Positions 1 to 64,000 of a DNA stretch of 64,000 nucleotides are shown here, one piece after another. A program made the position numbers and the translations under genes. This DNA is from Pseudomonas sp. MWU16-30317 (GTDB lineage Bacteria > Pseudomonadota > Gammaproteobacteria > Pseudomonadales > Pseudomonadaceae): the NCBI RefSeq assembly GCF_020515695.1, contig NZ_JAIWJA010000008.1, positions 186,001 to 250,000 on the forward strand. The letters are read 5' to 3'. Under the pieces are notes generated by a model. The model was not told the origin of the DNA and searched no databases. It was given only the letters and a program-made list of their open reading frames with translations. Position 1 is the stretch's first letter. Each line of letters starts with the position of its first letter.

Positions 1-378
1 GCTGCACTCGATGTCGAGGGCGCGCTTGCGCGTTACTTGCAGGCGGATCGCCAGGCCGTTGGGGTCGGTGCAGCCGATGCGGCCGTTGCCTTCGACGAAG
101 CCCGGGTCGTTGGCGATGCGCTGGCTGTAGAGGGCCAGGTCAGCCTGGCTCTCGACACCCCAGACCACCTCGCGAATGGTCGAGCCGCTTTCGATGGGCG
201 CTGGCAAGCCCGCCTTGTCGTGTGCCGCCAGGACCACGCGGCAACCGTTGAGAGTTTCGAAGATCACTTCATCGCTCTGGGCGCTGACCTGGGTCAGGCC
301 CCAGTCGGCGAAGAACCGCACGCAGGCATCGAGGTCTTCGACGCCATAGGTGACTTCATCAATACCCAATACGCTCAT
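1..378 (-). CDS. VOC (glyoxalase/dioxygenase-like) family protein, 3' end cut by the window edge
   Basis: The minus strand reads open from an ATG at 378 to the window edge: 126 codons without a stop. The translation starts MSVLGIDEVTYGVEDLDACV and continues with a beta-alpha-beta-beta-beta pattern (FFADWGL, VIFETLNGCRVVLA, REVVWGVES) and a second half with DPNGLAIRLQV. This is the layout of the vicinal-oxygen-chelate fold used by glyoxalases and extradiol dioxygenases. The ATG overlaps the stop of the aldehyde dehydrogenase gene (ATGA, 375-378), so it is the last visible gene of the operon starting at 10897. The exact reaction cannot be told. The family call is fairly sure; the gene is incomplete here. 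Confidence 0.8.
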   Translation of the reverse strand, partial: MSVLGIDEVTYGVEDLDACVRFFADWGLTQVSAQSDEVIFETLNGCRVVLAAHDKAGLPAPIESGSTIREVVWGVESQADLALYSQRIANDPGFVEGNGRIGCTDPNGLAIRLQVTRKRALDIECS

Positions 379-1871
379 GGCGATACCTCCCGCTGCTCAC
401 TGGCCCAAGCCAGCGGCTGTTGGTTCATGCCCCAATAGAGGCTCTTCTGTTCCATGTACTGCAGGATGCCCAGGCGGCCTTTTTCACGGCCCAGGCCACT
501 GTCGCGCCAGCCACCGAAGGGTGTGGAAATGGAGAACTGCTTGTAGGTGTTGATCCATACCGTACCGGCCTGGATCTTGCGTCCCAGGGCCCAGGCACGT
601 TTGTAGTCGCGGCTCCAGATGCCGGCGGCGAGGGCGTACAAGCTGTCATTGGCCTGGTCGATCAGGTCGGCTTCGTCATCGAATGGCATGGCCACCAGCA
701 CCGGTCCGAAAATTTCTTCCTGGCAGACTCGCTGGTCGTTGCTCAGGCCTTCGAGAATGGTCGGCGGGAAGAAGAAGCCCCGGTCGTAATCACCACCGCG
801 CAGACGCTCGCCGCCCAGGCGCAGGCGCCCGCCCTCTGTCAGGCCCAGCGCCACATAGCGCTCCACCGATTCGCGGTGCGCGGCACTGATCAGCGGGCCC
901 ATTTGCGAGCTTTCGTCGGCGGGGTTGCCGACCTTGATGGTGGCGGCCGCCGCGCACAGGCGCTGCATGAAGGGCTCATACAAGGCGCGCGCTACGAACA
1001 GCCGCGAGCCGGCGATGCAGGCCTCGCCCGAGGAGCTGAAAATACCGTAGAGCACACCCGCGACGGCGTGATCCAGATCGGCATCTTCGAGCACGATAGT
1101 CGGCGATTTGCCACCCAACTCCAAGGACACCGGCATCATCTTGTCGGCGGCGATATGGGCGATGTGCTTGCCGGTGCGGGTGCCCCCGGTGAATGACACG
1201 CGCTTGATCAATGGGTGTTGGGTCAGGGCATCGCCGAGTAGCGAACCCTTGCCCGGCAGCACGCTGATCAGACCCTTGGGCAGGCCCGCGTCTTCGCAGA
1301 TGCGCGCCAGTCGAAGGGCCAGCAGCGGGGTGATTTCCGCAGGCTTGATCACCACCGCGTTACCGGCGGCCAGCGCTGGCGCGACCTTCTGCGCTTCGCT
1401 GGCGATTGGCGAATTCCACGGCGTGATGGCTGCCACTACGCCCATGGGTTCATAGACGCTCATGGTGACGAAATCGCCCCGCGACGGCGTGATGGTCTCT
1501 TCCAGGGTTTCGCAGGCTGCGGCAAAAAACTGAAACGTTCCGGCGGCGCTGGCGACCAGATTGCGGGTTTCGCCGATCGGCTTGCCGTTGTCCTGACGTT
1601 GCAGTTGCGCGAGTTCTTCGCCTTGTTCGCGAATCAGCTGGGCAATGCGGTACAGCACACTGGCCCGCTCGTGGGGTTTGCGCTGGGCCCAGCCGCTGTG
1701 CAAAAAGGCATGGTGGGCGCCTTGGACGGCGTCTTCAACGTCCTCCAGGCTGGCGGCGTTGAGCCAGGCGACGGGCTCGCCCGTGGCGGGGTAGTAACTG
1801 GCGTAGCGCTCGCCACGCCCCAGGCGCCATTGGCCGGCGATGCAGATTGGCAGAGTGTGTTCGGTAGTCAT
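375..1871 (-). CDS. NAD(P)-dependent aldehyde dehydrogenase
   Basis: A 498-residue class-3/ALDH superfamily enzyme of normal length that should oxidise an aldehyde to a carboxylate in the cytoplasm. Landmarks are PWN (N153), the general-base motif ELGGK (E251) and the nucleophile in SGEACIAGSR (C285). I chose the ATG at 1871 because GGGAGG lies seven bases before it; an in-frame ATG at 1901 lacks a ribosome-binding site. The upstream aspartate-dehydrogenase-like gene ends 13 bases away, and the stop overlaps the next gene. In this operon it probably oxidises an aldehyde released by the neighbouring ThDP enzyme or an SDR; the substrate is inferred only from position. Confidence 0.93.
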   Translation of the reverse strand: MTTEHTLPICIAGQWRLGRGERYASYYPATGEPVAWLNAASLEDVEDAVQGAHHAFLHSGWAQRKPHERASVLYRIAQLIREQGEELAQLQRQDNGKPIGETRNLVASAAGTFQFFAAACETLEETITPSRGDFVTMSVYEPMGVVAAITPWNSPIASEAQKVAPALAAGNAVVIKPAEITPLLALRLARICEDAGLPKGLISVLPGKGSLLGDALTQHPLIKRVSFTGGTRTGKHIAHIAADKMMPVSLELGGKSPTIVLEDADLDHAVAGVLYGIFSSSGEACIAGSRLFVARALYEPFMQRLCAAAATIKVGNPADESSQMGPLISAAHRESVERYVALGLTEGGRLRLGGERLRGGDYDRGFFFPPTILEGLSNDQRVCQEEIFGPVLVAMPFDDEADLIDQANDSLYALAAGIWSRDYKRAWALGRKIQAGTVWINTYKQFSISTPFGGWRDSGLGREKGRLGILQYMEQKSLYWGMNQQPLAWASEQREVSP

Positions 1872-1884
1872 TTGACTGCCTCCC

Positions 1885-2688
1885 TTAAATGGAAATCGCA
1901 TGGGCGTGGTTGCCGAGGGCGCGCACCACGCTGTACACGGTCAGCGCCGAGGTCTTCGGGTTGGCCAGCAGCGGTTTGCCGCGCAGGCTCAACTCAAAGC
2001 GCCCGAATGCACCACGGGCCTCGAACTGGTGGACGTTCTCGTCACTGTGCGGGTCGGCGATCAGGGTCACCTGGGTACGGTCCAGGCCCAACCCGGCCAG
2101 GGACAACGTGGCGGCGACGTTGGCATTTTTGGGGTACAGCTGCGCCGCTTCACGGGCCGAGCCCTGGAAGATCACCGTGGCTTCGGTGATCGCGTCCAGG
2201 TCGCAGGCCAGCTCGCCTGGCGTGTTCTTCCACGCCTTGGCCGGTTTGCGGCCGGTGTAGCTGACCGTGTCCAGCCCACCGACTTTGGCGGCCGACAGGG
2301 CATCGATGCCACCGATGGCACCGGGCAGCAGTTCGATGCGCGTATTGCCCCGTTGCGCGGCGGCCTCGAGGCGTTCCACCAAGCCGACCTGCGACAGGGC
2401 ACCCACCGACACGATCAGGCAGGCGATGCCACGCTCCAGGGCTGGCAGCACGTGTTCTTCGATCGCTCGGTGCCCGGCGCACTCGACCAGCAGGTCGGGA
2501 CGGCTATCGGCCGGCAGCGCGGTCAGCACGGTGGGGGGCTGTTTGAAACTGGCCAGACGCTGGCGTACCAGGTCTTCGGAGCCGGCCGAGGCGATCACGT
2601 AGTCGACGCACAGCTGTGGGTCTTGCTCAAGCAGTTCCAGCACCCCGACGCCAATGGCGCCACAGCCGATCATGGTGATATGCAGCAT
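1885..2688 (-). CDS. L-aspartate dehydrogenase family protein (NadX-like)
   Basis: A 267-residue protein with an N-terminal Rossmann fold (GCGAIG, residues 8-13), ECAGH in the middle, and the family's signature stretches YPKNANVAAT and ADPHSDENVH, which form the substrate and catalytic-histidine region. Known family members convert L-aspartate to oxaloacetate or iminoaspartate with NAD(P)+. The start at 2688 is chosen because GAGGA precedes it; a longer in-frame extension to 2928 only overlaps the ThDP gene in a wrong frame. It sits between a ThDP enzyme and an aldehyde dehydrogenase, so it may act on an amino or imino acid intermediate of a nitrogen-compound pathway rather than in NAD synthesis. 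The family is sure; the role is inferred. Confidence 0.88.
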   Translation of the reverse strand: MLHITMIGCGAIGVGVLELLEQDPQLCVDYVIASAGSEDLVRQRLASFKQPPTVLTALPADSRPDLLVECAGHRAIEEHVLPALERGIACLIVSVGALSQVGLVERLEAAAQRGNTRIELLPGAIGGIDALSAAKVGGLDTVSYTGRKPAKAWKNTPGELACDLDAITEATVIFQGSAREAAQLYPKNANVAATLSLAGLGLDRTQVTLIADPHSDENVHQFEARGAFGRFELSLRGKPLLANPKTSALTVYSVVRALGNHAHAISI

Positions 2689-2698
2689 AATGCGATCC

Positions 2699-4381
2699 TC
2701 AGGCGGTGGCCTTCTGGGCTTTGGTTTCGCTATTGGGCGGACCGGCGAACTGGGTGGCAAAGTTGCCCACAGCCAGCATGTCCACTTCCAGCAGGAAAGG
2801 GCCCGGCTGACCGAATGCGCTGTCCAGCACGGCGCTGAAATCCTTGAGATCGCTGACCAAGCCGTGGCGGATACCCATGGATTCGGCCAACTGGGTGTAG
2901 TCCGGGGTGTGCAGCTCGACGTAGGCATGGCGGGCGCCGTAGATAGCGTCCTGGATGTTGCGGATCACGCCATAACGTTGATCGTTCATCAACAGGATCA
3001 CGACGTTGGCCTTTTCCTGTACCAAGGTCGCCAGCTCACCGAGATTGAGGATGAAACCGCCGTCGCCGGCCAGCGCGAAGACTTTGCGTTGGGAGTCGTA
3101 CTCGGCCGCTGCGATACCCGCACCGATGCCCATGGCCAAGCCTTGCCCAATGCCGCCGCCCAGCGCATGCACGCCGGCTCGCGGGTGATACAGGTTGAGC
3201 AGGCGGTTGCCCCAGATGCTGTTGGACAGCGTCACGTCGCGCACCCAGCTGAAGTTGCGCCCGGTCGCGGCTTGCAGTTGCTCGACCATGGCCGCGTACG
3301 GGCCCAGATCAGCCACGAGGGCGGCCCGGGACTTGGTCCGTACCTCCTTGAGTTGCGTGAAGAACTGCGGGTCGGTCTGCAGGCGACCTTCGAGGCGGTC
3401 GGCCAGTGCATCGAGGGTCAGCGTGGCATCACCGCAGACGAACAGGGCGCTGGAGTAGCTGCGGCCTTCGATCGCCGGGTTGGCGTCGATGCGCAGGGTG
3501 TTTTCAGGGAGCTTGAGCGCGTACTTGAACGTCTCGTTGCTGCGCAGGCGCGAGCCGGCGATCAGCAGCGCGTCGCAACTTTGCATGAAGGTTTCTACCA
3601 GGCGGTTCTGGGAGAACGCACCCAAACAACGCTCGTCGTCTTCGTTGACCACGCCGCGCCCTTGAGTCGACGTGATCACGCCCACGCCCATGTCCATCAG
3701 GCGCTTGACTGCCTTGCCGGCATGGCGGGCGCCACCGCCGAGCCACAGCAGTGGCCGCTTGGCCAGGAGCATACGTTCGGCCAGTTGCTCCAGCGCTTCG
3801 CGCGCAGGCGCAGCGACGGGCACCGGTAGCGGGGCGAGGTCGGTAGGCATGGTGATGAAGGTCGACTGGATATCGATCGGGATTTCCACACTGACCGGGC
3901 CCGTGGGCGCGGTCAGGGCCGTCTGCACGGCAAGCTTCAGCGTGCTCAGCGCGGTCTCGACGCTGCGCACCCGAAAGGCCGCCTTGGACACGGCCTTGAG
4001 CATGGTCAACTGGTCACGGGCTTCGTGGATGTAGGCGAATTCCTGATCCAGGTACGCCGTTTCGATCTGGCCGGTAATGTGCAGCACAGGCGTGCCCGCG
4101 GTGAGTGCCTCGACCATGGCGCCCGCAGCATTGCCGGCGGCGGTGCCGGTAGACGTCAGGCACACGCCCAGGCCACCGCTGGTGCGGGCATAGGCGTCGG
4201 CCATGTTGGTGGCGCCGGCTTCACCGCGGGCCATCACGAAGCGGATATTGCCGCGCACGGCGAAGGCATCGAGAATCGGCATGTTGTGAATCGAGATCAC
4301 GCCGAACGCGGCCTTCACGTCGCACTGTTCGAGAAAGGCGGTGATAGCAGCGCCCACGGTCACTTGGTTGTCATTACGCAT
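2699..4381 (-). CDS. Thiamine-diphosphate-dependent enzyme (acetolactate synthase/decarboxylase-like)
   Basis: A 560-residue protein with the three-domain layout of POX/AHAS-type ThDP enzymes: an N-terminal pyrimidine-binding domain with the activating glutamate in ARGEAGATNMADAYAR (E54), a central Rossmann-like domain (about 190-330), and a C-terminal pyrophosphate domain with the GDG...N motif (GDGG at 439-442, N466). Such enzymes decarboxylate or ligate 2-oxo acids. No regulatory subunit gene is nearby, which argues against a true acetolactate synthase. It overlaps the preceding SDR reading frame by 8 bases and precedes the aspartate-dehydrogenase-like gene by 10. A 2-oxo acid decarboxylase feeding the aldehyde dehydrogenase is the simplest reading. 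Confidence 0.9.
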   Translation of the reverse strand: MRNDNQVTVGAAITAFLEQCDVKAAFGVISIHNMPILDAFAVRGNIRFVMARGEAGATNMADAYARTSGGLGVCLTSTGTAAGNAAGAMVEALTAGTPVLHITGQIETAYLDQEFAYIHEARDQLTMLKAVSKAAFRVRSVETALSTLKLAVQTALTAPTGPVSVEIPIDIQSTFITMPTDLAPLPVPVAAPAREALEQLAERMLLAKRPLLWLGGGARHAGKAVKRLMDMGVGVITSTQGRGVVNEDDERCLGAFSQNRLVETFMQSCDALLIAGSRLRSNETFKYALKLPENTLRIDANPAIEGRSYSSALFVCGDATLTLDALADRLEGRLQTDPQFFTQLKEVRTKSRAALVADLGPYAAMVEQLQAATGRNFSWVRDVTLSNSIWGNRLLNLYHPRAGVHALGGGIGQGLAMGIGAGIAAAEYDSQRKVFALAGDGGFILNLGELATLVQEKANVVILLMNDQRYGVIRNIQDAIYGARHAYVELHTPDYTQLAESMGIRHGLVSDLKDFSAVLDSAFGQPGPFLLEVDMLAVGNFATQFAGPPNSETKAQKATA

Positions 4382-5171
4382 GGCGGGACAGGCCTCCGGA
4401 AACGTCGATATGGCTGCCTGTGGTGTAAGCCGACAGGGGTGATGCCAGGAAAAGAATTGCCTGTGCCGCTTCGATAGGCAGGCCCAGACGGGCTAGGGGA
4501 ATCTGTTTGCGCGCGGCCAGTTGCGCGGTCCATTGCGGCCAGTCCAGCGAACGTTCTTCGCGGGCCTCGAAGCGCCGGCGCCATTGCCCGGATTCCACCA
4601 GGCCGATGAGAATGCCGTTGACGCGAATCTGTTTCGGGGCGAACTCGAAGGCCATGGAACGCACCAGGTTCTTGAGCCCGGCGCGGGCTGCCGAGGTGGC
4701 GACCATGTGCGGTTCCGGCTGGCTGGCCAGCAGCGAGTTGACGCAGACGATGGCGGCGTTCTTGCAGCGTTCGAGCTGAGGCACAAAGGCCCGTACGGGG
4801 TAGATGACCGAGAAGAACTTGAGGTTGAGCTCTTCGCTCCAGGCCTCGTCGGTGGTGTCGGCAAAGGTCGATACGCGCCCTTAACCGGCGTTGTTGATCA
4901 GTACCTGGGCCGGGCCGAAGGCCTCCAGGCTGGCGGCGGCAAAGGCCTGCACCGAGGCGGCGTCGAGCACGTCGCAAGGCCGGGCCAGCAGGCGGCCCGC
5001 CGGGAAACGCTCACGTAGCTGGCGCTCAGCGTTGCGCAGGCGTTGCTCGTTACGGCCACAGAACGCCACGGCGGCGCCGGCTTCGAGCAGCAGCTCGACG
5101 CACGCCAGGCCGATGCCTGACGAGCCGCCGGTGACGATAGCAGTGCTGCCCTGGAGTGGATAAAGGCTCAT
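4374..5171 (-). pseudogene. SDR-family oxidoreductase interrupted by an in-frame TAA
   Basis: Codons 1-96 (start 5171) encode a Rossmann half with GGSSGIG (15-21) and LINNAG (91-96). An in-frame TAA at 4881-4883 follows, and the same frame then continues open to 4374, so no bases were gained or lost. After the stop the protein resumes as GRVSTFADTTDEAWSEELNL and ends GSHIDVSGGL, a normal SDR C-terminus; the whole would be 265 residues. The stop is one C-to-T change from CAA (Gln). The usual catalytic YxxxK is absent: the aligned stretch is PHMVATSAARAGL, so this SDR branch was non-canonical anyway. It lies within the operon, 1 base after the IclR gene. Real nonsense mutation, recoding or base-call error cannot be told apart here. 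Confidence 0.8.
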
Positions 5172-5172
5172 T

Positions 5173-5994
5173 TCAGTCTCTCATCAGCGCGGTGACGCGG
5201 CTGCCATGGCTGGGGGTGTAATTGAGCAAACGCGAAAGCTCGTCGGCGCTGCGACGCACTTGGCCGAGCAGTTCTTCGAAGTTGACGTGGCCGATCTGCG
5301 TGGTTGGGATGGTTACGCCCAGCGCTGCGACGATGCGTGCGGAGTGATCGCGCACCGGCGCGGCGACGGTAGAGATGGCCGACTCAAAAAAGCCTTCGCC
5401 GCTGACGAAGCCGCGCTCGCGGTCGTGCTGCACCAGATCGAACAGCTCCAGCACGGTCTTGGGCGTGCAGTGCGAGTGCTGTTCCAGGTGTTCTTCGGGG
5501 TACAACTCGCGCAGTTCGGCCAGGGACAGGTCTTCGAGCAGGATGCGCCCCAGCACGGTGGCATGGGCGGGCAGGCGTGTGCCGACGTTGACCGCGCTGG
5601 AGAACACCGAGGGCGGCGAGACTTTGGCAACGTAGACGATCGAGCGACCATCGCGCACCACCAGATTGCTCGGGTAGTTGAGCTTGTCGCACAGCCGCGC
5701 CAGCAAGGGTTGGCCCAGCTCGGTCAACTCCAGCGAAGCCAGGTACTCGAAGCCCAGGCGCAACACCGACATGCCCAGGCGGTATTCGTTGCCCTTGCGG
5801 GTGACGAAGCCCATGGTCTCCAGGGTGGTGAGCAGGCGGAAGATGGTCGAGCGCGGCAGCTCCAGGCGACGCGCCAGTTCCGGGGCAGTGAGGGTACGGT
5901 TCTGGCGAGTGAATTCGCACAGCAGCAACAGGCCGCGCTCCAGCCCGGGAACGATGTATTTATCCTGCGAATCCTTCAGATCGGAGTCATTCAT
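5173..5994 (-). CDS. IclR-family transcriptional regulator
   Basis: A 273-residue protein with an N-terminal winged helix-turn-helix (about 17-75: VPGLERGLLLLCEF, LTAPELARRLELPRSTIFRLL) and a C-terminal IclR effector-binding domain (about 85-260; GTRLPAHATVLGR, GEGFFESAISTVAAPV). The start at 5994 has AGGAAG upstream and overlaps the stop of the hydrolase gene as ATGA, so it is translationally coupled. IclR proteins bind a small pathway metabolite and a palindromic operator. As the only regulator in this operon it most likely controls the promoter before 10897, where two AT-rich palindromes occur. Being co-transcribed, it would autoregulate. Confidence 0.92.
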   Translation of the reverse strand: MNDSDLKDSQDKYIVPGLERGLLLLCEFTRQNRTLTAPELARRLELPRSTIFRLLTTLETMGFVTRKGNEYRLGMSVLRLGFEYLASLELTELGQPLLARLCDKLNYPSNLVVRDGRSIVYVAKVSPPSVFSSAVNVGTRLPAHATVLGRILLEDLSLAELRELYPEEHLEQHSHCTPKTVLELFDLVQHDRERGFVSGEGFFESAISTVAAPVRDHSARIVAALGVTIPTTQIGHVNFEELLGQVRRSADELSRLLNYTPSHGSRVTALMRD

Positions 5995-6866
5995 TGGACA
6001 CTTCCTGGCAGTGATTCCTTGAGGGCGAAGGCCAGTCGGCCTGCCACCAGATGAGGTTGTTCGATCGGGCTGGCATGCCCGGCATCGGGGATCAGGGTGA
6101 AGGGCGCCCCCAGCGCCTTGGCCAGCGTCAGGCAGGCTTCGGGGGCGGTGATCCCGTCCGCTTCGCCGCAATGCACTTCACAGGGCACCGCCAGCGGGGT
6201 GTGATCTAGCAGGTCAGCGCCACACAGCAGCTCGATGGCCTGGCGATAACCGTGAGCATTGAGGCGCGACATGTTCCAGCGCACCCATTCCAGCGCCTTG
6301 ACGCTTGGGCGGGGCGAGAGCATGGCGGCGCTGCGCTGGGCGGCCATCTGCGCAATGCCCAGTTGTTCGAGCGCACTGAGGCGCTTGCTGCGCACTTGTT
6401 GACGTTGGGTCTCGCGAGCCGGGTCGCCATAGCCCCGCGCCGGGCTAATCAGCACCAGGCGGCGCACCCGCTGCGGATACAGGCGGGCAAAGGCGGCGGC
6501 CGTGATGGCGCCCAGCGAGTGGCCGACCAGCAAGCAATCGTCGATGCCCAAGGCGTCGAGGGTGGCGACCAGCCGGTCGGCGTAATCCTCGGCACTCGGG
6601 GCGGCGAACGACAACGGTGTCGAGTCGCCATAACCTGGGGCATCCCAGGCCACTACGCGGGCCTCTTGGCGCAGCTGCAGGGCGACTTCCAGCCACGACC
6701 CGGCGCCCGAGCCAATACCGTGCAACAGCACCACGGCGCCGCCGGTGCCGGTTTCGCGAACGGCTTGACGGCTGTTATCGAGCACCAGGGTGCGTTGTAC
6801 GAAGTGCTGGGCGAGCAGTGCCTCGAGTTCGGCAACCGGGCTGGCGGTGTGGGTGGCTGGCAACAT
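5991..6866 (-). CDS. Alpha/beta-fold hydrolase
   Basis: A 291-residue protein with the standard alpha/beta hydrolase elements: oxyanion-hole LLHGIG (HG at 49-50), nucleophile elbow GHSLG (S117), acid in CGEADGITAPE and a late DAGHASPIEQP histidine. No signal peptide is visible, so it should act in the cytoplasm on an ester, lactone or C-C bond (MhpC-like enzymes share this layout). It follows the cupin gene by 4 bases and overlaps the IclR start. In a degradative operon with a VOC protein and a cupin it may hydrolyse a ring-cleavage product, but that is inference. Confidence 0.9.
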   Translation of the reverse strand: MLPATHTASPVAELEALLAQHFVQRTLVLDNSRQAVRETGTGGAVVLLHGIGSGAGSWLEVALQLRQEARVVAWDAPGYGDSTPLSFAAPSAEDYADRLVATLDALGIDDCLLVGHSLGAITAAAFARLYPQRVRRLVLISPARGYGDPARETQRQQVRSKRLSALEQLGIAQMAAQRSAAMLSPRPSVKALEWVRWNMSRLNAHGYRQAIELLCGADLLDHTPLAVPCEVHCGEADGITAPEACLTLAKALGAPFTLIPDAGHASPIEQPHLVAGRLAFALKESLPGSVQ

Positions 6867-6870
6867 GGGC

Positions 6871-7410
6871 TTATCCGCGCTTGACCGAGGCCAGAGGGTG
6901 CTCTGGCGGATAGGTCGGAGTGACCGGTTTTTTCGCGCCGAGCATCACGCACATCAAGGCATCTTCGTCGCCGATGTTGATCTCCTCGCGGTAAACGCCG
7001 GGTGGTACGGAAATCACGTCGCGGTCAGTGAGAATGGTCTCGTAGCGTTCACCGTCCTTCTCGATTACCACCTTGAGTTTGCCGCGCAGTACGAAGAACA
7101 CTTCTTCGACGTCGGTGTGCAGGTGTGGCGGACCTTCGTGGCCGGCAGGGATAACCATGGTGCTGAAGGTGAAGTTTTCCGAGGGAATGGTGTTCATGTC
7201 GGTGCTGACGCCGGTGCCGCCCGTGCCGATATAGCGCATCTGTGCGCGACGGTATTTAGGGTCGAAGTCGGCTTGGAACTTGAGCGCGTTCCAGTCGTAT
7301 TTGCGGGTCTGGTAACGGGCGACGCGGGTCTGCATCCATGCCTCGAGGCTGGCGCCTTCAGGGCGCTCCCAGCTTTTCGGGGCTTCGGTGGTGGTGGACA
7401 GGTCAGTCAT
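6871..7410 (-). CDS. Cupin-domain protein
   Basis: A 179-residue protein with one clear cupin barrel in its C-terminal half. Motif 1 is GHEGPPHLHTDVEEVFFVLRG, with His/His/Glu metal ligands in PPHLHTDVEE. Motif 2 is weaker, around DRDVISVPPGVYREEIN, so the last metal histidine may be missing. The N-terminal 60 residues are charged and not recognised. The start at 7410 (MTDLS) is preferred, with GGAGA upstream; ATGs at 7422 and 7428 are alternatives. Cupins near hydrolases and VOC proteins are often dioxygenases or isomerases, but a small-molecule-binding role is equally possible. Confidence 0.85.
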   Translation of the reverse strand: MTDLSTTTEAPKSWERPEGASLEAWMQTRVARYQTRKYDWNALKFQADFDPKYRRAQMRYIGTGGTGVSTDMNTIPSENFTFSTMVIPAGHEGPPHLHTDVEEVFFVLRGKLKVVIEKDGERYETILTDRDVISVPPGVYREEINIGDEDALMCVMLGAKKPVTPTYPPEHPLASVKRG

Positions 7411-7444
7411 GGCGGTCTCCATTTTCATTCGATTCAACAAGGGT

Positions 7445-8209
7445 TCAGGGCATGACGAACCCGCCGTTGACCGGCAGGGTTTGTCCAGTGATGAAGCGGG
7501 CCAGGTTGGACAGGGCGAACACCACCGCGCCGCTGACGTCCTCGGGTAACTGTGCGCGTTGGATGGCGCGTTGCTCGGTGTACTGGCGGTGGCGCGCCTC
7601 GGGCACGTAGGCGGTGGCTTCCACCAGTACCAGGCCGGGCGCAATGGCATTGACGGTAATGTTGTCGACGCCCAGTTCACGGGCCAGGCTGCGGGTCATG
7701 GCGATGATCGCGCCCTTGCTGGCGACATAGGCCAGCAGGTTGGGGGCGCCCCACAGCGGGGTGTCGGAGGCCAGGTTGACGATGGCGCCTTGGCCGCTGT
7801 GGCGCAGTGCTGGCAGGCACGCGGTGGTCATGAGCCACGTGCCGCGAACGTTGACCTGCATGACCTGATCCCAGGTATCGATGCTCAGCGCTTCGCAGGA
7901 TTTACCGCCAGAGTTGGTCACCGACGCGTTGTTGACCAGGCCGTCGAGGCCGCCCAGGCGTTCGCTGGCTTGGTCGGCGCAGCGCTGGATGGACAGCGGA
8001 TCGGCCAGATCGACGCTCAGGCCGCTGACGTCCAGGCCCAAGGCCTGTAGGTCGGCAGCGGCCTGCTGGACGCGCTCGGCGAGGATATCGGCGATGACTA
8101 CACGCCCGCCGGCTTCGGCGATAGCTTGGGCGAAGGCATAGCCCAGGCCGCGCGCGCCACCGGTGACCAGCACGCGGCGACCTTGCAACAGTGGATTCGA
8201 AGGGTTCAT
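7445..8209 (-). CDS. SDR-family NAD(P)-dependent oxidoreductase
   Basis: A 254-residue classical short-chain dehydrogenase: TGGARGLG cofactor loop (17-24), LVNNASV, and a catalytic Ser with YVASK (the usual Tyr-Lys pair), ending TGQTLPVNGGFVMP. Unlike the interrupted SDR at 4374-5171, all catalytic residues are present. The start codon overlaps the stop of the ABC permease gene at 8209 (TGATG). It should reduce a carbonyl or oxidise an alcohol intermediate of the operon's pathway; the substrate is unknown. Confidence 0.92.
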   Translation of the reverse strand: MNPSNPLLQGRRVLVTGGARGLGYAFAQAIAEAGGRVVIADILAERVQQAAADLQALGLDVSGLSVDLADPLSIQRCADQASERLGGLDGLVNNASVTNSGGKSCEALSIDTWDQVMQVNVRGTWLMTTACLPALRHSGQGAIVNLASDTPLWGAPNLLAYVASKGAIIAMTRSLARELGVDNITVNAIAPGLVLVEATAYVPEARHRQYTEQRAIQRAQLPEDVSGAVVFALSNLARFITGQTLPVNGGFVMP

Positions 8210-8988
8210 CAGTTGGTACTCAGCATGGCTTTGGGCATGTAATGCAGGACGCGCTTCTCGGCCCAGACCACCGCGCCATAGGCCAGCACGCCGATCAGAG
8301 TGAGCATGACGATGGCCACGAACACACCGGCGGTGTTGCCTTGGCCTTCAGCGTCCACGAGCAGAAAGCCCAGGCCCTGGTTACCGCCGACCAGCTCGCC
8401 GACGGTTACGCCGATGACGGCCAGGGTCGAGGCGATGCGCAAGCCGGAGAACAGCGCGGCCATCGCCGAAGGGAATTCCACCAAGCGGAAAATCTGCCAG
8501 CGGCTGGCGTTCATGGTGCGCACCAGGTTGATCATGTCCGGGTCCACGGTTCGGATTGCCGAGAGCACGTTGATCATCACCGGGAAGAACACGATCAGCA
8601 CCGCGATCAGGATCTTGGGGTACACGGTGTAGCCCAGCCACATCACGAACAGCGGAGCGAACGCCACTTTTGGCGCAATCTGCAGCGCCAGGATGTACGG
8701 CGAGAGCATGGCTTCGGCTTTGGGCGAGAGGCCCAGGGAGGTGCCGATCAACACCCCCAGCAAGCCGCCGAGGGCAAAACCCACGACGATCTCCACGGCG
8801 GTGATCAGGGTGTGTTGCAGCAGGTTGCTGGTGCTCCACATCAGCACGCCTTCCTGCGCCACTCGGCTCAGGTTGGGCATGACGAATTCAGGCATGCCGA
8901 GCAGGCCTGGGCCCCATTGCCACAGGGCGAGAAACAGGATCAGCAGAGCAACGCTGCCGAACATCGAGTTGTTGAGGCTTTTCATCAC
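8209..8988 (-). CDS. ABC transporter permease, nitrate/sulfonate/taurine type
   Basis: A 259-residue inner-membrane protein with about six hydrophobic segments (first SVALLILFLALWQW) and the BPD_transp_1 EAA-loop region around FSGLRIASTLAVIGVTVGELVG. It resembles SsuC/TauC/ThiX permeases in length and pattern. It follows the binding-protein gene by 31 bases and overlaps the next SDR gene by one base. With the ATPase (10049-10897) and binding protein (9020-10006) it forms a complete importer for the substrate of this operon. Confidence 0.92.
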   Translation of the reverse strand: MMKSLNNSMFGSVALLILFLALWQWGPGLLGMPEFVMPNLSRVAQEGVLMWSTSNLLQHTLITAVEIVVGFALGGLLGVLIGTSLGLSPKAEAMLSPYILALQIAPKVAFAPLFVMWLGYTVYPKILIAVLIVFFPVMINVLSAIRTVDPDMINLVRTMNASRWQIFRLVEFPSAMAALFSGLRIASTLAVIGVTVGELVGGNQGLGFLLVDAEGQGNTAGVFVAIVMLTLIGVLAYGAVVWAEKRVLHYMPKAMLSTN

Positions 8989-9019
8989 GGTAGTACCTTT
9001 GCGGTTACGGCCCGGGCCG

Positions 9020-10006
9020 TTACTTGGCGGCAGTGGTGGTGTCGATGAACTGGTTGGTGTAGAGGTCTTCGAGCTTGGGCTCCTTGCTGACGATGCCTTC
9101 GCTCACGTAGAACTGGCGGACTTTTTCCAGGCGTTGCGGGTCGATGCGACCGAGTACGGTCTGCTGCGCGTAAACGTGCTCGATATAGAGTTTGAAAGTC
9201 TTCTCCAGCTGCGCTTCCTTGCCGGCGTAGCTAGGCACGGCCTTGGCGAACGTCGCAGCGGCAGCATGGGGGTCGGCAATGATGTCGCGCATGCCCTGCA
9301 GCGTCGCCTGGACTACGCCCCGGACGATCTCCGGGTGATTGTCGATAGCGTCATCGGACGCCATGATCGATTGCGCCATGCTTTCGAACACTTGGTCCTG
9401 GGGGATCAGCGTGACGTCCAGGCCTGCCTCCTGGGAATCGGTGACCCAGTCTGGGACGCCTGCCATGGCGGCGGCTTTCTTGGCGGCAAAAAGCTGCCAG
9501 ACACCCGCAGGCCCGGCGGCCTGGATGTTGACGTCGTTCTTGTCCAGGCCGGCTTTGCGCAGGGTCGCGAGGAGGGCGTAATAGGTGGTGTCGGAGTACG
9601 ACATTACGGTGAGAGTCTTGCCCTTGAGGTCCTTCACCGAGGTGATGTTTTCGTCGGCGTTGGTGGCAATCATTGTTACCCCGCCGGCACCTAGTACCGC
9701 CACGTCGCGTACCGGAATACCGTTGGCGCGGACCACGATCGGGGTATCGCCGATGGCCCCGCCGATCAATGCATTGCCAGCGCCGATCTGCTTGGCGACG
9801 TCGACCCCGCCCTTGGCCGCAATGAACGTGACGTTCAGGTCCTTGCTGGCGTAGTAGCCCTTTTCCTTGGCGATGATCCATGGCGCGAATGCCGCGGAGT
9901 TGGGCGGAGCGGGCAACAGATAGGTGACGTCAGTGGCGGCATGGGCGCCCAATGCGAAACTCAGGCCAAGAGCGGCCGACGCGGTCATGACAGCGGACTT
10001 GAACAT
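9020..10006 (-). CDS. ABC transporter substrate-binding protein (SsuA/ThiY-like)
   Basis: A 328-residue periplasmic protein. The first 23 residues (MFKSAVMTASAALGLSFALG...AHA) form a Sec signal peptide with an AHA cleavage site. The mature part has the NMT1/OpuAC-type fold (AFAPWIIAKEKGYYASKDLNVTFI, then KGGVDVAKQIGAGNALIGGAIGD). Proteins of this type bind nitrate, alkanesulfonates, taurine or thiamine precursors, and also many aromatic or heterocyclic acids, so ligand prediction is weak. It lies between the cognate ATPase and permease genes. Confidence 0.92.
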   Translation of the reverse strand: MFKSAVMTASAALGLSFALGAHAATDVTYLLPAPPNSAAFAPWIIAKEKGYYASKDLNVTFIAAKGGVDVAKQIGAGNALIGGAIGDTPIVVRANGIPVRDVAVLGAGGVTMIATNADENITSVKDLKGKTLTVMSYSDTTYYALLATLRKAGLDKNDVNIQAAGPAGVWQLFAAKKAAAMAGVPDWVTDSQEAGLDVTLIPQDQVFESMAQSIMASDDAIDNHPEIVRGVVQATLQGMRDIIADPHAAAATFAKAVPSYAGKEAQLEKTFKLYIEHVYAQQTVLGRIDPQRLEKVRQFYVSEGIVSKEPKLEDLYTNQFIDTTTAAK

Positions 10007-10048
10007 GGTGACTCCTGAAGGGGTTTGAAGGGCCGTTCGGGACAGCGA

Positions 10049-10897
10049 TCAATGCAGATCGGTGTCTTCGCCAACTTTGAGCAGCGCCATCAGGCGGCCG
10101 GCCAGCGGGCCGATTTCGGCGAGCTTGCGACGTTCCAAGGGGTTGTCGCGGTAGGGCAGATCGACGACGATTTCTTCGATGATGGTGCCGGGCCTCGCGC
10201 TCATCACCAGAAGGCGGTCGGACATGGCAATGGCCTCTACCAGGTCGTGGGTGATGAACAGGGCGGTCTTCTTTTCCTCGAACAGCATGCGGGCCATGTC
10301 TTGCTGCAGGATCATCTTGGTCTGGGCATCGAGGGCCGAGAACGGCTCGTCGAGAAACAGTACTTGGGGGTCCATGGCCAAGGTGCGTGCCAAGGCTGCG
10401 CGTTGGCGCATCCCGCCCGACAGCTGAAACGGATAGTGGTCCGCGAAGCCCTGCAGGTGGCACCGATCGAGCAGGTCTTCAGCGATGCAGCGGCGCTCGG
10501 CGGCGGCCATGCCTTGGATTTCAAGGCCCAACTCGACGTTTTGACGAATGCTACGCCACGGCATTAGCAGGTCCTTCTGCAGCATGAACGCGACCTTCTT
10601 CACCGGGCCGTCGACGGCTTCGCCACCGACGAACACTTCGCCTTCGCTCGGCCGGTAGAGCCCCGAGCCCATGTTGAGGATGGTGCTTTTACCGCAGCCG
10701 GAAGGGCCGATGATCGACACCACTTCGCCGCGGGCGATGGTGAAGTTCACATCACGGATAGCAAATGGCGCATCGGCTTTACCTTTGCCCGGGAAGCTCT
10801 TGCCAACTTTGCGAAATTCAATTTCGGTCGGCTCGTTGGCCAGGCGACGGGCTTCTGTCCAGTCGGGGGCGATTGCAAACATCTCTTTGACAGCCAT
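10049..10897 (-). CDS. ABC transporter ATP-binding protein (SsuB/TauB-like)
   Basis: A 282-residue ATPase with Walker A GPSGCGKST (64-72), signature LSGGMRQR (159-166) and Walker B VLFLDEP (179-185), plus the switch histidine in FITHDLVEA. It powers uptake through the permease at 8209-8988. This is the first gene of the long minus-strand operon: upstream (10898-11172) lies a leader with two palindromic operator candidates, and downstream genes follow with gaps under 50 bases or overlaps. The N-terminal 30-residue extension before the ABC core is common in this subgroup. Confidence 0.94.
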   Translation of the reverse strand: MAVKEMFAIAPDWTEARRLANEPTEIEFRKVGKSFPGKGKADAPFAIRDVNFTIARGEVVSIIGPSGCGKSTILNMGSGLYRPSEGEVFVGGEAVDGPVKKVAFMLQKDLLMPWRSIRQNVELGLEIQGMAAAERRCIAEDLLDRCHLQGFADHYPFQLSGGMRQRAALARTLAMDPQVLFLDEPFSALDAQTKMILQQDMARMLFEEKKTALFITHDLVEAIAMSDRLLVMSARPGTIIEEIVVDLPYRDNPLERRKLAEIGPLAGRLMALLKVGEDTDLH

Positions 10898-11032
10898 TGG
10901 AAAGGTCTCTGGTCTGTTTTACTAGTGATACATCGGTTAGTGCATGAACAATGCCATGTGGATTTTAATCATCAATAATTAATAAAATCATTGATAATCA
11001 ATGGTTTGTATAAATCTATCAATCGCGGACAT

Positions 11033-11048
11033 GTTTTATATATAAAAC
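11033..11048. promoter_or_regulatory. Palindromic operator candidate, copy 1
   Basis: A perfect 16-base palindrome, GTTTTATATATAAAAC, whose flanks (AT left, GT right) no longer match. Its centre is about 99 bases from copy 2 at 11128-11151 and it lies just upstream of the putative -35 box. The IclR regulator of the operon is the obvious candidate to bind here. Confidence 0.55.
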
Positions 11049-11127
11049 GTTGTTTGTATTGTGATACGGCGCTGCACGTTCGCGGGCGTTGTTACCATTC
11101 GTGCGAGATAAGGGTGCTTTTATGGAA

Positions 11128-11151
11128 CACTGTTTTATATATAAAACAGTG
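11128..11151. promoter_or_regulatory. Palindromic operator candidate, copy 2
   Basis: A perfect 24-base palindrome: outer arms CACTG/CAGTG around the same TTTTATATATAAAA core as copy 1. Perfect symmetry over 24 bases and exact repetition of the core 99 bases away are unlikely by chance and fit a dimeric regulator binding two sites, perhaps with DNA looping. Which protein binds is inferred, not shown. Confidence 0.6.
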
Positions 11152-11172
11152 CCATGTAGATGAGTTTTGCGG

Positions 11173-12315
11173 TTATTGGGCTGAACCCGTCGAGACTTGC
11201 CACGCGTCGTAGCCATACACCCAGTCGGCATTGCCACCGGCCTTGAGCCATTGGTTGCCGCGCGAACCGATCTGGATCTGACTAGCGCGCGCCATCCGAG
11301 CGTTCTGGTAATCCCGCAGGGCGTAGCTCACCTGCTCGGTGGATTGCACTTCGTTGAGCGCTCGCGCCAGCACTACGGCGTCTTCGATTGCCTGGCCGGC
11401 ACCTTGGGCCATAAACGGCATCATCGGGTGGCACGCATCGCCCAGCAGCACCAGACGGCCCTCGGTCCAGTAGGGCAGCGGGTCGCGTTCATAGAGTGCG
11501 GTTTTCAAGACATCGTCGCAGGCGTCAAGTAAGGCGCGGGCGTCGGGGTGGAAGTCGGCATAACTGTCGCGTAGTTCGCTGACGCTACCAGGGGTGGTCC
11601 AACTCTCTTCGTGCCAGCTGTCCTGGGCGGTGGTGGCGAAGATAAAGATGTCATCGCCGCGGTTGAGGGGGAAGGTAACGATCTGGCTATGGGCCGTCGG
11701 GCCCCACCACTTGGTGAATGCCTGGATATTGGGCACGTGAGCCACGCGGCTGGCCGGCACCACGGCGCGGAACGCGACGACCCCGGTAAAGCGTGGGCTC
11801 TCCTTGCCAAACAGGGTATTGCGCACCACGGAGTGGATACCGTCGGCGCCGATCAGTACGTCCATCCTCGCTTGGCTGCCGTCGCTGAAGTGCAGCACTG
11901 CGCCGTCCGGGTCCTGACTGGCGGCGACGGCACGTTTGGAGAACTGAACCTGTTCCACTGCACAGGCATCGGCCAGCACGGTGAGCAGGTCAGCCCGATG
12001 GATAGTCAGCTGCGGCGCGCCGTATTGGCGTTCGGCAACGTCGGACATTTCCAGGCGGGAGGTTTCTTCGCCGGTGTCCCAGAGACGGCTGATACGGTGG
12101 GTCGGGCGCGCTGCGAAGCGGCGCACGCCCTGGCCGATACCTAAGCCGTCCAGTGCTTTGACGGCATTGGGCGTGAGGTTGATGTCGGCGCCGACGCGCA
12201 TGAATGCCTTGGCTTGTTCGTACACCGTGACCTGATGCCCTGCGCGTTGTAACGCGATAGCGGCGCACAGACCGCCAATACCGGCGCCGAGGATACCTAT
12301 GGAGAGTGCTTGCAT
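11173..12315 (-). CDS. FAD-dependent aromatic monooxygenase (6-hydroxynicotinate 3-monooxygenase/salicylate hydroxylase-like)
   Basis: A 380-residue group-A flavoprotein hydroxylase: N-terminal GxGxxG (GAGIGGLCAA), the DG motif VLIGADGIHS, and the GD motif RLVLLGDACHPMMPFMAQGAGQAIEDA. It hydroxylates an aromatic acid with NAD(P)H and O2. Length and the C-terminal WLKAGGN..WVYGYDAW recall NicC of Pseudomonas nicotinate degradation, but no other nic genes are present. The start at 12315 has GAGG six bases upstream. It is separated from the operon at 10897 by the operator region, so it probably has its own promoter while possibly serving the same pathway. Confidence 0.88.
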   Translation of the reverse strand: MQALSIGILGAGIGGLCAAIALQRAGHQVTVYEQAKAFMRVGADINLTPNAVKALDGLGIGQGVRRFAARPTHRISRLWDTGEETSRLEMSDVAERQYGAPQLTIHRADLLTVLADACAVEQVQFSKRAVAASQDPDGAVLHFSDGSQARMDVLIGADGIHSVVRNTLFGKESPRFTGVVAFRAVVPASRVAHVPNIQAFTKWWGPTAHSQIVTFPLNRGDDIFIFATTAQDSWHEESWTTPGSVSELRDSYADFHPDARALLDACDDVLKTALYERDPLPYWTEGRLVLLGDACHPMMPFMAQGAGQAIEDAVVLARALNEVQSTEQVSYALRDYQNARMARASQIQIGSRGNQWLKAGGNADWVYGYDAWQVSTGSAQ

Positions 12316-12317
12316 GA

Positions 12318-12347
12318 GTTGCCTCGATGTTGCATGGGTGAGGCAAC
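12318..12347 (-). promoter_or_regulatory. Hairpin covering the ribosome-binding site of the monooxygenase gene
   Basis: In the mRNA, GUUGCCUC (12347-12340) can pair with GAGGCAAC (12325-12318) across a 14-base loop. The second arm contains the Shine-Dalgarno GAGG of the gene starting at 12315. An 8-bp perfect stem would hide the ribosome-binding site, suggesting translational control; it could also simply be a protein operator. Confidence 0.45.
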
Positions 12348-12369
12348 GTCTCATGCATGGGAAATGCCA

Positions 12370-12393
12370 TTATTTCCTGCATTGAGGAAATAA
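12370..12393. promoter_or_regulatory. Inverted repeat upstream of the monooxygenase gene
   Basis: TTATTTCC and GGAAATAA form 8-base perfect arms with an 8-base spacer, in an AT-rich segment 55 bases upstream of the monooxygenase start. A third GGAAAT lies immediately before. This is a plausible operator for an unknown regulator. From here to 12649 I see no gene or further clear signal. Confidence 0.4.
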
Positions 12394-12649
12394 AATATTA
12401 TTAAATTGAATCAATTAGTTATGAGTTTTTTACAGGTGAAACAGGTGGCCAAGGGCCCAAATTGCGCCAACGCGTAGCACGCTTGGGTCGCAGTGCTACT
12501 TTCCGTCACTTTTTTCGACAGGGTGGTGTGGGAACACGGTCTCCTGTCGCAGCCTGGATACGTCTGCCCAATCTACGCAGCGAGGACAGCCTTTGCCCTG
12601 GCCGGCTGGATACCTCTGAGCATCTATCCACTCGAACACAAGAACGTGG

Positions 12650-12844
12650 CTAGTCGGGCAAGACACGCTTACGACGCTCTACAATCATCATGTCCGCAAT
12701 TTGGGAGGCAAGCTCGACCGCCTCAAGCCACTGGTCATCTAACCCTTTTCCGGTGGGTAGACCATTGCTTTTTGCGGTTGCCAGCGCTGCCGACATATAG
12801 GTATCCCAAGCCACCTTTTCACTTTCACCCAACCTTTTAGCCAT
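12650..12844 (-). CDS. Small hypothetical protein
   Basis: A 64-residue reading frame starting MAKRLGESEKVAWDTY and ending VERRKRVLPD. It is mostly charged and probably helical, with no membrane segment or known motif. The start at 12844 has GAGGG upstream at a rather long distance (9-10 bases); an earlier in-frame start at 12862 is possible. It stands alone between two unrelated genes on the same strand. Amino-acid composition looks like a real soluble protein rather than a shadow frame, but no function can be given. Confidence 0.45.
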   Translation of the reverse strand: MAKRLGESEKVAWDTYMSAALATAKSNGLPTGKGLDDQWLEAVELASQIADMMIVERRKRVLPD

Positions 12845-13028
12845 CCTGCCATCCCTCACCAATGACGAATACGACCAAACCTAAGTAGTAGCGGCATGTG
12901 CAAAAAAACACGCCCCACAAAAGCGCCGGTCTCCACTTCGCTATGGCAGTACGATCTGCTCATCCGTTCAGTTTTGAAGACTGGCCTAGCGTTTTTACTT
13001 GGGCTCATCGATGGCCGGCTGGAGTGTC

Positions 13029-14648
13029 TCAGGCCTCCAGCCGCGCAATCACGTCATTGAGCCCCACTGACAACGTATGCAGGTTCTCGCTCGCACTCTG
13101 GGTGCGCAGCACATTGCTTTGGTTGGTGGTGGCAATCGCGGTGATTTCCGTAAGATTGCGCGAGATATCGTCGGCCACCGAAGTCTGCTCTTCCGCCGCT
13201 GTCGCAATCTGGCGATTCATGTCACGGATGGCTTCCACCGCCGTGGTGATGCGAGCCAGCGAAGAGCCCGCCAAGGCGACTTGATCGACACTTTCCTGAC
13301 TGCGTGCCTGACCACTTTCGATGGCGTGTGCGGCATCGATGGCCCCGGTTTGCACCGAGTTGATGATCTGGTTGATTTCTGCCGTCGAAGAGGCCGTACG
13401 CTGAGCCAGGGTGCGCACCTCATCGGCCACCACCGCAAAACCGCGACCCGCATCCCCAGCGCGTGCAGCTTCGATCGCCGCGTTGAGGGCCAGCAGGTTG
13501 GTCTGATCGGCGATGCTGCGAATCACTTCCAGCACCTTGCCGATCCGGCCGCTGTCGCTTTCCAGGCGACGAATGACATCGGCCGTATTGCTGATCTCGA
13601 CGCGCATCTGGTTGATCGCCTTGACGGTGGCACTCATGACCCGGCCGCCTTCCTGAGAACTCTGGTCGGCTTCATCGGCGGCATGCGCTGCCTGAGCGGC
13701 ATGGCGCGCCACTTCCTGGGCGGTAGCAGACATCTCGGTCATCGCGGTGGCGACTTGATCGGTACGCTCGAACTGCTCGTGGGTGCCCTGGGCCATCAAT
13801 GCCGCGATGGCCTTCAGCTCACCGCCAGCGCTGTCCAGGTCGGTGGTGCTGCGTTTGAGGCGGGTGAACGTGTCGGCCAGAAAATCGCGCAGCGTGTTGG
13901 CCGCAATCGCCAATCGGCCCAGTTCATCCTGACGCGTGACCGCGACGCGATCGCTGAAGCGCCCTTGACTCAATTGCGCGACGTATTCGATGAGCATGGT
14001 GATCGGCCCGACGATGTTGCGGTTGACCACCCACAGCGTCAGCAGCCCCACCAGCAGGGCAGAGGCGAGCATCACCAGCGTACCGATGAGGATGGTCCTG
14101 TCGGCGGCAGCGCTGATGGTTTGCGATCGCTCATCGCTCAACGTGCGCAGGCTGATCACCAGCTCGCTCATTTGATCGCTGGCAGGGCGATCGACACCCT
14201 TGACTGCTTGGTCGCCGGCTACCGGATCGCCGCCGGCGGCCACGAATGCGTCGCGCCCTTTGCGATACGCCACCCCCAGTGCGCGGTGCTCTTCACGCAA
14301 CTTGTCGACCTGGGCGCGGGTCGCCGCATCCAAATCGCTCATGGCGCTCAAACGGCCCAGGGTGTCCTGAACCTGGCGCTCCTGATCTTCGAACTGGCCC
14401 CAGAACTTGTCGCGATCCGCAGGCTGTTTGCCACGCAGCAGCACGTTTTTCCATTCCTGCACCTGAATCTTGAATTGCAAATTGGCCTGATCGACCAGTT
14501 GCGAAGCGTGCAGAGGGCCGTCCAGCAGCCCGCGATAGGCGTGAACGTTGCTGGACAGAAATTGGAAGCACGCCAGCGCGATCAGCAGCACCAGTACCAG
14601 GCTGCCGCCGAGCAGTGCCAGAATCTGCAGTCTCAGGGATTTGAACAT
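13029..14648 (-). CDS. Methyl-accepting chemotaxis protein
   Basis: A 539-residue chemoreceptor: transmembrane helix 1 (about 8-31), a periplasmic helical sensor of about 155 residues containing [19 protein letters not shown], transmembrane helix 2 (about 190-212, [20 protein letters not shown]), a HAMP segment (to about 265), and the cytoplasmic signalling coiled coil with the conserved hairpin tip around [20 protein letters not shown] and [15 protein letters not shown]. It passes ligand occupancy to CheA/CheW. The start at 14648 avoids a non-conserved extension to 14795. A sigma-28-type promoter lies at 14761-14787. The ligand is unknown; neighbours suggest an amino acid or related nutrient. 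Confidence 0.94.
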
Positions 14649-14760
14649 GTGGGGACTCTCATCAGGGGGCGTACGGTGCTCGGAATGCATCCGAAAGGTG
14701 CTTGCTCGTCGTATCCCTGACTGTGCACAACGCAGCTCAGAAACAGGGCTGCTATTGCTT

Positions 14761-14787
14761 GAGTCGGCTCCGCTGGAAGATTCTTTA
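14761..14787 (-). promoter_or_regulatory. Sigma-28 (FliA) type promoter for the chemoreceptor gene
   Basis: On the minus strand, TAAA (14787-14784), exactly 15 bases, then GCCGAC (14768-14763) match the flagellar sigma-factor consensus TAAA-N15-GCCGATAA except in the last bases. It lies 113 bases upstream of the chemoreceptor start. This would place the receptor in the motility regulon. Confidence 0.65.
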
Positions 14788-14830
14788 AGCGCCAATCATG
14801 AAACCAGCCGGGTGGTTGGTGCGATCACAC

Positions 14831-14859
14831 AAAAGGCGCTCATCGATGAATGAGCGCCT
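14831..14859 (-). terminator. Rho-independent terminator after the gamma-glutamyltransferase-like gene
   Basis: AGGCGCTCAT and its perfect complement form a 10-bp stem with a 6-base loop; on the minus strand it is followed by TTTT. It lies about 35 bases downstream of the stop at 14895 and separates that operon from the chemoreceptor promoter. Confidence 0.75.
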
Positions 14860-14894
14860 CCATGACTGTGCTCGCGCGTTCTTGAGGCGGTCCC

Positions 14895-16484
14895 TCAATA
14901 CCCCGCAGCAGCGCCATTGCTGCGAGGGTCGAACGCTCCCTCGTATGTGCCATTGCTCAAGCGCACTGCAGCGCCGGCATGGCCCATGGTTTCGGTAAAC
15001 GCGTCCAGCACCTCGACATCGTGGCCCAGTTGGCGCAGTTGCTCCAACACCTCGGCGGGTATGCGCGATTCGACTTTCAAGCTGTCGGTACTTTCGCCCC
15101 ACGTGCGCCCCAGCAGCCAGCGGGGTGCAGTCACCGCCTGCTGCAAAGGCTGACCGAACACCGCATAGCGGCTGAACACCGCTGCCTGGGTTTGCGGTTG
15201 GCCATCGCCGCCCATGGTCCCGTACACCAGGGCGCGGCCATCGTGCAGGCGGGCGGCGGCGGGGTTGAGGGTGTGAAAGGGTTTTTTGCCGGGCAGCAGT
15301 GTCAGCACGTGCTCGGGGTCGAGGCTGAACGAGGCGCCGCGGTTCTGCCAGTTGAGGCCGGACTCGGGCAGTACCACGCCACTGCCGAACTCGTGGTAGA
15401 TGCTCTGGATGAACGACACGGCCATGCCGTCGTTGTCGATAACGCCCATCCAGATGGTGTCGCCCGGGCCTTTGCCCTGGCCCCAGGGCGCGGCGTGGTG
15501 CAGGTCGATACGCGCCGCCAGAGCCTTGAGGTATTCCTCGGTCAAGCAGGCTTGCGGGTCGATGGTCATGTGCGTGGGGTCGGTGATATGCGCATCGCGT
15601 ACCGCGAAGGCAAGCTTGGTGGCCTCGACCAGAATGTGAACGTGCTCGGCCGAATCGGCGGCATGGTGGCTCAGTCCGGCGTGGTCGGCGATCCCCAGAA
15701 TCAACTGCGAGACCAAACCTTGGGTGGGTGGCGTGAGGTTGTACAGGGTGCCGGCGCTGTGGGCCAGTTGCAGCGGGCGCACTTGGGTAGCGCGATAGTT
15801 GGCCAGGTCTGCGCGGGTGACGGGCGAGCCTAGCGCGGCCAGGTCGCGGGCGATGGAGTCGCCCAGGCGGCCGCGGTAGAAACCGTCCAGGCCTTCCTCG
15901 GCCAGTGTGCGCAGGGTGACGGCCAGGCGCGGTTGCTTGAACAGGCTGCCTTTTTGCGGTGGCTGGCCGTCGTGCAAAAAGGTCTCGGCAAAGCCGGGGA
16001 TAGCGTGCAGTTCGGCCAGTTTGCTGCTGGTCGCCGCGTGCTGCGAAGGGGTGGTGGGGATCCCGGCGCTGGCGTAATGAATGGCGTCTTCGAGCAGCCG
16101 TGGCAGCGCTGTTTGCCCACCCCACTGGCGGGACAGCTCCAGTGCCAGTTGCCAGCCGCCCACCGTGCCGGCGACGGTCAGCGCGGCATCGACGCCGCGG
16201 GTGGGGATGCGGCTCATGCCAGCATAGCGCTCAAGTGTCGCCAGGCTCCCGGCCGGGCCGCTCGCATCGATTGCCACCGGCTCGCCGTGGGCCGGCATGA
16301 TCAGCCAGAAGCCGTCGCCCCCCAGGCTGTTCATGTGCGGGTAGACCACGGCGATGGTCGCTGCCGCCGCGACCATGGCTTCGATCGCGTTGCCGCCGTC
16401 GCGCAGGACGGCCAATGCCGACTGCGCCGCAAGGCTGTGGGGAGCGACCGCGATGCCGCGGGCGGCTAGTGTGGTGTTCAACAT
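14895..16484 (-). CDS. Gamma-glutamyltransferase family protein (Ntn hydrolase), paralogue 1
   Basis: A 529-residue member of the GGT/cephalosporin-acylase family, made as one chain that cleaves itself before a threonine. Here the nucleophile is T343 in GPGDTIWMGVIDNDGMAVSF; the small-subunit motif SGVVLPESGLNWQNRG and GTMGGDGQPQ follow. No signal peptide is seen, so unlike E. coli GGT it is probably cytoplasmic and may act on a gamma-glutamyl or acylated amino compound. The start at 16484 has GAGGA upstream. It follows an OxlT-like MFS gene by 23 bases, so the carrier likely imports its substrate. The substrate is unknown. Confidence 0.9.
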   Translation of the reverse strand: MLNTTLAARGIAVAPHSLAAQSALAVLRDGGNAIEAMVAAAATIAVVYPHMNSLGGDGFWLIMPAHGEPVAIDASGPAGSLATLERYAGMSRIPTRGVDAALTVAGTVGGWQLALELSRQWGGQTALPRLLEDAIHYASAGIPTTPSQHAATSSKLAELHAIPGFAETFLHDGQPPQKGSLFKQPRLAVTLRTLAEEGLDGFYRGRLGDSIARDLAALGSPVTRADLANYRATQVRPLQLAHSAGTLYNLTPPTQGLVSQLILGIADHAGLSHHAADSAEHVHILVEATKLAFAVRDAHITDPTHMTIDPQACLTEEYLKALAARIDLHHAAPWGQGKGPGDTIWMGVIDNDGMAVSFIQSIYHEFGSGVVLPESGLNWQNRGASFSLDPEHVLTLLPGKKPFHTLNPAAARLHDGRALVYGTMGGDGQPQTQAAVFSRYAVFGQPLQQAVTAPRWLLGRTWGESTDSLKVESRIPAEVLEQLRQLGHDVEVLDAFTETMGHAGAAVRLSNGTYEGAFDPRSNGAAAGY

Positions 16485-16507
16485 CGTTGCAATCCTCGTG
16501 GGGCAGT

Positions 16508-17776
16508 TTAAAGGGCGTGCTTGGCCAGCCAACTGGCACGCAGGCGCTTGAGGACGAAAAATGCCAGCGCTGCGGTGATCAGGTCGAAGCTGATGGCCAC
16601 GGCGAAGACCGGGATCCAGCTCTCGGTGTATTGGTGCAGCAGTGCCGCGACCGGGCCGCCGAAAATCGAGCCGATGCCTTGAGCCATGTACAGAAAACCG
16701 TAGTTGGTGGTCGCGTGCCGGGTGCCGAAGGTGTCCGTGAGGGTCGATGGAAACAGCGAGAAGATTTCACCCCAGCCCAGGAATACCACCCCCGATAGCA
16801 GCACGAACAGCACCGGGTTGTCGCTGGTCGACAACCACAGCGTCATCGCGATGCCTTCGAAGCAAAAGGCCAGTGCCATGGTGTTCTCCCGGCCCCAGTG
16901 GTCCGAGATCCAGCCAAACAGCGGCCGCGTGAGGCCGTTGCAGATGCGGTCAATGGTCAGGGCCAGCGGCAGGGCGTTCATTCCGAATACCATGACTTGG
17001 GTCATGCCGAAGTCTTTGGCGAAGCTGGCCATTTGTGAAGTGACCATCAGGCCTGAAGTGGACATCATCGTGAACATGATGAACATCAGCCAGAACAGCG
17101 GCGTCTTGAGCATCTGCTTGGGCGCTACGTCGACCACGCTGTGGGCGACCCGAATGTCGGTCTGCAAGGCCTCGGCCGGTGGCTGACGTAAAAACTGCGA
17201 AGCCAGCAGCCCGACCAGTCCCAGTGCCGCACCAAAGATCATCAGGGTGGTTTCCATCCCGACGCTGGCCAAGGCGTTGCTGATCGGGAAGGTCGTGACC
17301 ATCGCGCCCATCCCGTAGCCAGCGGCCACGGCACCGGCGGCCAGCCCGCGGCGATCCGGGAACCAGCGCACCATCAGGCCGACGATGCCGACATAGACGA
17401 TGCCGGTGCCCAAACCGCCCACCACGCCGTAGCTCAGATACAGCTCGGTCAGGGACGAGGCCTGGCTGGCGAGTATCCAACTGAGCCCGGAGAGCCCGCA
17501 GCCGGTGGCGATCAACTGCTTGATGCCGAAGCGATCCACCAGATAGCCCTGAACGGGCGAAAAGAACGTTTGCAGTATGATCAATAGCGAAAAGGTGACC
17601 TGAATCTGTGCCAGCGAGCCACCGAGTTTGGCGCTCAGGGGGCCGGTGAAGAGTGTCCATACATATTGCGGACTAGAAATAGCCATCATGCAGATGAGGC
17701 CGGCGCTCAGTTGGTGCCAGCGCGAGCCGAGGGCTCTGGATCGGGATGATTCGAGGCTTGCAGGTGCGCTTTTCAT
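16508..17776 (-). CDS. MFS transporter, oxalate/formate antiporter (OxlT) type
   Basis: A 422-residue membrane protein with 12 predicted helices and MFS loop motifs (YLVDRFGIKQL after helix 2; GWISDHWGREN in the second half). Its length and the opening QYVWTLFTGPLSAKLG fit the oxalate/formate antiporter family, whose members carry many small carboxylates. The start at 17776 (MKSAPAS) is preferred to an earlier in-frame codon at 17833. It forms a two-gene unit with the gamma-glutamyltransferase-like gene downstream, which suggests uptake of that enzyme's substrate or export of a product. Confidence 0.88.
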   Translation of the reverse strand: MKSAPASLESSRSRALGSRWHQLSAGLICMMAISSPQYVWTLFTGPLSAKLGGSLAQIQVTFSLLIILQTFFSPVQGYLVDRFGIKQLIATGCGLSGLSWILASQASSLTELYLSYGVVGGLGTGIVYVGIVGLMVRWFPDRRGLAAGAVAAGYGMGAMVTTFPISNALASVGMETTLMIFGAALGLVGLLASQFLRQPPAEALQTDIRVAHSVVDVAPKQMLKTPLFWLMFIMFTMMSTSGLMVTSQMASFAKDFGMTQVMVFGMNALPLALTIDRICNGLTRPLFGWISDHWGRENTMALAFCFEGIAMTLWLSTSDNPVLFVLLSGVVFLGWGEIFSLFPSTLTDTFGTRHATTNYGFLYMAQGIGSIFGGPVAALLHQYTESWIPVFAVAISFDLITAALAFFVLKRLRASWLAKHAL

Positions 17777-18110
17777 GAGTGCTGCCCAGACGGTTATCAA
17801 TGTAACTGGTCCGAGCAATTGATGTGCCATCAACGGCTTTTAGTTAAACTTAAAGTTATAAATATAAGCAGTGGATAATAGCTGCCCACACACCCTGCTT
17901 TCGCATTGAAGCAAAATATAATGAGTCAAAAGAGTTAATTAAGAAGCCAGGTAATCTACGCCGTTGCCCATGCGCAGTCTGTCGCCAGCAGAGCAACCTG
18001 TATCGGCAAACGGACACGCGGCTTTACGCCGCGGTCCACGTGGTGTCACTCATGGTGCAGCGTGCACTGCGACGGTGCCGAGGTGCTCGGTCCTGTTGCT
18101 TGAGCCACGT
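17777..18110. other. Intergenic region between the oprB 3' end and the MFS gene
   Basis: 334 bases with no convincing gene. A hairpin at 18012-18037 (CGCGGC-TTTAC-GCCGCG, extended by GGAC/GTCC with a one-base bulge) lies about 75 bases after the oprB stop and may help end that transcript, though it lacks a U-run. The AT-rich part at about 17835-17945 should contain the promoter of the MFS gene. Confidence 0.4.
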
Positions 18111-19442
18111 CTAGAAGTCAGCGATGAACTGCACTCCGCCCACCAGCGCCGAGCGGGTTTGCTCTACACCGCCGGGGTATTTCACATACTGCAGGCTGGG
18201 CCGCACCATCAGCCATTTAGTGGCCAGATAGCCGTAGTTGATCTCGTAGCTGTACTCGCGCTTTTGCACCGGTACATAGAGCGCATCATGGACGGAATCG
18301 ACGCCATTGTCGGCATTGAGTATCTCGGCGTTGCGGCTGTAACGGTCGTTGATCTTGAGCCGCGAGACACCTGCACCGACGGTATCGTCTGGTCGTGAGG
18401 CGAACGGTCCGCGGTAGATCAGGCCGGCCGAGATGAGGTTCTTGATCTTGCTTCTGTCCGGGTCGTTGAAGGTCATGTTGGTGAAGAGGTTCAGGCCGCG
18501 TTTGTTGTTGCCGTCTACCGTGGTCAATTGTTGTTGCGCCGACAGCCACCAGCCGCTGTTGTCGGAGTATTTCTTGTAGGGTTGGCCGCTGCGGGCGGCA
18601 TCGTTGCCGTTGGCGTCCTTGAGCATGTCGCGCCCATCGACATCGCTGTAGTAATACCCCAGGTGATACTCGGAAGAGAGGTCGTTGACCCGCCCGAACC
18701 AGACCGCCTCGATCGGGAAACTGGTTCCCTGCGAGCCTGCGATAAACGGCTTGAAGCCGTTGCTGTACTCGGCGTTGCCGGGATTCTTGTCGTAGGCACC
18801 GGCCTGCAGATAAAACTGCGCAGTGAAGTAATAGCGCGCGCGGATCGCCCATTGACTGATCGGAAAACTGTTCCATACCCCGTTCCAGTTGCCTTCCTGC
18901 GACCCGCACAGTGTCACGTTCTGAAACTCGCAGGGGAACTGGTTGAAGTCCTCGCCATGGCCGAAACGGCCGAGCTTGACCGCCAGTTTACGGTCGAAGA
19001 ACTTCTGCTCGTACCACAGTTGCGACAACCGCCAGGCATTACCGCCGCCGAACACCTCCATGGTCGAGGTCATGCCGGTAGCGTCAGGCTGATGCACCCG
19101 ATCGTTGGTGATGTCCTTGCCATGGCGCTCGCCGATACCAATGCGAAACGTCGCGTCCGGCCAGCCGAGGAGTTTGTTCAGGTCCATGGTCGTCCCGAGG
19201 ATGATCTGGTCGCTGAGCCGCGCCGTGGTGCTGCTGTCGTAGCCACCCCCCAGATTGGAGCCGATCTCGGCAACGTATTTGAGCGTGAAATCAAAACCCT
19301 GTTCGGCGAGCTTTTGCCGCTCGCCGCCCCAGTCGCCCAGCAACCAGGGGGAATCGGCGTCGAGCGCGCCGTAAGCGAATGTGCCCGTGGAAACACCACT
19401 GGCGAGCAGCGTCAGTACAACCCCGCAAAAGTGTCTGTTCAT
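18111..19442 (-). CDS. oprB: OprB-type carbohydrate-selective outer-membrane porin
   Basis: A 443-residue outer-membrane protein. The N-terminus is a Sec signal (about 23 residues, ending TFAYG), followed by PWLLGDWGGERQKLAEQGF, the hallmark opening of OprB. The rest has alternating aromatic beta-strand patterns and a C-terminal phenylalanine (VQFIADF) as used for outer-membrane assembly. It should let sugars cross the outer membrane. It is the last gene of the rhamnose operon (143 bases after aldA), which suggests L-rhamnose or its oligomers as cargo. A strong Crc/Hfq-type motif precedes its start. Confidence 0.92.
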   Translation of the reverse strand: MNRHFCGVVLTLLASGVSTGTFAYGALDADSPWLLGDWGGERQKLAEQGFDFTLKYVAEIGSNLGGGYDSSTTARLSDQIILGTTMDLNKLLGWPDATFRIGIGERHGKDITNDRVHQPDATGMTSTMEVFGGGNAWRLSQLWYEQKFFDRKLAVKLGRFGHGEDFNQFPCEFQNVTLCGSQEGNWNGVWNSFPISQWAIRARYYFTAQFYLQAGAYDKNPGNAEYSNGFKPFIAGSQGTSFPIEAVWFGRVNDLSSEYHLGYYYSDVDGRDMLKDANGNDAARSGQPYKKYSDNSGWWLSAQQQLTTVDGNNKRGLNLFTNMTFNDPDRSKIKNLISAGLIYRGPFASRPDDTVGAGVSRLKINDRYSRNAEILNADNGVDSVHDALYVPVQKREYSYEINYGYLATKWLMVRPSLQYVKYPGGVEQTRSALVGGVQFIADF

Positions 19443-19455
19443 AAGCCTGTCTACC

Positions 19456-19472
19456 TGTTGTTGTTATTGTTT
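19456..19472 (-). promoter_or_regulatory. Crc/Hfq catabolite-repression motif before oprB
   Basis: The mRNA reads AAACAATAACAACAACA just upstream of the oprB ribosome-binding site. This contains several overlapping AAYAAYAA units, the sequence that the Hfq/Crc complex recognises in Pseudomonas to block translation when better carbon sources are present. It is the strongest example in the window. Confidence 0.7.
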
Positions 19473-19584
19473 CAAGCTCGGCTGGGCACGATTTTCGCGC
19501 GCAGTCATCCGCGACTTGATAAACAAGTCGGTCACACCATTTTTGATTAGGTAACCGGGCCGCCGCAGTTCGGCCCGGCAGGGA

Positions 19585-21021
19585 TCAGCCTTGCAGGTAC
19601 ACCACGTGGGTGTGGGTGTATTCGTACAGCCCATGCTTGCCATCGGCGCCGCCGATACCGGACTTGCGCACCCCGGCATGGAAGCCCTGCATGGCTTCGA
19701 AGTTTTCGCGGTTGACGTAGGTTTCGCCGAAGTCCAGTTCGCGCACCGCGTGCATTGCCTGGCTCAGGCTGCGGGTATAGATCGAAGACGTCAGGCCGTA
19801 GTCGCTGTCGTTGGCCAGGTGGATGGCTTCGTCGAGGTCGTCGATGATCTGGATCGGTAGCACCGGCCCGAAGATTTCCTCACGCATGATCGCCATGTCG
19901 GCACTGCAGTTGGCCAGTACTGTCGGTTGGTAATGAAAGCCCGCGGGTTGTTCGCCCAGATTGCCGCCGGTAATCAGCTGCGCGCCCTGACGGCGAGCTA
20001 CCCGGACCTTTTCAGCCACCTTGTCGAGCCCAGCCTGGTTGATCAGCGGACCCATTTCCACGCTGCTGTCGGCCAGCGGATCGCCGTAGCGGGTGGCGCT
20101 CATGGCCTGCCCCATGCGCTCGATAAAGGCATCCGCCACGCTGCGCTGCACGTACACCCGCTCCGCACAATTGCAGACCTGCCCGGTGTTGATGATGCGC
20201 GAATCGCGGATGGCCTTGATCGCCAGATCGAGGTCGGCATCGGCCAGCACGATCGCCGGCGCCTTGCCGCCCAGCTCCAGGTTGAGTTTGGTCAGGTTCG
20301 GCGCTGCGGCCGCCATGATCCGTGCGCCGGTGGCCACGCTGCCGGTGAAGCTGACCATGTCGATGTCTTTGTGGCTGCTCAACTGGCCACCAACCTTGCC
20401 GGCACCGCTGACCACGTTGAAGACCCCGGCCGGCAAGTCGGTTTCCGCCACCAGGCGGGCAAACTCGAAACAGTTGATCGGGGTCTCCTCGCTCGGCTTG
20501 ATGACGATCGTATTACCGGTGATCAAGGCCGGGGCTAACTTGCGGGCGATCAAAAAGAACGGGAAATTCCAAGGCAGGATACCCGCCACCACGCCCAGGG
20601 GCTTGCGGAACAGGAAGATGTTCTCGCCGGGCCGATCGCTGGTGATGATCTCTCCCTCGATCCGTCGCGCCCATTCGGCCATGTAGTCCAGATAGTCGGC
20701 GGTGAAGTTGACCTCGACCTGCGCCAGCGCCGAGATCTTGCCTTGTTCGGCGGTGATGGTATGGGCCAGATGGGGCACGTTGGCGCGCAGCTTGGCGGCG
20801 ATCTGGCGCAGGTATTGTCCGCGTTCGTTGGCCGGTTTGCGCGCCCAGTCCTTTTGCGCGCTGCGGGCGGCGGCGATGGCCTGGTCGACGTCCTCCTGGG
20901 TGGAGGCCGGGACATGGGCCAGGAGGGCGCCAGTCGCCGGGTTGGTCACGGGCAAGTGCTCGCTGCTGGCGCGAAACGTGCCGGCGATGTAGTTCTGATA
21001 GAGCGGCTGTGTTTGGCTCAT
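19585..21021 (-). CDS. aldA: Lactaldehyde/glycolaldehyde dehydrogenase
   Basis: A 478-residue aldehyde dehydrogenase very like E. coli AldA (479 residues) along its whole length, for example ILPWNFPFFLIARKLAPAL, the AldA-specific catalytic stretch GQVCNCAERVYVQ (nucleophile in NTGQVCNCAE), LELGGKAPAIVLADAD and FGETYVNRENFEAMQGFHAG. It oxidises L-lactaldehyde to L-lactate with NAD+. It follows the rhamnonate-aldolase gene by 20 bases, which supplies lactaldehyde, so it is the last enzymatic step of this operon. Confidence 0.93.
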   Translation of the reverse strand: MSQTQPLYQNYIAGTFRASSEHLPVTNPATGALLAHVPASTQEDVDQAIAAARSAQKDWARKPANERGQYLRQIAAKLRANVPHLAHTITAEQGKISALAQVEVNFTADYLDYMAEWARRIEGEIITSDRPGENIFLFRKPLGVVAGILPWNFPFFLIARKLAPALITGNTIVIKPSEETPINCFEFARLVAETDLPAGVFNVVSGAGKVGGQLSSHKDIDMVSFTGSVATGARIMAAAAPNLTKLNLELGGKAPAIVLADADLDLAIKAIRDSRIINTGQVCNCAERVYVQRSVADAFIERMGQAMSATRYGDPLADSSVEMGPLINQAGLDKVAEKVRVARRQGAQLITGGNLGEQPAGFHYQPTVLANCSADMAIMREEIFGPVLPIQIIDDLDEAIHLANDSDYGLTSSIYTRSLSQAMHAVRELDFGETYVNRENFEAMQGFHAGVRKSGIGGADGKHGLYEYTHTHVVYLQG

Positions 21022-21041
21022 GGCGCGTGCTCCTGTACGAC

Positions 21042-21848
21042 TCAGTAAGTGCGGGAGGGAGGGGTGGCTGCGCTGCTGTCGGGCTGCCGATAACGCGCCA
21101 GATTGTCCAGTGCAGCCTGGCGAAACAGGCTGATGTCGATGCCCACGGCGATGAACTGGCAGCCCCAGTCGCGATAGCGCTTGGCGTCTTCTTCAAAGGG
21201 CGCGAGGATCCCGGCGACCTTGCCGGCGGCCAGGGTGGCATCGATGGCTTCGCGGATCTGCGCCTGTACTTGCGCATGGCTGGGGTTACCGGGGAAGCCG
21301 AGGCCGGAAGAGAGGTCCGCCGGGCCGACGAACACCGCATGCACGCCGTCGACGGCGGCAATCTCGGCCACGTTTTCGATGCCGAGTCGTGACTCCACCT
21401 GCACGATCAGGAACAGCTCTTCATGAGCGCTGGCGAGGTAGTCGGGCACGCCGTCCCAGCGTGTCGCGCGGGTCAGGCCGCCGCCCACGCCGCGTATACC
21501 GTGGGGCGGGTAGCGCATGGCGCGTACCACCTCCCGGGCCTGCTCGGCGGTTTCGACCATGGGCACCATCAGGCTTTGCACGCCGATGTCGAGCAGTTGC
21601 TTGATCAGCGTGCTGTCGCCATTGACCGCGCGCACCACCGGTGCGGTGGCGTATGGGGCCACCGCCTGCAGCTGCGCGAGAATGCTTGGCACAGTATTGG
21701 GGGCATGCTCGCCGTCGATCAGCATCCAGTCGTAACCGGTGCTGGCGGCAATCTCTGCGGTATAGCCGGTCGCGAAACCGGCCCACAGGCCATATTGGGG
21801 CGCGCTGCCGGCCAGGGCAGCCTTGAAGCGATTGTGCGGCATCTGCAT
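21042..21848 (-). CDS. rhmA: 2-keto-3-deoxy-L-rhamnonate aldolase (HpcH/HpaI family)
   Basis: A 268-residue class-II aldolase. Signature stretches are DWMLIDGEHAPNT, QSLMVPMVETAEQA, LIVQVESRLGIENV (metal-ligand Glu) and GVHAVFVGPADLSSGLG, all close to E. coli RhmA (YfaU). It splits 2-keto-3-deoxy-L-rhamnonate into pyruvate and L-lactaldehyde with a divalent metal. The start at 21848 has AGGAG 7-8 bases upstream. Neighbours are the rhamnose dehydrogenase (upstream) and aldA (downstream), giving consecutive pathway steps and supporting the substrate call over other HpaI-type aldolases. Confidence 0.92.
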   Translation of the reverse strand: MQMPHNRFKAALAGSAPQYGLWAGFATGYTAEIAASTGYDWMLIDGEHAPNTVPSILAQLQAVAPYATAPVVRAVNGDSTLIKQLLDIGVQSLMVPMVETAEQAREVVRAMRYPPHGIRGVGGGLTRATRWDGVPDYLASAHEELFLIVQVESRLGIENVAEIAAVDGVHAVFVGPADLSSGLGFPGNPSHAQVQAQIREAIDATLAAGKVAGILAPFEEDAKRYRDWGCQFIAVGIDISLFRQAALDNLARYRQPDSSAATPPSRTY

Positions 21849-21877
21849 GAGGTGGCTCCTGCTTGATCGCAAGTGAG

Positions 21878-22648
21878 TTATTGCAAGTTGACGAACAGTC
21901 CACCGTCCACCAGCAAGGCGGCGCCAGTGATGTAGGCCGCCATGTCGGAGGCGAGAAAGACGATAGGCCCGGCGATGTCATGGGGTTCGCCGAGGCGGCC
22001 CAGGGGTGTGCGCTTGACCATGTAGTCGCGTTTTTCCGGGTCGGCGAAGTCGTCCTTGTTGATGTCGGTGGCGATCGACCCGGGCAGCACCGAATTGCAG
22101 CGAATACCGTAAGGCCCCAAGGCAATCGCGCAGGACTGCATCAAGGAATGCAGCCCGGCCTTGGTCGGGGTGTAGTGAGTCTGCATGCCACCGCCGACCA
22201 GGGCGCTGATCGAGCTGACCGCGATGATCGCGCCGCCCTTGCCCTGGCGTTTCATCTGGTTGGCGGCAGCCTGCACCGCGAAGTAGGCACCGTTGAGGTT
22301 GGTGTTGACGGTCTTCAGGTAGACCTCTTGCGGCATGTCGAGGAAGGAGTGAAACGGGCAGATGCCGGCGTTGTTGACAAACACATCGACGCTGCCGAAG
22401 GCTTCGACGGCGGCCTTCACCAAGCGCTCGCCAGTGTCCAGGTCGGCGGCGTCGCTGCCGATCTGGATCGCCTGGCCACCGAAGGCCTCGATCTCATCTA
22501 GCAATGACGCGGCGGCTTCATGGCCTTGGGCGCTGCCACTGTGGGCGACCACCACGCGGCCTCCCTGGCGGGCGCATTCAAGGGCAGCAGCACGGCCGAT
22601 GCCGCGGGAGGCACCGGTGATGATGACGGTCTTGTCTTTGAGCAGCAT
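21878..22648 (-). CDS. L-rhamnose 1-dehydrogenase (SDR family)
   Basis: A 256-residue SDR with TGASRGIG (cofactor), NNAGICPFHSFLDMP, catalytic SSISALVGGGMQTHYTPTK (Ser/Tyr/Lys) and the ending LLVDGGLFVNLQ. It closely resembles, from memory, the characterised NAD(P)-dependent rhamnose dehydrogenase of Azotobacter vinelandii (256 residues). It oxidises L-rhamnose to L-rhamnono-1,4-lactone, the first step of the non-phosphorylative route. GAGGA precedes the ATG at 22648; a longer in-frame opening to 22933 is not conserved. It lies 56 bases after rhaT. Confidence 0.9.
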   Translation of the reverse strand: MLLKDKTVIITGASRGIGRAAALECARQGGRVVVAHSGSAQGHEAAASLLDEIEAFGGQAIQIGSDAADLDTGERLVKAAVEAFGSVDVFVNNAGICPFHSFLDMPQEVYLKTVNTNLNGAYFAVQAAANQMKRQGKGGAIIAVSSISALVGGGMQTHYTPTKAGLHSLMQSCAIALGPYGIRCNSVLPGSIATDINKDDFADPEKRDYMVKRTPLGRLGEPHDIAGPIVFLASDMAAYITGAALLVDGGLFVNLQ

Positions 22649-22704
22649 GGTGGAATTCCTCTTTGTTGGCAGTGTTGATCGAGCGTCTTTTATCGAACGG
22701 GGCA

Positions 22705-23763
22705 TCAGCCCAGGTAATTGCCGTAGCCGACCATGGCGATGGACGCCAGGATCACCGCGATACCCAACAGCAGCACGCGCTTGGTGGCGGCGCTGGTGCC
22801 TTGCCATTCGCGGAAATACAGCCCCCAGAAATTGGACACGATGATGATGAACGACATATGCAGCACCCAGGAGCTGGCGTCGTTGTGCATGCGGCTGGCG
22901 CCCATGCCGTAGAAGAAGAACTGCAAGAACCACAGGGTGCCCGCCGTCGCCACCAGCACGTAGTTGCGCAACAGCGGTGTGCTGCGGTCGGTGTAATTGG
23001 AAAAGCTGCGATTACGGTAGTTCAGCCACAGGCACCAGAGGCCGTTGGTGGTCAGCCCGCCCCACATGATCACCATGAAGGTCACGTTGTTCTGGAACAG
23101 GCTGTTGGCGCCATGGGCGATGGCAGCGTCGGCCAATGGCTGGCCCGCTGTGATGCCGTAGCTGAAGCAGGCGCTCAAGACGCCGGAAATCAGTGCCACC
23201 ACGGCGCCCTTGGCCAAGGAGAATTCCTTGACGGTCTCGAACTTGGTGCTGTCGGGCACCTGCCGTTCCTTGATCAAGCCGGCGCGGCCACACAAGGCGA
23301 TCCCCAGCAGCGACACCGCAACGCCACTCAGCACCCACAGGCCCCCCGCGTTACGGAGCATTTCAGTGAGGGTGCCGGTTTGCGCATCGGTGAACAGATC
23401 GCGGTAGATCGGGGGCATCAACGCGCCCAGTGCCGAGGTCAGCCCCATGATCAGCGACATGCCCAGCGACAGGCCCAGGTAGCGCATGGTCAGGCCGAAG
23501 GTCAGGCCGCCGACGCCCCACAGCACGCCGAAGAAGTAGGTCCAGAACAAGGTGCTGGTGTCGGCATTGCGCAGGATGTCGATGAATCCCGGCACGGTCA
23601 GCTGCGCGGCAATCAGCGGGACCACGAGCCAGGACACCAGGCCGCCGGTGATCCAGTAGCTCTCCCACGCCCAACCCTGCACCTTCTTGTAGGGAATGTA
23701 AAAACTGCCGGACGCGAAGCCACCTATAAAGTGCAGGATGACTCCCAGAAAAATGATTTCCAC
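22705..23763 (-). CDS. rhaT: L-rhamnose-proton symporter
   Basis: A 352-residue inner-membrane protein with about ten hydrophobic helices. It opens EIIFLGVILHFIGGFASGSFYIPYKKVQGWAWE and contains LWGVGGLTFGLTMRYLGLSLGMS and ITAGQPLADAAI, both typical of the RhaT family. It imports L-rhamnose with H+. The start codon appears to be GTG at 23763, with AAGGAA upstream in the same stretch as a Crc/Hfq-type motif. It lies between the mutarotase and dehydrogenase genes. GTG plus an A-rich leader suggests modest, repressible translation. Confidence 0.93.
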   Translation of the reverse strand: MEIIFLGVILHFIGGFASGSFYIPYKKVQGWAWESYWITGGLVSWLVVPLIAAQLTVPGFIDILRNADTSTLFWTYFFGVLWGVGGLTFGLTMRYLGLSLGMSLIMGLTSALGALMPPIYRDLFTDAQTGTLTEMLRNAGGLWVLSGVAVSLLGIALCGRAGLIKERQVPDSTKFETVKEFSLAKGAVVALISGVLSACFSYGITAGQPLADAAIAHGANSLFQNNVTFMVIMWGGLTTNGLWCLWLNYRNRSFSNYTDRSTPLLRNYVLVATAGTLWFLQFFFYGMGASRMHNDASSWVLHMSFIIIVSNFWGLYFREWQGTSAATKRVLLLGIAVILASIAMVGYGNYLG

Positions 23764-23775
23764 GTGGTGCGTTCC

Positions 23776-23789
23776 TTTTTATTGTTATC
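23776..23789 (-). promoter_or_regulatory. Crc/Hfq-type motif before rhaT
   Basis: The mRNA reads GATAACAATAAAAA directly ahead of the AAGGAA ribosome-binding site of the GTG-initiated rhaT. It matches the A-rich AAYAAYAA-like pattern in part (AACAATAA). Confidence 0.55.
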
Positions 23790-23842
23790 AGCGGGCAAGG
23801 TTTTGTCGGTCATCGGGGCTGATGCCGGGGCATCGGCGGTTA

Positions 23843-24163
23843 TCAAGGCCGTGGCAGGCTGAACATCGGTTGCAGATCGACGCTGCGCGGCGAACCGTCG
23901 GCGTTGCTGGGCATGATGTCCTTCATGTGCTGCCACCAGCGCTGCATCACCGGGTGCGCGGGCAGATCGTCCAGGCCGTGGCGCTCCTGGTGGATCATCA
24001 CCGCAAACAGTGCATGGCGTTCGGGATCGAGAAAGATCCGGTATTCCTCGATGCCGGCGTTGTGCAGCAAGGCCACGAGTTCGGGCGAGATTTCGTTGTG
24101 GCGGCGCAGGTATTCCTGCTCCTGGCCGGGGTCCAGGTTCATCCGAAACGCGCGGGTGTGCAT
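23843..24163 (-). CDS. rhaM: L-rhamnose mutarotase
   Basis: A 106-residue protein of the RhaM/YiiL family, similar to the 104-residue E. coli enzyme. The catalytic pair Y18 and H22 is present in EYLRRHNEISPEL, and the conserved QRWWQHMKDIMPSN follows. It interconverts alpha- and beta-L-rhamnose so that the dehydrogenase is not limited by slow anomer exchange. It lies 15 bases after rhmD and 79 bases before rhaT. Confidence 0.93.
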   Translation of the reverse strand: MHTRAFRMNLDPGQEQEYLRRHNEISPELVALLHNAGIEEYRIFLDPERHALFAVMIHQERHGLDDLPAHPVMQRWWQHMKDIMPSNADGSPRSVDLQPMFSLPRP

Positions 24164-24178
24164 GGCAGGGCTCCTCGA

Positions 24179-25363
24179 TCAGCGCGGGTACGGACGGTTG
24201 AGCAGGCACTCAGGATTGAGCTCGACGCCGAACCCGGGTTTATCCAATGCCGAGGCGCGCATGCGGCCGTTCACCGGCACCGGTTCGCCGAGCAGTTGCG
24301 GGGAAAACATCGGCACGATCTGGTCGGCCTTGGGCGCCATGTTGAGGAATTCGGCAAACGGGCTGTTGGTGCGGGTGATCACGAAGTGATAGCTGTACAC
24401 CGACGAACCGTGGGGCACGACCAGGGCGTTGTGGGCATCGGCCAGGGCCGAAATCTTGATCAGCTCGGTAATGCCGCCGCACCAGCCGACATCGGGTTGG
24501 ATGATGTCGCAGCAACCCATTTCCAGGAGCATGCGAAAGCCCCAGCGTGTGGCTTCGTGCTCGCCGGTGGTGACCAGCATGCCGCTCGGGACATTGTTGC
24601 GCAGCGCCGCATAGCCCCAGTAGTCGTCGGGCGGCAGGGCTTCTTCGATCCACTTCAGGCCGTATTCGGCGGCGCCTTTGGCCAGGCGCGTGGCGTAGTT
24701 CAGGTCCAGGCTCATCCAGCAGTCGAACATCAACCAGAAGTCGGCTCCGACCTTTTCGCGCATGCCGGCCAGGTGCTCGAGGTTCTTGCGCAGGCCTTCC
24801 TCTCCTTCGGCGGGGCCGTATTGCAGCGGCATCTTGCCGCCGATGAAGCCCATGTCCTTGGCCAGGTCCGGGCGGGCGCCGGTGCAGTAGAACTGTAATT
24901 CATCGCGCACCGCGCCGCCCAGCAACTGGTGTACAGGCTCCTGGCGAACCTTGCCGAGCAGGTCCCAGAGGGCCAGGTCGACCCCGGAAATGGTATTGAG
25001 CACTATGCCTTTGCGCCCGTAATACAGGGTCGCGTGGTACATCTGGTCCCAGATCTTTTCGATGTCGGTGACCTTGGCGCCTTCAAGGAAGCGTGACAGG
25101 TGCTTCTCGACGATAAAGGCGCCGATTTCCCCGCCCGTGGTCACTGCAAAGCCGACCGTGCCGTCGCTGGCTTCGATTTCCACCACCAGAGTGCCCAGCA
25201 CGTTGATGCCGAAGCTCTGGCGGCTCTGGCGGTATTCCGGGTAACGGCCCATGGGGGTGGAAATATGATCGTCGATCCAGTGGCCAGCGGCCTGGTCGTG
25301 ATAGTCGGCACCGCCGCCGGTGAGGGTGAAAGCGCGCACGTGCTTGATGGTCAAGGTACTCAT
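24179..25363 (-). CDS. rhmD: L-rhamnonate dehydratase (enolase superfamily)
   Basis: A 394-residue enolase-superfamily enzyme close to E. coli RhmD (401 residues): [37 protein letters not shown], metal ligands in WLMFDCWMS (Asp), KWIEEALPP (Glu) and VTTGEHEA (Glu), and the catalytic-histidine region [19 protein letters not shown]. It dehydrates L-rhamnonate to 2-keto-3-deoxy-L-rhamnonate. The start at 25363 has AGGAGA six bases upstream. It is the first gene of the seven-gene operon down to oprB. Confidence 0.93.
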
Positions 25364-25687
25364 GAAACTCTCCTGGCAAGGCGAAGGTGCGAAATGCGGA
25401 CGAGTCGAAGCCCAGGGCGCAAGGATCAGCCGTGGCGTCGTGGGAGTCGCAGAAGGGTGGCGTGGACGTGCCGCAAGCAGGCGGACGCTGAGCAGCGGGC
25501 GAGGTAATTGAAGTCTGTCATCACGCCGGTTTCCTTATTGGATTTATGGGGGCGTAAAGGGGGTAGCAGCGCTGAACCGCAGCGCTGCCGAGTGCATGGG
25601 GGCGAGTCTATCCAGCCTGAGCGATGCCGACTAATTCAAATAAGCTTAATACCGATGCGTGCAGGGTATCGGTTGCAGGCAGGCTGT
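25364..25687 (-). promoter_or_regulatory. Promoter region of the rhmD operon
   Basis: 324 bases without a convincing gene between the lactonase 3' end and rhmD. On the minus strand it must carry the rhmD promoter. At 25649-25669, ATAC and GTAT are separated by 13 bases inside ACCGAT...ATCGGT arms, and GGGTATC (25664-25670) repeats the half-site of the LysR box at 26653-26669. This suggests the LysR protein at 26689 also controls this promoter. Confidence 0.4.
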
Positions 25688-26572
25688 TTAGCCGCGTGAA
25701 ACACCCAGGCCATATGCCCGTGCGGCGTTGTGCCGAAAGAATTTCGCCTGGCTCGCCACCGGGTATCTCGCCATGCAGCGCTTCACTAGGCCCAGGGTGG
25801 TGTCGAAATTCGCCAGCTGACCGCTATTGGGCCAGTCACTGCCGAAGAAGCAGCGATCCTCGCCAAAGGCATCCCATAGCAGATCGAGGCGCTCGCGATA
25901 AAAGCCTGGATCATCGATCAATCGCCCATCGCGCCGTTGGGGAATTTCCGCCAGTTTGGCGAATACCGCGGGCCGCTGCGCCAGCGCCTGCACTTGACGC
26001 TCGAAGGCCTGTGCCTCGCCCGGCCCGACCTGGGCATTGGGCAAGTGATCGATGATGATCCGCAGCTCCGGCAGCCTGTCACTGAGCTTCAACAAGCCCT
26101 CCAGCAAACGGGCATCCGGGTTGGCGCTGTCCAGGCTGCGGCCGCTGCCGGCCAGAGCGCGCAGGTTGTCGATGAAGCCGGGGCGTTGTTGATCTTCGAG
26201 CAGGTCCCGCTCCCACAGGTTGCCGTAGCGCAGGCCGAGAAACAGCGGCGCTTGTTCAAGCCATTCCAGCTCGTGGCGAAACCGCTGGCTGGCCGGGTCC
26301 AGGTTGCCGACGAAGCCCAGCATCCGCGGATCACCGCGCAGGGTTTCCAGCAGCCAGCGGTTATCCGCAACCCAGGGGCTGGCCTCCACGGCAATGACGC
26401 CGGTGATCGAATGGGCCGCTGCGGCCTGCCAATAGTCATGGGGAAGATGGGGCGCGTAGATACTGTCGCCAGGTACTGGCCAGGGAATGCCTTCTGGGCG
26501 GCGAGGGTCGAACAGGTGAATGTGGCAGTCGATGATCGGGCCGTCATACACCTCAGAGGCAGGGACGTTCAT
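25688..26572 (-). CDS. Amidohydrolase-2 family protein, probable L-rhamnono-1,4-lactonase
   Basis: A 294-residue TIM-barrel hydrolase of the COG3618 group. Metal and catalytic landmarks are IIDCHIHLFDP near the N-terminus, IIIDHLPNAQ in the middle, and CFFGSDWPNSGQ near the C-terminus. Relatives hydrolyse sugar lactones such as fuconolactone. In this cluster the missing step is lactone opening between the rhamnose dehydrogenase and RhmD, which it would fill. It has its own promoter, divergent from the LysR gene, and a CA-rich leader. The substrate is inferred from context. Confidence 0.85.
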   Translation of the reverse strand: MNVPASEVYDGPIIDCHIHLFDPRRPEGIPWPVPGDSIYAPHLPHDYWQAAAAHSITGVIAVEASPWVADNRWLLETLRGDPRMLGFVGNLDPASQRFRHELEWLEQAPLFLGLRYGNLWERDLLEDQQRPGFIDNLRALAGSGRSLDSANPDARLLEGLLKLSDRLPELRIIIDHLPNAQVGPGEAQAFERQVQALAQRPAVFAKLAEIPQRRDGRLIDDPGFYRERLDLLWDAFGEDRCFFGSDWPNSGQLANFDTTLGLVKRCMARYPVASQAKFFRHNAARAYGLGVSRG

Positions 26573-26583
26573 GAGCGGTTTCC

Positions 26584-26595
26584 ATTGTTGTTGTC
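26584..26595 (-). promoter_or_regulatory. Crc/Hfq-type motif before the lactonase gene
   Basis: The mRNA reads GACAACAACAAT, 12 bases upstream of the lactonase start at 26572 and overlapping the likely ribosome-binding region (TGGAAA). It contains ACAACAAC repeats of the AAYAAYAA type. Confidence 0.55.
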
Positions 26596-26652
26596 AGGCG
26601 TGTGGAATAACAAATCCCGTCCACAAAAGCTAATAGCGGATCGGCCCATTGC

Positions 26653-26669
26653 GATACCCTGCGGGTATC
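26653..26669. promoter_or_regulatory. LysR-type box between the lactonase and lysR genes
   Basis: GATACCC-TGC-GGGTATC is a perfect 17-base palindrome containing ATAC-N7-GTAT, a classical T-N11-A LysR recognition box. It lies in the 116-base divergent region, 20 bases before the LysR start, where autoregulation and activation of the divergent gene usually occur. Confidence 0.7.
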
Positions 26670-26671
26670 AG

Positions 26672-26679
26672 AACAACAA
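26672..26679 (+). promoter_or_regulatory. Crc/Hfq-type motif before the lysR gene
   Basis: AACAACAA is an exact AAYAAYAA match ending one base before the AAGGTG ribosome-binding site of the LysR gene, so the regulator itself may be under catabolite repression. Confidence 0.5.
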
Positions 26680-26688
26680 GGTGATGTT

Positions 26689-27627
26689 ATGTCGACGTCT
26701 ATCACGGCGCGTAGCTTGTTCAACCGCCTGCGCTACAAACACCTGCTGATGCTGGTGACGCTGGGCAACAGCCAGAACCTGCACCGCGCCGCCGAAGCCC
26801 TGAACATGTCGCAGCCAGCCACTACGCGGATGCTTCAGGAAATCGAAGAAGCTTTCGGTTGCACGCTGTTCGAGCGCCAGTCGCGGGGGATGCGCGCCAC
26901 CGTGCTGGGGGAGGAGTTGCTGCGGTTTGCCCGCGCCGCACTCAATGGTCTGGAGCGCTGCGCCGAGGACCTCAGCGATCGTCAGGCAGGTGGCTATGGC
27001 TACCTGGCGGTTGGCGCGATCATGGGCGCGGTGCCGGACCTGGTAGTGCAGTCGATCGCCGACATGAAGGCCAGCCATCCGCTGTTGCGCCTGCGGATAA
27101 TGGGGGACACCAGTGACCAGCTCAGCGAGCTGCTCGACCAGCGCCGTATCGATGTCGCCGTGGCGCGGCTGTCCCATGCTCAGGATCGCCAACGTTTCGC
27201 CTTCGAGCCGCTGGGCAACGAACACCTGGCGGTGGTCGTGCGCGCCGGCCACCCGCTGACCCGCTATCCCCAGCTTGATCTTGCCGAGATGGTCGATGCC
27301 TGGCCGTGGATCCTGCAACCCGACACCAGCCCGGCGCGGGTCGCCCTGGAAGGGGCCTTCGAGCGGCTGAATGTGGCATCGCCGAGCGACGTCATCGAAT
27401 GCACTTCGGTGTTCGCCATGTTTCAACTGGCGCAGATCACCGATGCGATTCTGGTGCTCACCGATACGGTGATACGCGATCACGTGAACACTGGCCTGCT
27501 GACCGCGCTGGAAGTGGAAATCGAAGAACAGCTGAGCCCGTTCGGGGTGATGTTGAGAAAGGATGAACCCATGAGTCGCGAACTCGAGACGTTCTTGATG
27601 CTGTTGCGCGAGCGGGCCCAGCGTTAG
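26689..27627 (+). CDS. LysR-family transcriptional regulator, likely of rhamnose catabolism
   Basis: A 312-residue LysR protein: N-terminal winged HTH (about 12-70: LLMLVTLGNSQNLHRAAEALNMSQPATTRMLQEIEEAFG) and a periplasmic-binding-protein-like effector domain (about 95-300, starting GYLAVGAIMGAVPDLV). Its opening resembles GbpR-type sugar regulators, which act in sugar and sugar-acid uptake operons. It is divergent from the lactonase gene with a LysR box between. Control of the rhamnose genes is inferred from position and shared half-sites. Confidence 0.9.
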   Translation: MSTSITARSLFNRLRYKHLLMLVTLGNSQNLHRAAEALNMSQPATTRMLQEIEEAFGCTLFERQSRGMRATVLGEELLRFARAALNGLERCAEDLSDRQAGGYGYLAVGAIMGAVPDLVVQSIADMKASHPLLRLRIMGDTSDQLSELLDQRRIDVAVARLSHAQDRQRFAFEPLGNEHLAVVVRAGHPLTRYPQLDLAEMVDAWPWILQPDTSPARVALEGAFERLNVASPSDVIECTSVFAMFQLAQITDAILVLTDTVIRDHVNTGLLTALEVEIEEQLSPFGVMLRKDEPMSRELETFLMLLRERAQR

Positions 27628-27644
27628 GTTGGCAAGCCGCTCCA

Positions 27645-27672
27645 GCGTCCACCCCTGAGCAGGGGCGGACGC
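27645..27672. terminator. Hairpin between convergent genes
   Basis: GCGTCC-A-CCCCT, loop GAGC, AGGGG-C-GGACGC: a strong stem with one mismatch, centred in the 51-base gap between the LysR gene (+) and the gamma-glutamyltransferase-like gene (-). It has no U-run on either strand, so it may act as a transcript 3'-end stabiliser rather than a classical terminator. Confidence 0.45.
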
Positions 27673-27678
27673 AGTATT

Positions 27679-29274
27679 TCAATACGCCGCGACCACCCCA
27701 TCCTTCCTCGGATCGGTCCCGCCCACATAGCCGTGGGCAGTGCGCTGAATGATCTGCGCGCCACCAAAGGCGAACACGCCGCTGGGGTCCTCGACCTCGA
27801 TGTCGTGCCCCTTGGCCTTGAGCGCCGCCACGACCTGCGGATCGAAGGAGCGCTCGACGGCCACTTTCAAGCCGGCCTCCAGGCGCCAGCGCGGTGCGTC
27901 GGCGGCGGCTTGCGGGTTTTGCTTGTAGCGCAGGATGCGCATCATCATCTGCAAGTGCCCTTGTGCCTGCATTGGCCCACCCATCAAGCCGAAGGACATC
28001 AACGGTGTGCCGTCGGCGTTCATCACGAAGCCCGGGATGATAGTGTGGAACGGCCGTTTGCCGGGGGCCACGGTGTTGACGTGATCGGGATCGAGGGTAA
28101 AGCCCGCGCCGCGGTTCTGCAGGCTGATACCGGTGCCCGGCACCACCACGCCCGAGCCGAAGCCCATGTAGTTGGACTGGATGAACGAGATCATCATGCC
28201 GCTCTCGTCGGCCGCCGACAGGTACACCGTGCCGCCCGCTTTTGGCGAGCCGTGGCCCGGATTGGCCGCCTGGTCGCCGACCAGCGACGCGCGGTCCATC
28301 AAGTAGGCCGGGTCGAGCAATTGCGCCGAGCGCAGGCGCATGTGGCTTTCGTCCGTGACATGCTCGTCGAGATCGGCCAGCGCCAGCTTCATCGCCTCCA
28401 GCACCGGGTGCACGGTCTCGACGCTGTCTACCGGATGCTCGCCCACGCCCAAAGCCTCGAGCAGGGTCAAGCCCGACAAAGTCGCGATGCCCTGGCCGTT
28501 GGGCGGCAATTCGTGAACCACGGCGCCGGCATAGGGTACCGACAGGGTGTCGATCCAGTCGACGCTGTGGGTGGCCAGGTCTTCCAGGCTCATGACACTG
28601 CCGTTGGCATTGGCATGCGCAATGATGGCCTGCGCCAGCTCGCCACGGTAGAACGATTCGCCGTTGCTGGCAGCGATGGCCTGCAGGGTTTTCGCATGAT
28701 CCTTGAGGGTAATTTTCTCGCCGGCCATGGGGGCCTTGCCACCCTGCAGGAAGCACTCGGAGAAGCCTGGCTGGTCCTTGAGCAATTGCGCACCACGACG
28801 CCACAACTCGGCAATGATTGGCGTGACTTGATAACCGTCTTGGGCATAGCCGACGGCGGGCTCGGCGAGGGTGGCGAACGGCAGCTTGCCGTAGCGCTCG
28901 GACAACGCCACCCAGGCCGACACCGCGCCCGGCACCGTCACGGCGCCCCAGCCGCGTTGCGGCATTTCGGTTTGCCCGGCGAAATACTCCGGCGTCCAGG
29001 CCTTTGGCGAGCGCCCGGAGGCATTGAGACCTTGCAGCTTTTTACCGTCCCAGACGATGGCGAACGCGTCGCTGCCGATGCCGCAACCAGTGGGTTCGAC
29101 CACGGTGAGCACCATGGCGGCGGCGATGGCGGCGTCCACCGCATTGCCGCCTTTGCGCAGCATGTCGAGCCCGGCCTGGGCGGCCAGCGGCTGAGAGCAG
29201 GCGACCATGTTGCCGCCCATCACGGGCGAACGGGCGGAGGTGTAGGGTTGGCTGTAGTCCAGATCATCGTGCAT
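27679..29274 (-). CDS. Gamma-glutamyltransferase family protein (Ntn hydrolase), paralogue 2
   Basis: A 531-residue GGT-family enzyme. The autoprocessing threonine is T349 in SPKAGGTVYLSAADESGMMISF; the small subunit continues SGVVVPGTGISLQNRGAGF and FGLMGGPMQAQGH. As in paralogue 1 there is no signal peptide, so cytoplasmic action on an imported substrate is likely. It is the last gene of the operon with a Dpp/Gsi-type peptide importer, 52 bases after the second permease. A glutathione-like or gamma-glutamyl peptide substrate fits, in analogy to the E. coli gsi operon, but is not proven. Confidence 0.9.
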   Translation of the reverse strand: MHDDLDYSQPYTSARSPVMGGNMVACSQPLAAQAGLDMLRKGGNAVDAAIAAAMVLTVVEPTGCGIGSDAFAIVWDGKKLQGLNASGRSPKAWTPEYFAGQTEMPQRGWGAVTVPGAVSAWVALSERYGKLPFATLAEPAVGYAQDGYQVTPIIAELWRRGAQLLKDQPGFSECFLQGGKAPMAGEKITLKDHAKTLQAIAASNGESFYRGELAQAIIAHANANGSVMSLEDLATHSVDWIDTLSVPYAGAVVHELPPNGQGIATLSGLTLLEALGVGEHPVDSVETVHPVLEAMKLALADLDEHVTDESHMRLRSAQLLDPAYLMDRASLVGDQAANPGHGSPKAGGTVYLSAADESGMMISFIQSNYMGFGSGVVVPGTGISLQNRGAGFTLDPDHVNTVAPGKRPFHTIIPGFVMNADGTPLMSFGLMGGPMQAQGHLQMMMRILRYKQNPQAAADAPRWRLEAGLKVAVERSFDPQVVAALKAKGHDIEVEDPSGVFAFGGAQIIQRTAHGYVGGTDPRKDGVVAAY

Positions 29275-29325
29275 GAAGGCGGTCTCTTTGGCAGTGATGC
29301 TTAAGGATGGATACTCGAGGCGTGA

Positions 29326-30210
29326 TCAGCTTTTCGGGTCGAGGGCATCGCGTAGGCCATCCCCCAGCAGGTTGAAACACAGCACCGTGATGTAGATCGC
29401 CACGCCCGGCGCGATCGACATCCACGGCGCCTGTTCCATGAAATTCTTCGCGGTATTGAGCATCGAACCCCAGGACGGCGAGGGCGGTTGCTGGCCCAGC
29501 CCGAGGAACGACAAACTGGCTTCGGCGAGAATAGCCGACGCGATGGTCAGCGTCGCTTGCACCACCAGTGGCGACAGCACGTTGGGCAGTACATAGCGCA
29601 GGATGATCCAGCGGTCCGGCAGGCCGATGGCGCGGGCGCCTTCGAGGTAATCCTCGTGGCGGATCGCCAATACCTGACCGCGCGTCAGGCGGCAGAAAAT
29701 CGGCATCGCCGACAGCCCGATGGCGATCATCGCGTTGGTCAGGCTTGGGCCTAAAAAGGCTCCCAAGGCAATCGCCAGCACCAGGAACGGACACGATAGC
29801 AGCGCCTCCATGATGCGCGAGATGATCGCGTCGAGCTTACCGCCAAAGTAGCCGGCGATCAGCCCCAGGGGCACGCCGATGAGCATGGCGATCGCCACCG
29901 ACACACCGCCCGCCAGCAACGAGCTGCGCGCACCCCACAGCAAGCGCGAAAACAGATCGCGGCCCAGTTCGTCGGTGCCCAGCCAATGCAACATCGACGG
30001 CGCTTTGCGCACCAGCAGGAAGTTGGCTTTGAGCGGGTCGTACGGCGCGATCCACGGCGCCAGCAGCGCGGCCAGAATGAACAGCAACAGCACCCCGGAG
30101 CCAATGACCGCGCCTTTGTTGGCGAGGAATTTACGCACGAACGGCGAGCGGCTGCGCGGCGTGAGGGTGAGGTCGGTCGAGGCTGAATCGGTCGCAGCGA
30201 CGAAGCTCAT
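29326..30210 (-). CDS. Peptide-type ABC transporter permease (DppC/GsiD-like)
   Basis: A 294-residue membrane protein with the N-terminal OppC_N segment (GAVIGSGVLLLFILAALLAPW) and a BPD_transp_1 domain with the EAA loop EGARAIGLPDRWIILRYVLPN. It forms the channel with the DppB-like permease upstream. The start at 30210 overlaps that gene's stop as ATGA, so the two are coupled. Nothing is unusual in length or motifs. Confidence 0.92.
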   Translation of the reverse strand: MSFVAATDSASTDLTLTPRSRSPFVRKFLANKGAVIGSGVLLLFILAALLAPWIAPYDPLKANFLLVRKAPSMLHWLGTDELGRDLFSRLLWGARSSLLAGGVSVAIAMLIGVPLGLIAGYFGGKLDAIISRIMEALLSCPFLVLAIALGAFLGPSLTNAMIAIGLSAMPIFCRLTRGQVLAIRHEDYLEGARAIGLPDRWIILRYVLPNVLSPLVVQATLTIASAILAEASLSFLGLGQQPPSPSWGSMLNTAKNFMEQAPWMSIAPGVAIYITVLCFNLLGDGLRDALDPKS

Positions 30211-31154
30211 GAGGCAGTCCTCAAGCGTGGATTGATCAGGCGATAGAGCACGTCGGCCAGCAGATTGAGCAGCAGGAAACCGATGGCGACGCACAGCACC
30301 ACACCTTGCACCACCGCGTAATCGCGATTGAACACGGCGTCGACGATCATCTTGCCGAACCCCGGAATGCTGAACACCTGCTCAGTGAGCACCGCCCCGC
30401 CCAGCAGCTCGCCGAACAGTAGGGTGGTCAAGGTCACGATTGGCATCAGGGCGTTGCGCAGGGCGTGCTTGAGGATCACCGTGTGCGGCAACAAGCCCTT
30501 GGCTCTTGCGGTGCGCACATAGTCGGCGCGCAGCACTTCGAGCATGGCGCTGCGGGTATGGCGCATCAGCACCCCGGACAGCCCGGCGCCGAGCACGAAG
30601 GCCGGCAGAATCAGGGTCTTGAGGTTCTGCCCAACGTCCTCACCCAGCGGCACGAAGCCCGAGGCGGGTAGCCATTGCAGCTTCACGGCGAAGATCATGA
30701 TCAGCACAATCCCCAGCCAGAAGTGCGGAATCGAGATGCCCGACAGGGCGAAGATATTCGCGCCGTAATCCACCGCCGTGCCTTTGCGCACCGCAGAAAT
30801 CACCCCGGTGGGAATGCCGATCAGCAGCGCGATGAGCAACGCCAGCACTGCCAGTTCCAGGGTCACCGGCAGCTTGGACGCCAGCAGGACGGTCACCGGC
30901 TGCTCGGTGCGCAGCGAGGTGCCGAAGTCGCCTTGCAGCACGTTGCCGACCCAGTGCAGGTACTGCAGCGGCACCGGATCGTTGAGCCGGTATTTATCGC
31001 GCAGGTACGCCATCACCGCAGGGTCGCGCTCTTCGCCGGCCATGGCCAGCACCGGATCACCCGGCAGCAGTTTCTGCAGGGTGAAGACGAACAGCGACAC
31101 CAGGACCAGCGTCGGAATGGCGCTGAGCAGGCGTCTGAAGATGAACGTCAGCAT
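30207..31154 (-). CDS. Peptide-type ABC transporter permease (DppB/GsiC-like)
   Basis: A 315-residue permease of the DppB family: MLTFIFRRLLSAIPTLVLVS first helix, then KLLPGDPVLAMAGEERDP, and an EAA loop with DYVRTARAKGLLPHTVILKHALRNA. It pairs with the DppC-like protein. It lies 25 bases downstream of the binding-protein gene. Confidence 0.92.
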   Translation of the reverse strand: MLTFIFRRLLSAIPTLVLVSLFVFTLQKLLPGDPVLAMAGEERDPAVMAYLRDKYRLNDPVPLQYLHWVGNVLQGDFGTSLRTEQPVTVLLASKLPVTLELAVLALLIALLIGIPTGVISAVRKGTAVDYGANIFALSGISIPHFWLGIVLIMIFAVKLQWLPASGFVPLGEDVGQNLKTLILPAFVLGAGLSGVLMRHTRSAMLEVLRADYVRTARAKGLLPHTVILKHALRNALMPIVTLTTLLFGELLGGAVLTEQVFSIPGFGKMIVDAVFNRDYAVVQGVVLCVAIGFLLLNLLADVLYRLINPRLRTAS

Positions 31155-31179
31155 GCGCGCTCCTCGGCAGGTGCCCAGA

Positions 31180-32679
31180 TCATTTGAAGGCGACGTCGGT
31201 CAGGCGGATCAAGCCGTCCGGGCTCGGCACGAAACCGCTCAGTTTGTTGCTCATGGCAATGATGCGCGGGTCGAAATACAGGTAGGTGCCCGGCACATCG
31301 ACTGCCATCAAGCGCAGGGCTGCGGCGTACAGCGCCTGGCGCTGGGTTTGGTCGTTGGTGGTACGGGCCTTGTTGAGCAGATCGTCGAGCTTGGGATCGC
31401 AGAAATGGCCGTCGTTCTGCCCGCCCTTGCAGGTGACGAATTGATGGATGTTGCCATCCGGATCAGGCCGCCCGGACCAGGCCGTCATGCCGATCTGGAA
31501 GTTGCCCGCCTGTTGCTCGCTGAGCAGCGTGGCGTACTCGGTGGCGACCAGATTGACCTTGAAGCCGGCCTCGTCGGCCATGGCCTGAACGATCTGCCCG
31601 ACCTGTTGGGCGATGGGGTTGTTGGCGACTTTGAGCTCGACTTCAAGCGGCAATTTTACCCCGGCTTCGGCCAGCAGTTTTTTGCTTTGCTCCACGTCGC
31701 GCGCCGGGATCGGCAGGCTCTTGTCGTAGTACGGACTACTGGTCGGGAAAGGCTGGGCACTGGGTGCGTACAAGCCTTCGAACACCACCTGATTGATTGC
31801 GTCCCGGTCGATGGCCAGCTCGAAGGCCTGGCGCACGCGCTTGTCCTGGCCGATCGGGGTTTTCGCGCGCTCGCCATTGTTGGTGTTGTACATCAGCTGC
31901 ATGTAGCCCAGCCCCGGAGTGTTGAACACCTGCAGTTTGCCGTCGGCCCTGGCGGTTTTCACGTCGGTGGGTGCCACGCGCTCGATGATGTCCAGGTCGC
32001 CGGAACGCAGGTTGGCCAAGCGCACCGAGGTGTCCGGGATCGGCAGGAAAATCACCTTGTCGAAGTGGTAGGCCTGCTTGTTCCAGTAGTTGTCGAAGCG
32101 CTCCAGCACGATGCGATCCTGCTGCACGCGCTGGACGAACTTGTAGGGCCCTGAGCAGATCGGCTTGGCGCCGACCTCGGTGGCCGATGCCTTGGGCGCG
32201 AGCATCATGCCGGCGCGATCGGAGAGCTGCGAAATCAGCGTGGCATCGGGTTGCTTGACCTTGATGGCGACGGTTTTTGCGTCGATTACCTCAACGCTCT
32301 CTACCGACGACAGTTCGCTCTTGCGCAGCGAGTCGGGCAGGGTGCGAGCGCGGTCCAGGTTGAACTTCACGGCGGCCGCGTCGAACACTTCGCCGTCGTG
32401 GAAGGTCACGCCGTCGCGCAGTGTCATGGTCAGCGTCTTGCCGTCCTCGCTCCAGTGCCAGGCGGTGGCCAGTTGCGGCACGTAGTTGAGCTGCGGGTTG
32501 ATGTCCACCAGCTTGTCGCACAGGGCGGTGTAGACCAGCCTGCCGGAGTAGGTGCGCGAGCGATGCGGGTCGAGCACGTCAGGGTCATCCTGAATGCCGA
32601 TGCGCAGCGTCGTTTCGGCAAAGGCAGCGTTGGCAGCGAGCAGTAGCAGGGTGCCGGTCATGAGCTGTGCGAACTTCAT
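31180..32679 (-). CDS. Peptide-type ABC transporter substrate-binding protein (DppA/GsiB-like)
   Basis: A 499-residue SBP_bac_5 protein. Signal peptide [20 protein letters not shown] (cleavage after AFA), then TLRIGIQDDPDVLDPHRS, and the family signature around the WSEDGKTLTMTLRDGVTFHDGE stretch. It captures a peptide-like ligand in the periplasm. The start at 32679 has GGAGAG upstream and overlaps the ATPase stop as ATGA. Ligand identity is open; the operon's GGT-like enzyme points to gamma-glutamyl compounds. Confidence 0.92.
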   Translation of the reverse strand: MKFAQLMTGTLLLLAANAAFAETTLRIGIQDDPDVLDPHRSRTYSGRLVYTALCDKLVDINPQLNYVPQLATAWHWSEDGKTLTMTLRDGVTFHDGEVFDAAAVKFNLDRARTLPDSLRKSELSSVESVEVIDAKTVAIKVKQPDATLISQLSDRAGMMLAPKASATEVGAKPICSGPYKFVQRVQQDRIVLERFDNYWNKQAYHFDKVIFLPIPDTSVRLANLRSGDLDIIERVAPTDVKTARADGKLQVFNTPGLGYMQLMYNTNNGERAKTPIGQDKRVRQAFELAIDRDAINQVVFEGLYAPSAQPFPTSSPYYDKSLPIPARDVEQSKKLLAEAGVKLPLEVELKVANNPIAQQVGQIVQAMADEAGFKVNLVATEYATLLSEQQAGNFQIGMTAWSGRPDPDGNIHQFVTCKGGQNDGHFCDPKLDDLLNKARTTNDQTQRQALYAAALRLMAVDVPGTYLYFDPRIIAMSNKLSGFVPSPDGLIRLTDVAFK

Positions 32680-33794
32680 TGCTGACTCTCCAGAGATAAG
32701 GCCTGATGGCTTTTGAATAGATCCAGGCGTCGGGTATAGGCCGCGCTGGGTGTAGGGACGATCAAGGAGCCGGCCCCTGCATTGGCGATTTCGCGCCAGT
32801 AATGGCAGGCGACCTGACGCTCGCCCTCGACGCTTTCGAACAGCGGTTTGAGCTCGCGGCACAGCGGTCGAACATGCGGGCAGCGGGTGTGAAAACGACA
32901 GCCCGACGGCGGCTTGCTGGGGCTGGGCATGTCGCCGCCGAGCACGGCGCGCGGGTGGCGCAGGTCGGGGTGGCTGACCGGCACTGCGGCCATCAGCGCT
33001 TGGGTATAAGGGTGCAGCGGCGTTTCGAACAGGGCATCGACGGGTGCCAGTTCGACGATTTCGCCCAGGTACATCACCGCCACGCGATCGCTCATGTGGC
33101 GAATCACCGCGAGGCCGTGGGCGACAATGACCAAGGTCAGGCCGAACTGATGCTTGAGGTCTTCGAGCAGGTTGACCACTTGCGCCTGGACCGAAACGTC
33201 CAGCGCCGACACCGGCTCGTCGCCGAGAATCAACCGCGGTTCGGAGGCCAGCGCGCGGGCAATACCGATGCGCTGGCGCTGGCCGCCGGAAAACTCATGG
33301 GGGTAGCGGCTGCCGTGTTCAGGCGCCAGGCCGACAGTGCGCAGCAGTTCGGCGACCTTGTCCTGACGCGCGCTGCGGCTGTCATCGCGGTGCAGCCAGA
33401 TCGGCTCGCCGACGATGGCTTCAACGCTCATGCGCGGGTTCAGCGAGGCGAACGGGTCCTGGAAGATGATCTGCAAGTCGCGACGTACCTGGCGCAGCTT
33501 GTCCGGGGCCAGATTGGCCAGGTTGCGGCCTTCGTAGATCACGTCGCCGGCGGTGGGTTTGAGCAGGTTGAGCAGCACCCGACCTAATGTCGATTTGCCG
33601 GAGCCGGATTCCCCCACCAGCGCCAGGGTCTCGCCCCTGCGCACGGCCAGCGATACTTCGTTGACCGCCTGCACGGGGGGCTTTTTGCGCTGCAGCAGGC
33701 CGGTTTCGCTGCTGAAGTGCTTGCTGACGGCGACGCTTTCGAGGATCGGCTTGTCAGTGTCGGGGCGCAACGCTGGATCAGGTTCCGGCTTCAT
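32676..33794 (-). CDS. Peptide-type ABC transporter ATP-binding protein (DppF/OppF-like)
   Basis: A 372-residue ATPase: Walker [10 protein letters not shown], signature [15 protein letters not shown], Walker [19 protein letters not shown], and the C-terminal oligopeptide-transporter domain with cysteines ([14 protein letters not shown]). The ATP Walker B has GDEP instead of the more usual CDEP, still acceptable. The start at 33794 (MKPEPDP) overlaps the stop of the DppD-like gene as ATGA. Confidence 0.92.
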
Positions 33795-34783
33795 GCAATG
33801 ACTCCCACATGCTGTTCCAGCGGCACGCGAATGCACGCGGCGAAGTGCCCGGGCGAGACCTCCAGCAACGGCGGACGGGCCTGGCGACAGGCGCCGATAG
33901 CGAACGGGCAACGCCCGGCAAAGCGGCAACCGCTGGGCATCTCTACCGGTGTCGGCACACGGCCGTTGATGGTTGCCAGGCGCCCTTCGCGAGGGCCGAT
34001 CGACGGCATCGAGCCCATCAGCCCGATGGTGTACGGGTGCTGTGGATCGTCGAACAGGGTCTTGACCGAGCCGCTCTCTACCACCTGCCCGGCGTACATC
34101 ACCAGCACCTCGTCGGCCACTTCGGCGACCACGCCCAGGTCATGGGTGATGAGGATCATCGAGGTGCCGGTTTCGGCCTGCAGGTTGGCCACCAGTGCGA
34201 GGATCTGCGCCTGAATGGTCACGTCCAGCGCGGTGGTGGGCTCGTCGGCGATGATCAGCGCCGGGTCGTTGGCCAGCGCCATGGCAATCATCGCCCGTTG
34301 GCGCATGCCGCCGGACAACTCGTGTGGATAGGCGTCCAGGCGCTGCACGGCGTCAGGCACGCGGACTTTTTCGAGCATCTGCTGCGCCCGCTGGCGGGCT
34401 TCTTTGCGCGACAGGCCTTGATGACGCATCACGCTTTCGCCGATCTGGTCGCCGAGGGTGAACACCGGATTCAGCGACGTCATGGGCTCCTGGAAAATCA
34501 TCGCCATGCGATTGCCGCGCACGTTGAGCAAGCGCTCGGCGGGCATGCCCAGCAAGGGTTCGGCCAACAGGCTGGAGGCGTTGGCGCCGACCGTGGCGGT
34601 ATCGGGCAACAGCCCCATCAGCGCCATGGAGGTGACGCTCTTGCCGCAGCCGGACTCGCCGACGATGGCCAGGGTCTTGCCGGGCATCACCGCAAAGGAC
34701 ACACCATCGACCACATTGGCCGGCGCGCCCTTGAAACGCACGCTGAGGTTGTCGACGCTTAATACCGGGGCTTGCGGATTCAT
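33791..34783 (-). CDS. Peptide-type ABC transporter ATP-binding protein (DppD/OppD-like)
   Basis: A 330-residue ATPase with Walker [10 protein letters not shown], signature [15 protein letters not shown], Walker [19 protein letters not shown] and the C-terminal [14 protein letters not shown] cysteine motif of the oligopeptide class. It forms the nucleotide-binding dimer with the DppF-like protein. The start overlaps the regulator's stop by four bases, so regulator and transporter are one transcript. Confidence 0.92.
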
Positions 34784-35517
34784 GAACTCGCCTCGAGGTC
34801 TTGGTGAATGACGTTGTCGAGTGCCTGTTGCAGGGCGCGCAGATGACCGCGCATGGCCGTGGCCGCCTTGACCGGGTCGCGGCGCTCGATGGCGTCGACG
34901 ATGTCATCGTGGTCGTGGCTGTAGGTGCTCAGGCGATCAGTGTTGCGCGCGCGCTGGCGCAGGTCGCGCCAGGCTGGATCGAGGCGGATGGCGTCGAGCA
35001 TTTCGAAGATATCCAGCATCAACCGGTTGCCCGCCGCCTCGGCAATGCCGCGGTGCAGGGCGCTGTCCCACAACTCCAGACCCTCGGCGTCCACTTGCTC
35101 GGCGCCTTGATGGCGGGTGGTGCGTTCGGTGAGGCGGCGCAGTATCGCCATCTGCTCGCCGCTGGCGCGGACCGCCGCGAGGGACGCCAGCGCCGGCTCC
35201 AGATGCAACCGCGCTTCCATGACCTCACTGAAATTGGTCCGGCTCGATAATCTTGCGAAACTCATGGACGCGCTGGGCGGCGTCGGGCCCACAAAGGTGC
35301 CTTTGCCCTGGCGGCGCCAGATCTGCCCTTCGGCTTCGAGCACCGCCAGTGCCCGCCGAATCGCCCGGCGGCTCACGCCGAACAGCACCGCCAATTCTCG
35401 CTCGGTAGGCAGCGCTCGCTGGGGGAACGCCGCATGCTGGGCCACCGTTTGCCGCAGCGCGTCGAGGGCTAGCTTTGAAGCGTTATCGTGGGCTGCGTCA
35501 GTGTCGAAACTTTCCAT
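34780..35517 (-). CDS. GntR/FadR-family transcriptional regulator (FCD domain)
   Basis: A 245-residue regulator: winged HTH at about 20-85 (LPTERELAVLFGVSRRAIRRALAVLEAEGQI, KGTFVG) and an all-helical FCD effector domain (about 90-235; EARLHLEPALASLAAVRA, ending KAATAMRGHLRALQQAL). It is the first gene of the peptide-importer/GGT operon. The start at 35517 has AGGAGA seven bases upstream. Upstream, repeated TTGGTTC elements are likely operators. FCD proteins usually bind small carboxylates and act as repressors. Confidence 0.92.
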   Translation of the reverse strand: MESFDTDAAHDNASKLALDALRQTVAQHAAFPQRALPTERELAVLFGVSRRAIRRALAVLEAEGQIWRRQGKGTFVGPTPPSASMSFARLSSRTNFSEVMEARLHLEPALASLAAVRASGEQMAILRRLTERTTRHQGAEQVDAEGLELWDSALHRGIAEAAGNRLMLDIFEMLDAIRLDPAWRDLRQRARNTDRLSTYSHDHDDIVDAIERRDPVKAATAMRGHLRALQQALDNVIHQDLEASS

Positions 35518-35834
35518 GATGGTTTCTCCTGACAAGCTCAAAAGGACGGTCGCTGCCGTTCAGGGCGGGACTGACGATAGCTAGGCAGTTGCAATAGCGA
35601 TGCCAATGAAAATTGGTTCGGGCTTGCGGACGGTGTTCAGGAAGACTTCAGCGGAAGAACGAGAGGGGAGCGGGCCAATGCCGTATTGGTTCAAGGCTTG
35701 GTTCGCGGTGCTGCTTGAATTGGTTCGCTGATAAGCGAACCAATTTTTCTGCCCTGGGTTGCGGATGGGCGATGTTGAGGCGGGCGCATCGTTAGGGTGC
35801 GTGGCGTCAGCCTGTGAGGCGCTGGGTTCTGAAG
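35518..35834. promoter_or_regulatory. Control region of the GntR-peptide importer operon
   Basis: 317 bases with no convincing gene. It holds the promoter of the operon starting at 35517 and the 3' flank of the hydroxyacid-dehydrogenase gene. TTGGTTC occurs four times in one direction (35612, 35686, 35698 and 35720, each start approximate to a base) and once inverted within the hairpin at 35718-35745. Confidence 0.45.
35718..35745. promoter_or_regulatory. Perfect 12-bp inverted repeat with GATA loop
   Basis: AATTGGTTCGCT, GATA, AGCGAACCAATT. On the plus strand it is followed by TTT, so it could end plus-strand transcription, but no plus-strand gene leads into it. Because its arm repeats the TTGGTTCG element found three more times nearby, an operator for the GntR regulator is the better reading. 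Confidence 0.5.
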
Positions 35835-36764
35835 TTACTGCGGTACAGGCGTCGGCAGTGCGGTGTTGTTCTGCCAGGCCTGCAAATTGGCCATTACCAG
35901 ATCGGACATCGCCCGGCGGGTATCAGGGGTGGCGCTGGCCATGTGCGGGGTCAGCAACACATTCTCCAGCCCGAGCAAACCTGGGTGCGGGCGCGGCTCG
36001 TTTTCGTAGACATCCAGCGCCGCCCCCGCCAGCCGACCCTCGGCCAACGCCTGTGCGAGCGCTTGCTCATCGACCACGCTGCCGCGCCCGACGTTGATCA
36101 AATAGCCCTGCGGCCCCAGCGCCTGCAGCACCTGCTCGTCCACCAGGTGATAGCTGGCAGCACCGCCACCAACCGCCACCACCAGAAAATCTACCGCCGC
36201 AGCCAATTCGACCGCAGTGCTGAAATAAGCGTGATCGACCGCTTGCGGCTGGCGCCCGGTGTAGGCGATCGACATGTCGAACCCTTGGGCGCGGCGCGCG
36301 ATGGCCTTGCCGATGCGGCCCAGGCCGATGATGCCCAGGCGCGCGCCAGTGACTTTGCGGCTGAACGCGAAAGGCCCGTTCGCCCAGGCGCCCGAGCGCG
36401 TGAACTGGTCAGCCACTCGAGTGTTGCGGGCGATGCCAAACAGCAGCGCCATGGCGAAGTCGGCGACGTCGTCGGTCAGTACATCGGGCGTGTGGGTGAC
36501 CTGAATGCTACGCTCGCGGGCCGCCACGACGTCGATGCCGTCGTAGCCCACGCCGAGCACGGCGATGACTTCCAAGGCCGGCAGTTGTTCCAGCAATTGC
36601 CGGGTGACCGTGGATTCACCGTTGGCGACCAGCGCGCGAATATCGGCCGTCGCTGCGTTCACACCGGTACCATCCTGGTGTGCCTCGACCACCTCGTAGG
36701 TGGCGTGCAGGGCTTCATCCAGCATGGGCGGCAGTTTGGCGATCTTAAGGACTCTTGGCTTCAT
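35835..36764 (-). CDS. D-2-hydroxyacid dehydrogenase (glyoxylate/hydroxypyruvate reductase-like)
   Basis: A 309-residue NAD(P)-dependent dehydrogenase: VLGVGYDGIDVVAA, Rossmann GLGRIGKAIARRA, catalytic Arg in NVGRGSVVDEQAL, Glu in LDVYENEPRPH and His in VLLTPHMASAT. It interconverts a 2-oxo acid and a D-2-hydroxy acid, such as hydroxypyruvate, glyoxylate or gluconate derivatives. The start at 36764 overlaps the MFS gene by 20 bases, so carrier and enzyme are one unit and probably handle the same sugar acid or hydroxy acid. Confidence 0.92.
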   Translation of the reverse strand: MKPRVLKIAKLPPMLDEALHATYEVVEAHQDGTGVNAATADIRALVANGESTVTRQLLEQLPALEVIAVLGVGYDGIDVVAARERSIQVTHTPDVLTDDVADFAMALLFGIARNTRVADQFTRSGAWANGPFAFSRKVTGARLGIIGLGRIGKAIARRAQGFDMSIAYTGRQPQAVDHAYFSTAVELAAAVDFLVVAVGGGAASYHLVDEQVLQALGPQGYLINVGRGSVVDEQALAQALAEGRLAGAALDVYENEPRPHPGLLGLENVLLTPHMASATPDTRRAMSDLVMANLQAWQNNTALPTPVPQ

Positions 36765-38088
36765 CGAAACCTCGCGAAGGGTTGATGGGTAAAGGAGGTG
36801 CCGCACGGCGTGGACGGCCCAGATACAGACCCAGCACGCCACCCGCCAGCAGCGCCGCGGCCACCAGCAGCAGGGCATAGTCGTAGCTGTGGGTGACGTC
36901 CTTGATCAGGCCCATGACCGGCGGCAGGCCGAGGCCGGCGATATTGGCGATGGAGTTGATAAGCGCAATCGAGGCAGCCGCCGCGGCGCCGGAGAGGTAC
37001 TCGGTGGTGGTCGCCCAGAACACCGGCGTCGCCGCCCAGTTCAAACCGACGGCGACCACCAGCAACCCATAGGCCAGCCACGGGTTACTGGTCGCCACCG
37101 CCAGCGCCAGCAGTACGCCGGCCAGTACCAGCGGCACGCACAGATGCCAGCCACGCTCACGCTTGCGATCCGAGTGGGTGCCGTTGAGATACATGAACAC
37201 GCAAGCGAACAGGAAGGGCACTGCCGACAGCACGCTGACGGTAAAGGATTCCTGGCCCGACACCGACTTGACGATCAAGGGCAGGAACAGCGTGATGCCG
37301 ATGGTGCCGAACGCCTGCAGCAACCAGAACAGACTCAGCAACCACACCTGGCGGCTGCGAAAGGCCGTCTGCCAGGCGGCATGATGGGAAATGGGTGTTT
37401 TGGCCTGCTCGCTGGCAATGGTGCGGCTCAGCCAGTCCTTTTGCTCGGGCTGCAGCCAGTGGGTGCTTTGCGGGGTATCGGGCAGATAGCGCAGTACTAC
37501 GATCCCCAGCACTACCGCCGGCAGGCCTTCCATCAGGAACAGCCAGCGCCAGCCGCTGACCCCGAAGTAGCCATCCAGGTGCAGAAACGCCCCCGACAGC
37601 GGCAGGCCGATCACCGAGGCCAGCGCTGCGCCGATGTAGAAGAACGACATGGCCTTGGCCCGATCGCTGCGCGGATACCACTGCGACAGGTAATAGATGA
37701 TCCCCGGCGTGAACCCGGCCTCGGCGGCGCCCAGCAGCAGGCGCATGCCATACAGTTGGTTGGCGCTCTGCACCAGGCTCATGCCCGCGGCGACGATGCC
37801 CCAGGTGATCATGATGCGCGCAATCCAACGGCGCGCACCGACCTTGGTCAGAATCACACTGCTGGGCACTTCCAGGAGGATGTAGGTGAGGAAGAACAAA
37901 CCGACGCCCAAGCCGTACATCTGCGCGGTCAGGCCTAGCTCCGCGTTCATCTGCAGGGCGGCGACGGAGATGTTCGATTTGTCGATGTAGGCGACCATGT
38001 ACAGCAACATCAGGAAGGGGATCAACTTGAGGTTGAGACGCTTCATGGTGCTGGCGTGCAGGCCCGAGTCCATGGATGGCTGGTGCAT
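36745..38088 (-). CDS. MFS transporter, anion:cation symporter type
   Basis: A 447-residue membrane protein with 12 helices. YMVAYIDKSNISVAALQMNAELGL in helix 1 and the following loop, and QLYGMRLLLGAAEAGFTPGIIYYLSQWYPRSDRAKAM, are hallmarks of the ACS group (phthalate, tartrate, glucarate carriers). It imports an organic or sugar acid with H+. It is followed by the hydroxyacid dehydrogenase with overlap. A Crc/Hfq-type motif stands before its start. Confidence 0.9.
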   Translation of the reverse strand: MHQPSMDSGLHASTMKRLNLKLIPFLMLLYMVAYIDKSNISVAALQMNAELGLTAQMYGLGVGLFFLTYILLEVPSSVILTKVGARRWIARIMITWGIVAAGMSLVQSANQLYGMRLLLGAAEAGFTPGIIYYLSQWYPRSDRAKAMSFFYIGAALASVIGLPLSGAFLHLDGYFGVSGWRWLFLMEGLPAVVLGIVVLRYLPDTPQSTHWLQPEQKDWLSRTIASEQAKTPISHHAAWQTAFRSRQVWLLSLFWLLQAFGTIGITLFLPLIVKSVSGQESFTVSVLSAVPFLFACVFMYLNGTHSDRKRERGWHLCVPLVLAGVLLALAVATSNPWLAYGLLVVAVGLNWAATPVFWATTTEYLSGAAAAASIALINSIANIAGLGLPPVMGLIKDVTHSYDYALLLVAAALLAGGVLGLYLGRPRRAAPPLPINPSRGFDEAKSP

Positions 38089-38099
38089 GTGGCCTCTCT

Positions 38100-38110
38100 A
38101 TTGTTGTTAT
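38100..38110 (-). promoter_or_regulatory. Crc/Hfq-type motif before the MFS gene
   Basis: The mRNA reads ATAACAACAAT, 12 bases upstream of the start at 38088 and directly before a GAGAGG ribosome-binding site; it contains AACAACAA. Confidence 0.55.
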
Positions 38111-38215
38111 GAGAGTAAGCAACGGGGATGTAGGCCCACCATAGACGAGATTGGCTAATAGCTCAATATATGATTTGCAGTCCCATATTTAGGGATTTAT
38201 CCGTGGGGTCGAGTG

Positions 38216-38974
38216 CTACGGCCCGACCGGGTGATTGTATTTTCGCATGATCCGCTCCAAGGCCCCCGTGTGACGCAACCTGTCCAGCGCGCTGGACCAG
38301 GCATTGACCACCTTGTCATCGGCGTCGCGGCTAAAGGCGATGTACAGCGAGGAGTGGTAGAGCTCGACCGGTATCTGACGCAAGGTACCGGCAGGGATAT
38401 TCAGTTGGCGGCTGTTGTACGCCACGCCCGCTGCGGTATCGCCGACGATGAGGTCGGTGCGCTTGGCCAGCAGCATGCGGTACAGCTGCTGGTTGACGCT
38501 CGCGCTTCTGTCGAGGTTGTTGAAGCCTTGCGCCTGCAGCAGATCCGGTATCAGGCCGGCTTTGCGCGTGGTGATCTGTGGGGCTTGATGCAGCTCTTCG
38601 AGGGTGTTGACCGGCTGCTGCGCATCGGCCAACTGATAGGGGTAGATGGACTCTTCCACAATCGGCCCGACCCATTTGTACAACGGCTCGCGCTCCGGGG
38701 TGCGGAATAGTGAGTACAGGATCGTTTTCGGGCGGGAATTCAATAGGTAGGTAGTGCGCATACTGGGCACCATGGCAATCTCGAAGTGATCCCCGGTGAG
38801 CGCCATGATGGCCTGCACGATCTCCGTGGTCATGCCAGTGAGCTGGCCGTTCTCCTGATAGTTGTAAGGTGCCCATTCTTCAGTAACGATTTGGTAGTCA
38901 TCGGCTCTGGCGGGGGAGCCAGGGATACCGAGCAACATGCACAACAGCGCTAGAATGGGTATCGACCGTTTCAC
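38216..38974 (-). CDS. Periplasmic substrate-binding protein (family 3, no ABC partner nearby)
   Basis: A 252-residue protein with signal peptide VKRSIPILALLCMLLGIPGS...ARA and an SBP_bac_3 fold (YQIVTEEWAPYNYQENGQLTGMTTEIVQAIM, then LIVGDTAAGVAYNSRQL). The start is taken as GTG at 38974, with AGGA just upstream, because no ATG fits the signal peptide; the open frame runs on upstream but only into non-coding sequence and the TRAP permease in a wrong frame. Such orphan family-3 proteins in Pseudomonas often act as sensors or have unknown roles. It lies between TRAP and MFS genes. Confidence 0.85.
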   Translation of the reverse strand: MKRSIPILALLCMLLGIPGSPARADDYQIVTEEWAPYNYQENGQLTGMTTEIVQAIMALTGDHFEIAMVPSMRTTYLLNSRPKTILYSLFRTPEREPLYKWVGPIVEESIYPYQLADAQQPVNTLEELHQAPQITTRKAGLIPDLLQAQGFNNLDRSASVNQQLYRMLLAKRTDLIVGDTAAGVAYNSRQLNIPAGTLRQIPVELYHSSLYIAFSRDADDKVVNAWSSALDRLRHTGALERIMRKYNHPVGP

Positions 38975-39093
38975 GTGTCCTGCCTGATGGGCTGTGCGGA
39001 GTTCAAACTGGATGTGAATCCCGCGACCACGTGAGTATAGGTACAGACGTTGCCAGACACACGAAATCCGCGACAGCCGCTGCGCAGGAGCGT

Positions 39094-40377
39094 TTATGGC
39101 ATCCCCAGCCACTTGGGCAGCGCCAGCGAGATGATCGGCACATAGGTGATCAGGATCAGGAACATCAACAGGATCGACAGCCACGGCAGCGCCGCGCGGA
39201 TCGTCTGCCCCAACGTCAGGCCCGTGACCGCCGAGGTCACGAACAGATTCAGGCCCACCGGCGGATGCACCAGGCCGATCTCCATGTTCACCACCATGAC
39301 AATGCCCAGGTGGATCGGATCGATGCCCAGTTTCGTCGCGATCGGGAAAAAGATCGGCGCCAGGATCAGGATGATCGCCGAAGGCTCCATGAAGCTGCCG
39401 GCCACCAGCAAGACGATGTTGACCATGACCAGGAAGCCGATCGGCGTCAGTCCCTCGGACACCACCCAGTTGGTGATCTGCTGTGGAATCTGCTCGGTGG
39501 TCAGCACGTGGGCGAACAGCATCGCATTGGCGATGATGAACAACAGCATGATGGTCAGCCGGCCCGATTCGAGCAGCACTTTGGGGCAGTCGCGCAAGTG
39601 CATGTCCTTGTACACGAACAGCGCGATAAAGGCCGAGTACACCGCCGCCACCGCTGCCGCTTCCGTGGGCGTGAACAGGCCGCTGTAGATGCCGCCGAGG
39701 ATGATCACCAGCAACAGCAGGCCCCAGAACGCCCGGCGCGCGGTGGCTAGCCACTCGCCAATACTCACGCGCGGTTGGGCTGGGAGCTTCTTGATGCGGG
39801 CGACGATATAGATCACCACCATCAGCACCACGCCCAGCAGGATGCCGGGTACCACCCCGGCCATGAACAGCTTGCCGACCGAGGTTTCGGTCGCGGCCGA
39901 ATACACCACCATCACGATCGACGGCGGAATGAGGATGCCCAGCGTACCGGCGTTGCAGATGATTCCCGCGCCGAATTCCTTGGGGTAGCCGGAGCGCACC
40001 ATGCCAGCGACTGCGATCGAACCAACCGCCGCCACGGTGGCCGGCGAGGAGCCGGACAGCGCCGCGAACAGCATGCACGCCAGCACCGCCGCAATGGCCA
40101 GGCCGCCACGGATATGGCCGACGCAGGCGTTGGCAAAGTCGATCAGGCGCTTGGCCACGCCACCGGTGGTCATGAATGCGCCAGACAGCAAAAAGAACGG
40201 TATGGCCAGAAAGGTGTAGCTGTCGGAGGTCTCGAACAGCTTTATCGCCAGCGAGCTCAGGGAGTCGTGGCTGAACAGCAGAATCGATACCGCCCCCGAC
40301 AGCCCCAGCGAGATTGCGATCGGCACGCCCAGAAACATGAACACGAAGAGCAGCAAAAACAGGCAGATCACCGTCAT
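39094..40377 (-). CDS. dctM: TRAP transporter large permease
   Basis: A 427-residue DctM-family protein with about 12 helices. Typical stretches are PFFLLSGAFMTTGGVAKRLIDFANACVGHIRGG, GSSPATVAAVGSIAVAGMVRSGY, and MNIVLL-like MVNIVLLVAGSFMEPSAIILILAPIFFP. It forms the Na+-driven channel for a carboxylate captured by DctP. Its start overlaps the dctQ stop at 40377 (TGATG). The family name is given; the true substrate may be a sugar acid rather than a C4-dicarboxylate. Confidence 0.93.
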   Translation of the reverse strand: MTVICLFLLLFVFMFLGVPIAISLGLSGAVSILLFSHDSLSSLAIKLFETSDSYTFLAIPFFLLSGAFMTTGGVAKRLIDFANACVGHIRGGLAIAAVLACMLFAALSGSSPATVAAVGSIAVAGMVRSGYPKEFGAGIICNAGTLGILIPPSIVMVVYSAATETSVGKLFMAGVVPGILLGVVLMVVIYIVARIKKLPAQPRVSIGEWLATARRAFWGLLLLVIILGGIYSGLFTPTEAAAVAAVYSAFIALFVYKDMHLRDCPKVLLESGRLTIMLLFIIANAMLFAHVLTTEQIPQQITNWVVSEGLTPIGFLVMVNIVLLVAGSFMEPSAIILILAPIFFPIATKLGIDPIHLGIVMVVNMEIGLVHPPVGLNLFVTSAVTGLTLGQTIRAALPWLSILLMFLILITYVPIISLALPKWLGMP

Positions 40378-41009
40378 CAGTGTTGCTCCTCGCTCGGGTT
40401 GGCCAGCTTCGTCGCCTCGCGAGCTTCGTCCGCCAGGCCCAGGCCGGTCTGGCGACCGGTGTAGAGGCGATAGAAGATTTCCAGATAACGGGCAATGATC
40501 AGGGCAAAGCCGAAGGGCACGATGGCGGTGATGTAGCCGACCTTGACCCCGTAGCGGTCCAGGTCTTCAGCACCGACCCCTGCCACCAACAACGCCGACA
40601 CCCATTTGTAGCTCGCCGCCAGCAAGAGTCCGGCGTAGGCCATGCAACAGGCACAGGCGAGCATCGACAGCAAACGCTGCACCGGTTTGCTGGTTTTTTT
40701 CACCAGCACGTCGACGCCCAGGTGGCCGGCAGTGCGCACGCCGTAGCTGATACCGAAAAAGATCAGCCAGCCGAACAACGCCTTGGTCAGGGCCACGCTC
40801 CAGGTCATCCCCTGGGCGTAGCTCATCAGATGATCGCCGACGCTGGCTAGCGCATCGCTGGCGAATGGGACCTTGTCGCTCAGGGTGTAGAACAGCGTGT
40901 AGAGGTTGTTCAGCGCCACGTAGGTGAAGGTCACCAACGTCATGGCGGCCAGCAGAAAGGCGATCATGCCTTCCTCGAAGCGCTCCCAGAAGTGTCTGAG
41001 TGATTGCAT
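40377..41009 (-). CDS. dctQ: TRAP transporter small permease
   Basis: A 210-residue DctQ-type protein with four hydrophobic helices (LLAAMTLVTFTYVALNNL; LFGWLIFFGISYGVRTAGHLGVDVLV; ACACCMAYAGLLLAASY; ITAIVPFGFALIIARYLEIFY). The second, with GHLGVDVL, is a family hallmark. At 210 residues it is longer than many DctQ proteins (about 160-180) because of an enlarged loop after helix 1. The start at 41009 follows a REP doublet that separates it from dctP. Confidence 0.9.
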   Translation of the reverse strand: MQSLRHFWERFEEGMIAFLLAAMTLVTFTYVALNNLYTLFYTLSDKVPFASDALASVGDHLMSYAQGMTWSVALTKALFGWLIFFGISYGVRTAGHLGVDVLVKKTSKPVQRLLSMLACACCMAYAGLLLAASYKWVSALLVAGVGAEDLDRYGVKVGYITAIVPFGFALIIARYLEIFYRLYTGRQTGLGLADEAREATKLANPSEEQH

Positions 41010-41082
41010 CGGTATTCTCCGAACAGGGCATGCGCGGTGCCGGTGAGGGCGCGCAAACAGGGGCTGATAAGGCATGACTGGA

Positions 41083-41161
41083 GGGCCCTTTCGCGGGCAA
41101 GCCTCGCTCCCACAGTGCAAACAGTTCCCTGTGGGAGCGAGGCTTGCCCGCGAAGGGGCCC
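41083..41161. repeat. Pseudomonas REP doublet (REPIN-like)
   Basis: Two inverted copies of the Pseudomonas palindromic element (core TGTGGGAGCGAGGCTTGCCC) flank a short spacer of about 15 bases. The arms run from about 41083-41114 and 41128-41161 with one mismatch near the ends. Such doublets occur in hundreds of copies per genome in this genus and fold into a long hairpin. This one lies between dctP and dctQ and may stabilise the upstream dctP mRNA. Confidence 0.88.
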
Positions 41162-41165
41162 GACC

Positions 41166-42179
<1,014 letters not shown>

Positions 42180-42180
42180 T

Positions 42181-42190
42181 TATTGTTGTA
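42181..42190 (-). promoter_or_regulatory. Crc/Hfq-type motif before dctP
   Basis: The mRNA reads TACAACAATA followed by AAAAAAAGGAG, so the motif abuts the ribosome-binding site of dctP. Confidence 0.55.
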
Positions 42191-42282
42191 TGAGAAGCCT
42201 CTACGGGCCTCTTTATCCAACCAACCAGCGATCAGTATCGGCCTAAGATGGGTCAATCGGTTGCGTGTTGAGAATTAGCTTT

Positions 42283-42326
42283 TCGATAACCCAGCGTTCG
42301 TTGCACACGAACGCTGGCGCTATCGA
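42283..42326. promoter_or_regulatory. Large inverted repeat upstream of dctP
   Basis: Inner arms CCAGCGTTCGT and ACGAACGCTGG (11 bp, perfect) flank TGCAC at 42291-42317; outer arms TCGATA and TATCGA (42283-42288 and 42321-42326) extend it with small unpaired parts. No U-run follows, so an operator for a regulator of the TRAP operon is more likely than a terminator. Confidence 0.45.
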
Positions 42327-42521
42327 GTAGTCATGAGGCCAGGCATCGCCACCCGAAGGGGCTGGTCCAGAATGCACGAGAGCGGGTGGTCATGGTTTTA
42401 TCGCGTATCAGTCATCCGCACGGCTCTTGGTACATACCCGCGCTTTGACTTCACTGCCCTGTGCGGGCCACAGTATTGCGCCCATCAAACGCGGTAGCCC
42501 CTTGAATAAGGACATACAGAA

Positions 42522-42956
42522 ATGCTGACAGGACAGTGCCTGTGCGGGGCAGTGGCTTTCTCCCTGAGCACAGAGCCGCTTTATTTCTATCGGTGCCACT
42601 GCTCACTGTGCCGCCGACAAACTGGTACGGGTTATAACTGCGCGACGATCGTCACTGAATCCAGTTTCAAGTGGCAGGCAGAGGAGGGCGCAATAAACAG
42701 CTGGGTCAAATCCAGCGGCTATCGGAACGACTTCTGCAGACAATGCGGTTCGACGGTGCCCAATGCCTTGAGAGGCTCGCGTTATGTGTGGGTGCCGTTG
42801 GGGTTGTTGGCAGCGCAGAGCAGCGCCATGGCGTGTGTGGGGGATTATTGTGTGGGGGATGCGATGCCGTGGGATACAGTGCGGTCCGCGCATGTTTTTG
42901 AGGCTGCGGTGGAATCGCTGGAGTCGCTGATCAGGGCTTTGCGGGTTGAGGGTTGA
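42522..42956 (+). CDS. GFA family (CENP-V/Gfa domain) protein
   Basis: A 144-residue zinc protein of the glutathione-dependent formaldehyde-activating-like family. The cysteine sets GQCLCGAVAF, RCHCSLCRRQTG and FCRQCGSTVP bind structural and catalytic-type zinc. Most such proteins have no proven activity; the name comes from Gfa of Paracoccus. It stands alone on the plus strand, divergent from dctP, with AAGGA upstream of the ATG. Confidence 0.9.
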   Translation: MLTGQCLCGAVAFSLSTEPLYFYRCHCSLCRRQTGTGYNCATIVTESSFKWQAEEGAINSWVKSSGYRNDFCRQCGSTVPNALRGSRYVWVPLGLLAAQSSAMACVGDYCVGDAMPWDTVRSAHVFEAAVESLESLIRALRVEG

Positions 42957-43013
42957 GGGTTGAGGGGCTGAGGTGGAGCGGTATTGCGGACCGCTCCGCG
43001 ACGCTGGCGAACA

Positions 43014-43253
43014 TTACTGCTTCAGCGCTTTAGCCTCTGCAGCCAGACACTCAAGCGCAAACTGCTCGGTATACGTCATCTGAATCGGCGTGGTTTCGCC
43101 CTTCACGGTCCGTTCACCCTCGAGGATGTAGCGAATGCGCTTGTCAGTCACACCGATGCGCTTGGCGATCCATGAGGGTGTCTGCCCAATGCGCGAAATC
43201 AGCTTGTCGGCATAGTCCGTGGAAGGGTTGTAGTGTTCTGCGTTGGGTGTCAT
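43014..43253 (-). CDS. Small helix-turn-helix protein
   Basis: A 79-residue protein starting MTPNAEHYNPSTDYADKLIS with an HTH-like stretch, IGQTPSWIAKRIGVTDKRIRYILEGERTV, and a helical C-terminus. The pattern resembles small Cro/CI-type DNA-binding proteins or the DNA-binding part of larger regulators. The start at 43253 is preferred over 43331, which would add a non-conserved stretch. No partner gene is near. Role unknown. Confidence 0.6.
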   Translation of the reverse strand: MTPNAEHYNPSTDYADKLISRIGQTPSWIAKRIGVTDKRIRYILEGERTVKGETTPIQMTYTEQFALECLAAEAKALKQ

Positions 43254-43383
43254 GTAACGTCCAGATAAAAGTGAGTCGTTATGCGCACACGGTGCGCTAA
43301 TTATTGGATTGTGTCGCGGGCTCAATGACATTGTTCGTCGGTGACGCCAAGCGCGCTCAACGCTGCATCGCTTGGCCGCACCT

Positions 43384-44511
43384 TCAGCCCGGCGCCACCG
43401 CGCGCCTGAGGGTAATGCGCGTCAGCTCCGAAGGCACGCCCAGGCGTATGGCAAAACCAGGCCAGAGGGCCGTGCCGTTGTTGACGTACAGCTGCATGCC
43501 ATCGACATCATAGAACCCGGACACGAAGCCCTCGTTGGCGCGGGCGATGATCAGGTCGAGTGGGCGGATCATGCCGCCGTGGGTATGGCCCGACAACTGC
43601 AGCGCCACGCCTTGGCGGGCGGCTTGCCGGGCGTTGCGCGGTTGGTGGTCGAGCAGAATGATCGGCGCATCGGCGGGGGCTCCGGCCAGAGCCTGTTGCA
43701 GGTCTGGCCCCGGCAAGCCGGCGCGCGGCGCGCTCAGGTCGGTGACCCCGGCGATGACCAATTGCGCACCGTTGCGTTCGATTACCGAGTGGCTGTTGGT
43801 CAGGCGCTTCATGCCCAGCGAGACGAAATACTGCATCCACTCCTCGTTGTCGAAGAAGTACTCGTGGTTGCCGGGGATCACATACACCCCATCGGCCGCG
43901 CGCAGGTCCCGCAGCGGCTCGACGTCCCGTGTGCGCGCGCTGAGCGGGCCGTCGATCAGGTCGCCAGTGATCACGATCAGGTTGACCCCCAGCGCGTTCG
44001 AGCGCTCCACCACCGCGCGCGCCCACGGCTCGTTGAACAGCCGAGTGATGTGCATGTCGGTCAGTTGCAACAGCGTGTAGCCGTCGAACTGCGGGGGGAG
44101 ATCTTTGATCGCCACTTCGATATCTTTCACCGGCGGCACGCGCACCGCTTGCTGTACGCCAACGGCTGCCAGTATCAGCGCCGCGGTCCCCAAGGCATAG
44201 CGCAGCGTGGCGGGTATGGTCAGCCATTGGCGGCGCACCAGCATCGTCAGCAGCGTGCCCAGGTCGACGACAATCTGCAGCACCGCGATCAGCAATATCG
44301 CGCCGAACGCCCAGTTGAAAAACATCAGCACGGCGCGCGGAAACTCCGGCGAGAACACGCTGCCGGACGAGAACCTGGCATACAGGTGGTACTGCGAAGC
44401 GAGCAGCAGCACCAGTGCACTGGCCAACCTGACGGGCAAGGGCCATGGCATGGGCCAGATGAACCGAACGATCACATACAGGCAAGGGGTGCTGAACATA
44501 ACGTGAAACAT
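43384..44511 (-). CDS. Membrane-anchored calcineurin-like metallophosphoesterase
   Basis: A 375-residue protein with four N-terminal hydrophobic segments (to about 122) and a C-terminal phosphoesterase domain with the metal motifs LTDMH (D152, H154), TGDLIDG (D184), PGNHEY (N215, H216), a later ILLDHQP and SGHTHGG. Similar to YkuE/YaeI-type enzymes that act on phospholipid-like or UDP-linked substrates; the true substrate is unknown. AGGAG lies seven bases before the ATG at 44511, which fixes the start against an upstream frame opening at 44547. Confidence 0.88.
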   Translation of the reverse strand: MFHVMFSTPCLYVIVRFIWPMPWPLPVRLASALVLLLASQYHLYARFSSGSVFSPEFPRAVLMFFNWAFGAILLIAVLQIVVDLGTLLTMLVRRQWLTIPATLRYALGTAALILAAVGVQQAVRVPPVKDIEVAIKDLPPQFDGYTLLQLTDMHITRLFNEPWARAVVERSNALGVNLIVITGDLIDGPLSARTRDVEPLRDLRAADGVYVIPGNHEYFFDNEEWMQYFVSLGMKRLTNSHSVIERNGAQLVIAGVTDLSAPRAGLPGPDLQQALAGAPADAPIILLDHQPRNARQAARQGVALQLSGHTHGGMIRPLDLIIARANEGFVSGFYDVDGMQLYVNNGTALWPGFAIRLGVPSELTRITLRRAVAPG

Positions 44512-44695
44512 CAAGTGGCTCCTGCGACCCTGATGGTCGGCGCGCATGGCGAAAAGGCTTTGAAAGGGCTATGCCAGAGAGGTTGAGATCAATTGCCAGG
44601 GCGATACGTTCATATCGAGCGGGGATTTTTCATGACGTGTCATGGGCTGCAGGGTGCCACCGAATCGAGCGGCCATCGACTCAAAAAAACCTCCA

Positions 44696-45010
44696 TTATC
44701 GAGCCTTGACCCACAACCCAAACTGCCGCATCACCTCGACCACCGGCTCCAGACGCCGGCCATCTTCGGTCAGTTCATACTCGACCGTTACTGGCACAGT
44801 AGGAAACACCGTGCGTTTTACCAGGCCTGCCTCTTCAAGCGCACGCAGATCCAGTGTCAGCATTCGCTGGGATATGGCCGGTATATCCCGGCGCAACGCG
44901 TTGAAACGCTTCGGTCCGTCCAGCAGGTACGAAGCCAGCAGCAGACGCCAGCGGCCGCCCAGCAAGCGCATCGCTTCTTCCACCGAGCAGCCTGATACGT
45001 TGTCTTTCAT
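44696..45010 (-). CDS. HxlR-family transcriptional regulator
   Basis: A 104-residue winged-helix protein. SVEEAMRLLGGRWRLLLASYLLDGPKRFNALRRDIPAISQRMLTLDLRALEEAGLV is the HxlR core; the N-terminal Cys (SGC) is common in thiol-sensing members. It is divergent from a beta-class glutathione transferase gene, which it likely controls through the inverted repeats at 45031-45090. HxlR proteins respond to aldehydes, quinones or other electrophiles. Confidence 0.92.
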   Translation of the reverse strand: MKDNVSGCSVEEAMRLLGGRWRLLLASYLLDGPKRFNALRRDIPAISQRMLTLDLRALEEAGLVKRTVFPTVPVTVEYELTEDGRRLEPVVEVMRQFGLWVKAR

Positions 45011-45030
45011 GAGCGTTGTTCCAAATGGAT

Positions 45031-45090
45031 GCAGGTATATTTTATGTACCTATACTACAAAAAAGTGCGTTCTTCCTATTTTATACCTGC
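45031..45090. promoter_or_regulatory. HxlR operator candidates between hxlR-type and GST genes
   Basis: AGGTA-N9-TACCT at 45033-45051 is a 19-base inverted repeat. Separately, GCAGGTATA (45031-45039) recurs inverted as TATACCTGC (45082-45090). These two sites sit between the divergent starts at 45010 and 45160, as expected for dimer binding that controls both promoters. Confidence 0.55.
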
Positions 45091-45159
45091 TCTCTAGAAT
45101 GCGTGATGCACGTTTCTCTATCTGAAACGACAGCCATTATCGTGCTCTGGAGTCTGCCA

Positions 45160-45789
45160 ATGAAGCTGTACTACATCCCCGCCGCGTGCTCTTTGTCACC
45201 CCATATCATCATTCACGAGCTGGGTCTGGACGTGAGTTTGATCAAGGTCGATCACAAGACGCATCTGACCGAGGCAGGCGACGACTACTATCAGGTCAAC
45301 CCGCTCGGTTATGTACCGACGCTCGAATTGGAAGACGGCACGGTACTGCGCGAGGGCGCGGCGATCGTGCAGTACCTGGGCGATTTGCGGCCAGAACTTG
45401 GGCTCGTACCGGCACACGATTCACTGGATCGATACCGATTGCAGGAGTGGCTGGGTTTTCTCGGCGCCGAGATCCACAAAGGCTTTATCCCGCTGTTGTA
45501 TGCGACGTTAGCCGGTCGATATGTAGAGACGGTCAAGCCCAGACTCGAAGCGCGGTTTGCCTGGGTCGATGCGCAGCTGCAAGGCCGCAGTTACCTGATG
45601 GGCGAGCGTTTTACGGTGGCCGATGCCTATCTGTTCGCTTTAGTCGGTTGGGGTCAGGCGCATTGGCTGACCTCGTATTATCGGGCTGATATCCACTTCG
45701 ATCATTTGCACAACCTGCAGGCCTGGTACGACCGGGTAGTCGCACGGCCAGCGGTGCAGCAGGCGTTGAGCGAGGAGGGCTTGCTCTGA
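45160..45789 (+). CDS. Beta-class glutathione S-transferase
   Basis: A 209-residue protein with the beta-class thioredoxin-like N-terminal domain (KLYYIPAACSLSPHIIIHELGL; catalytic-type Cys at residue 10) and the glutathione-binding VNPLGYVPTLELEDGTVLREGAAIVQYL, followed by an all-helical domain. It conjugates or reduces electrophiles with glutathione. The start at 45160 has GGAG eight bases upstream; longer in-frame openings run into the operator region and are rejected. The divergent HxlR regulator suggests induction by an electrophile. Confidence 0.93.
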   Translation: MKLYYIPAACSLSPHIIIHELGLDVSLIKVDHKTHLTEAGDDYYQVNPLGYVPTLELEDGTVLREGAAIVQYLGDLRPELGLVPAHDSLDRYRLQEWLGFLGAEIHKGFIPLLYATLAGRYVETVKPRLEARFAWVDAQLQGRSYLMGERFTVADAYLFALVGWGQAHWLTSYYRADIHFDHLHNLQAWYDRVVARPAVQQALSEEGLL

Positions 45790-45807
45790 TGCCCTGATTT
45801 GCAACTG

Positions 45808-47040
45808 TCAGGCTTTAGCCACCAGCAGCCCGCGCTGCACCCGCCGCACCAGATAGACCGCAACCACCGTGGTGGCGACCAGGCAATAGCCCACCACGTC
45901 GAAGTGCAGCACCTTGCCGTCCGCGCCGATCATGACGATATGCCCGGCCAACAGCGAGGCAAAGCCGCCAGACAACTGCTGGATAGCCGAACTGACGGCG
46001 TTGAACGCGCCGCGATGGGAGGGCGCAGGGACGCCAGCGACCATGGCCTGGAAGGGGATCAGCCGCGAGAAGATCCCCACGAACAGCACCGCGTTGATCA
46101 GGATGACCCAAGGCAACGGCACGTTGGACAGGTGTGTGTAGAGCGTGACCATGACGATGGTCAGTGCGCTGCCGAGGTAGAACACCGGCAGCTTGCCGAC
46201 GGTATCGCTGGCGCGGCCGATCAAGGGCCCCGCGACGATGGTGCACAGCCCGGTGAGCAGGTAGACGGTGGGCAGGCTGGTGATGTCGATGCCCAGGTTG
46301 TTGACGGTGAAGGCGCTGCTGAACGGCATCAGCATGTAGCCGCCGGTGGTCAGCAGCCCGGTGGCGGCGAAGGCGGCCCAGTGCTGCGGGGCCGTCAGGG
46401 TGTTGAACAGATGTCGAAAGGCGCTGTGCTCCTGCGGGGCTTTGAGGTGGTCGGCGACGGGCCGCATCACCAGCCCAATCACCAGCCCGCCGGCCGCGCC
46501 CATGGCGGCCAGCAGCAGGAAGGGCGCGTGCCAGCCCCAATGGTTGGCCAGGTACAGGCCCACGGGCAGGCCGAGCACCTGGCTGGCGGCGAATGCAGTC
46601 TGCAGCACTCCCATGACCCGGCCCCGCGATTGCGGGGCGAACAGGTCGGCGGCGATGGCCAGCACGATCGAGCCGATCACCCCGGCGAAGATGCCGGTGA
46701 CCACGCGCGCCAGCAACAAGGTCTCGAAGCTGGCAGCCAGACCACACCACAGCGTGCCCAGGACGAATCCGCCGTAGAAAAACAGCAGCAGTTTCTTGCG
46801 ATCGAAGCGATCGGCAAAGCCTGCGGTGATCAAGCCGCTCAGCCCGGCAGCGAACGCGTACGAACTGACCACCAGGCTGAACTGGCTGGCGGACATGCTC
46901 AGCGCCGGCATGATCATCGCACCCAGCGGGGCCATGAGCATGAAATCGATAATGACTGCGAACTGCAGGGTGGCGAGCAGGCCGACGACGAATTTTTGAT
47001 AGCGGCTGAAGGGCGTCAAAGCGGTAACGTCGGAGGTCAT
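45808..47040 (-). CDS. MFS transporter, probable efflux (DHA1 type)
   Basis: A 410-residue 12-helix carrier. Motif A-like GFADRFDRKKLL follows helix 2, and LARVVTGIFAGVIGSIVLAIAADLF and RGRVMGVLQTAFAASQVLGLPVGLYLA (motif C region) point to the DHA1 drug/sugar efflux class. The start is put at 47040 (MTSDV); an upstream in-frame ATG at 47085 is possible. It is convergent with the GST gene and has no regulator of its own nearby. Confidence 0.85.
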   Translation of the reverse strand: MTSDVTALTPFSRYQKFVVGLLATLQFAVIIDFMLMAPLGAMIMPALSMSASQFSLVVSSYAFAAGLSGLITAGFADRFDRKKLLLFFYGGFVLGTLWCGLAASFETLLLARVVTGIFAGVIGSIVLAIAADLFAPQSRGRVMGVLQTAFAASQVLGLPVGLYLANHWGWHAPFLLLAAMGAAGGLVIGLVMRPVADHLKAPQEHSAFRHLFNTLTAPQHWAAFAATGLLTTGGYMLMPFSSAFTVNNLGIDITSLPTVYLLTGLCTIVAGPLIGRASDTVGKLPVFYLGSALTIVMVTLYTHLSNVPLPWVILINAVLFVGIFSRLIPFQAMVAGVPAPSHRGAFNAVSSAIQQLSGGFASLLAGHIVMIGADGKVLHFDVVGYCLVATTVVAVYLVRRVQRGLLVAKA

Positions 47041-47162
47041 CGATGGGCTCGGGCTGAAATATACGCAAAGCGGGCCGCCAATCATGGGGCAAAAGCGCCG
47101 GATAAAGAACCCTTGTCAGCGATTTGCGGCCTGGTCGCTGTCGAGGCCCTTGAGCGCCCCCT

Positions 47163-47651
47163 TCAAGCGCGAATGTCGCGAGCGTTCTTTTTCTGCAGGA
47201 TCGTCGATGCTTCGTTGTAGTCATGCTGAAAGGCGTCGCTGCTGATCCAGGTCACCGCAGCGTCTTCGTCTTCGCCGTAAAAGATCTGACGATAGACGAT
47301 CAGCAGCCCCATCATGAAATCGGTCGCCGGCTCCGGCGCTTCCTCGGCGACGACCAGCTCCAACACCGGGTACTGCAGGAATATCAGGCACATCGCCAAC
47401 AGGCTGATGCCTTCGCCGACTTTCATTGCCTGGAAAAGATCGTCGAACTGGGCCGGGTCGAAGCCGTTCTCTTCGATATCCTTGAAGTCGAAGGTGCTCA
47501 GATCGATTTCAACGTCATCGAAGGGCTCATTGATCAACGGGTTGGCCAGCAGTGGATGGACGACGTTGGCTTTAGGTTTGCTCGAACGATTTTGCTTGGC
47601 CTTGGCTTTGGCCCGCTGGGCACGTTTTTGCTGTTTGTCTGGGGAAGCCAT
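47163..47651 (-). CDS. Hypothetical protein with basic N-terminus
   Basis: A 162-residue soluble protein. The first 30 residues are Lys/Arg/Gln-rich (KQQKRAQRAKAKAKQNRSSK), followed by an acidic stretch with DVEIDLSTFDFKDIEENGFD and a helical C-terminal half (AMKVGEGISLLAMCLIFLQYPVLELVV). No known domain was recognised; no signal peptide. Codon use and the upstream GGAAC-type ribosome-binding region look like a normal gene. It stands alone and may be a conserved Pseudomonas protein of unknown role. Confidence 0.75.
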   Translation of the reverse strand: MASPDKQQKRAQRAKAKAKQNRSSKPKANVVHPLLANPLINEPFDDVEIDLSTFDFKDIEENGFDPAQFDDLFQAMKVGEGISLLAMCLIFLQYPVLELVVAEEAPEPATDFMMGLLIVYRQIFYGEDEDAAVTWISSDAFQHDYNEASTILQKKNARDIRA

Positions 47652-47772
47652 GAGGCGTGTTCCTTGGTCGGGACAGGATAATCAGGCCCGTATTGTATTC
47701 AGTCTTGCGGGGTTCGTCGGCGTTGGCGGGCAGATTTATTTGGCAGATGCGCGGGCGGCGATCAATCGAGGT

Positions 47773-48837
47773 TCAGGTCGCTGTACTGGCGATCAAGCTT
47801 TCAGAGGCGTGCTGATCTTCCGCGCTTTGCAAGGCGATGCGCCTCGCCAGTTCGCGCCGAAACTTGATCGGCCCTGCGTCGCTGGGCAGGTTTATCGGCG
47901 CTGTGCGGGGGTTGAGCATGCCTTTGTGTACGGCCGCCAGCACCGCGCGGTCTTCGGCAAAGGCATGCTGGACATCTTCATCGAATCGACGTGATACAGC
48001 GTCGTTGTCGGGGTCGAAGTTGCGCATCTGGAACCAGTAATAGCGGGTGGTGTGCGCGTCGACCGGCGTCATGAAGTTGTAGGAGTTCATCAAGAACACC
48101 TCTTCGTGCATCGGCGCGTCATCGTGCCCGGTGCCGGCGGGGGTAAACACCGCCTTGATGATGGCCTGGCAGGGGAACTGGACTTCGTAATGCTGCAGTC
48201 GGTCGCAAGGCCCGGCGAAGGTCACGAACTGGGCGTAGAACGGCGCCACCTCGACGTTGCGCATCCAGCGCGAGACGATCACACCATTGGCTGTTTCGGT
48301 CACGGTGACCGGCTCCGACGCACAGGCCGCATTGCCGAAGGACGATTGATGCACCCACGCGACATGGGACGGGTCGAGCAGGTTGTCGGTCATGTACAGG
48401 TAGTTGCACGGCACGGTCATGCTGGCCCCGCAGCTGAGCCCCCATAACGGATCGCCCCATTCGGGCACCTCGCACAGGCTGGCCGGGTCTGCCAATGCCG
48501 GGTCGCCCATCCACAGCCAGACGAGGCCGTAGCGCACCTGCAGCGGATAGCTGTGAACCTTGGCCCTGGCCGGGATTCTGGCGCTGGTGGGCGCACGGGT
48601 GCAGGTGCCCTCGCTGTCGAAGGTGAGGCCGTGATAGCCACACTCGACCTGGTCGCCGTCCAGGCGCCCCATCGACAACGGCAGCTTGCGGTGCGGGCAA
48701 GCGTCTTCGAGTGCTTTGATTTGCCCATCGGCTTTGCGAAACAGCACCACGGGCTCGCCCAGCAAGGTAGTCGGGAACAGGCCGTCACCGATTTCATTCT
48801 CGCTGGCAGCCACGTACCAGGCGTTGCGTAAGTACAT
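47773..48837 (-). CDS. Rieske non-heme iron oxygenase (VanA-like)
   Basis: A 354-residue oxygenase subunit. The Rieske cluster ligands are C47/H49 in ACPHRKLPLSMG and C66/H69 in ECGYHGLTF; the catalytic iron is bound by H158 and H163 in DNLLDPSHVAWVH plus a later acidic residue. Its length and opening YLRNAWYVAASENEI match aromatic O-demethylases such as vanillate monooxygenase. No ferredoxin-NAD reductase gene is near, so it must borrow electrons. It follows the DUF2817 gene by 5 bases. The substrate is unknown. Confidence 0.9.
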   Translation of the reverse strand: MYLRNAWYVAASENEIGDGLFPTTLLGEPVVLFRKADGQIKALEDACPHRKLPLSMGRLDGDQVECGYHGLTFDSEGTCTRAPTSARIPARAKVHSYPLQVRYGLVWLWMGDPALADPASLCEVPEWGDPLWGLSCGASMTVPCNYLYMTDNLLDPSHVAWVHQSSFGNAACASEPVTVTETANGVIVSRWMRNVEVAPFYAQFVTFAGPCDRLQHYEVQFPCQAIIKAVFTPAGTGHDDAPMHEEVFLMNSYNFMTPVDAHTTRYYWFQMRNFDPDNDAVSRRFDEDVQHAFAEDRAVLAAVHKGMLNPRTAPINLPSDAGPIKFRRELARRIALQSAEDQHASESLIASTAT

Positions 48838-48842
48838 TCGGG

Positions 48843-49997
48843 TTACTCCTGCGGCGAAGTTGACAAGTCTGCGCGTGGCGTTTTCGGGGTGTAATCCTGA
48901 TGGATCAGCGCGGTCAGCGCGCGCTCCCAGATTTGCCGGGTGCGCAGCCCGACCAGCGCCTGCCAGTCGCTGTCGTCGGGATAGAATTGCTCCAACAGCC
49001 CGCGCTTGATCATCTGGCCTTGCTCGCTCAGCGGATCACCGTGCAAGTGCAGCCAGTGATCGGCACGCAATTGGGCATGCATCGGTGGCCCTGGCCAGGT
49101 GCCGCACTCGATCACGAATGGCATCAGCTGGACCTCGGGCAGCGCGTCGAGCAATGCCTGCGAGGTGTAGCCGGTAGACGTGGCGGCCACCCCGGTATCG
49201 CTCAAGGTATTGGCTGCGGTGATCAGGGTGTACAACCACGGGCCGAACAGCGACTGCGCATCCGGCAGTGCCGGGTAGGCCGATTGGACGATGGTCATCA
49301 GCATCGGATGACCGTATTCACCCGCGCCGGTGTGCAGGTCGAAGGTCATGGCCACTTTGGCGCTGCCCAGGTGTGTCGCGAGGATTTGCCGGAGTGTCTG
49401 ATTGGACCAGCTCGGGGCGTGGCCACCGAAGAACAGACCGTCGGCAAACTGATATTGCCCAGCACCGACGATCGCCATCAGTTGCGCCCAGCCATGCTCC
49501 TCGACCAGCGCGTTGAACCGCGCATCGGCCTGGGCGCGCGACGGGCCGTCGAGATCGGTGCAGGTGTAGACATCGTGGATTGCCGCATACGCGGCGTTGT
49601 CGGGCAGTGGCTGGGTGAAGTCGATGTAGTTGCGGTTGAGGTCGATATTGTCTTCGTTGACCCGGCGCATCCAGGCGGTGCCCCAGGGGTTGATCAGGTG
49701 GATCATCAGGATCGCGACGTCGTCTGGCAGTTCGCGGGTGCCGTAGGTTTCGAGCCATTGGCTCTGGCAGTCCGAGCCGTAGTAGCCCTCGACGCCGTGG
49801 GTGCCGCTAAGTGTCACCAGCACCCGTTCGGCCCTCGGGTTGCCCAGCCAGGCGACGTCGGTGCTCAGTGGCTCGCCGAACGGGCCCGGCAGTGGGTGAT
49901 CGTAGCGCGACAGGGACGCGCCGGCTTGGGTGGCGGCCCGCACGAAACGCTCGCGCAAACCGCAATAGCTGGGGTGATTCGGGAAAGCATCAGGCAT
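48843..49997 (-). CDS. DUF2817 (M14-like) carboxypeptidase-family protein
   Basis: A 384-residue protein with SGTHGVEGYYGS, LINPWGTAWMRRVNEDNIDLNRNYID and TFDLHTGAGEYGHP: zinc-peptidase-like motifs of the M14/succinylglutamate-desuccinylase fold (His-Glu early, His late). It may hydrolyse an amide, ester or amino-acid conjugate in the cytoplasm. The start is set at ATG 49997; an in-frame GTG at 50015 is possible, and neither has a strong ribosome-binding site. It lies between an amino-acid-type binding protein and the Rieske oxygenase. Confidence 0.85.
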   Translation of the reverse strand: MPDAFPNHPSYCGLRERFVRAATQAGASLSRYDHPLPGPFGEPLSTDVAWLGNPRAERVLVTLSGTHGVEGYYGSDCQSQWLETYGTRELPDDVAILMIHLINPWGTAWMRRVNEDNIDLNRNYIDFTQPLPDNAAYAAIHDVYTCTDLDGPSRAQADARFNALVEEHGWAQLMAIVGAGQYQFADGLFFGGHAPSWSNQTLRQILATHLGSAKVAMTFDLHTGAGEYGHPMLMTIVQSAYPALPDAQSLFGPWLYTLITAANTLSDTGVAATSTGYTSQALLDALPEVQLMPFVIECGTWPGPPMHAQLRADHWLHLHGDPLSEQGQMIKRGLLEQFYPDDSDWQALVGLRTRQIWERALTALIHQDYTPKTPRADLSTSPQE

Positions 49998-50033
49998 GAC
50001 TATGACTCGCAACACTGGGCCGCACGGGGGTGC

Positions 50034-50807
50034 TCAGCCGTTATAGATATCGAAGCTGAAGTATTTTTTCTGGATGGCGTCGTAGGTGCCGTTTTCGTGC
50101 ATCGCGCGCAACGCCGAGTTGATCGCGTCGATCAGCGCCTTGTTGGATTTTTCGATGCCGATACCCACGCCTTCACCCAGAAAGGCGACGTCTTTGACCG
50201 GCTCGCCGGCGAAGGCATAGCCCGCGCCTTGGGCGGTCTTCAAAAAGCCCATGTCGCCGACCACCGAATCAGTGAACGTGGCGTCGATGCGGCCATTGAG
50301 CAGCTCGGGGTAGATGAGCTCCTGGTTGGCGTAGCTCACCACGTTGACGCCTTTAGAGGCCCATTTGGCCTTTGCGTAGGCCTCCTGAGTGGTGCCTTGG
50401 GCAACGCCGATGGTCTTGCCGGCCAGTGACTCGGGGGTAGGCTGCAGCGTACTGCCGGCTTTGGCGATCATTCGGCTCGGGGACAGATACAGCTTGTCGC
50501 TGAACGCCACCTGCCTGGCGCGGGTTTCGTTGATGCTCATCGCCGACAGGATCGCATCGAATTTGTGCGCCTTGAGCGCCGGGATGATGCTGTCGAAGCC
50601 GGTTTCCACCCACACGCATTTGGCTTTCAGTTGCGCACAGATGGCGTTGCCCAGATCGATGTCGAAGCCTTGGAGTGTGTTATCTGCCGTTTTGGATTCA
50701 AAGGGGGCGAACGTCGGGTCGACGCCGAATCGAATCGTGGTGAGGTCTTTGCTGAAGGCAGTGGTCGAGGCGATGGCGAGTAGAACGGTGGCGATGAGTC
50801 TTTTCAT
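50034..50807 (-). CDS. Amino-acid-type periplasmic substrate-binding protein (family 3)
   Basis: A 257-residue protein. Signal peptide MKRLIATVLLAIASTTAFS, then IRFGVDPTFAPFESKTADNTLQGFDIDLGNAIC, the SBP_bac_3 signature, and VAQGTTQEAYAKAKW, as in lysine/arginine/ornithine-binding proteins. No ABC permease or ATPase is nearby. It is the first gene of a likely operon with the DUF2817 and Rieske genes, suggesting it recognises the substrate of that pathway. Confidence 0.9.
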   Translation of the reverse strand: MKRLIATVLLAIASTTAFSKDLTTIRFGVDPTFAPFESKTADNTLQGFDIDLGNAICAQLKAKCVWVETGFDSIIPALKAHKFDAILSAMSINETRARQVAFSDKLYLSPSRMIAKAGSTLQPTPESLAGKTIGVAQGTTQEAYAKAKWASKGVNVVSYANQELIYPELLNGRIDATFTDSVVGDMGFLKTAQGAGYAFAGEPVKDVAFLGEGVGIGIEKSNKALIDAINSALRAMHENGTYDAIQKKYFSFDIYNG

Positions 50808-51009
50808 GTGCGCGTTTTCCGACTGGACATATGCGGCACAGGGCGACAGGCAGCGCGGCAATGCGCGCAAGGTCGACCTGTGGTGATTGGCAGCAAAACG
50901 GAAAAGCAACGGTGTTCAGGCTAATTATTATGGGCAACTCATGGCGTCAACATAGCCGACTTTAAGTGTAGAGAACAGCTCAGTAAAACTGGTCGATGGT
51001 TTAGAAAAA

Positions 51010-51942
51010 CTAAACATACAGCCGTTGGTTTGCCTCATGTTGGTCTTTGCCACGTGCGACCAGCCACCGGTGGAAGTCCCGACCCCAGGGTTTCTCGAAG
51101 GCGTTGTTACTCCAGATCAGATAGTAGGAGGAGGGCAGGAACAGCGGGCGAGCCAGTGGCATGACCAGGTGCCCGGCCTCGAGGTCCGCGCACACCATGG
51201 CGTACTGCGCGAGAACGAACCCTCGGTTTTCAATGGCGGCCTGTATGGCCATGGATGACAGTGAAAACACGCGATGACCATCGTTCAACGTCGCGCAATC
51301 GACCTGCTGCGCGTCGAACCAGTCGCGCCAGGAGGGCGGTGAGGCGAAGCTGGGTAGCCAGTCCACCGACAGCAGCGGGTACTCGAGGAGCTGCTCTGCA
51401 TGGATGATCGGCGCTTGTTTGTCGAGCAGATCCGGGCTGCAGACCGGCACGATGCAGTCGCGGAACAATTCGATTGCATTGCCTGTGTCCGGCACCCCGT
51501 CACCGTAAGTGATGCGAAAGTCGATCGCGTAGCCATCGGTGGCGGGCTCGGCGTGGCGGGCCTCTAGAAACAGATCGACGTGGGGGAATCGATCCTGCCA
51601 GGTGTATACCTGCGGGACCAGCCATTTGGACATCAGCGAAGGCAACCCGCTGACGCGCAGGTTGCTGGTGTTTTTCGCCAGTTCCACTTCGGCTCTACCT
51701 ACCTGCAGACTCTCGAAAGCGGCGGCGCAATTGCGGTGATAACGCTCGCCCACGGCAGTCAGGCGGATGCGCTTGCCATCCTTTACCGTGAGGCTCATCC
51801 CGAGGCTGTCCTCGAGGATTTTCATCTGCTGACTGACCGCGCCGGTCGAAATCCCGAGGCGACGCGCCGCCTCGGCAATACCGCCGCAGCGACCGACGAT
51901 ATTAAAGATCTGCAGGGCTCTCAGGGGCGGCAAATTATCCAT
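51010..51942 (-). CDS. LysR-family transcriptional regulator (GcvA-like)
   Basis: A 310-residue LysR protein with N-terminal winged HTH (PPLRALQIFNIVGRCGGIAEAARRLGISTGAVSQQMKILEDSLG) and an effector-binding domain from about residue 90 (NLRVSGLPSLMSKWLVPQVY, GcvA-type). It lies upstream of the binding-protein/DUF2817/Rieske genes on the same strand, with a 202-base gap that should carry the promoter it controls. The role is inferred from position. Confidence 0.9.
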   Translation of the reverse strand: MDNLPPLRALQIFNIVGRCGGIAEAARRLGISTGAVSQQMKILEDSLGMSLTVKDGKRIRLTAVGERYHRNCAAAFESLQVGRAEVELAKNTSNLRVSGLPSLMSKWLVPQVYTWQDRFPHVDLFLEARHAEPATDGYAIDFRITYGDGVPDTGNAIELFRDCIVPVCSPDLLDKQAPIIHAEQLLEYPLLSVDWLPSFASPPSWRDWFDAQQVDCATLNDGHRVFSLSSMAIQAAIENRGFVLAQYAMVCADLEAGHLVMPLARPLFLPSSYYLIWSNNAFEKPWGRDFHRWLVARGKDQHEANQRLYV

Positions 51943-52101
51943 GCAGGGTCCGCGAGGAAGTGGGTGAGCTCTGGATTATTGGACGGATGCTGGTCGCTGT
52001 GAAGCGCCGCGTGTTTTTGAGGGCAAGCAATGAGCAAGAAGCGGATAGCGCAGCCGGTCATGCATCCGCTCTCATGCGTCTCTACATGACAGGAGACGCC
52101 C

Positions 52102-52569
52102 ATGACTTTTCGTATTTCCGGACTTTCCCCCGAACCCTTTCGGGCGTTGTTTGGCCTGCCCGATCAGGCGCTGGCAGCGCTCGGTGTCAAACGCTATCAG
52201 GTCGACAGCGACCCTGGTTTTCCTGACCGCATCGAGTTGAAAGACGCCCAGATAGGCCAAAGCGTGCTGTTGCTCAACCATGTTTGCCAGCCAGCCGATA
52301 CGCCATACCGGGCCTCGCACGCGATCTTCGTGCGTGAAGGCGCCACGCAGGTTTATGACGCCGTGGGACAGGTGCCTGAGGCCATGCGTATCCGCCTGCT
52401 GTCGCTGCGTGCTTACGCCGACAGCGGGATGATGATCGACGCCGATGTCGTCGCAGGGACAGAGATAGAAGCCGTGATTGCACGAATATTCGCCGATCCG
52501 CAGGTCAGCTATATTCATGTGCATCATGCCAAGCGAGGGTGTTATGCGGCGCGGATAGATCGGGTGTGA
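52102..52569 (+). CDS. DUF1203 family protein
   Basis: A 155-residue protein of unknown function. The stretches FRISGLSPEPFRALFGLPDQALAALG, SDPGFPDRIELKDAQIGQSVLLLNH and YRASHAIFVREGA are typical of DUF1203. It has no membrane helix and a conserved C-terminal VSYIHVHHAKRGCYAARIDR. An AGGAGA ribosome-binding site precedes the ATG. It is a single gene, divergent from the LysR gene. Confidence 0.85.
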   Translation: MTFRISGLSPEPFRALFGLPDQALAALGVKRYQVDSDPGFPDRIELKDAQIGQSVLLLNHVCQPADTPYRASHAIFVREGATQVYDAVGQVPEAMRIRLLSLRAYADSGMMIDADVVAGTEIEAVIARIFADPQVSYIHVHHAKRGCYAARIDRV

Positions 52570-52721
52570 CTGCGCATCACTTGTCTGCGATCTGCGCCGG
52601 GTGTGTCGAGCGCAGATAAAATCTTCCTCTCGCCAGTCCGGTTCAACTAGCATGGCGACCCCAAGCCCTGCGTGCACGACGCGTAGGGCACCTGCAGAAC
52701 CATTAATTTGCCTGTTCGCCC

Positions 52722-53486
52722 ATGACTGCCTTCTACCTGAAATTATTCATCACGCCCGCTTTGATGCTCGCCATTTCGCTGGCAGGCCATCGCTGGGGAA
52801 CCCGCCTCGCGGGCCTTCTCTCTGGATTGCCCGTCACTTCAGCACTGATCATGCTGTTTCTCACCCTCGAACAAGGCAGCGAATTCGCGCTGAGGGCGAT
52901 TCCCGGCGCATTGGCTGGGCTGACTGCAGTCCAGGCGACCTACCTGTGCTATGTCGTCGTGGCACGACGTGTTCGCGTCCCCGTCGCGTGCATGGCGGCC
53001 TTGGCAACGTATGCCGCAATGGCTGCCCTGATGAGCCGTTTGGAAAGCCTGATGGTGCCGGTCATCGTGACGCTGATCCTGATCGCCTCGATCATCCTCG
53101 TCACTTCGCGACAGGTACGCACGACCGCTGCGCTGTTGGTGCCGGTGCCAAGCTGGGTGATCCCGATGCGCATGCTGACAGCGACATTGCTGCTGCTGGC
53201 GATCACCGCCAGCGCCGCGTGGCTCGGGCCTGTCGCCAGCGGGATGCTGGCGCCGATTCCGGTCATTGCCTGGCCGTTGACGGTATTCGCTCACGTTCAG
53301 GGCGGTAGGCAGGAAATGAGCAAGATCATCAGGGGCAACGCCATTGGCGGTGTGGGCGTTCTGGGGTTCTATCTGGTTCTGAAAGGGGGGCTGGTGCAAT
53401 GGGGAGGGCTCGCGGCCATTGCCGCTGCGGTGATGCTGGCGGTGCTGGCGACGTTTTTGTTGGCGAGGGTGCTGGACAGGCGTTGA
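52722..53486 (+). CDS. Membrane protein of unknown function
   Basis: A 254-residue protein with about seven or eight hydrophobic helices and few charged loops (LKLFITPALMLAISLAGHRWG opening; LAAIAAAVMLAVLATFLLARVL end). It may belong to an uncharacterised small transporter-like family, but I do not recognise the family name with confidence. It stands alone on the plus strand. Confidence 0.75.
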   Translation: MTAFYLKLFITPALMLAISLAGHRWGTRLAGLLSGLPVTSALIMLFLTLEQGSEFALRAIPGALAGLTAVQATYLCYVVVARRVRVPVACMAALATYAAMAALMSRLESLMVPVIVTLILIASIILVTSRQVRTTAALLVPVPSWVIPMRMLTATLLLLAITASAAWLGPVASGMLAPIPVIAWPLTVFAHVQGGRQEMSKIIRGNAIGGVGVLGFYLVLKGGLVQWGGLAAIAAAVMLAVLATFLLARVLDRR

Positions 53487-53776
53487 GTGAGCTTGGTTGA
53501 TAGCGGCCGCCTATGACAGGCGACTTCGACCCGTAGCAGACGCTCTCTCTTACCGTTGTGTTCGGATGGCAGCAGAGCCGCGCCGGATCGAGAGCGTGGG
53601 CATCCCTATTCTCAGCAGCGGCATTAACTGCCAGCGGCGCGCCCGATCGCCGACTACACCGCCTGACTCTCGAACTGCACCGTCGTGGTCGATGCTCACG
53701 GCACGGGCGTCCAGTTCGCCAGGCGAGTGGAAGAACTGGGCGTGGCGAACGTGCGGCCGGGCTAGATCTCGCGTCA
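53487..53776 (+). other. Region without an intact gene; possible phage-terminase relic
   Basis: 290 bases. No complete gene is present. In one frame, after a TGA, LSNCTVVVDAHGTG and VQFARRVEELGVANVRPG stand before a TAG ending at 53764. This resembles, from memory, the nuclease-domain end of phage terminase large subunits. Other frames give only Ser/Arg-rich shadows. Weak evidence for a decayed prophage gene. Confidence 0.25.
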
Positions 53777-54040
53777 TTAGGCGCTGGCGCGAGTGTCCGG
53801 CGGCTTCGCTGGTGCTTTCGCTGCAGGCCTGGCAGCCGGTTTTACGCTAGGTTTCGCAGGCACTTTCGCGGCTGGTTTCGCAGCCGGTTTCACGCCAGAT
53901 TTCGCAGGCGCTTTCACAGCTGGCTTAGCAGCAGCTTTCGCTATTGCAGGACGCAAGCCTTGTCGCTTGATCAATCCCGACTCCGTCCGTTTGCGCAGTT
54001 TTAAGTTGTGGCAGAAAAGCTCGCAAGCCTCTTCATTCAT
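53777..54040 (-). CDS. Small Ala/Lys/Pro-repeat protein downstream of an antitoxin
   Basis: An 87-residue frame. Residues 1-33 are mixed (MNEEACELFCHNLKLRKRTE); from about 34 on it is a low-complexity Ala-Lys-Pro tract with 16-residue repeats (KAPAKSGVKPAAKPAA, then KVPAKPSVKPAARPAA, then a partial copy). Such tails resemble histone-H1-like DNA-binding proteins (AlgP type). Its ATG overlaps the antitoxin stop as ATGA, suggesting coupled translation. It could be a DNA-binding accessory protein or a fortuitous frame on a repeat; I lean to real at modest confidence. Confidence 0.45.
   Translation of the reverse strand: MNEEACELFCHNLKLRKRTESGLIKRQGLRPAIAKAAAKPAVKAPAKSGVKPAAKPAAKVPAKPSVKPAARPAAKAPAKPPDTRASA
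53785..53940. repeat. Imperfect 48-base tandem repeat encoding the Ala/Lys/Pro tract
   Basis: About two and a half degenerate copies of a 48-base unit, each coding 16 residues (KxPAKxxVKPAAxPAA), plus shorter AAKPA units. It is coding repetition, not a CRISPR: no conserved repeats separated by unique spacers. Confidence 0.6.
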
Positions 54041-54396
54041 ACCACTAAGCCAGCCTGTCGAAGCTCTGGTGCTGGCTTCACAGTTAGCTCAACCCCGACA
54101 GCGAGCATGAGGCGCATCACCGTGTCGTAGCGAACGTGGGTACCGCTCTTCAGTGCTTTGTAAAGGCTCTCACGGTTCACCCCGGCGTTCTGCGCCAGCC
54201 TGTTCACGCCTTGGGCTTTGGCCACTTCGGCAATCGCCTGCATCATGACTTCGGGGTCGTGTTCTTTCATCGCTTCGGCCAGGAACGCACTGGTAGTTTC
54301 GGGCGTGTCCAGGAAGCGGGAGGCCTCGAAGCGGCTTGTATTGCCCAGATTCAGGTTGAGAATGGGCATGTCTTCGGGTTTGTTTTGGTTACTCAT
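54037..54396 (-). CDS. Orphan type-II toxin-antitoxin antitoxin (HigA/addiction-module antidote family)
   Basis: A 119-residue protein: RFLDTPETTSAFLAEAMKEHDPEVMMQAIAEVAKAQGVNRLAQNAGVNRESLYKALKSG is the TIGR02684-type antidote core with an XRE HTH. Its usual RelE/HigB-like toxin gene should lie directly upstream, but the stretch to the peptidase gene at 54494 is only about 100 bases, so no toxin is present. The start is 54396, with GAGG nine bases upstream; an ATG at 54402 is possible. It is likely an autorepressor. Confidence 0.85.
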   Translation of the reverse strand: MSNQNKPEDMPILNLNLGNTSRFEASRFLDTPETTSAFLAEAMKEHDPEVMMQAIAEVAKAQGVNRLAQNAGVNRESLYKALKSGTHVRYDTVMRLMLAVGVELTVKPAPELRQAGLVV

Positions 54397-54493
54397 AATC
54401 ATGCACCTCGCAGTGCGTCCAGATGCGCGCCTGTCGCGCGAACGCTTGGGCGGCGTCGACTTTGGAAGGGGAGGCTGCGCAGCCACCGCGCAC

Positions 54494-55750
54494 TCACTGT
54501 TTAGCTGTGCCTTTAGAAAGCTCCATGATCATGCGCGTCAGCAGGTAAATCCGTGGCGAGACGCTTTCGACTTCGGCGTATTCTTCGGGGGTATGGATGT
54601 TGCCGCCGACGATGCCAAAACCGTCCAGCGTCGGCACGCCAACACTGGCGGCCAGGCTTGCATCGGCTGCGCCGCCGCTGCCTTCGAGGGTCAGCGTGCG
54701 GCCGAGTTCGCCGTAAATGCCTTGGGCGACAGCCACCAACTTGTCGGTTTCGGCGGTTTGCGGCATCGGTGGGAGGCCACGAATCAGCTGGGTCGACACT
54801 TCGGTTTCCGGGATCAGTTTGTCAGCCGATACTCGCGCGAGATCCTTTTCGATCCGGTCGAACTCTTCCGGCACGGCTACGCGCACATCGGCCTTGGCGC
54901 TGGCTCGATCAGGGATGACATTGGTGCGGTCACCGGCATTGATCACAGTAAAGTTGATGGTGGTCTTCTTCTCGGCATCGCCCAGTTTCCCTAGTTGCAG
55001 AATCTGGTGTGCCGCTTCCATCGCCGCGTTACGGCCCAGCTCCGGTGCAACGCCCGCATGGGACGCCTTGCCCTTCACGTCGACCACTGCTGTCACACTG
55101 CCTTTACGCCAGACAACCAGGCCGTCAGCGGGGCGACCCGGCTCCAGGTTCAGCGTCACATCGTGCTGCCTGGCGGTTTCCTTGATCAGGTCGGTCGCAG
55201 CGTCCGAACCGGTTTCCTCGCTGGCGTCCAGCAGGAAGGTGATCTGCGCGTAGTCGGTAAACTTCAGGTTTTTCAGAATCTGCAGCGCGTAAATCCCGGC
55301 GACAATGCCGCCCTTGTCGTCCATCACCCCGGGGCCATAAGCGCGTCCATCCTTGATGTGGAAAGGCCGGGCGGCGGCCGAGCCTTCCTTGAACACCGTG
55401 TCCATGTGCGCCATGAGCAAGATCTTCGCTTTGCCCGTGCCCTTGAGCGTGGCGATCACATGGTTGCTTTTGTCAGGGGGCGTATTGGGGAAGGTCTCAA
55501 TGGTCGCTCCGAGCTTTTTCAATTCATCGACGACCATGGCGCTCACCTTGCTCAGCCCCGGCTCGTAACCGGAGCCGGAATCGATATTGACCAATTGCTC
55601 CAACAGCTTCAGCGCAGGCTCCTTGGCCTGCTCGGCGCCAGCCTGAACCAGTTTGTCGGGCGTCGCTGCCTGAGCGAGGGAGCCGCCAGCAAATGTGACA
55701 GCAAGCGCCAAAGCGCAGGCGAGGGCAGAGCGCGGAAGCATTAACGGCAT
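54494..55750 (-). CDS. M20 peptidase, glutamate carboxypeptidase (CPG2-like)
   Basis: A 418-residue exported zinc peptidase. A Sec signal covers about 28 residues (ending AQA); zinc ligands and catalytic residues match carboxypeptidase G2 (415 residues) with a +3 shift: H115, D117, D144, E178/E179, plus a late GGNIHTPEEYAEVE. CPG2 removes C-terminal glutamate from folates and other conjugates. The start at 55750 has AAGGA eight bases upstream. It probably acts in the periplasm to release glutamate as nutrient. Confidence 0.92.
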   Translation of the reverse strand: MPLMLPRSALACALALAVTFAGGSLAQAATPDKLVQAGAEQAKEPALKLLEQLVNIDSGSGYEPGLSKVSAMVVDELKKLGATIETFPNTPPDKSNHVIATLKGTGKAKILLMAHMDTVFKEGSAAARPFHIKDGRAYGPGVMDDKGGIVAGIYALQILKNLKFTDYAQITFLLDASEETGSDAATDLIKETARQHDVTLNLEPGRPADGLVVWRKGSVTAVVDVKGKASHAGVAPELGRNAAMEAAHQILQLGKLGDAEKKTTINFTVINAGDRTNVIPDRASAKADVRVAVPEEFDRIEKDLARVSADKLIPETEVSTQLIRGLPPMPQTAETDKLVAVAQGIYGELGRTLTLEGSGGAADASLAASVGVPTLDGFGIVGGNIHTPEEYAEVESVSPRIYLLTRMIMELSKGTAKQ

Positions 55751-55893
55751 GGGTCGTTCCTTGAGTGGGGTGGATTGATCAAAAGATCTTGGCGATTCTG
55801 AACGCAGATGCGCTGTGGCCTGAAGTTGCGGCGTTGAGCGAGATTGCGTCCATTGAGAATGTAGTGTGACGCCAGTCATGTCGGCTCGTTTGC

Positions 55894-56850
55894 CTACACC
55901 TCCCGTAACCCCTGCGCCGTATTCAAATCCGTCACCAGCACATCCACGAAGCCGCCCTTGAGCGCGCCACGAATTGCATGAACCTTGCGGCTCCCGCCCG
56001 CCAAGGCCAGCACGCGTGGCACGCTGTGCAGCTTGGGCAATGCCATTGACACGACGAACTCCTCGTCTTCGCCGAGCACGGGCTTGCCGTTGGCGTCGAA
56101 GTAGCGCAGGCAGATGTCTCCCACCGCGCCGCGCTCGGCGAGCACCCGCAACATTTCCTCGGTGTAGTAGTTGCCGCTGTTGCGTAGCAGTTGCGACGGC
56201 TCCAGTTCACCGACGCCGACAATGGCCAGGGTGACGCTGTCGAAGCGTTCGATGACTTCGCGCACTTCGTCCATCTGCATGATGCGTTCGCGGCTTTGTA
56301 CCGACTGCTCGATACTCTGGGAGGGCAGCAAGTAGGCGGGGCAGTTGAGCAGCGTGGCCAGGCGTTGAGTCAGCAGGGTGGCTTCGAAGGCACCCTTGTT
56401 GCCGACCCCGCCTAGCAGTTGCACCACTTCGCGGGCGGCCTGGCGGCCCGGCAGGCTGTGCAGGTGCCCGACCATGGCCCGAATCGTCGAGCTCCAGGAT
56501 GAAATACCGATGCTGTCATCGGCGTTCAAGGTGGTTTCCAGATAATGAGCGGCGGCCGAGCCAATCGCCTGCTTGATGCTTTCTTCGTCGTCAGGCACTG
56601 TCGCTTCGACCACGATCACCCGGCGCACGCCGTAGCGCTGCTGCAGTTCGCGTTCAAGTTCCAGATGCAGCCCCTGGGGGCGCATCACCGTAATCTTCAC
56701 CACGCCATCCTGCAGCGCGCGTTGCAAGGCGCGGCTGATGAAGGACTGTGAAAGGTCGAGCTGTGCCGAGATCTGCGACTGCTTCAAGCCTTCCTCGTAA
56801 TAGAGGCTGGCAATTTTGGTAATCAGACGCAGTTCTTCGATCTGGCTCAT
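55894..56850 (-). CDS. SorC-family sugar-responsive transcriptional regulator
   Basis: A 318-residue regulator: N-terminal HTH (IASLYYEEGLKQSQISAQLDLSQSFISRALQRALQDGVV) and a sugar-phosphate-binding domain with LLGGVGNKGAFEA, LAIVGVGELEPSQLL and VLALAGGSRKVHAIRGALKGGFVDVLVTDL. It likely senses a phosphorylated or free sugar/polyol and controls the genes at 56914-64000. The start at 56850 (MSQIEE) avoids an unsupported extension to 56883. It lies downstream of an SDR on the same strand. Confidence 0.92.
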   Translation of the reverse strand: MSQIEELRLITKIASLYYEEGLKQSQISAQLDLSQSFISRALQRALQDGVVKITVMRPQGLHLELERELQQRYGVRRVIVVEATVPDDEESIKQAIGSAAAHYLETTLNADDSIGISSWSSTIRAMVGHLHSLPGRQAAREVVQLLGGVGNKGAFEATLLTQRLATLLNCPAYLLPSQSIEQSVQSRERIMQMDEVREVIERFDSVTLAIVGVGELEPSQLLRNSGNYYTEEMLRVLAERGAVGDICLRYFDANGKPVLGEDEEFVVSMALPKLHSVPRVLALAGGSRKVHAIRGALKGGFVDVLVTDLNTAQGLREV

Positions 56851-56913
56851 GACTCTCTCGATGACGGGCTTGTACAGTAACAATCAGTTCACTACCGCCT
56901 GCATCATAACAAA

Positions 56914-57714
56914 TCAGGACATGATCAAGCCGCCGTCGATATTGATCGCCTGGCCAGTCAGGTAGGCGGCGTCGTCGCTCGCCAGGAACGCCACCAAGCC
57001 TGCCACGTCTTCGGGTTTGCCGGCGCGGCGCATGGGGATATTGCCGACCCATTCGGCCATCAGCTCGCCTTTGGCGTATTGCTTGTGCTCGGTGCTAAGG
57101 ATTTGCCCCCATACACGGTCGTTGTACTCCCACATCTCGCTTTCGATGATGCCTGGGCAGAAGGCGTTGACGGTGATGCCATGGCGCGCGAGTTCCAGCG
57201 ACAGGCTCTGGGTGATGCCGATCACGCCCATCTTGCTCGCCGCATAATGCGGGGTGTAGACAAAGCCCTGGCGGCCCTGGCCGGAGGAGGTGTTGATCAG
57301 CCGGCCGCTGCCCTGTTTGACCATGTACTTGGCGGCTTCTCGGCAGCAAAGCCAGACGGCGGTGGTGTTGACCTGCAGCACTTTGTCGAAGTCGCTGCGG
57401 GGCATGCTGTCGAAGTGGTCGATGGTGATGATGCCCGCGTTCTGCACCGACACGTCGATGCTGGCGAAGCGCTCGAACGCGGCAGCGTACATCTGCACCA
57501 CCTGTGCTTCATCGGTAACGTCGACGCCCAGCGCCAAAATCTGTGCGCCATGCCTGCCGGCGATCTGCTCGGCCGTGGCGGTCACACGAGCCAAGTCGTT
57601 GGACGCCATGACCAGATTCGCCCCTTCCCGGGCGAAGCGCTCGGCGATGCCGGCACCGATGCCGCGGCAGGCGCCGGTGATGACGATGGTCTTGCCAGTG
57701 AATCGTTGCGACAT
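56914..57714 (-). CDS. SDR polyol/ketose dehydrogenase (SmoS/acetoin-reductase-like)
   Basis: A 266-residue SDR: TGACRGIG cofactor loop, VQNAGI, TSSGQGRQGFVYTPHYAASK (Ser/Tyr/Lys) and the polyol-type FCPGIIESEMWEYNDRVWGQ, close to sorbitol and 2,3-butanediol dehydrogenases. It should oxidise a sugar alcohol to a ketose. AGGAG lies eight bases before the start at 57714. It follows another SDR by 22 bases in the same operon. Confidence 0.9.
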   Translation of the reverse strand: MSQRFTGKTIVITGACRGIGAGIAERFAREGANLVMASNDLARVTATAEQIAGRHGAQILALGVDVTDEAQVVQMYAAAFERFASIDVSVQNAGIITIDHFDSMPRSDFDKVLQVNTTAVWLCCREAAKYMVKQGSGRLINTSSGQGRQGFVYTPHYAASKMGVIGITQSLSLELARHGITVNAFCPGIIESEMWEYNDRVWGQILSTEHKQYAKGELMAEWVGNIPMRRAGKPEDVAGLVAFLASDDAAYLTGQAINIDGGLIMS

Positions 57715-57736
57715 GTCATGCACTCCTGAGGTGGGC

Positions 57737-58501
57737 TTACCAGCAGACGAAGCCACCGTCGACGATCAGGTCGACGCCGGTGCAGAAAGACGCGGCCTGA
57801 CTGGCCAGAAAGATCGCCGGGCCGACGATCTCCTCGACGGCGGCCATGCGTCCCATCGGCGTGGTTTGCTCGAAGATTTTTACCTGCTCGGCGACTTCCG
57901 GGCGCGAGTTCATGGGCGTAGCGGTGTAGCCCGGGCTGATGCAGTTGACCCGCAGGCCCTGGTCGGCCCACTCCATGGCCAGGCTTTTGCTGAGATGGAT
58001 GACCCCAGCCTTGGACGTGTTGTAGTGGGCCTGCAGCAGCCCGCGGTTGACGATGCTGCCGGACATCGAGGCAATGTTGACGATGGCGCCTTTGCCGCGC
58101 GGTAGCATCACCGCCGCCTGTGCTTGGCAACTGAGGAAGACGCCCGTTAGGTTGACGTCGAGCATGCTCTGCCAGCGCTCCAGCGTCAGCTCTTCGGCGG
58201 CCTGGGCGTTAGCGATGCCTGCGCAATTGACCGCCACGCTCAGCTCGCCCAATTCGCTTTCACAGCGGGCTACAGCGGCCTCCAGGCTGGCCTTGTCGGT
58301 CACCGTGCCGCTCATGGCCAAGGCGCGACGGCCCAACGCCTGAATGCGTTCTACGGTCTGGCCAATCCCGGCGCTGCCGGGCAGGTCGAAGCACGCCACA
58401 TCGGCGCCCGCCTGGGCCAGGCCCACGGCAATGGCCTGGCCAATGCCGCTACCGGCACCCGTGACGAATGCGGTTTGCCCATCGAGTCGAAAAATTTGCA
58501 T
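57737..58501 (-). CDS. SDR-family dehydrogenase, polyol/sugar type
   Basis: A 254-residue SDR: TGAGSGIG, VNCAGIA, NIASMSGSIVNRGLLQAHYNTSK (Ser/Tyr/Lys) and the ending VDGGFVCW. That tail occurs in dehydrogenases of tetritols, pentitols and ketoses. It is a plausible second redox step of the same pathway. It follows the ABC ATPase gene by 38 bases. Confidence 0.9.
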   Translation of the reverse strand: MQIFRLDGQTAFVTGAGSGIGQAIAVGLAQAGADVACFDLPGSAGIGQTVERIQALGRRALAMSGTVTDKASLEAAVARCESELGELSVAVNCAGIANAQAAEELTLERWQSMLDVNLTGVFLSCQAQAAVMLPRGKGAIVNIASMSGSIVNRGLLQAHYNTSKAGVIHLSKSLAMEWADQGLRVNCISPGYTATPMNSRPEVAEQVKIFEQTTPMGRMAAVEEIVGPAIFLASQAASFCTGVDLIVDGGFVCW

Positions 58502-58539
58502 ACAGGCTCCGTTATTTGTTGGTTTTGTAGGGGGAGGGC

Positions 58540-60063
58540 TCAGGCCGTGGCCAGCTCCATGACGGTCACCGGCGTGGCCTGCCCGCGCTCAAGAATGCCC
58601 ATCTGCCGGCCGCGACTCATGACCATCACTCGATGCGACAGGCCGAGTACTTCGTCGAGGTCGGAGCTGACCACGATCACCGCCATGCCGGTGGCCGCCA
58701 GCTGTGCGATCACCTCGTAGATGGCTGCGCGGGCGCCGACGTCGATGCCGCGGGTCGGCTCATCGAGAATGAATACCTTGGGGTTGCGCGCCAGCCACTT
58801 GGCGATGACGACCTTCTGCTGGTTACCGCCCGAAAGGTTCGACACCGCCTGTTCAGGTTGGCCCTTGACGCCTAGCCGAGCAACGGCCTTGAGGGCGAAA
58901 TCGCGCAGGCTGGCCGGCATCACCCAGCCCTTGCCCTCGATCAAATCGGTGTTGCCATAGGCGAGGTTGTCTTCGATGCGGTGGCTGACGATCACGCCTT
59001 GCTGTTTACGATCCTCGGGCACCAGCACCACGCCGGCCTGGATCGCCTCATTAGGGTTGGCAAAATGCCGGTCCTGGCCTTCGAGCTGCAGGTGGCCCTG
59101 GATGTTCTGGGCTGCTCCGGCAATGGCCCGTACCAGCTCGGTACGCCCGGCGCCGACCACCCCGGCGATGCCGAAAACTTCGCCGGCTCGCACGCTGAAG
59201 TCGATACCGTGCAGGGCGAATTCACGGCAGGTCAGGTCCTTGATCTGCAGCACTACCCGCGCGGACGGCTCGGTCATCTTCGGGAAAATCCGCTCCAGGC
59301 TGCGCCCCACCATTTCCTCGACCAACTGGCGCACTGGCAACTGGGCCGTGGCATGCACGGAAATCTGCCGGCCGTCGCGCAACACCAGCACGCGGTCGGC
59401 GATGCGGGCGATTTCTTCCAGGCGATGGCTGATGTAGATGAACGAAACGCCTTCAGCCTTGAGCCGCTCGACCTGCTTGAACAGCAGCTCGGTCTCCTCG
59501 CCACCGAGCGCTGCGGTGGGTTCGTCGAGAATCAGCAGGCGCGCCTTGAGGGTCAGGGCCTTGGCGATCTCCACCAGTTGCTGGGCGGCGACGCTCAGCC
59601 CGGCGACCTTGCGCGACGCCGGCACATTCAGGCCCAGGCGTTGCAATTGCTTGTCGGCTTGCGCCTCGATGTATTCGCGGTCGACCCGCCCGTTGCGCAT
59701 GGGCAGTCGGCCAACGAACATATTTTCGGCGATCGATAGCTCGGGCAGCAGGCGAATCTCCTGATGAATGAGGCCGATCCCGGCATCCAGTGCGGCCCCT
59801 GGAGTGGCTGGGGCATAGGGCTGTCCGAGCCAGGTCATGCTGCCGCCCGCATCGGGCTGCACCACGCCGGCGATGATCGATGACAAGGTCGACTTGCCGG
59901 CGCCGTTCTCACCCAGCAGGGCCAGGACTTCGCCGGGGCGGATGTCGGCGTCGATCCCCGCCAGCACCTGCACGCCAGCGTAGTTTTTGCCGATATTGCG
60001 CAGGCACAGGGCGGCTTCGCCGGTCGTCGATGATTCAGTAACGTCTGCTGTGAGGGCGTGCAT
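58540..60063 (-). CDS. Sugar ABC transporter ATP-binding protein (RbsA/XylG-like, double cassette)
   Basis: A 507-residue protein with two ABC domains. The first has GENGAGKST, LSVAAQQLVEIAKAL and LLILDEPTAALGGEE; the second has a degenerate Walker A (GVVGAGRTEL) but intact NLSGGNQQKVVIAKWL and VFILDEPTRGIDVGA, as usual for this class. The start at 60063 (MHALT) is better than an in-frame TTG at 60081. It energises import with the neighbouring RbsB- and RbsC-like proteins. Confidence 0.93.
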   Translation of the reverse strand: MHALTADVTESSTTGEAALCLRNIGKNYAGVQVLAGIDADIRPGEVLALLGENGAGKSTLSSIIAGVVQPDAGGSMTWLGQPYAPATPGAALDAGIGLIHQEIRLLPELSIAENMFVGRLPMRNGRVDREYIEAQADKQLQRLGLNVPASRKVAGLSVAAQQLVEIAKALTLKARLLILDEPTAALGGEETELLFKQVERLKAEGVSFIYISHRLEEIARIADRVLVLRDGRQISVHATAQLPVRQLVEEMVGRSLERIFPKMTEPSARVVLQIKDLTCREFALHGIDFSVRAGEVFGIAGVVGAGRTELVRAIAGAAQNIQGHLQLEGQDRHFANPNEAIQAGVVLVPEDRKQQGVIVSHRIEDNLAYGNTDLIEGKGWVMPASLRDFALKAVARLGVKGQPEQAVSNLSGGNQQKVVIAKWLARNPKVFILDEPTRGIDVGARAAIYEVIAQLAATGMAVIVVSSDLDEVLGLSHRVMVMSRGRQMGILERGQATPVTVMELATA

Positions 60064-60077
60064 GGTCACCGTCCGGC

Positions 60078-61007
60078 TCAAGGGTGCTGTTTGATGAAGG
60101 GCTCGACGTTGTCCTTGGTGGTCAACACGGCGGGCAGCAATTGCTCTTTGGGCACGGGCTTGCCGGCCTTGAAGTCAATGGCCGAACTCACCGCCAGGCG
60201 ACCCATGGCTTGGGTCTGCTGGGTCATGGTGGCTTGCAGCACGCCACTGGCAACGGCCTTGAGCGCAGCAGCGTCACCGTCGAAACCGACAATGGTCACC
60301 GGGTGGTCGAGGTTGCCGACCTTGACGGCCTGGGCGGCGCCCAACGCCATGGCATCGGCGCGCCCGAAGAACACGGTGATGTTGGGGTCGCGTTGAAGCA
60401 TGTCCTGGGCCACCGCGAAGCCTTTGTCCTGAGCCCACTCGGCCGGCTGCTGGGCAACCACCTTGAGGTCGGGAAAGGCTTTAAGGCCTTCATCAAAACC
60501 CTTGGCGCGGTCGTTTTCCGGGGTGGTGCCGATCTGCCCTTGCAAAATGGCTACGCGGCCTTTGCCTTGGGTGACCTTGCCCACGTATTCGGCCAGGGCC
60601 TTGGCGCCGGCCACGCTGTCGCTGGCGATAAAGGTGTCGCCCGGTGCGTCCGGCGCGTTGCGATCGACGGCGATCACCGGGATACCCGCCGCCTTGGCTG
60701 CTTTCACCGGCACACCGGCGGCGGTGGCGCCGGCCGGAATATAGATCAGCACGTCGATCTGGCGGGTGATCAGGTCTTCGATCTGGCTAACCTGGGTGGC
60801 GGAGTTGCCCTGGGCATCGACCGTGATGACTTTCACCCCCTTGGCCTTGCCTTCGGCTTCTACCGATTGTTTGATCTGGTTGAAAAAGTCGGCCTGCAGG
60901 TTGGCGACCGCCAGGCCAATGGTCAGGTCCTTGGCCTGGGCGGTGCCGGCGGCAACGGTGGCAGCACAGAGGGCGCAGGCGAGCAGCAGTTTACGGGTCT
61001 TGAACAT
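60078..61007 (-). CDS. Sugar ABC transporter substrate-binding protein (RbsB-like)
   Basis: A 309-residue periplasmic protein. Signal peptide MFKTRKLLLACALCAATVAA (cleavage after AQA), then LTIGLAVANLQADFFNQIKQSVEAEGKAKG and ligand-binding loops VDRNAPDAPGDTFIASDSVAGAKALAEYV and DAMALGAAQAV, the Peripla_BP_4 pattern. It binds a pentose, polyol or related sugar. CAGGAG lies before the ATG, and CACAATAAAAACC (61021-61033, minus strand) is a weak Crc/Hfq-type motif. Confidence 0.93.
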   Translation of the reverse strand: MFKTRKLLLACALCAATVAAGTAQAKDLTIGLAVANLQADFFNQIKQSVEAEGKAKGVKVITVDAQGNSATQVSQIEDLITRQIDVLIYIPAGATAAGVPVKAAKAAGIPVIAVDRNAPDAPGDTFIASDSVAGAKALAEYVGKVTQGKGRVAILQGQIGTTPENDRAKGFDEGLKAFPDLKVVAQQPAEWAQDKGFAVAQDMLQRDPNITVFFGRADAMALGAAQAVKVGNLDHPVTIVGFDGDAAALKAVASGVLQATMTQQTQAMGRLAVSSAIDFKAGKPVPKEQLLPAVLTTKDNVEPFIKQHP

Positions 61008-61056
61008 GGCAATGACTCCTGGTTTTTATTGTGGTGCTACGGGTATGAGGCGAGTG

Positions 61057-62073
61057 CTATGCACGATCGTTACGGCGGCGCAGGGTGTCGAGCGTGACGG
61101 CCAGGGCGATCACCACACCGATCACGACTTGCTGAATGAATGGCGAAACGCCTAGCAGATTCAGACCGTTGCGCAGCACGCCGATAATCAATACGCCGAC
61201 CAGGGTGCCGCCGATGCCACCCACACCACCGCTCAGGCTGGCGCCGCCAATGACCACGGCAGCAATCGCGTCCAGCTCCATGGTCAGGCCCGCGCTGGGC
61301 TGCGAGGAGTCGAGGCGCGCGGCCATGGTCACCGCAGCGATACCGGCCAGGGCGCCGCTCAGGGCGTAGACCCAAAGCGTAATCTTGCGCACCTTGATGC
61401 CCGACAGACGCGCTACCTCGGCGCTGCCGCCGATGGCATAGAGGTTGCGCCCTCCGGCACGGTAGCGCAGGTACACCCAGGCACCGGCAGAGAGCAGCAG
61501 AAACAGGCCAACAGTGGCGGACAGAAAGCCGAAATGCCGCACCGTGGCCAACGCGGTGAACCAGTCCGGAAACCCGACGATCTGCCGGCCCTCGGTGAGG
61601 ATATTGGCCAGCCCGCGCGCCACGGACATCATCGTCAGGGTGGCGATGAAGGCGGGCAGGCGGGCATAGGAAATCATCAGCCCGGACACCAGCCCTGCCA
61701 GCATGCCGGTGCCAATCGCAAGCACGATGGCCAGGCCTAGCGGCACGCCGACGTCCTGATATAGCCAACCGAGCATCATCATCGAAAACGCCAGTACCGA
61801 ACCGACCGACAGGTCGATGCCGCCAATCACGATCACCGCTGTCATGCCTAGGGCGAGAATGCCCAGCACGGTGACTTGGTCGAGGATGTTGAGGCCGTTG
61901 CGAACCGAGAAGAAGTAGTCGGAACTGAAGGAGAAGACCAGCACCAGCAATGCCAGGCCAATAAGCGGCCCGCCGATGTTGTTGGGAAGCAGTTTGACCA
62001 GACGTGAGCGGCTGGCGCGTTTGCCGGCCGATTCAGAGGTGCCGGAATTAGGAACCGAAACGTTACCGTCCAC
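61057..62073 (-). CDS. Sugar ABC transporter permease (RbsC-like)
   Basis: A 338-residue BPD_transp_2 permease with eight to ten helices: LFGMTAVIVIGGIDLSVGSVLAFSMMML-like LALGMTAVIVIGGIDLSVGSVL, and LDAIAAVVIGGASLSGGVGGIGGTLVGVL near the end. The start is GTG at 62073 with AGGAG eight bases upstream. It is the first gene of the importer/SDR operon, divergent from the transketolase genes. Confidence 0.92.
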   Translation of the reverse strand: MDGNVSVPNSGTSESAGKRASRSRLVKLLPNNIGGPLIGLALLVLVFSFSSDYFFSVRNGLNILDQVTVLGILALGMTAVIVIGGIDLSVGSVLAFSMMMLGWLYQDVGVPLGLAIVLAIGTGMLAGLVSGLMISYARLPAFIATLTMMSVARGLANILTEGRQIVGFPDWFTALATVRHFGFLSATVGLFLLLSAGAWVYLRYRAGGRNLYAIGGSAEVARLSGIKVRKITLWVYALSGALAGIAAVTMAARLDSSQPSAGLTMELDAIAAVVIGGASLSGGVGGIGGTLVGVLIIGVLRNGLNLLGVSPFIQQVVIGVVIALAVTLDTLRRRNDRA

Positions 62074-62172
62074 GGGGTGTTCTCCTGATTATTTTTTTTG
62101 GAGTACAGGTTCTGACATGCCCGCCGCACGGTAAAACCAGCGGCTTTGTCAGCTCTGAATAAATATGCGTGG

Positions 62173-62188
62173 CTGAATTTCAATTCAG
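62173..62188. promoter_or_regulatory. Inverted repeat, SorC operator candidate 1
   Basis: CTGAATT-TC-AATTCAG: a perfect 16-base inverted repeat in the divergent region between the RbsC-like (62073) and transketolase (62349) starts. Confidence 0.5.
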
Positions 62189-62283
62189 GTTCGGCCTGCG
62201 GTGGATGATTGTCAAGCAATTTAATTATCCGAGCCACCTCTTGACCGTCGGAAAAAAAAGGCGCCTAAATATATTTGCACAAC

Positions 62284-62297
62284 TGAATAAATATTCA
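62284..62297. promoter_or_regulatory. Inverted repeat, SorC operator candidate 2
   Basis: TGAATA-AA-TATTCA, sharing the TGAAT/ATTCA half-sites of the repeat at 62173-62188. The same TGAATAAATAT sequence also occurs at about 62156-62166. Recurrent TGAAT...ATTCA pairs suit a SorC regulator acting on both divergent promoters. Confidence 0.5.
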
Positions 62298-62348
62298 ATA
62301 AAGCGATCCTGCTGCCGCCCCCGCGAGGCAGCTCACGAGGGACAGTTC

Positions 62349-63182
62349 ATGAATGGTTTCCGGTACGACGCCACGCAGATTCGCGAAAGAGCCCGGTTGA
62401 TCCGGCAGCACATCATCCACCTCAATGCCAACTCCCCAGCCGGTGGTCACACCGGTGCTGACCTTTCGGAAGCGGACATCCTCGCCACCTTGTACTTTCG
62501 GATACTCGACGTGGCGCCTGAACGCACCCAGGACCCGGAGCGTGATGTTTATATCCAGAGCAAAGGCCATGGTGTCGGCGGTTTGTATTGCACCCTGGCG
62601 GAGGCGGGCTACATCCCACTTGACTGGCTGGCGACCTACCAGCACTTCAATTCACACCTGCCGGGCCACCCGGTCCGCCAGAAAACCCCTGGCATCGAGC
62701 TCAACACCGGTGCCCTGGGCCATGGCTTGCCGGTCGCGGTGGGGCTTGCGCTGGCGGCGAAGATGTCCGGCAGCCAACGGCGCATCTATGTGTTGACCGG
62801 GGATGGCGAGTTGGCCGAAGGCTCCAACTGGGAAGCGGCCATGTGTGCGGCCAAATACAAGCTCGACAATCTCTTCGTGATCGTCGACAAAAACAAACTG
62901 CAACTCGCGGGCTTGACCGCCGATATCATGCCGCTCGACCCGCTGGACGTGAAATGGGCGGCGTTCGGGTTCACCGTCAGTGAGTGTGACGGCAATGATC
63001 CGGCGCAGTTGATCGAGCACTTGGAGGCCATGCAGGGGCGCAGTGGTGCGCCGCAGGTATTGATTGCTCATACCGTCAAGGGCAAGGGTGTTTCGTTTAT
63101 CGAAGCGCGTCCCGAATGGCACCACCGGGTGCCCAAAGGCGATGAAATCGCCGCTGCGCTGGAGGAACTGAGCCATGTCTGA
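62349..63182 (+). CDS. Transketolase N-terminal subunit
   Basis: A 277-residue protein equal to the pyrophosphate-binding half of transketolase: HLNANSPAGGHTGADLSEADILATLYF, SKGHGVGGLYCTLAEAG, GALGHGLPVAVGLALAAKMSG and the ThDP motif GDGELAEGSNWEAAMCAAKYKLDNLFVIVDKN (GDG...N). The second half is a separate gene at 63175. Split transketolases transfer a two-carbon unit between sugars. GAGGG lies seven bases before the ATG at 62349. Confidence 0.93.
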   Translation: MNGFRYDATQIRERARLIRQHIIHLNANSPAGGHTGADLSEADILATLYFRILDVAPERTQDPERDVYIQSKGHGVGGLYCTLAEAGYIPLDWLATYQHFNSHLPGHPVRQKTPGIELNTGALGHGLPVAVGLALAAKMSGSQRRIYVLTGDGELAEGSNWEAAMCAAKYKLDNLFVIVDKNKLQLAGLTADIMPLDPLDVKWAAFGFTVSECDGNDPAQLIEHLEAMQGRSGAPQVLIAHTVKGKGVSFIEARPEWHHRVPKGDEIAAALEELSHV

Positions 63183-64000
63183 AGCCGAGCATTTCGCAAC
63201 CATCATGACCGATGCCTTTATCGCCGCCGTGGACGCCGGCATCGACCTGGTGCCCGTGGTCAGCGATTCCACCTCGACGGCCAAGATCAGCCCCTTCGTC
63301 AAGCGTTTCCCCGAGCGCCTGATCAACGTTGGTATCGCCGAACAGACGTTGGTGGGCGTGGCCGCCGGTCTGGCCTTGGGCGGCAAGGTGGCGGCTACCT
63401 GCAACGCCGCGCCCTTTCTGATTTCCCGCGCGAATGAACAGATCAAGGTAGACGTGTGCTACAACCAGGCCAACGTCAAGATGTTCGGCCTGAATGCCGG
63501 TGCCAGCTACGGCCCGTTGGCCAGCACCCATCACAGCATCGACGATATTTCGGTGATGCGCGGCTTTGGCAACGTGCAGATTTTTGCCCCGGCCGATCCC
63601 CTGGAATGCCGGCAGATTGCCGATTACGCGTTGCGCCATGTGGGCCCGGTGTATATCCGCCTGGATGGCAAGCCGCTGCCGTCGTTGCACAGCAGCGATT
63701 ACCGATTCGTTGCGGGTCAGGTCGACGTGCTGCGCCAAGGCGCCGACGTGACGATCGTTGCCCTTGGTTCGGTGGTGCATGAGGCTGTCGACGCCGCCGG
63801 TCTGCTCGCCGACAAGGGCGTGGCCGCGCAGGTCGTCAACCTGTCCTCGATTCGGCCGCTGAACCGGGAAGCACTGCTTGAAGCGCTCACCGGCAAGGGC
63901 GGGGTGGTGACAGTAGAAGAGCACAACATCAATGGCGGCGTCGGCAGCGTGGTCGCTGAAGTGCTGGCCGAGGCCGGGCTGGGCGTGCCGCTGATTCGCT
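63175..64000 (+). CDS. Transketolase C-terminal subunit, cut by the window edge
   Basis: The frame starts at ATG 63175, overlapping the N-subunit stop by 8 bases, and stays open for 275 codons to the edge. It reads MSEAEHFATIMTDAFIAAV, then SDSTSTAKISPFVKRFPERLINVGIAEQTLVGVAAGLALGG, with the activating glutamate in GIAEQ, and IVALGSVVHEAVDAAG and VVTVEEHNINGGVGS near the visible end. These are pyrimidine- and C-terminal-domain features of transketolase. It completes the two-subunit enzyme with the upstream gene. Confidence 0.92.
   Translation, partial: MSEAEHFATIMTDAFIAAVDAGIDLVPVVSDSTSTAKISPFVKRFPERLINVGIAEQTLVGVAAGLALGGKVAATCNAAPFLISRANEQIKVDVCYNQANVKMFGLNAGASYGPLASTHHSIDDISVMRGFGNVQIFAPADPLECRQIADYALRHVGPVYIRLDGKPLPSLHSSDYRFVAGQVDVLRQGADVTIVALGSVVHEAVDAAGLLADKGVAAQVVNLSSIRPLNREALLEALTGKGGVVTVEEHNINGGVGSVVAEVLAEAGLGVPLIR

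Follow-up and report, generated by a model that had tools for sequence, protein, structure and literature searches.

Two closely related palindromes stand in front of a nine-gene operon of Pseudomonas sp. MWU16-30317, and the question raised by this locus is which protein binds them and how they bear on transcription of the operon. The window, i.e. the whole stretch of DNA that was analysed (64,000 nucleotides), carries the operon on its minus strand, with the following genes.

10049..10897, minus strand: ABC transporter ATPase, first operon gene
9020..10006, minus strand: NMT1/SsuA-type substrate-binding protein
8209..8988, minus strand: ABC transporter permease
7445..8209, minus strand: short-chain dehydrogenase 1
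6871..7455, minus strand: cupin-domain protein (reading frame as searched)
5991..6866, minus strand: alpha/beta hydrolase, 3-oxoadipate enol-lactonase-like
5173..5994, minus strand: IclR-family regulator, seventh operon gene, proposed binder of the operators
4374-5171, minus strand: short-chain dehydrogenase 2, between the IclR gene and the ThDP enzyme gene
2699..4381, minus strand: ThDP-dependent enzyme, last operon gene tested

Both IclR domains of the regulator scored above cut-off (PF09339, the N-terminal HTH_IclR, and PF01614, the C-terminal IclR_C). The closest NCBIfam model was TIGR02431 (PcaR/PcaU/PobR) with 172.1 bits, under its cut-off of 284.75, and the regulator thus appears nearest to the PcaR/PcaU/PobR branch, a nearest-branch placement below the subfamily cut-off. 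Dehydrogenase 2 has one in-frame stop in the window, and its closest relatives gave full-length alignment at 91-94%; the stop would be either a recent loss or a sequencing error.

To compare the operon across genomes, a genome scan was performed with the ABC ATPase, and the best 80 loci of at least 519 relatives were taken. These best 80 were Pseudomonas-like or from Betaproteobacteria in nearly all cases. All nine operon genes were matched in 51 of them, some of the loci being short contigs. An IclR match (44-98% identical) was found in 72 of the best 80, and the remaining 8 stop short of the usual IclR position; an FAD-monooxygenase match was present in 6 of the 80. In one relative (L171, G051:C1:1074500-1078500) the binding-protein and permease genes were partly tandem-repeated inside the operon.

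Palindromic sites in the operon leader

An earlier note on this DNA described a perfect 24-bp palindrome and a 16-bp copy of its core, 99 bp apart in a 275-bp leader. Both palindromes were found as described, and the leader indeed measures 275 bp, from the FAD-monooxygenase stop (11173, minus strand) to the ATG of the ABC ATPase (10897, minus strand). The leader contains four predicted sites rather than two, two of them degenerate.

11128..11151, no strand assigned: predicted operator A, perfect 24-bp palindrome CACTGTTTTATATATAAAACAGTG, core 11132-11147, centre at about -210 relative to the predicted transcription start
11033..11048, no strand assigned: predicted operator B, GTTTTATATATAAAAC, a 16-bp copy of the A core, centre at about -110
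11052..11067, minus strand: predicted operator B', degenerate copy GTATCACAATACAAAC, 19 bp centre to centre from B
10916..10931, minus strand: predicted operator C, GTATCACTAGTAAAAC, spanning about -1 to +15 of the predicted start

The sequence is rare. With up to 2 mismatches to the 14-mer core, A and B were the sole matches in the 64-kb window (0.01 expected), and two such matches occurred in 0 of 100 shuffles. Genome-wide (6.58 Mb) the 14-mer core was found at the A and B places only. The genome search for the 16-base core, which the earlier note had named as a check, was run as well, and the exact 16-mer was absent outside A and B in the 6.58 Mb. Allowing up to 3 mismatches gave 8 places, consisting of the two exact ones (A and B) and 6 with 3 mismatches, and the reversed control pattern gave 6. 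The relaxed form GTTTYAYNNRTRAAAC with at most 1 mismatch matched 8 genome places, compared with 2 for its control, and 4 of these 8 fell within this 1.5-kb region (A, B, 10916-10931 and 12427-12442).

Conservation was examined in 33 Pseudomonas-group leaders, namely the window, L014-L043, L045 and L084; L044, which has a different arrangement, was left out. An A-like site (at most 2 mismatches to GTTTYAYNNRTRAAAC) was found in 31 of the 33 leaders. Site B (0-2 mismatches to GTTTYAYATATRAAAC) was present in 32, starting 151-155 bp before the ATG, and site C (at most 1 mismatch to GTWTCAYNNRTRAAAC) also in 32. Site B' has 5 mismatches in the window and 3-6 in 32 of the 33 leaders, at a fixed place. 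Within this set, L045 showed no recognisable B' and no good A or B, and a good site A was missing from L019. Mean column conservation over 32 aligned leaders was 0.92 for B, 0.96 for C, 0.83 for A and 0.86 for B', reached 1.0 in the sigma-54 box described below, and was 0.59 in the remaining leader columns.

AT-rich palindromes might also be functionless, as chance, cruciform or terminator-like DNA, and the low G+C of this region (0.46 in 10750-11249 vs about 0.62 in the surrounding genes) would suit such an origin. We find this hardly credible, since the 0.01 matches expected in the window and the conservation of B and A above the other leader columns both argue against it, as does the leader itself, where no terminator-like site was found.

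The GTTTYATATATRAAAC-like motif recurs upstream of the same operon across Pseudomonas and Betaproteobacteria. A scoring matrix built from Pseudomonas-group sites alone was run with a site threshold of 12 bits. All 21 leaders of L046-L066 carried a site, the shuffled mean being 0.4. For L067-L093 without L084 the count was 16 of 26 leaders, compared with a shuffled mean of 0.5; the other 10 of these 26 had no site of at least 12 bits. Pairs of sites 19 bp apart were also seen in L044, L046-L049, L057 and others, Herbaspirillum among them.

Promoter type and position of the sites

The sigma-54 consensus is GG-N10-GC, with TGGCAY and WTGCW as its two elements. A box of this type and a putative site for IHF lie between operator B and the ABC ATPase gene.

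10941..10956, minus strand: predicted sigma-54 -24/-12 box, TGGCATTGTTCATGCA, with the predicted start near 10930
10996..11008, plus strand: putative IHF-type site, AATCAATGGTTTG, exact to WATCAANNNNTTR, centre at about -72

The pattern TGGCAYN5WTGCW occurred with 0 mismatches in all 34 Pseudomonas-group leaders, compared with 0.1 in shuffles, and nearly always as TGGCATTGTTCATGCA. Among the other leaders, 8 of 47 had the exact box (0.05 expected), with constant -24/-12 elements and varying spacer letters. The exact box is missing from all 26 leaders of L067-L093, and the sigma-54 promoter type is therefore not general across the range of the operon; L056 and L062-L066 had no box within 2 mismatches. 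Since the 16 leaders of L067-L093 mentioned above nevertheless keep an operator, this suggests that the promoter type has switched while the regulator stayed the same.

WATCAANNNNTTR is the IHF consensus, and an IHF site between a sigma-54 enhancer and its promoter is frequent, not universal. It was exact in 3 of 34 leaders, the window included (0.1 by shuffling), and within 1 mismatch in 26 of 34 (3.35 in shuffles). A looser form, WATYAANNNNTTR, picked after the alignment had been viewed, was present with 1 mismatch in 32 of 34 against 9.65. On the forward strand the IHF scan gave 5 of 34 leaders vs 8.9 shuffled, and the other strand is the conserved one.

The earlier note had placed the palindromes just upstream of a plausible promoter. 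A sigma-70-like TTGATA-17-GATTAT (11022-10994) is present there, but its hexamers, compared by eye, are not retained in the aligned relatives; it was dropped as the conserved promoter, and the sigma-70 assignment is probably wrong. The region held two promoter-like matches, one per strand, vs 0.9 by chance. The same hexamers would be needed if the IclR protein were an activator of a sigma-70 promoter with its operators just upstream of the -35, in the manner of PcaU and PobR. The PcaR/PcaU/PobR branch includes activators, and PcaU and PobR activate at sigma-70 promoters. The regulator is nearest to this branch, and about 10 bp separate B from the sigma-70-like -35, which both speak for activation. 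We consider this improbable, as the unconserved hexamers compare with a sigma-54 box kept in 34 of 34 leaders, the number of promoter-like matches is to be read against its chance value, and C overlaps the predicted sigma-54 start.

With the predicted sigma-54 start as reference, the position of the sites could be compared among leaders. Site C starts 25 bp past the box start in 33 Pseudomonas-group leaders. Ten Herbaspirillum-type leaders (L046-L049, L051, L055, L057-L060) have an operator-like site that begins 29-31 bp past the box; some of these boxes have one mismatch and some of the sites reach just 12-13 bits. The distance was 17 bp in L044 and 21 bp in L061, and L050, L052, L053, L054 and L069 have their first operator 49-89 bp past the box. 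Where the box is present, a predicted operator thus usually covers the predicted transcription start. An operator in this place favours repression, and judged from site position only, the IclR protein would be a repressor.

The IclR protein as likely binder

The palindromes were proposed earlier to bind the IclR regulator of the operon. This can be judged by comparison between genomes, and it is well supported: the motif accompanies a stand-alone IclR gene in one genome (G499) and operons in which the ABC gene was not found, and its half-sites and 19-bp pairing fit known IclR sites. One feature fits less well, namely a centre of 2 bp and not 3-4.

We surveyed 249 genomes of the genus, out of a larger group, and searched 398 genomes of the phylum, likewise out of a larger group. 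Of the 249 genus genomes, 16 had the strict motif GTTTYAYATATRAAAC, 19 had an IclR orthologue (85-100% identical) and 14 had both (Fisher p 5e-17, relatedness of the genomes ignored). This co-occurrence is an association with the whole operon including IclR and not with IclR singly, because the IclR gene is part of the operon and the genomes surveyed are relatives of one another. In the two that have the motif only, G069 (L006) and G082 (L125), it stands in isolation, perfect or nearly so, and no operon gene among those tested lies within about 1.5 kb; these copies are probably due to chance. The five genomes with IclR only have weaker sites, of which four were read directly (L172-L175); the fifth, G051, was paired with L017, whose leader has GTTTCACCTATAAAAC.

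The motif persists where the other genes change, and this ties it to IclR. G499 has a stand-alone IclR homologue (L164/L178; 68% identical) preceded by an exact GTTTTATATATAAAAC, which lies 171 bp upstream of the aligned part of the gene and 125 bp clear of its probable ATG. The G499 and G569 operons (L178 and L179) have sites before the hydrolase gene, and the 20 kb fetched at each of these two loci yielded no ABC gene. In Oceanobacter (L061) the IclR gene lies ahead of the ABC gene, and a site pair stands about 280 bp upstream of the IclR gene, in a region perhaps shared with a divergent gene. The solo IclR at L165/L180 had no site at the threshold used. An IclR relative in G022 (56% identity) had no motif of 9 bits within 1.5 kb, and two sites, scoring 12.1 and 17.5 bits, are located 1.7-1.9 kb from it. 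As side observations, the operon versions at L178, L179, L181 and L182 are Betaproteobacteria-like; no ABC gene turned up in them, and some retain operators. G499, G569, G441 and G565 have two IclR matches each.

The sites were further compared with known IclR operators. According to the main text of Suvorova and Gelfand 2021 (PMC8222616), operators of IclR group 1 are of the GTT-11-AAC type with half-sites GTTYCRY/RYGRAAC, and form tandem palindromes with centres 18-22 bp apart and three or four central W bases. The sites described here resemble that account in their half-sites, in tandem pairing and in belonging to an aromatic and transport operon. The form GTTTCAT-AT-ATGAAAC of the relatives is an exact fit to the group-1 half-sites, and GTTTTATATATAAAAC of the window departs from them once per half (T for C, A for G). 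The B'-B distance of 19 bp falls in the group-1 tandem range, with B' being degenerate. The sites differ from the group-1 pattern given there in having two central A/T bases (GTT-10-AAC) in place of three or four, and in surrounding a sigma-54 promoter; the word 'sigma' is absent from that main text. PcaR/PcaU/PobR operators have another pattern, being GTNCG-N5-6-CGNAC where the sites here read GTTTCAT-ATATGAAAC.

Some other regulator, unlinked to the operon, might bind the palindromes while the IclR protein controls something else, and the operon-level co-occurrence, which cannot isolate IclR, leaves room for it. This is quite unlikely, because the motif accompanies IclR where the ABC gene was not found, and because the half-sites and the 19-bp pairing match IclR rules. 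The reading we prefer, and hold to be likely, is that the palindromes are operators of the operon-encoded IclR protein and, together with the weaker B' and C, are placed around a sigma-54 promoter with an IHF-type site. Of the four predicted IclR sites, A and B are most likely the strongest.

Proposed regulation and a second predicted promoter upstream

The sites and how well they are conserved, the -24/-12 box, and the association of the sites with the operon and with some IclR genes elsewhere were read directly from the DNA, and from them we infer a scheme of binding, of repression rather than activation, and of the parts that looping, an effector and an activator might play. Effector-free IclR protein would sit on C and block polymerase. 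It would also occupy B'/B and A, in the stretch expected to serve an RpoN enhancer-binding protein and its loop, and its sites might be bridged by tetramer contacts or by looping. Repression might come from a blocked polymerase, from competition with the activator, or from stiffening or looping of the DNA. The IclR protein would be released on binding a pathway compound, probably an aromatic one, and an unlinked RpoN activator would then fire the operon. Because the IclR gene lies inside its own operon, negative autoregulation would follow.

Sigma-54 promoters require an AAA+ activator, and the operon therefore probably needs a separate activator plus release from IclR. A PF00158 search of the genome gave 23 strong activator matches, none of which is on the contig of the window; this contig has two weak PF00158 matches (29 and 23 bits), both lying beyond the window. 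A search for an enhancer-binding-protein gene in 83 loci, 80 of which are homologous, and in 12 further regions found none, and as a control the same search recovered 23 of 23 known activator loci via other queries. Since none was found near the operon in these loci and regions, the RpoN activator is probably unlinked to it.

Enhancer-binding proteins bind or loop at upstream distances such as those of B'/B (about -110 to -130) and A (about -210) from sigma-54 promoters. The palindromes might accordingly be upstream activating sequences for such a protein and not IclR operators at all, and B/B' with an IHF-type site between them and the box have textbook placement. This was disfavoured on several grounds. 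In Herbaspirillum-type leaders the motif is found downstream of the box and not upstream, and C sits on the start site in Pseudomonas; in L067-L093 operators are kept in 16 of 26 leaders where the exact box is absent; the motif adjoins one stand-alone IclR gene; and no enhancer-binding-protein gene turned up in the loci and regions searched. We regard it as unlikely.

Looping had also been put forward in the earlier note. It is plausible, and the spacing of A and B weakly suggests it. The A-B distances in 31 leaders clustered in three bands (99-104, 111-115 and 123-127), no leader having an intermediate value, and the band changed about 6 times on the gene tree. The Rayleigh R for helical phasing was 0.64 at 10.5 bp in the 31 leaders and larger at 11-12 bp, periods besides 10.5 having been examined post hoc. 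After thinning to 23, 18 or 15 leaders p was 0.001 to 0.006, and this thinning always retains leaders that differ in spacing. The bands had been noticed ahead of the test and the sample is small, and helical phasing of the A-B spacing is suggestive.

Brunwasser-Meirom et al. 2016 (PMC4740811) describe, for synthetic enhancers and Vibrio qrr genes, that a repressor bound in the enhancer-promoter loop lowers sigma-54 firing, and that indels of 10-11 bp in the enhancer spacing are tolerated and those of 5-6 bp are not. The A-B bands resemble this indel rule as given there, and by analogy it may transfer to a natural operon. A conserved two-key switch can be imagined on this basis, in which IclR would repress an RpoN promoter from two places, the transcription start and the interior of the enhancer loop, while evolution would have preserved the helical register of the operators; we offer it as a tentative and rather doubtful extension.

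The main interest of the locus is the predicted conserved architecture that joins IclR and sigma-54. In the literature searched, from which subscription papers were largely absent, we recognised no description of IclR control joined with a sigma-54 promoter. If our reading is right, a catabolic operon of many Pseudomonas and Betaproteobacteria would be jointly controlled by IclR and RpoN in part of its range. It would also predict the palindrome of an uncharacterised IclR group, together with a sigma-54 start and the existence of a missing enhancer-binding protein, and would make natural leaders available in which to test the helical-phase rule for repression within sigma-54 enhancer loops.

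A similar set of elements was found before the FAD-monooxygenase gene upstream.

11173..12315, minus strand: FAD-dependent aromatic monooxygenase, likely start ATG 12315, downstream of its own sigma-54 box
12354..12369, minus strand: second predicted sigma-54 box, TGGCATTTCCCATGCA, before the FAD monooxygenase
12409..12421, plus strand: putative IHF-type site, AATCAATTAGTTA, centre at about -72 of the monooxygenase promoter, matched by eye to the consensus without a shuffle control
12427..12442, minus strand: operator-like site, GTTTCACCTGTAAAAA, 15.4 bits, before the FAD monooxygenase
12474..12499, no strand assigned: inverted repeat GTAGCAC-N12-GTGCTAC, candidate enhancer-protein site of the monooxygenase promoter

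The start at 12315 is the likely one because the box reaches the first ATG of the frame, at 12354. By eye, L014, L015 and L016 have the second box with one mismatch and GG-N10-GC intact. Weaker operator-like sites were seen there too (L014 10.3 bits, L016 13.8 bits, L015 by eye). The distance of the IHF-type site (-72) is equal at the monooxygenase and ABC promoters.

The inverted repeat may be where an enhancer-binding protein acts on the monooxygenase promoter. Its core is unique in the genome at 0 mismatches; with up to 2 mismatches it gave 86 genome places vs 266 for the control, which is uninformative. GCAC-N12-GTGC was also tried as an enhancer repeat in the ABC leaders and was not convincing, with 9 of 34 (one mismatch) vs 5.25 shuffled and 8 in the largest shuffle. 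The repeat was not clear in L015. GTAGCAC-N12-GTGCTAC is also present in L014, and L016 has a matching change in both arms (GTATCAC/GTGATAC).
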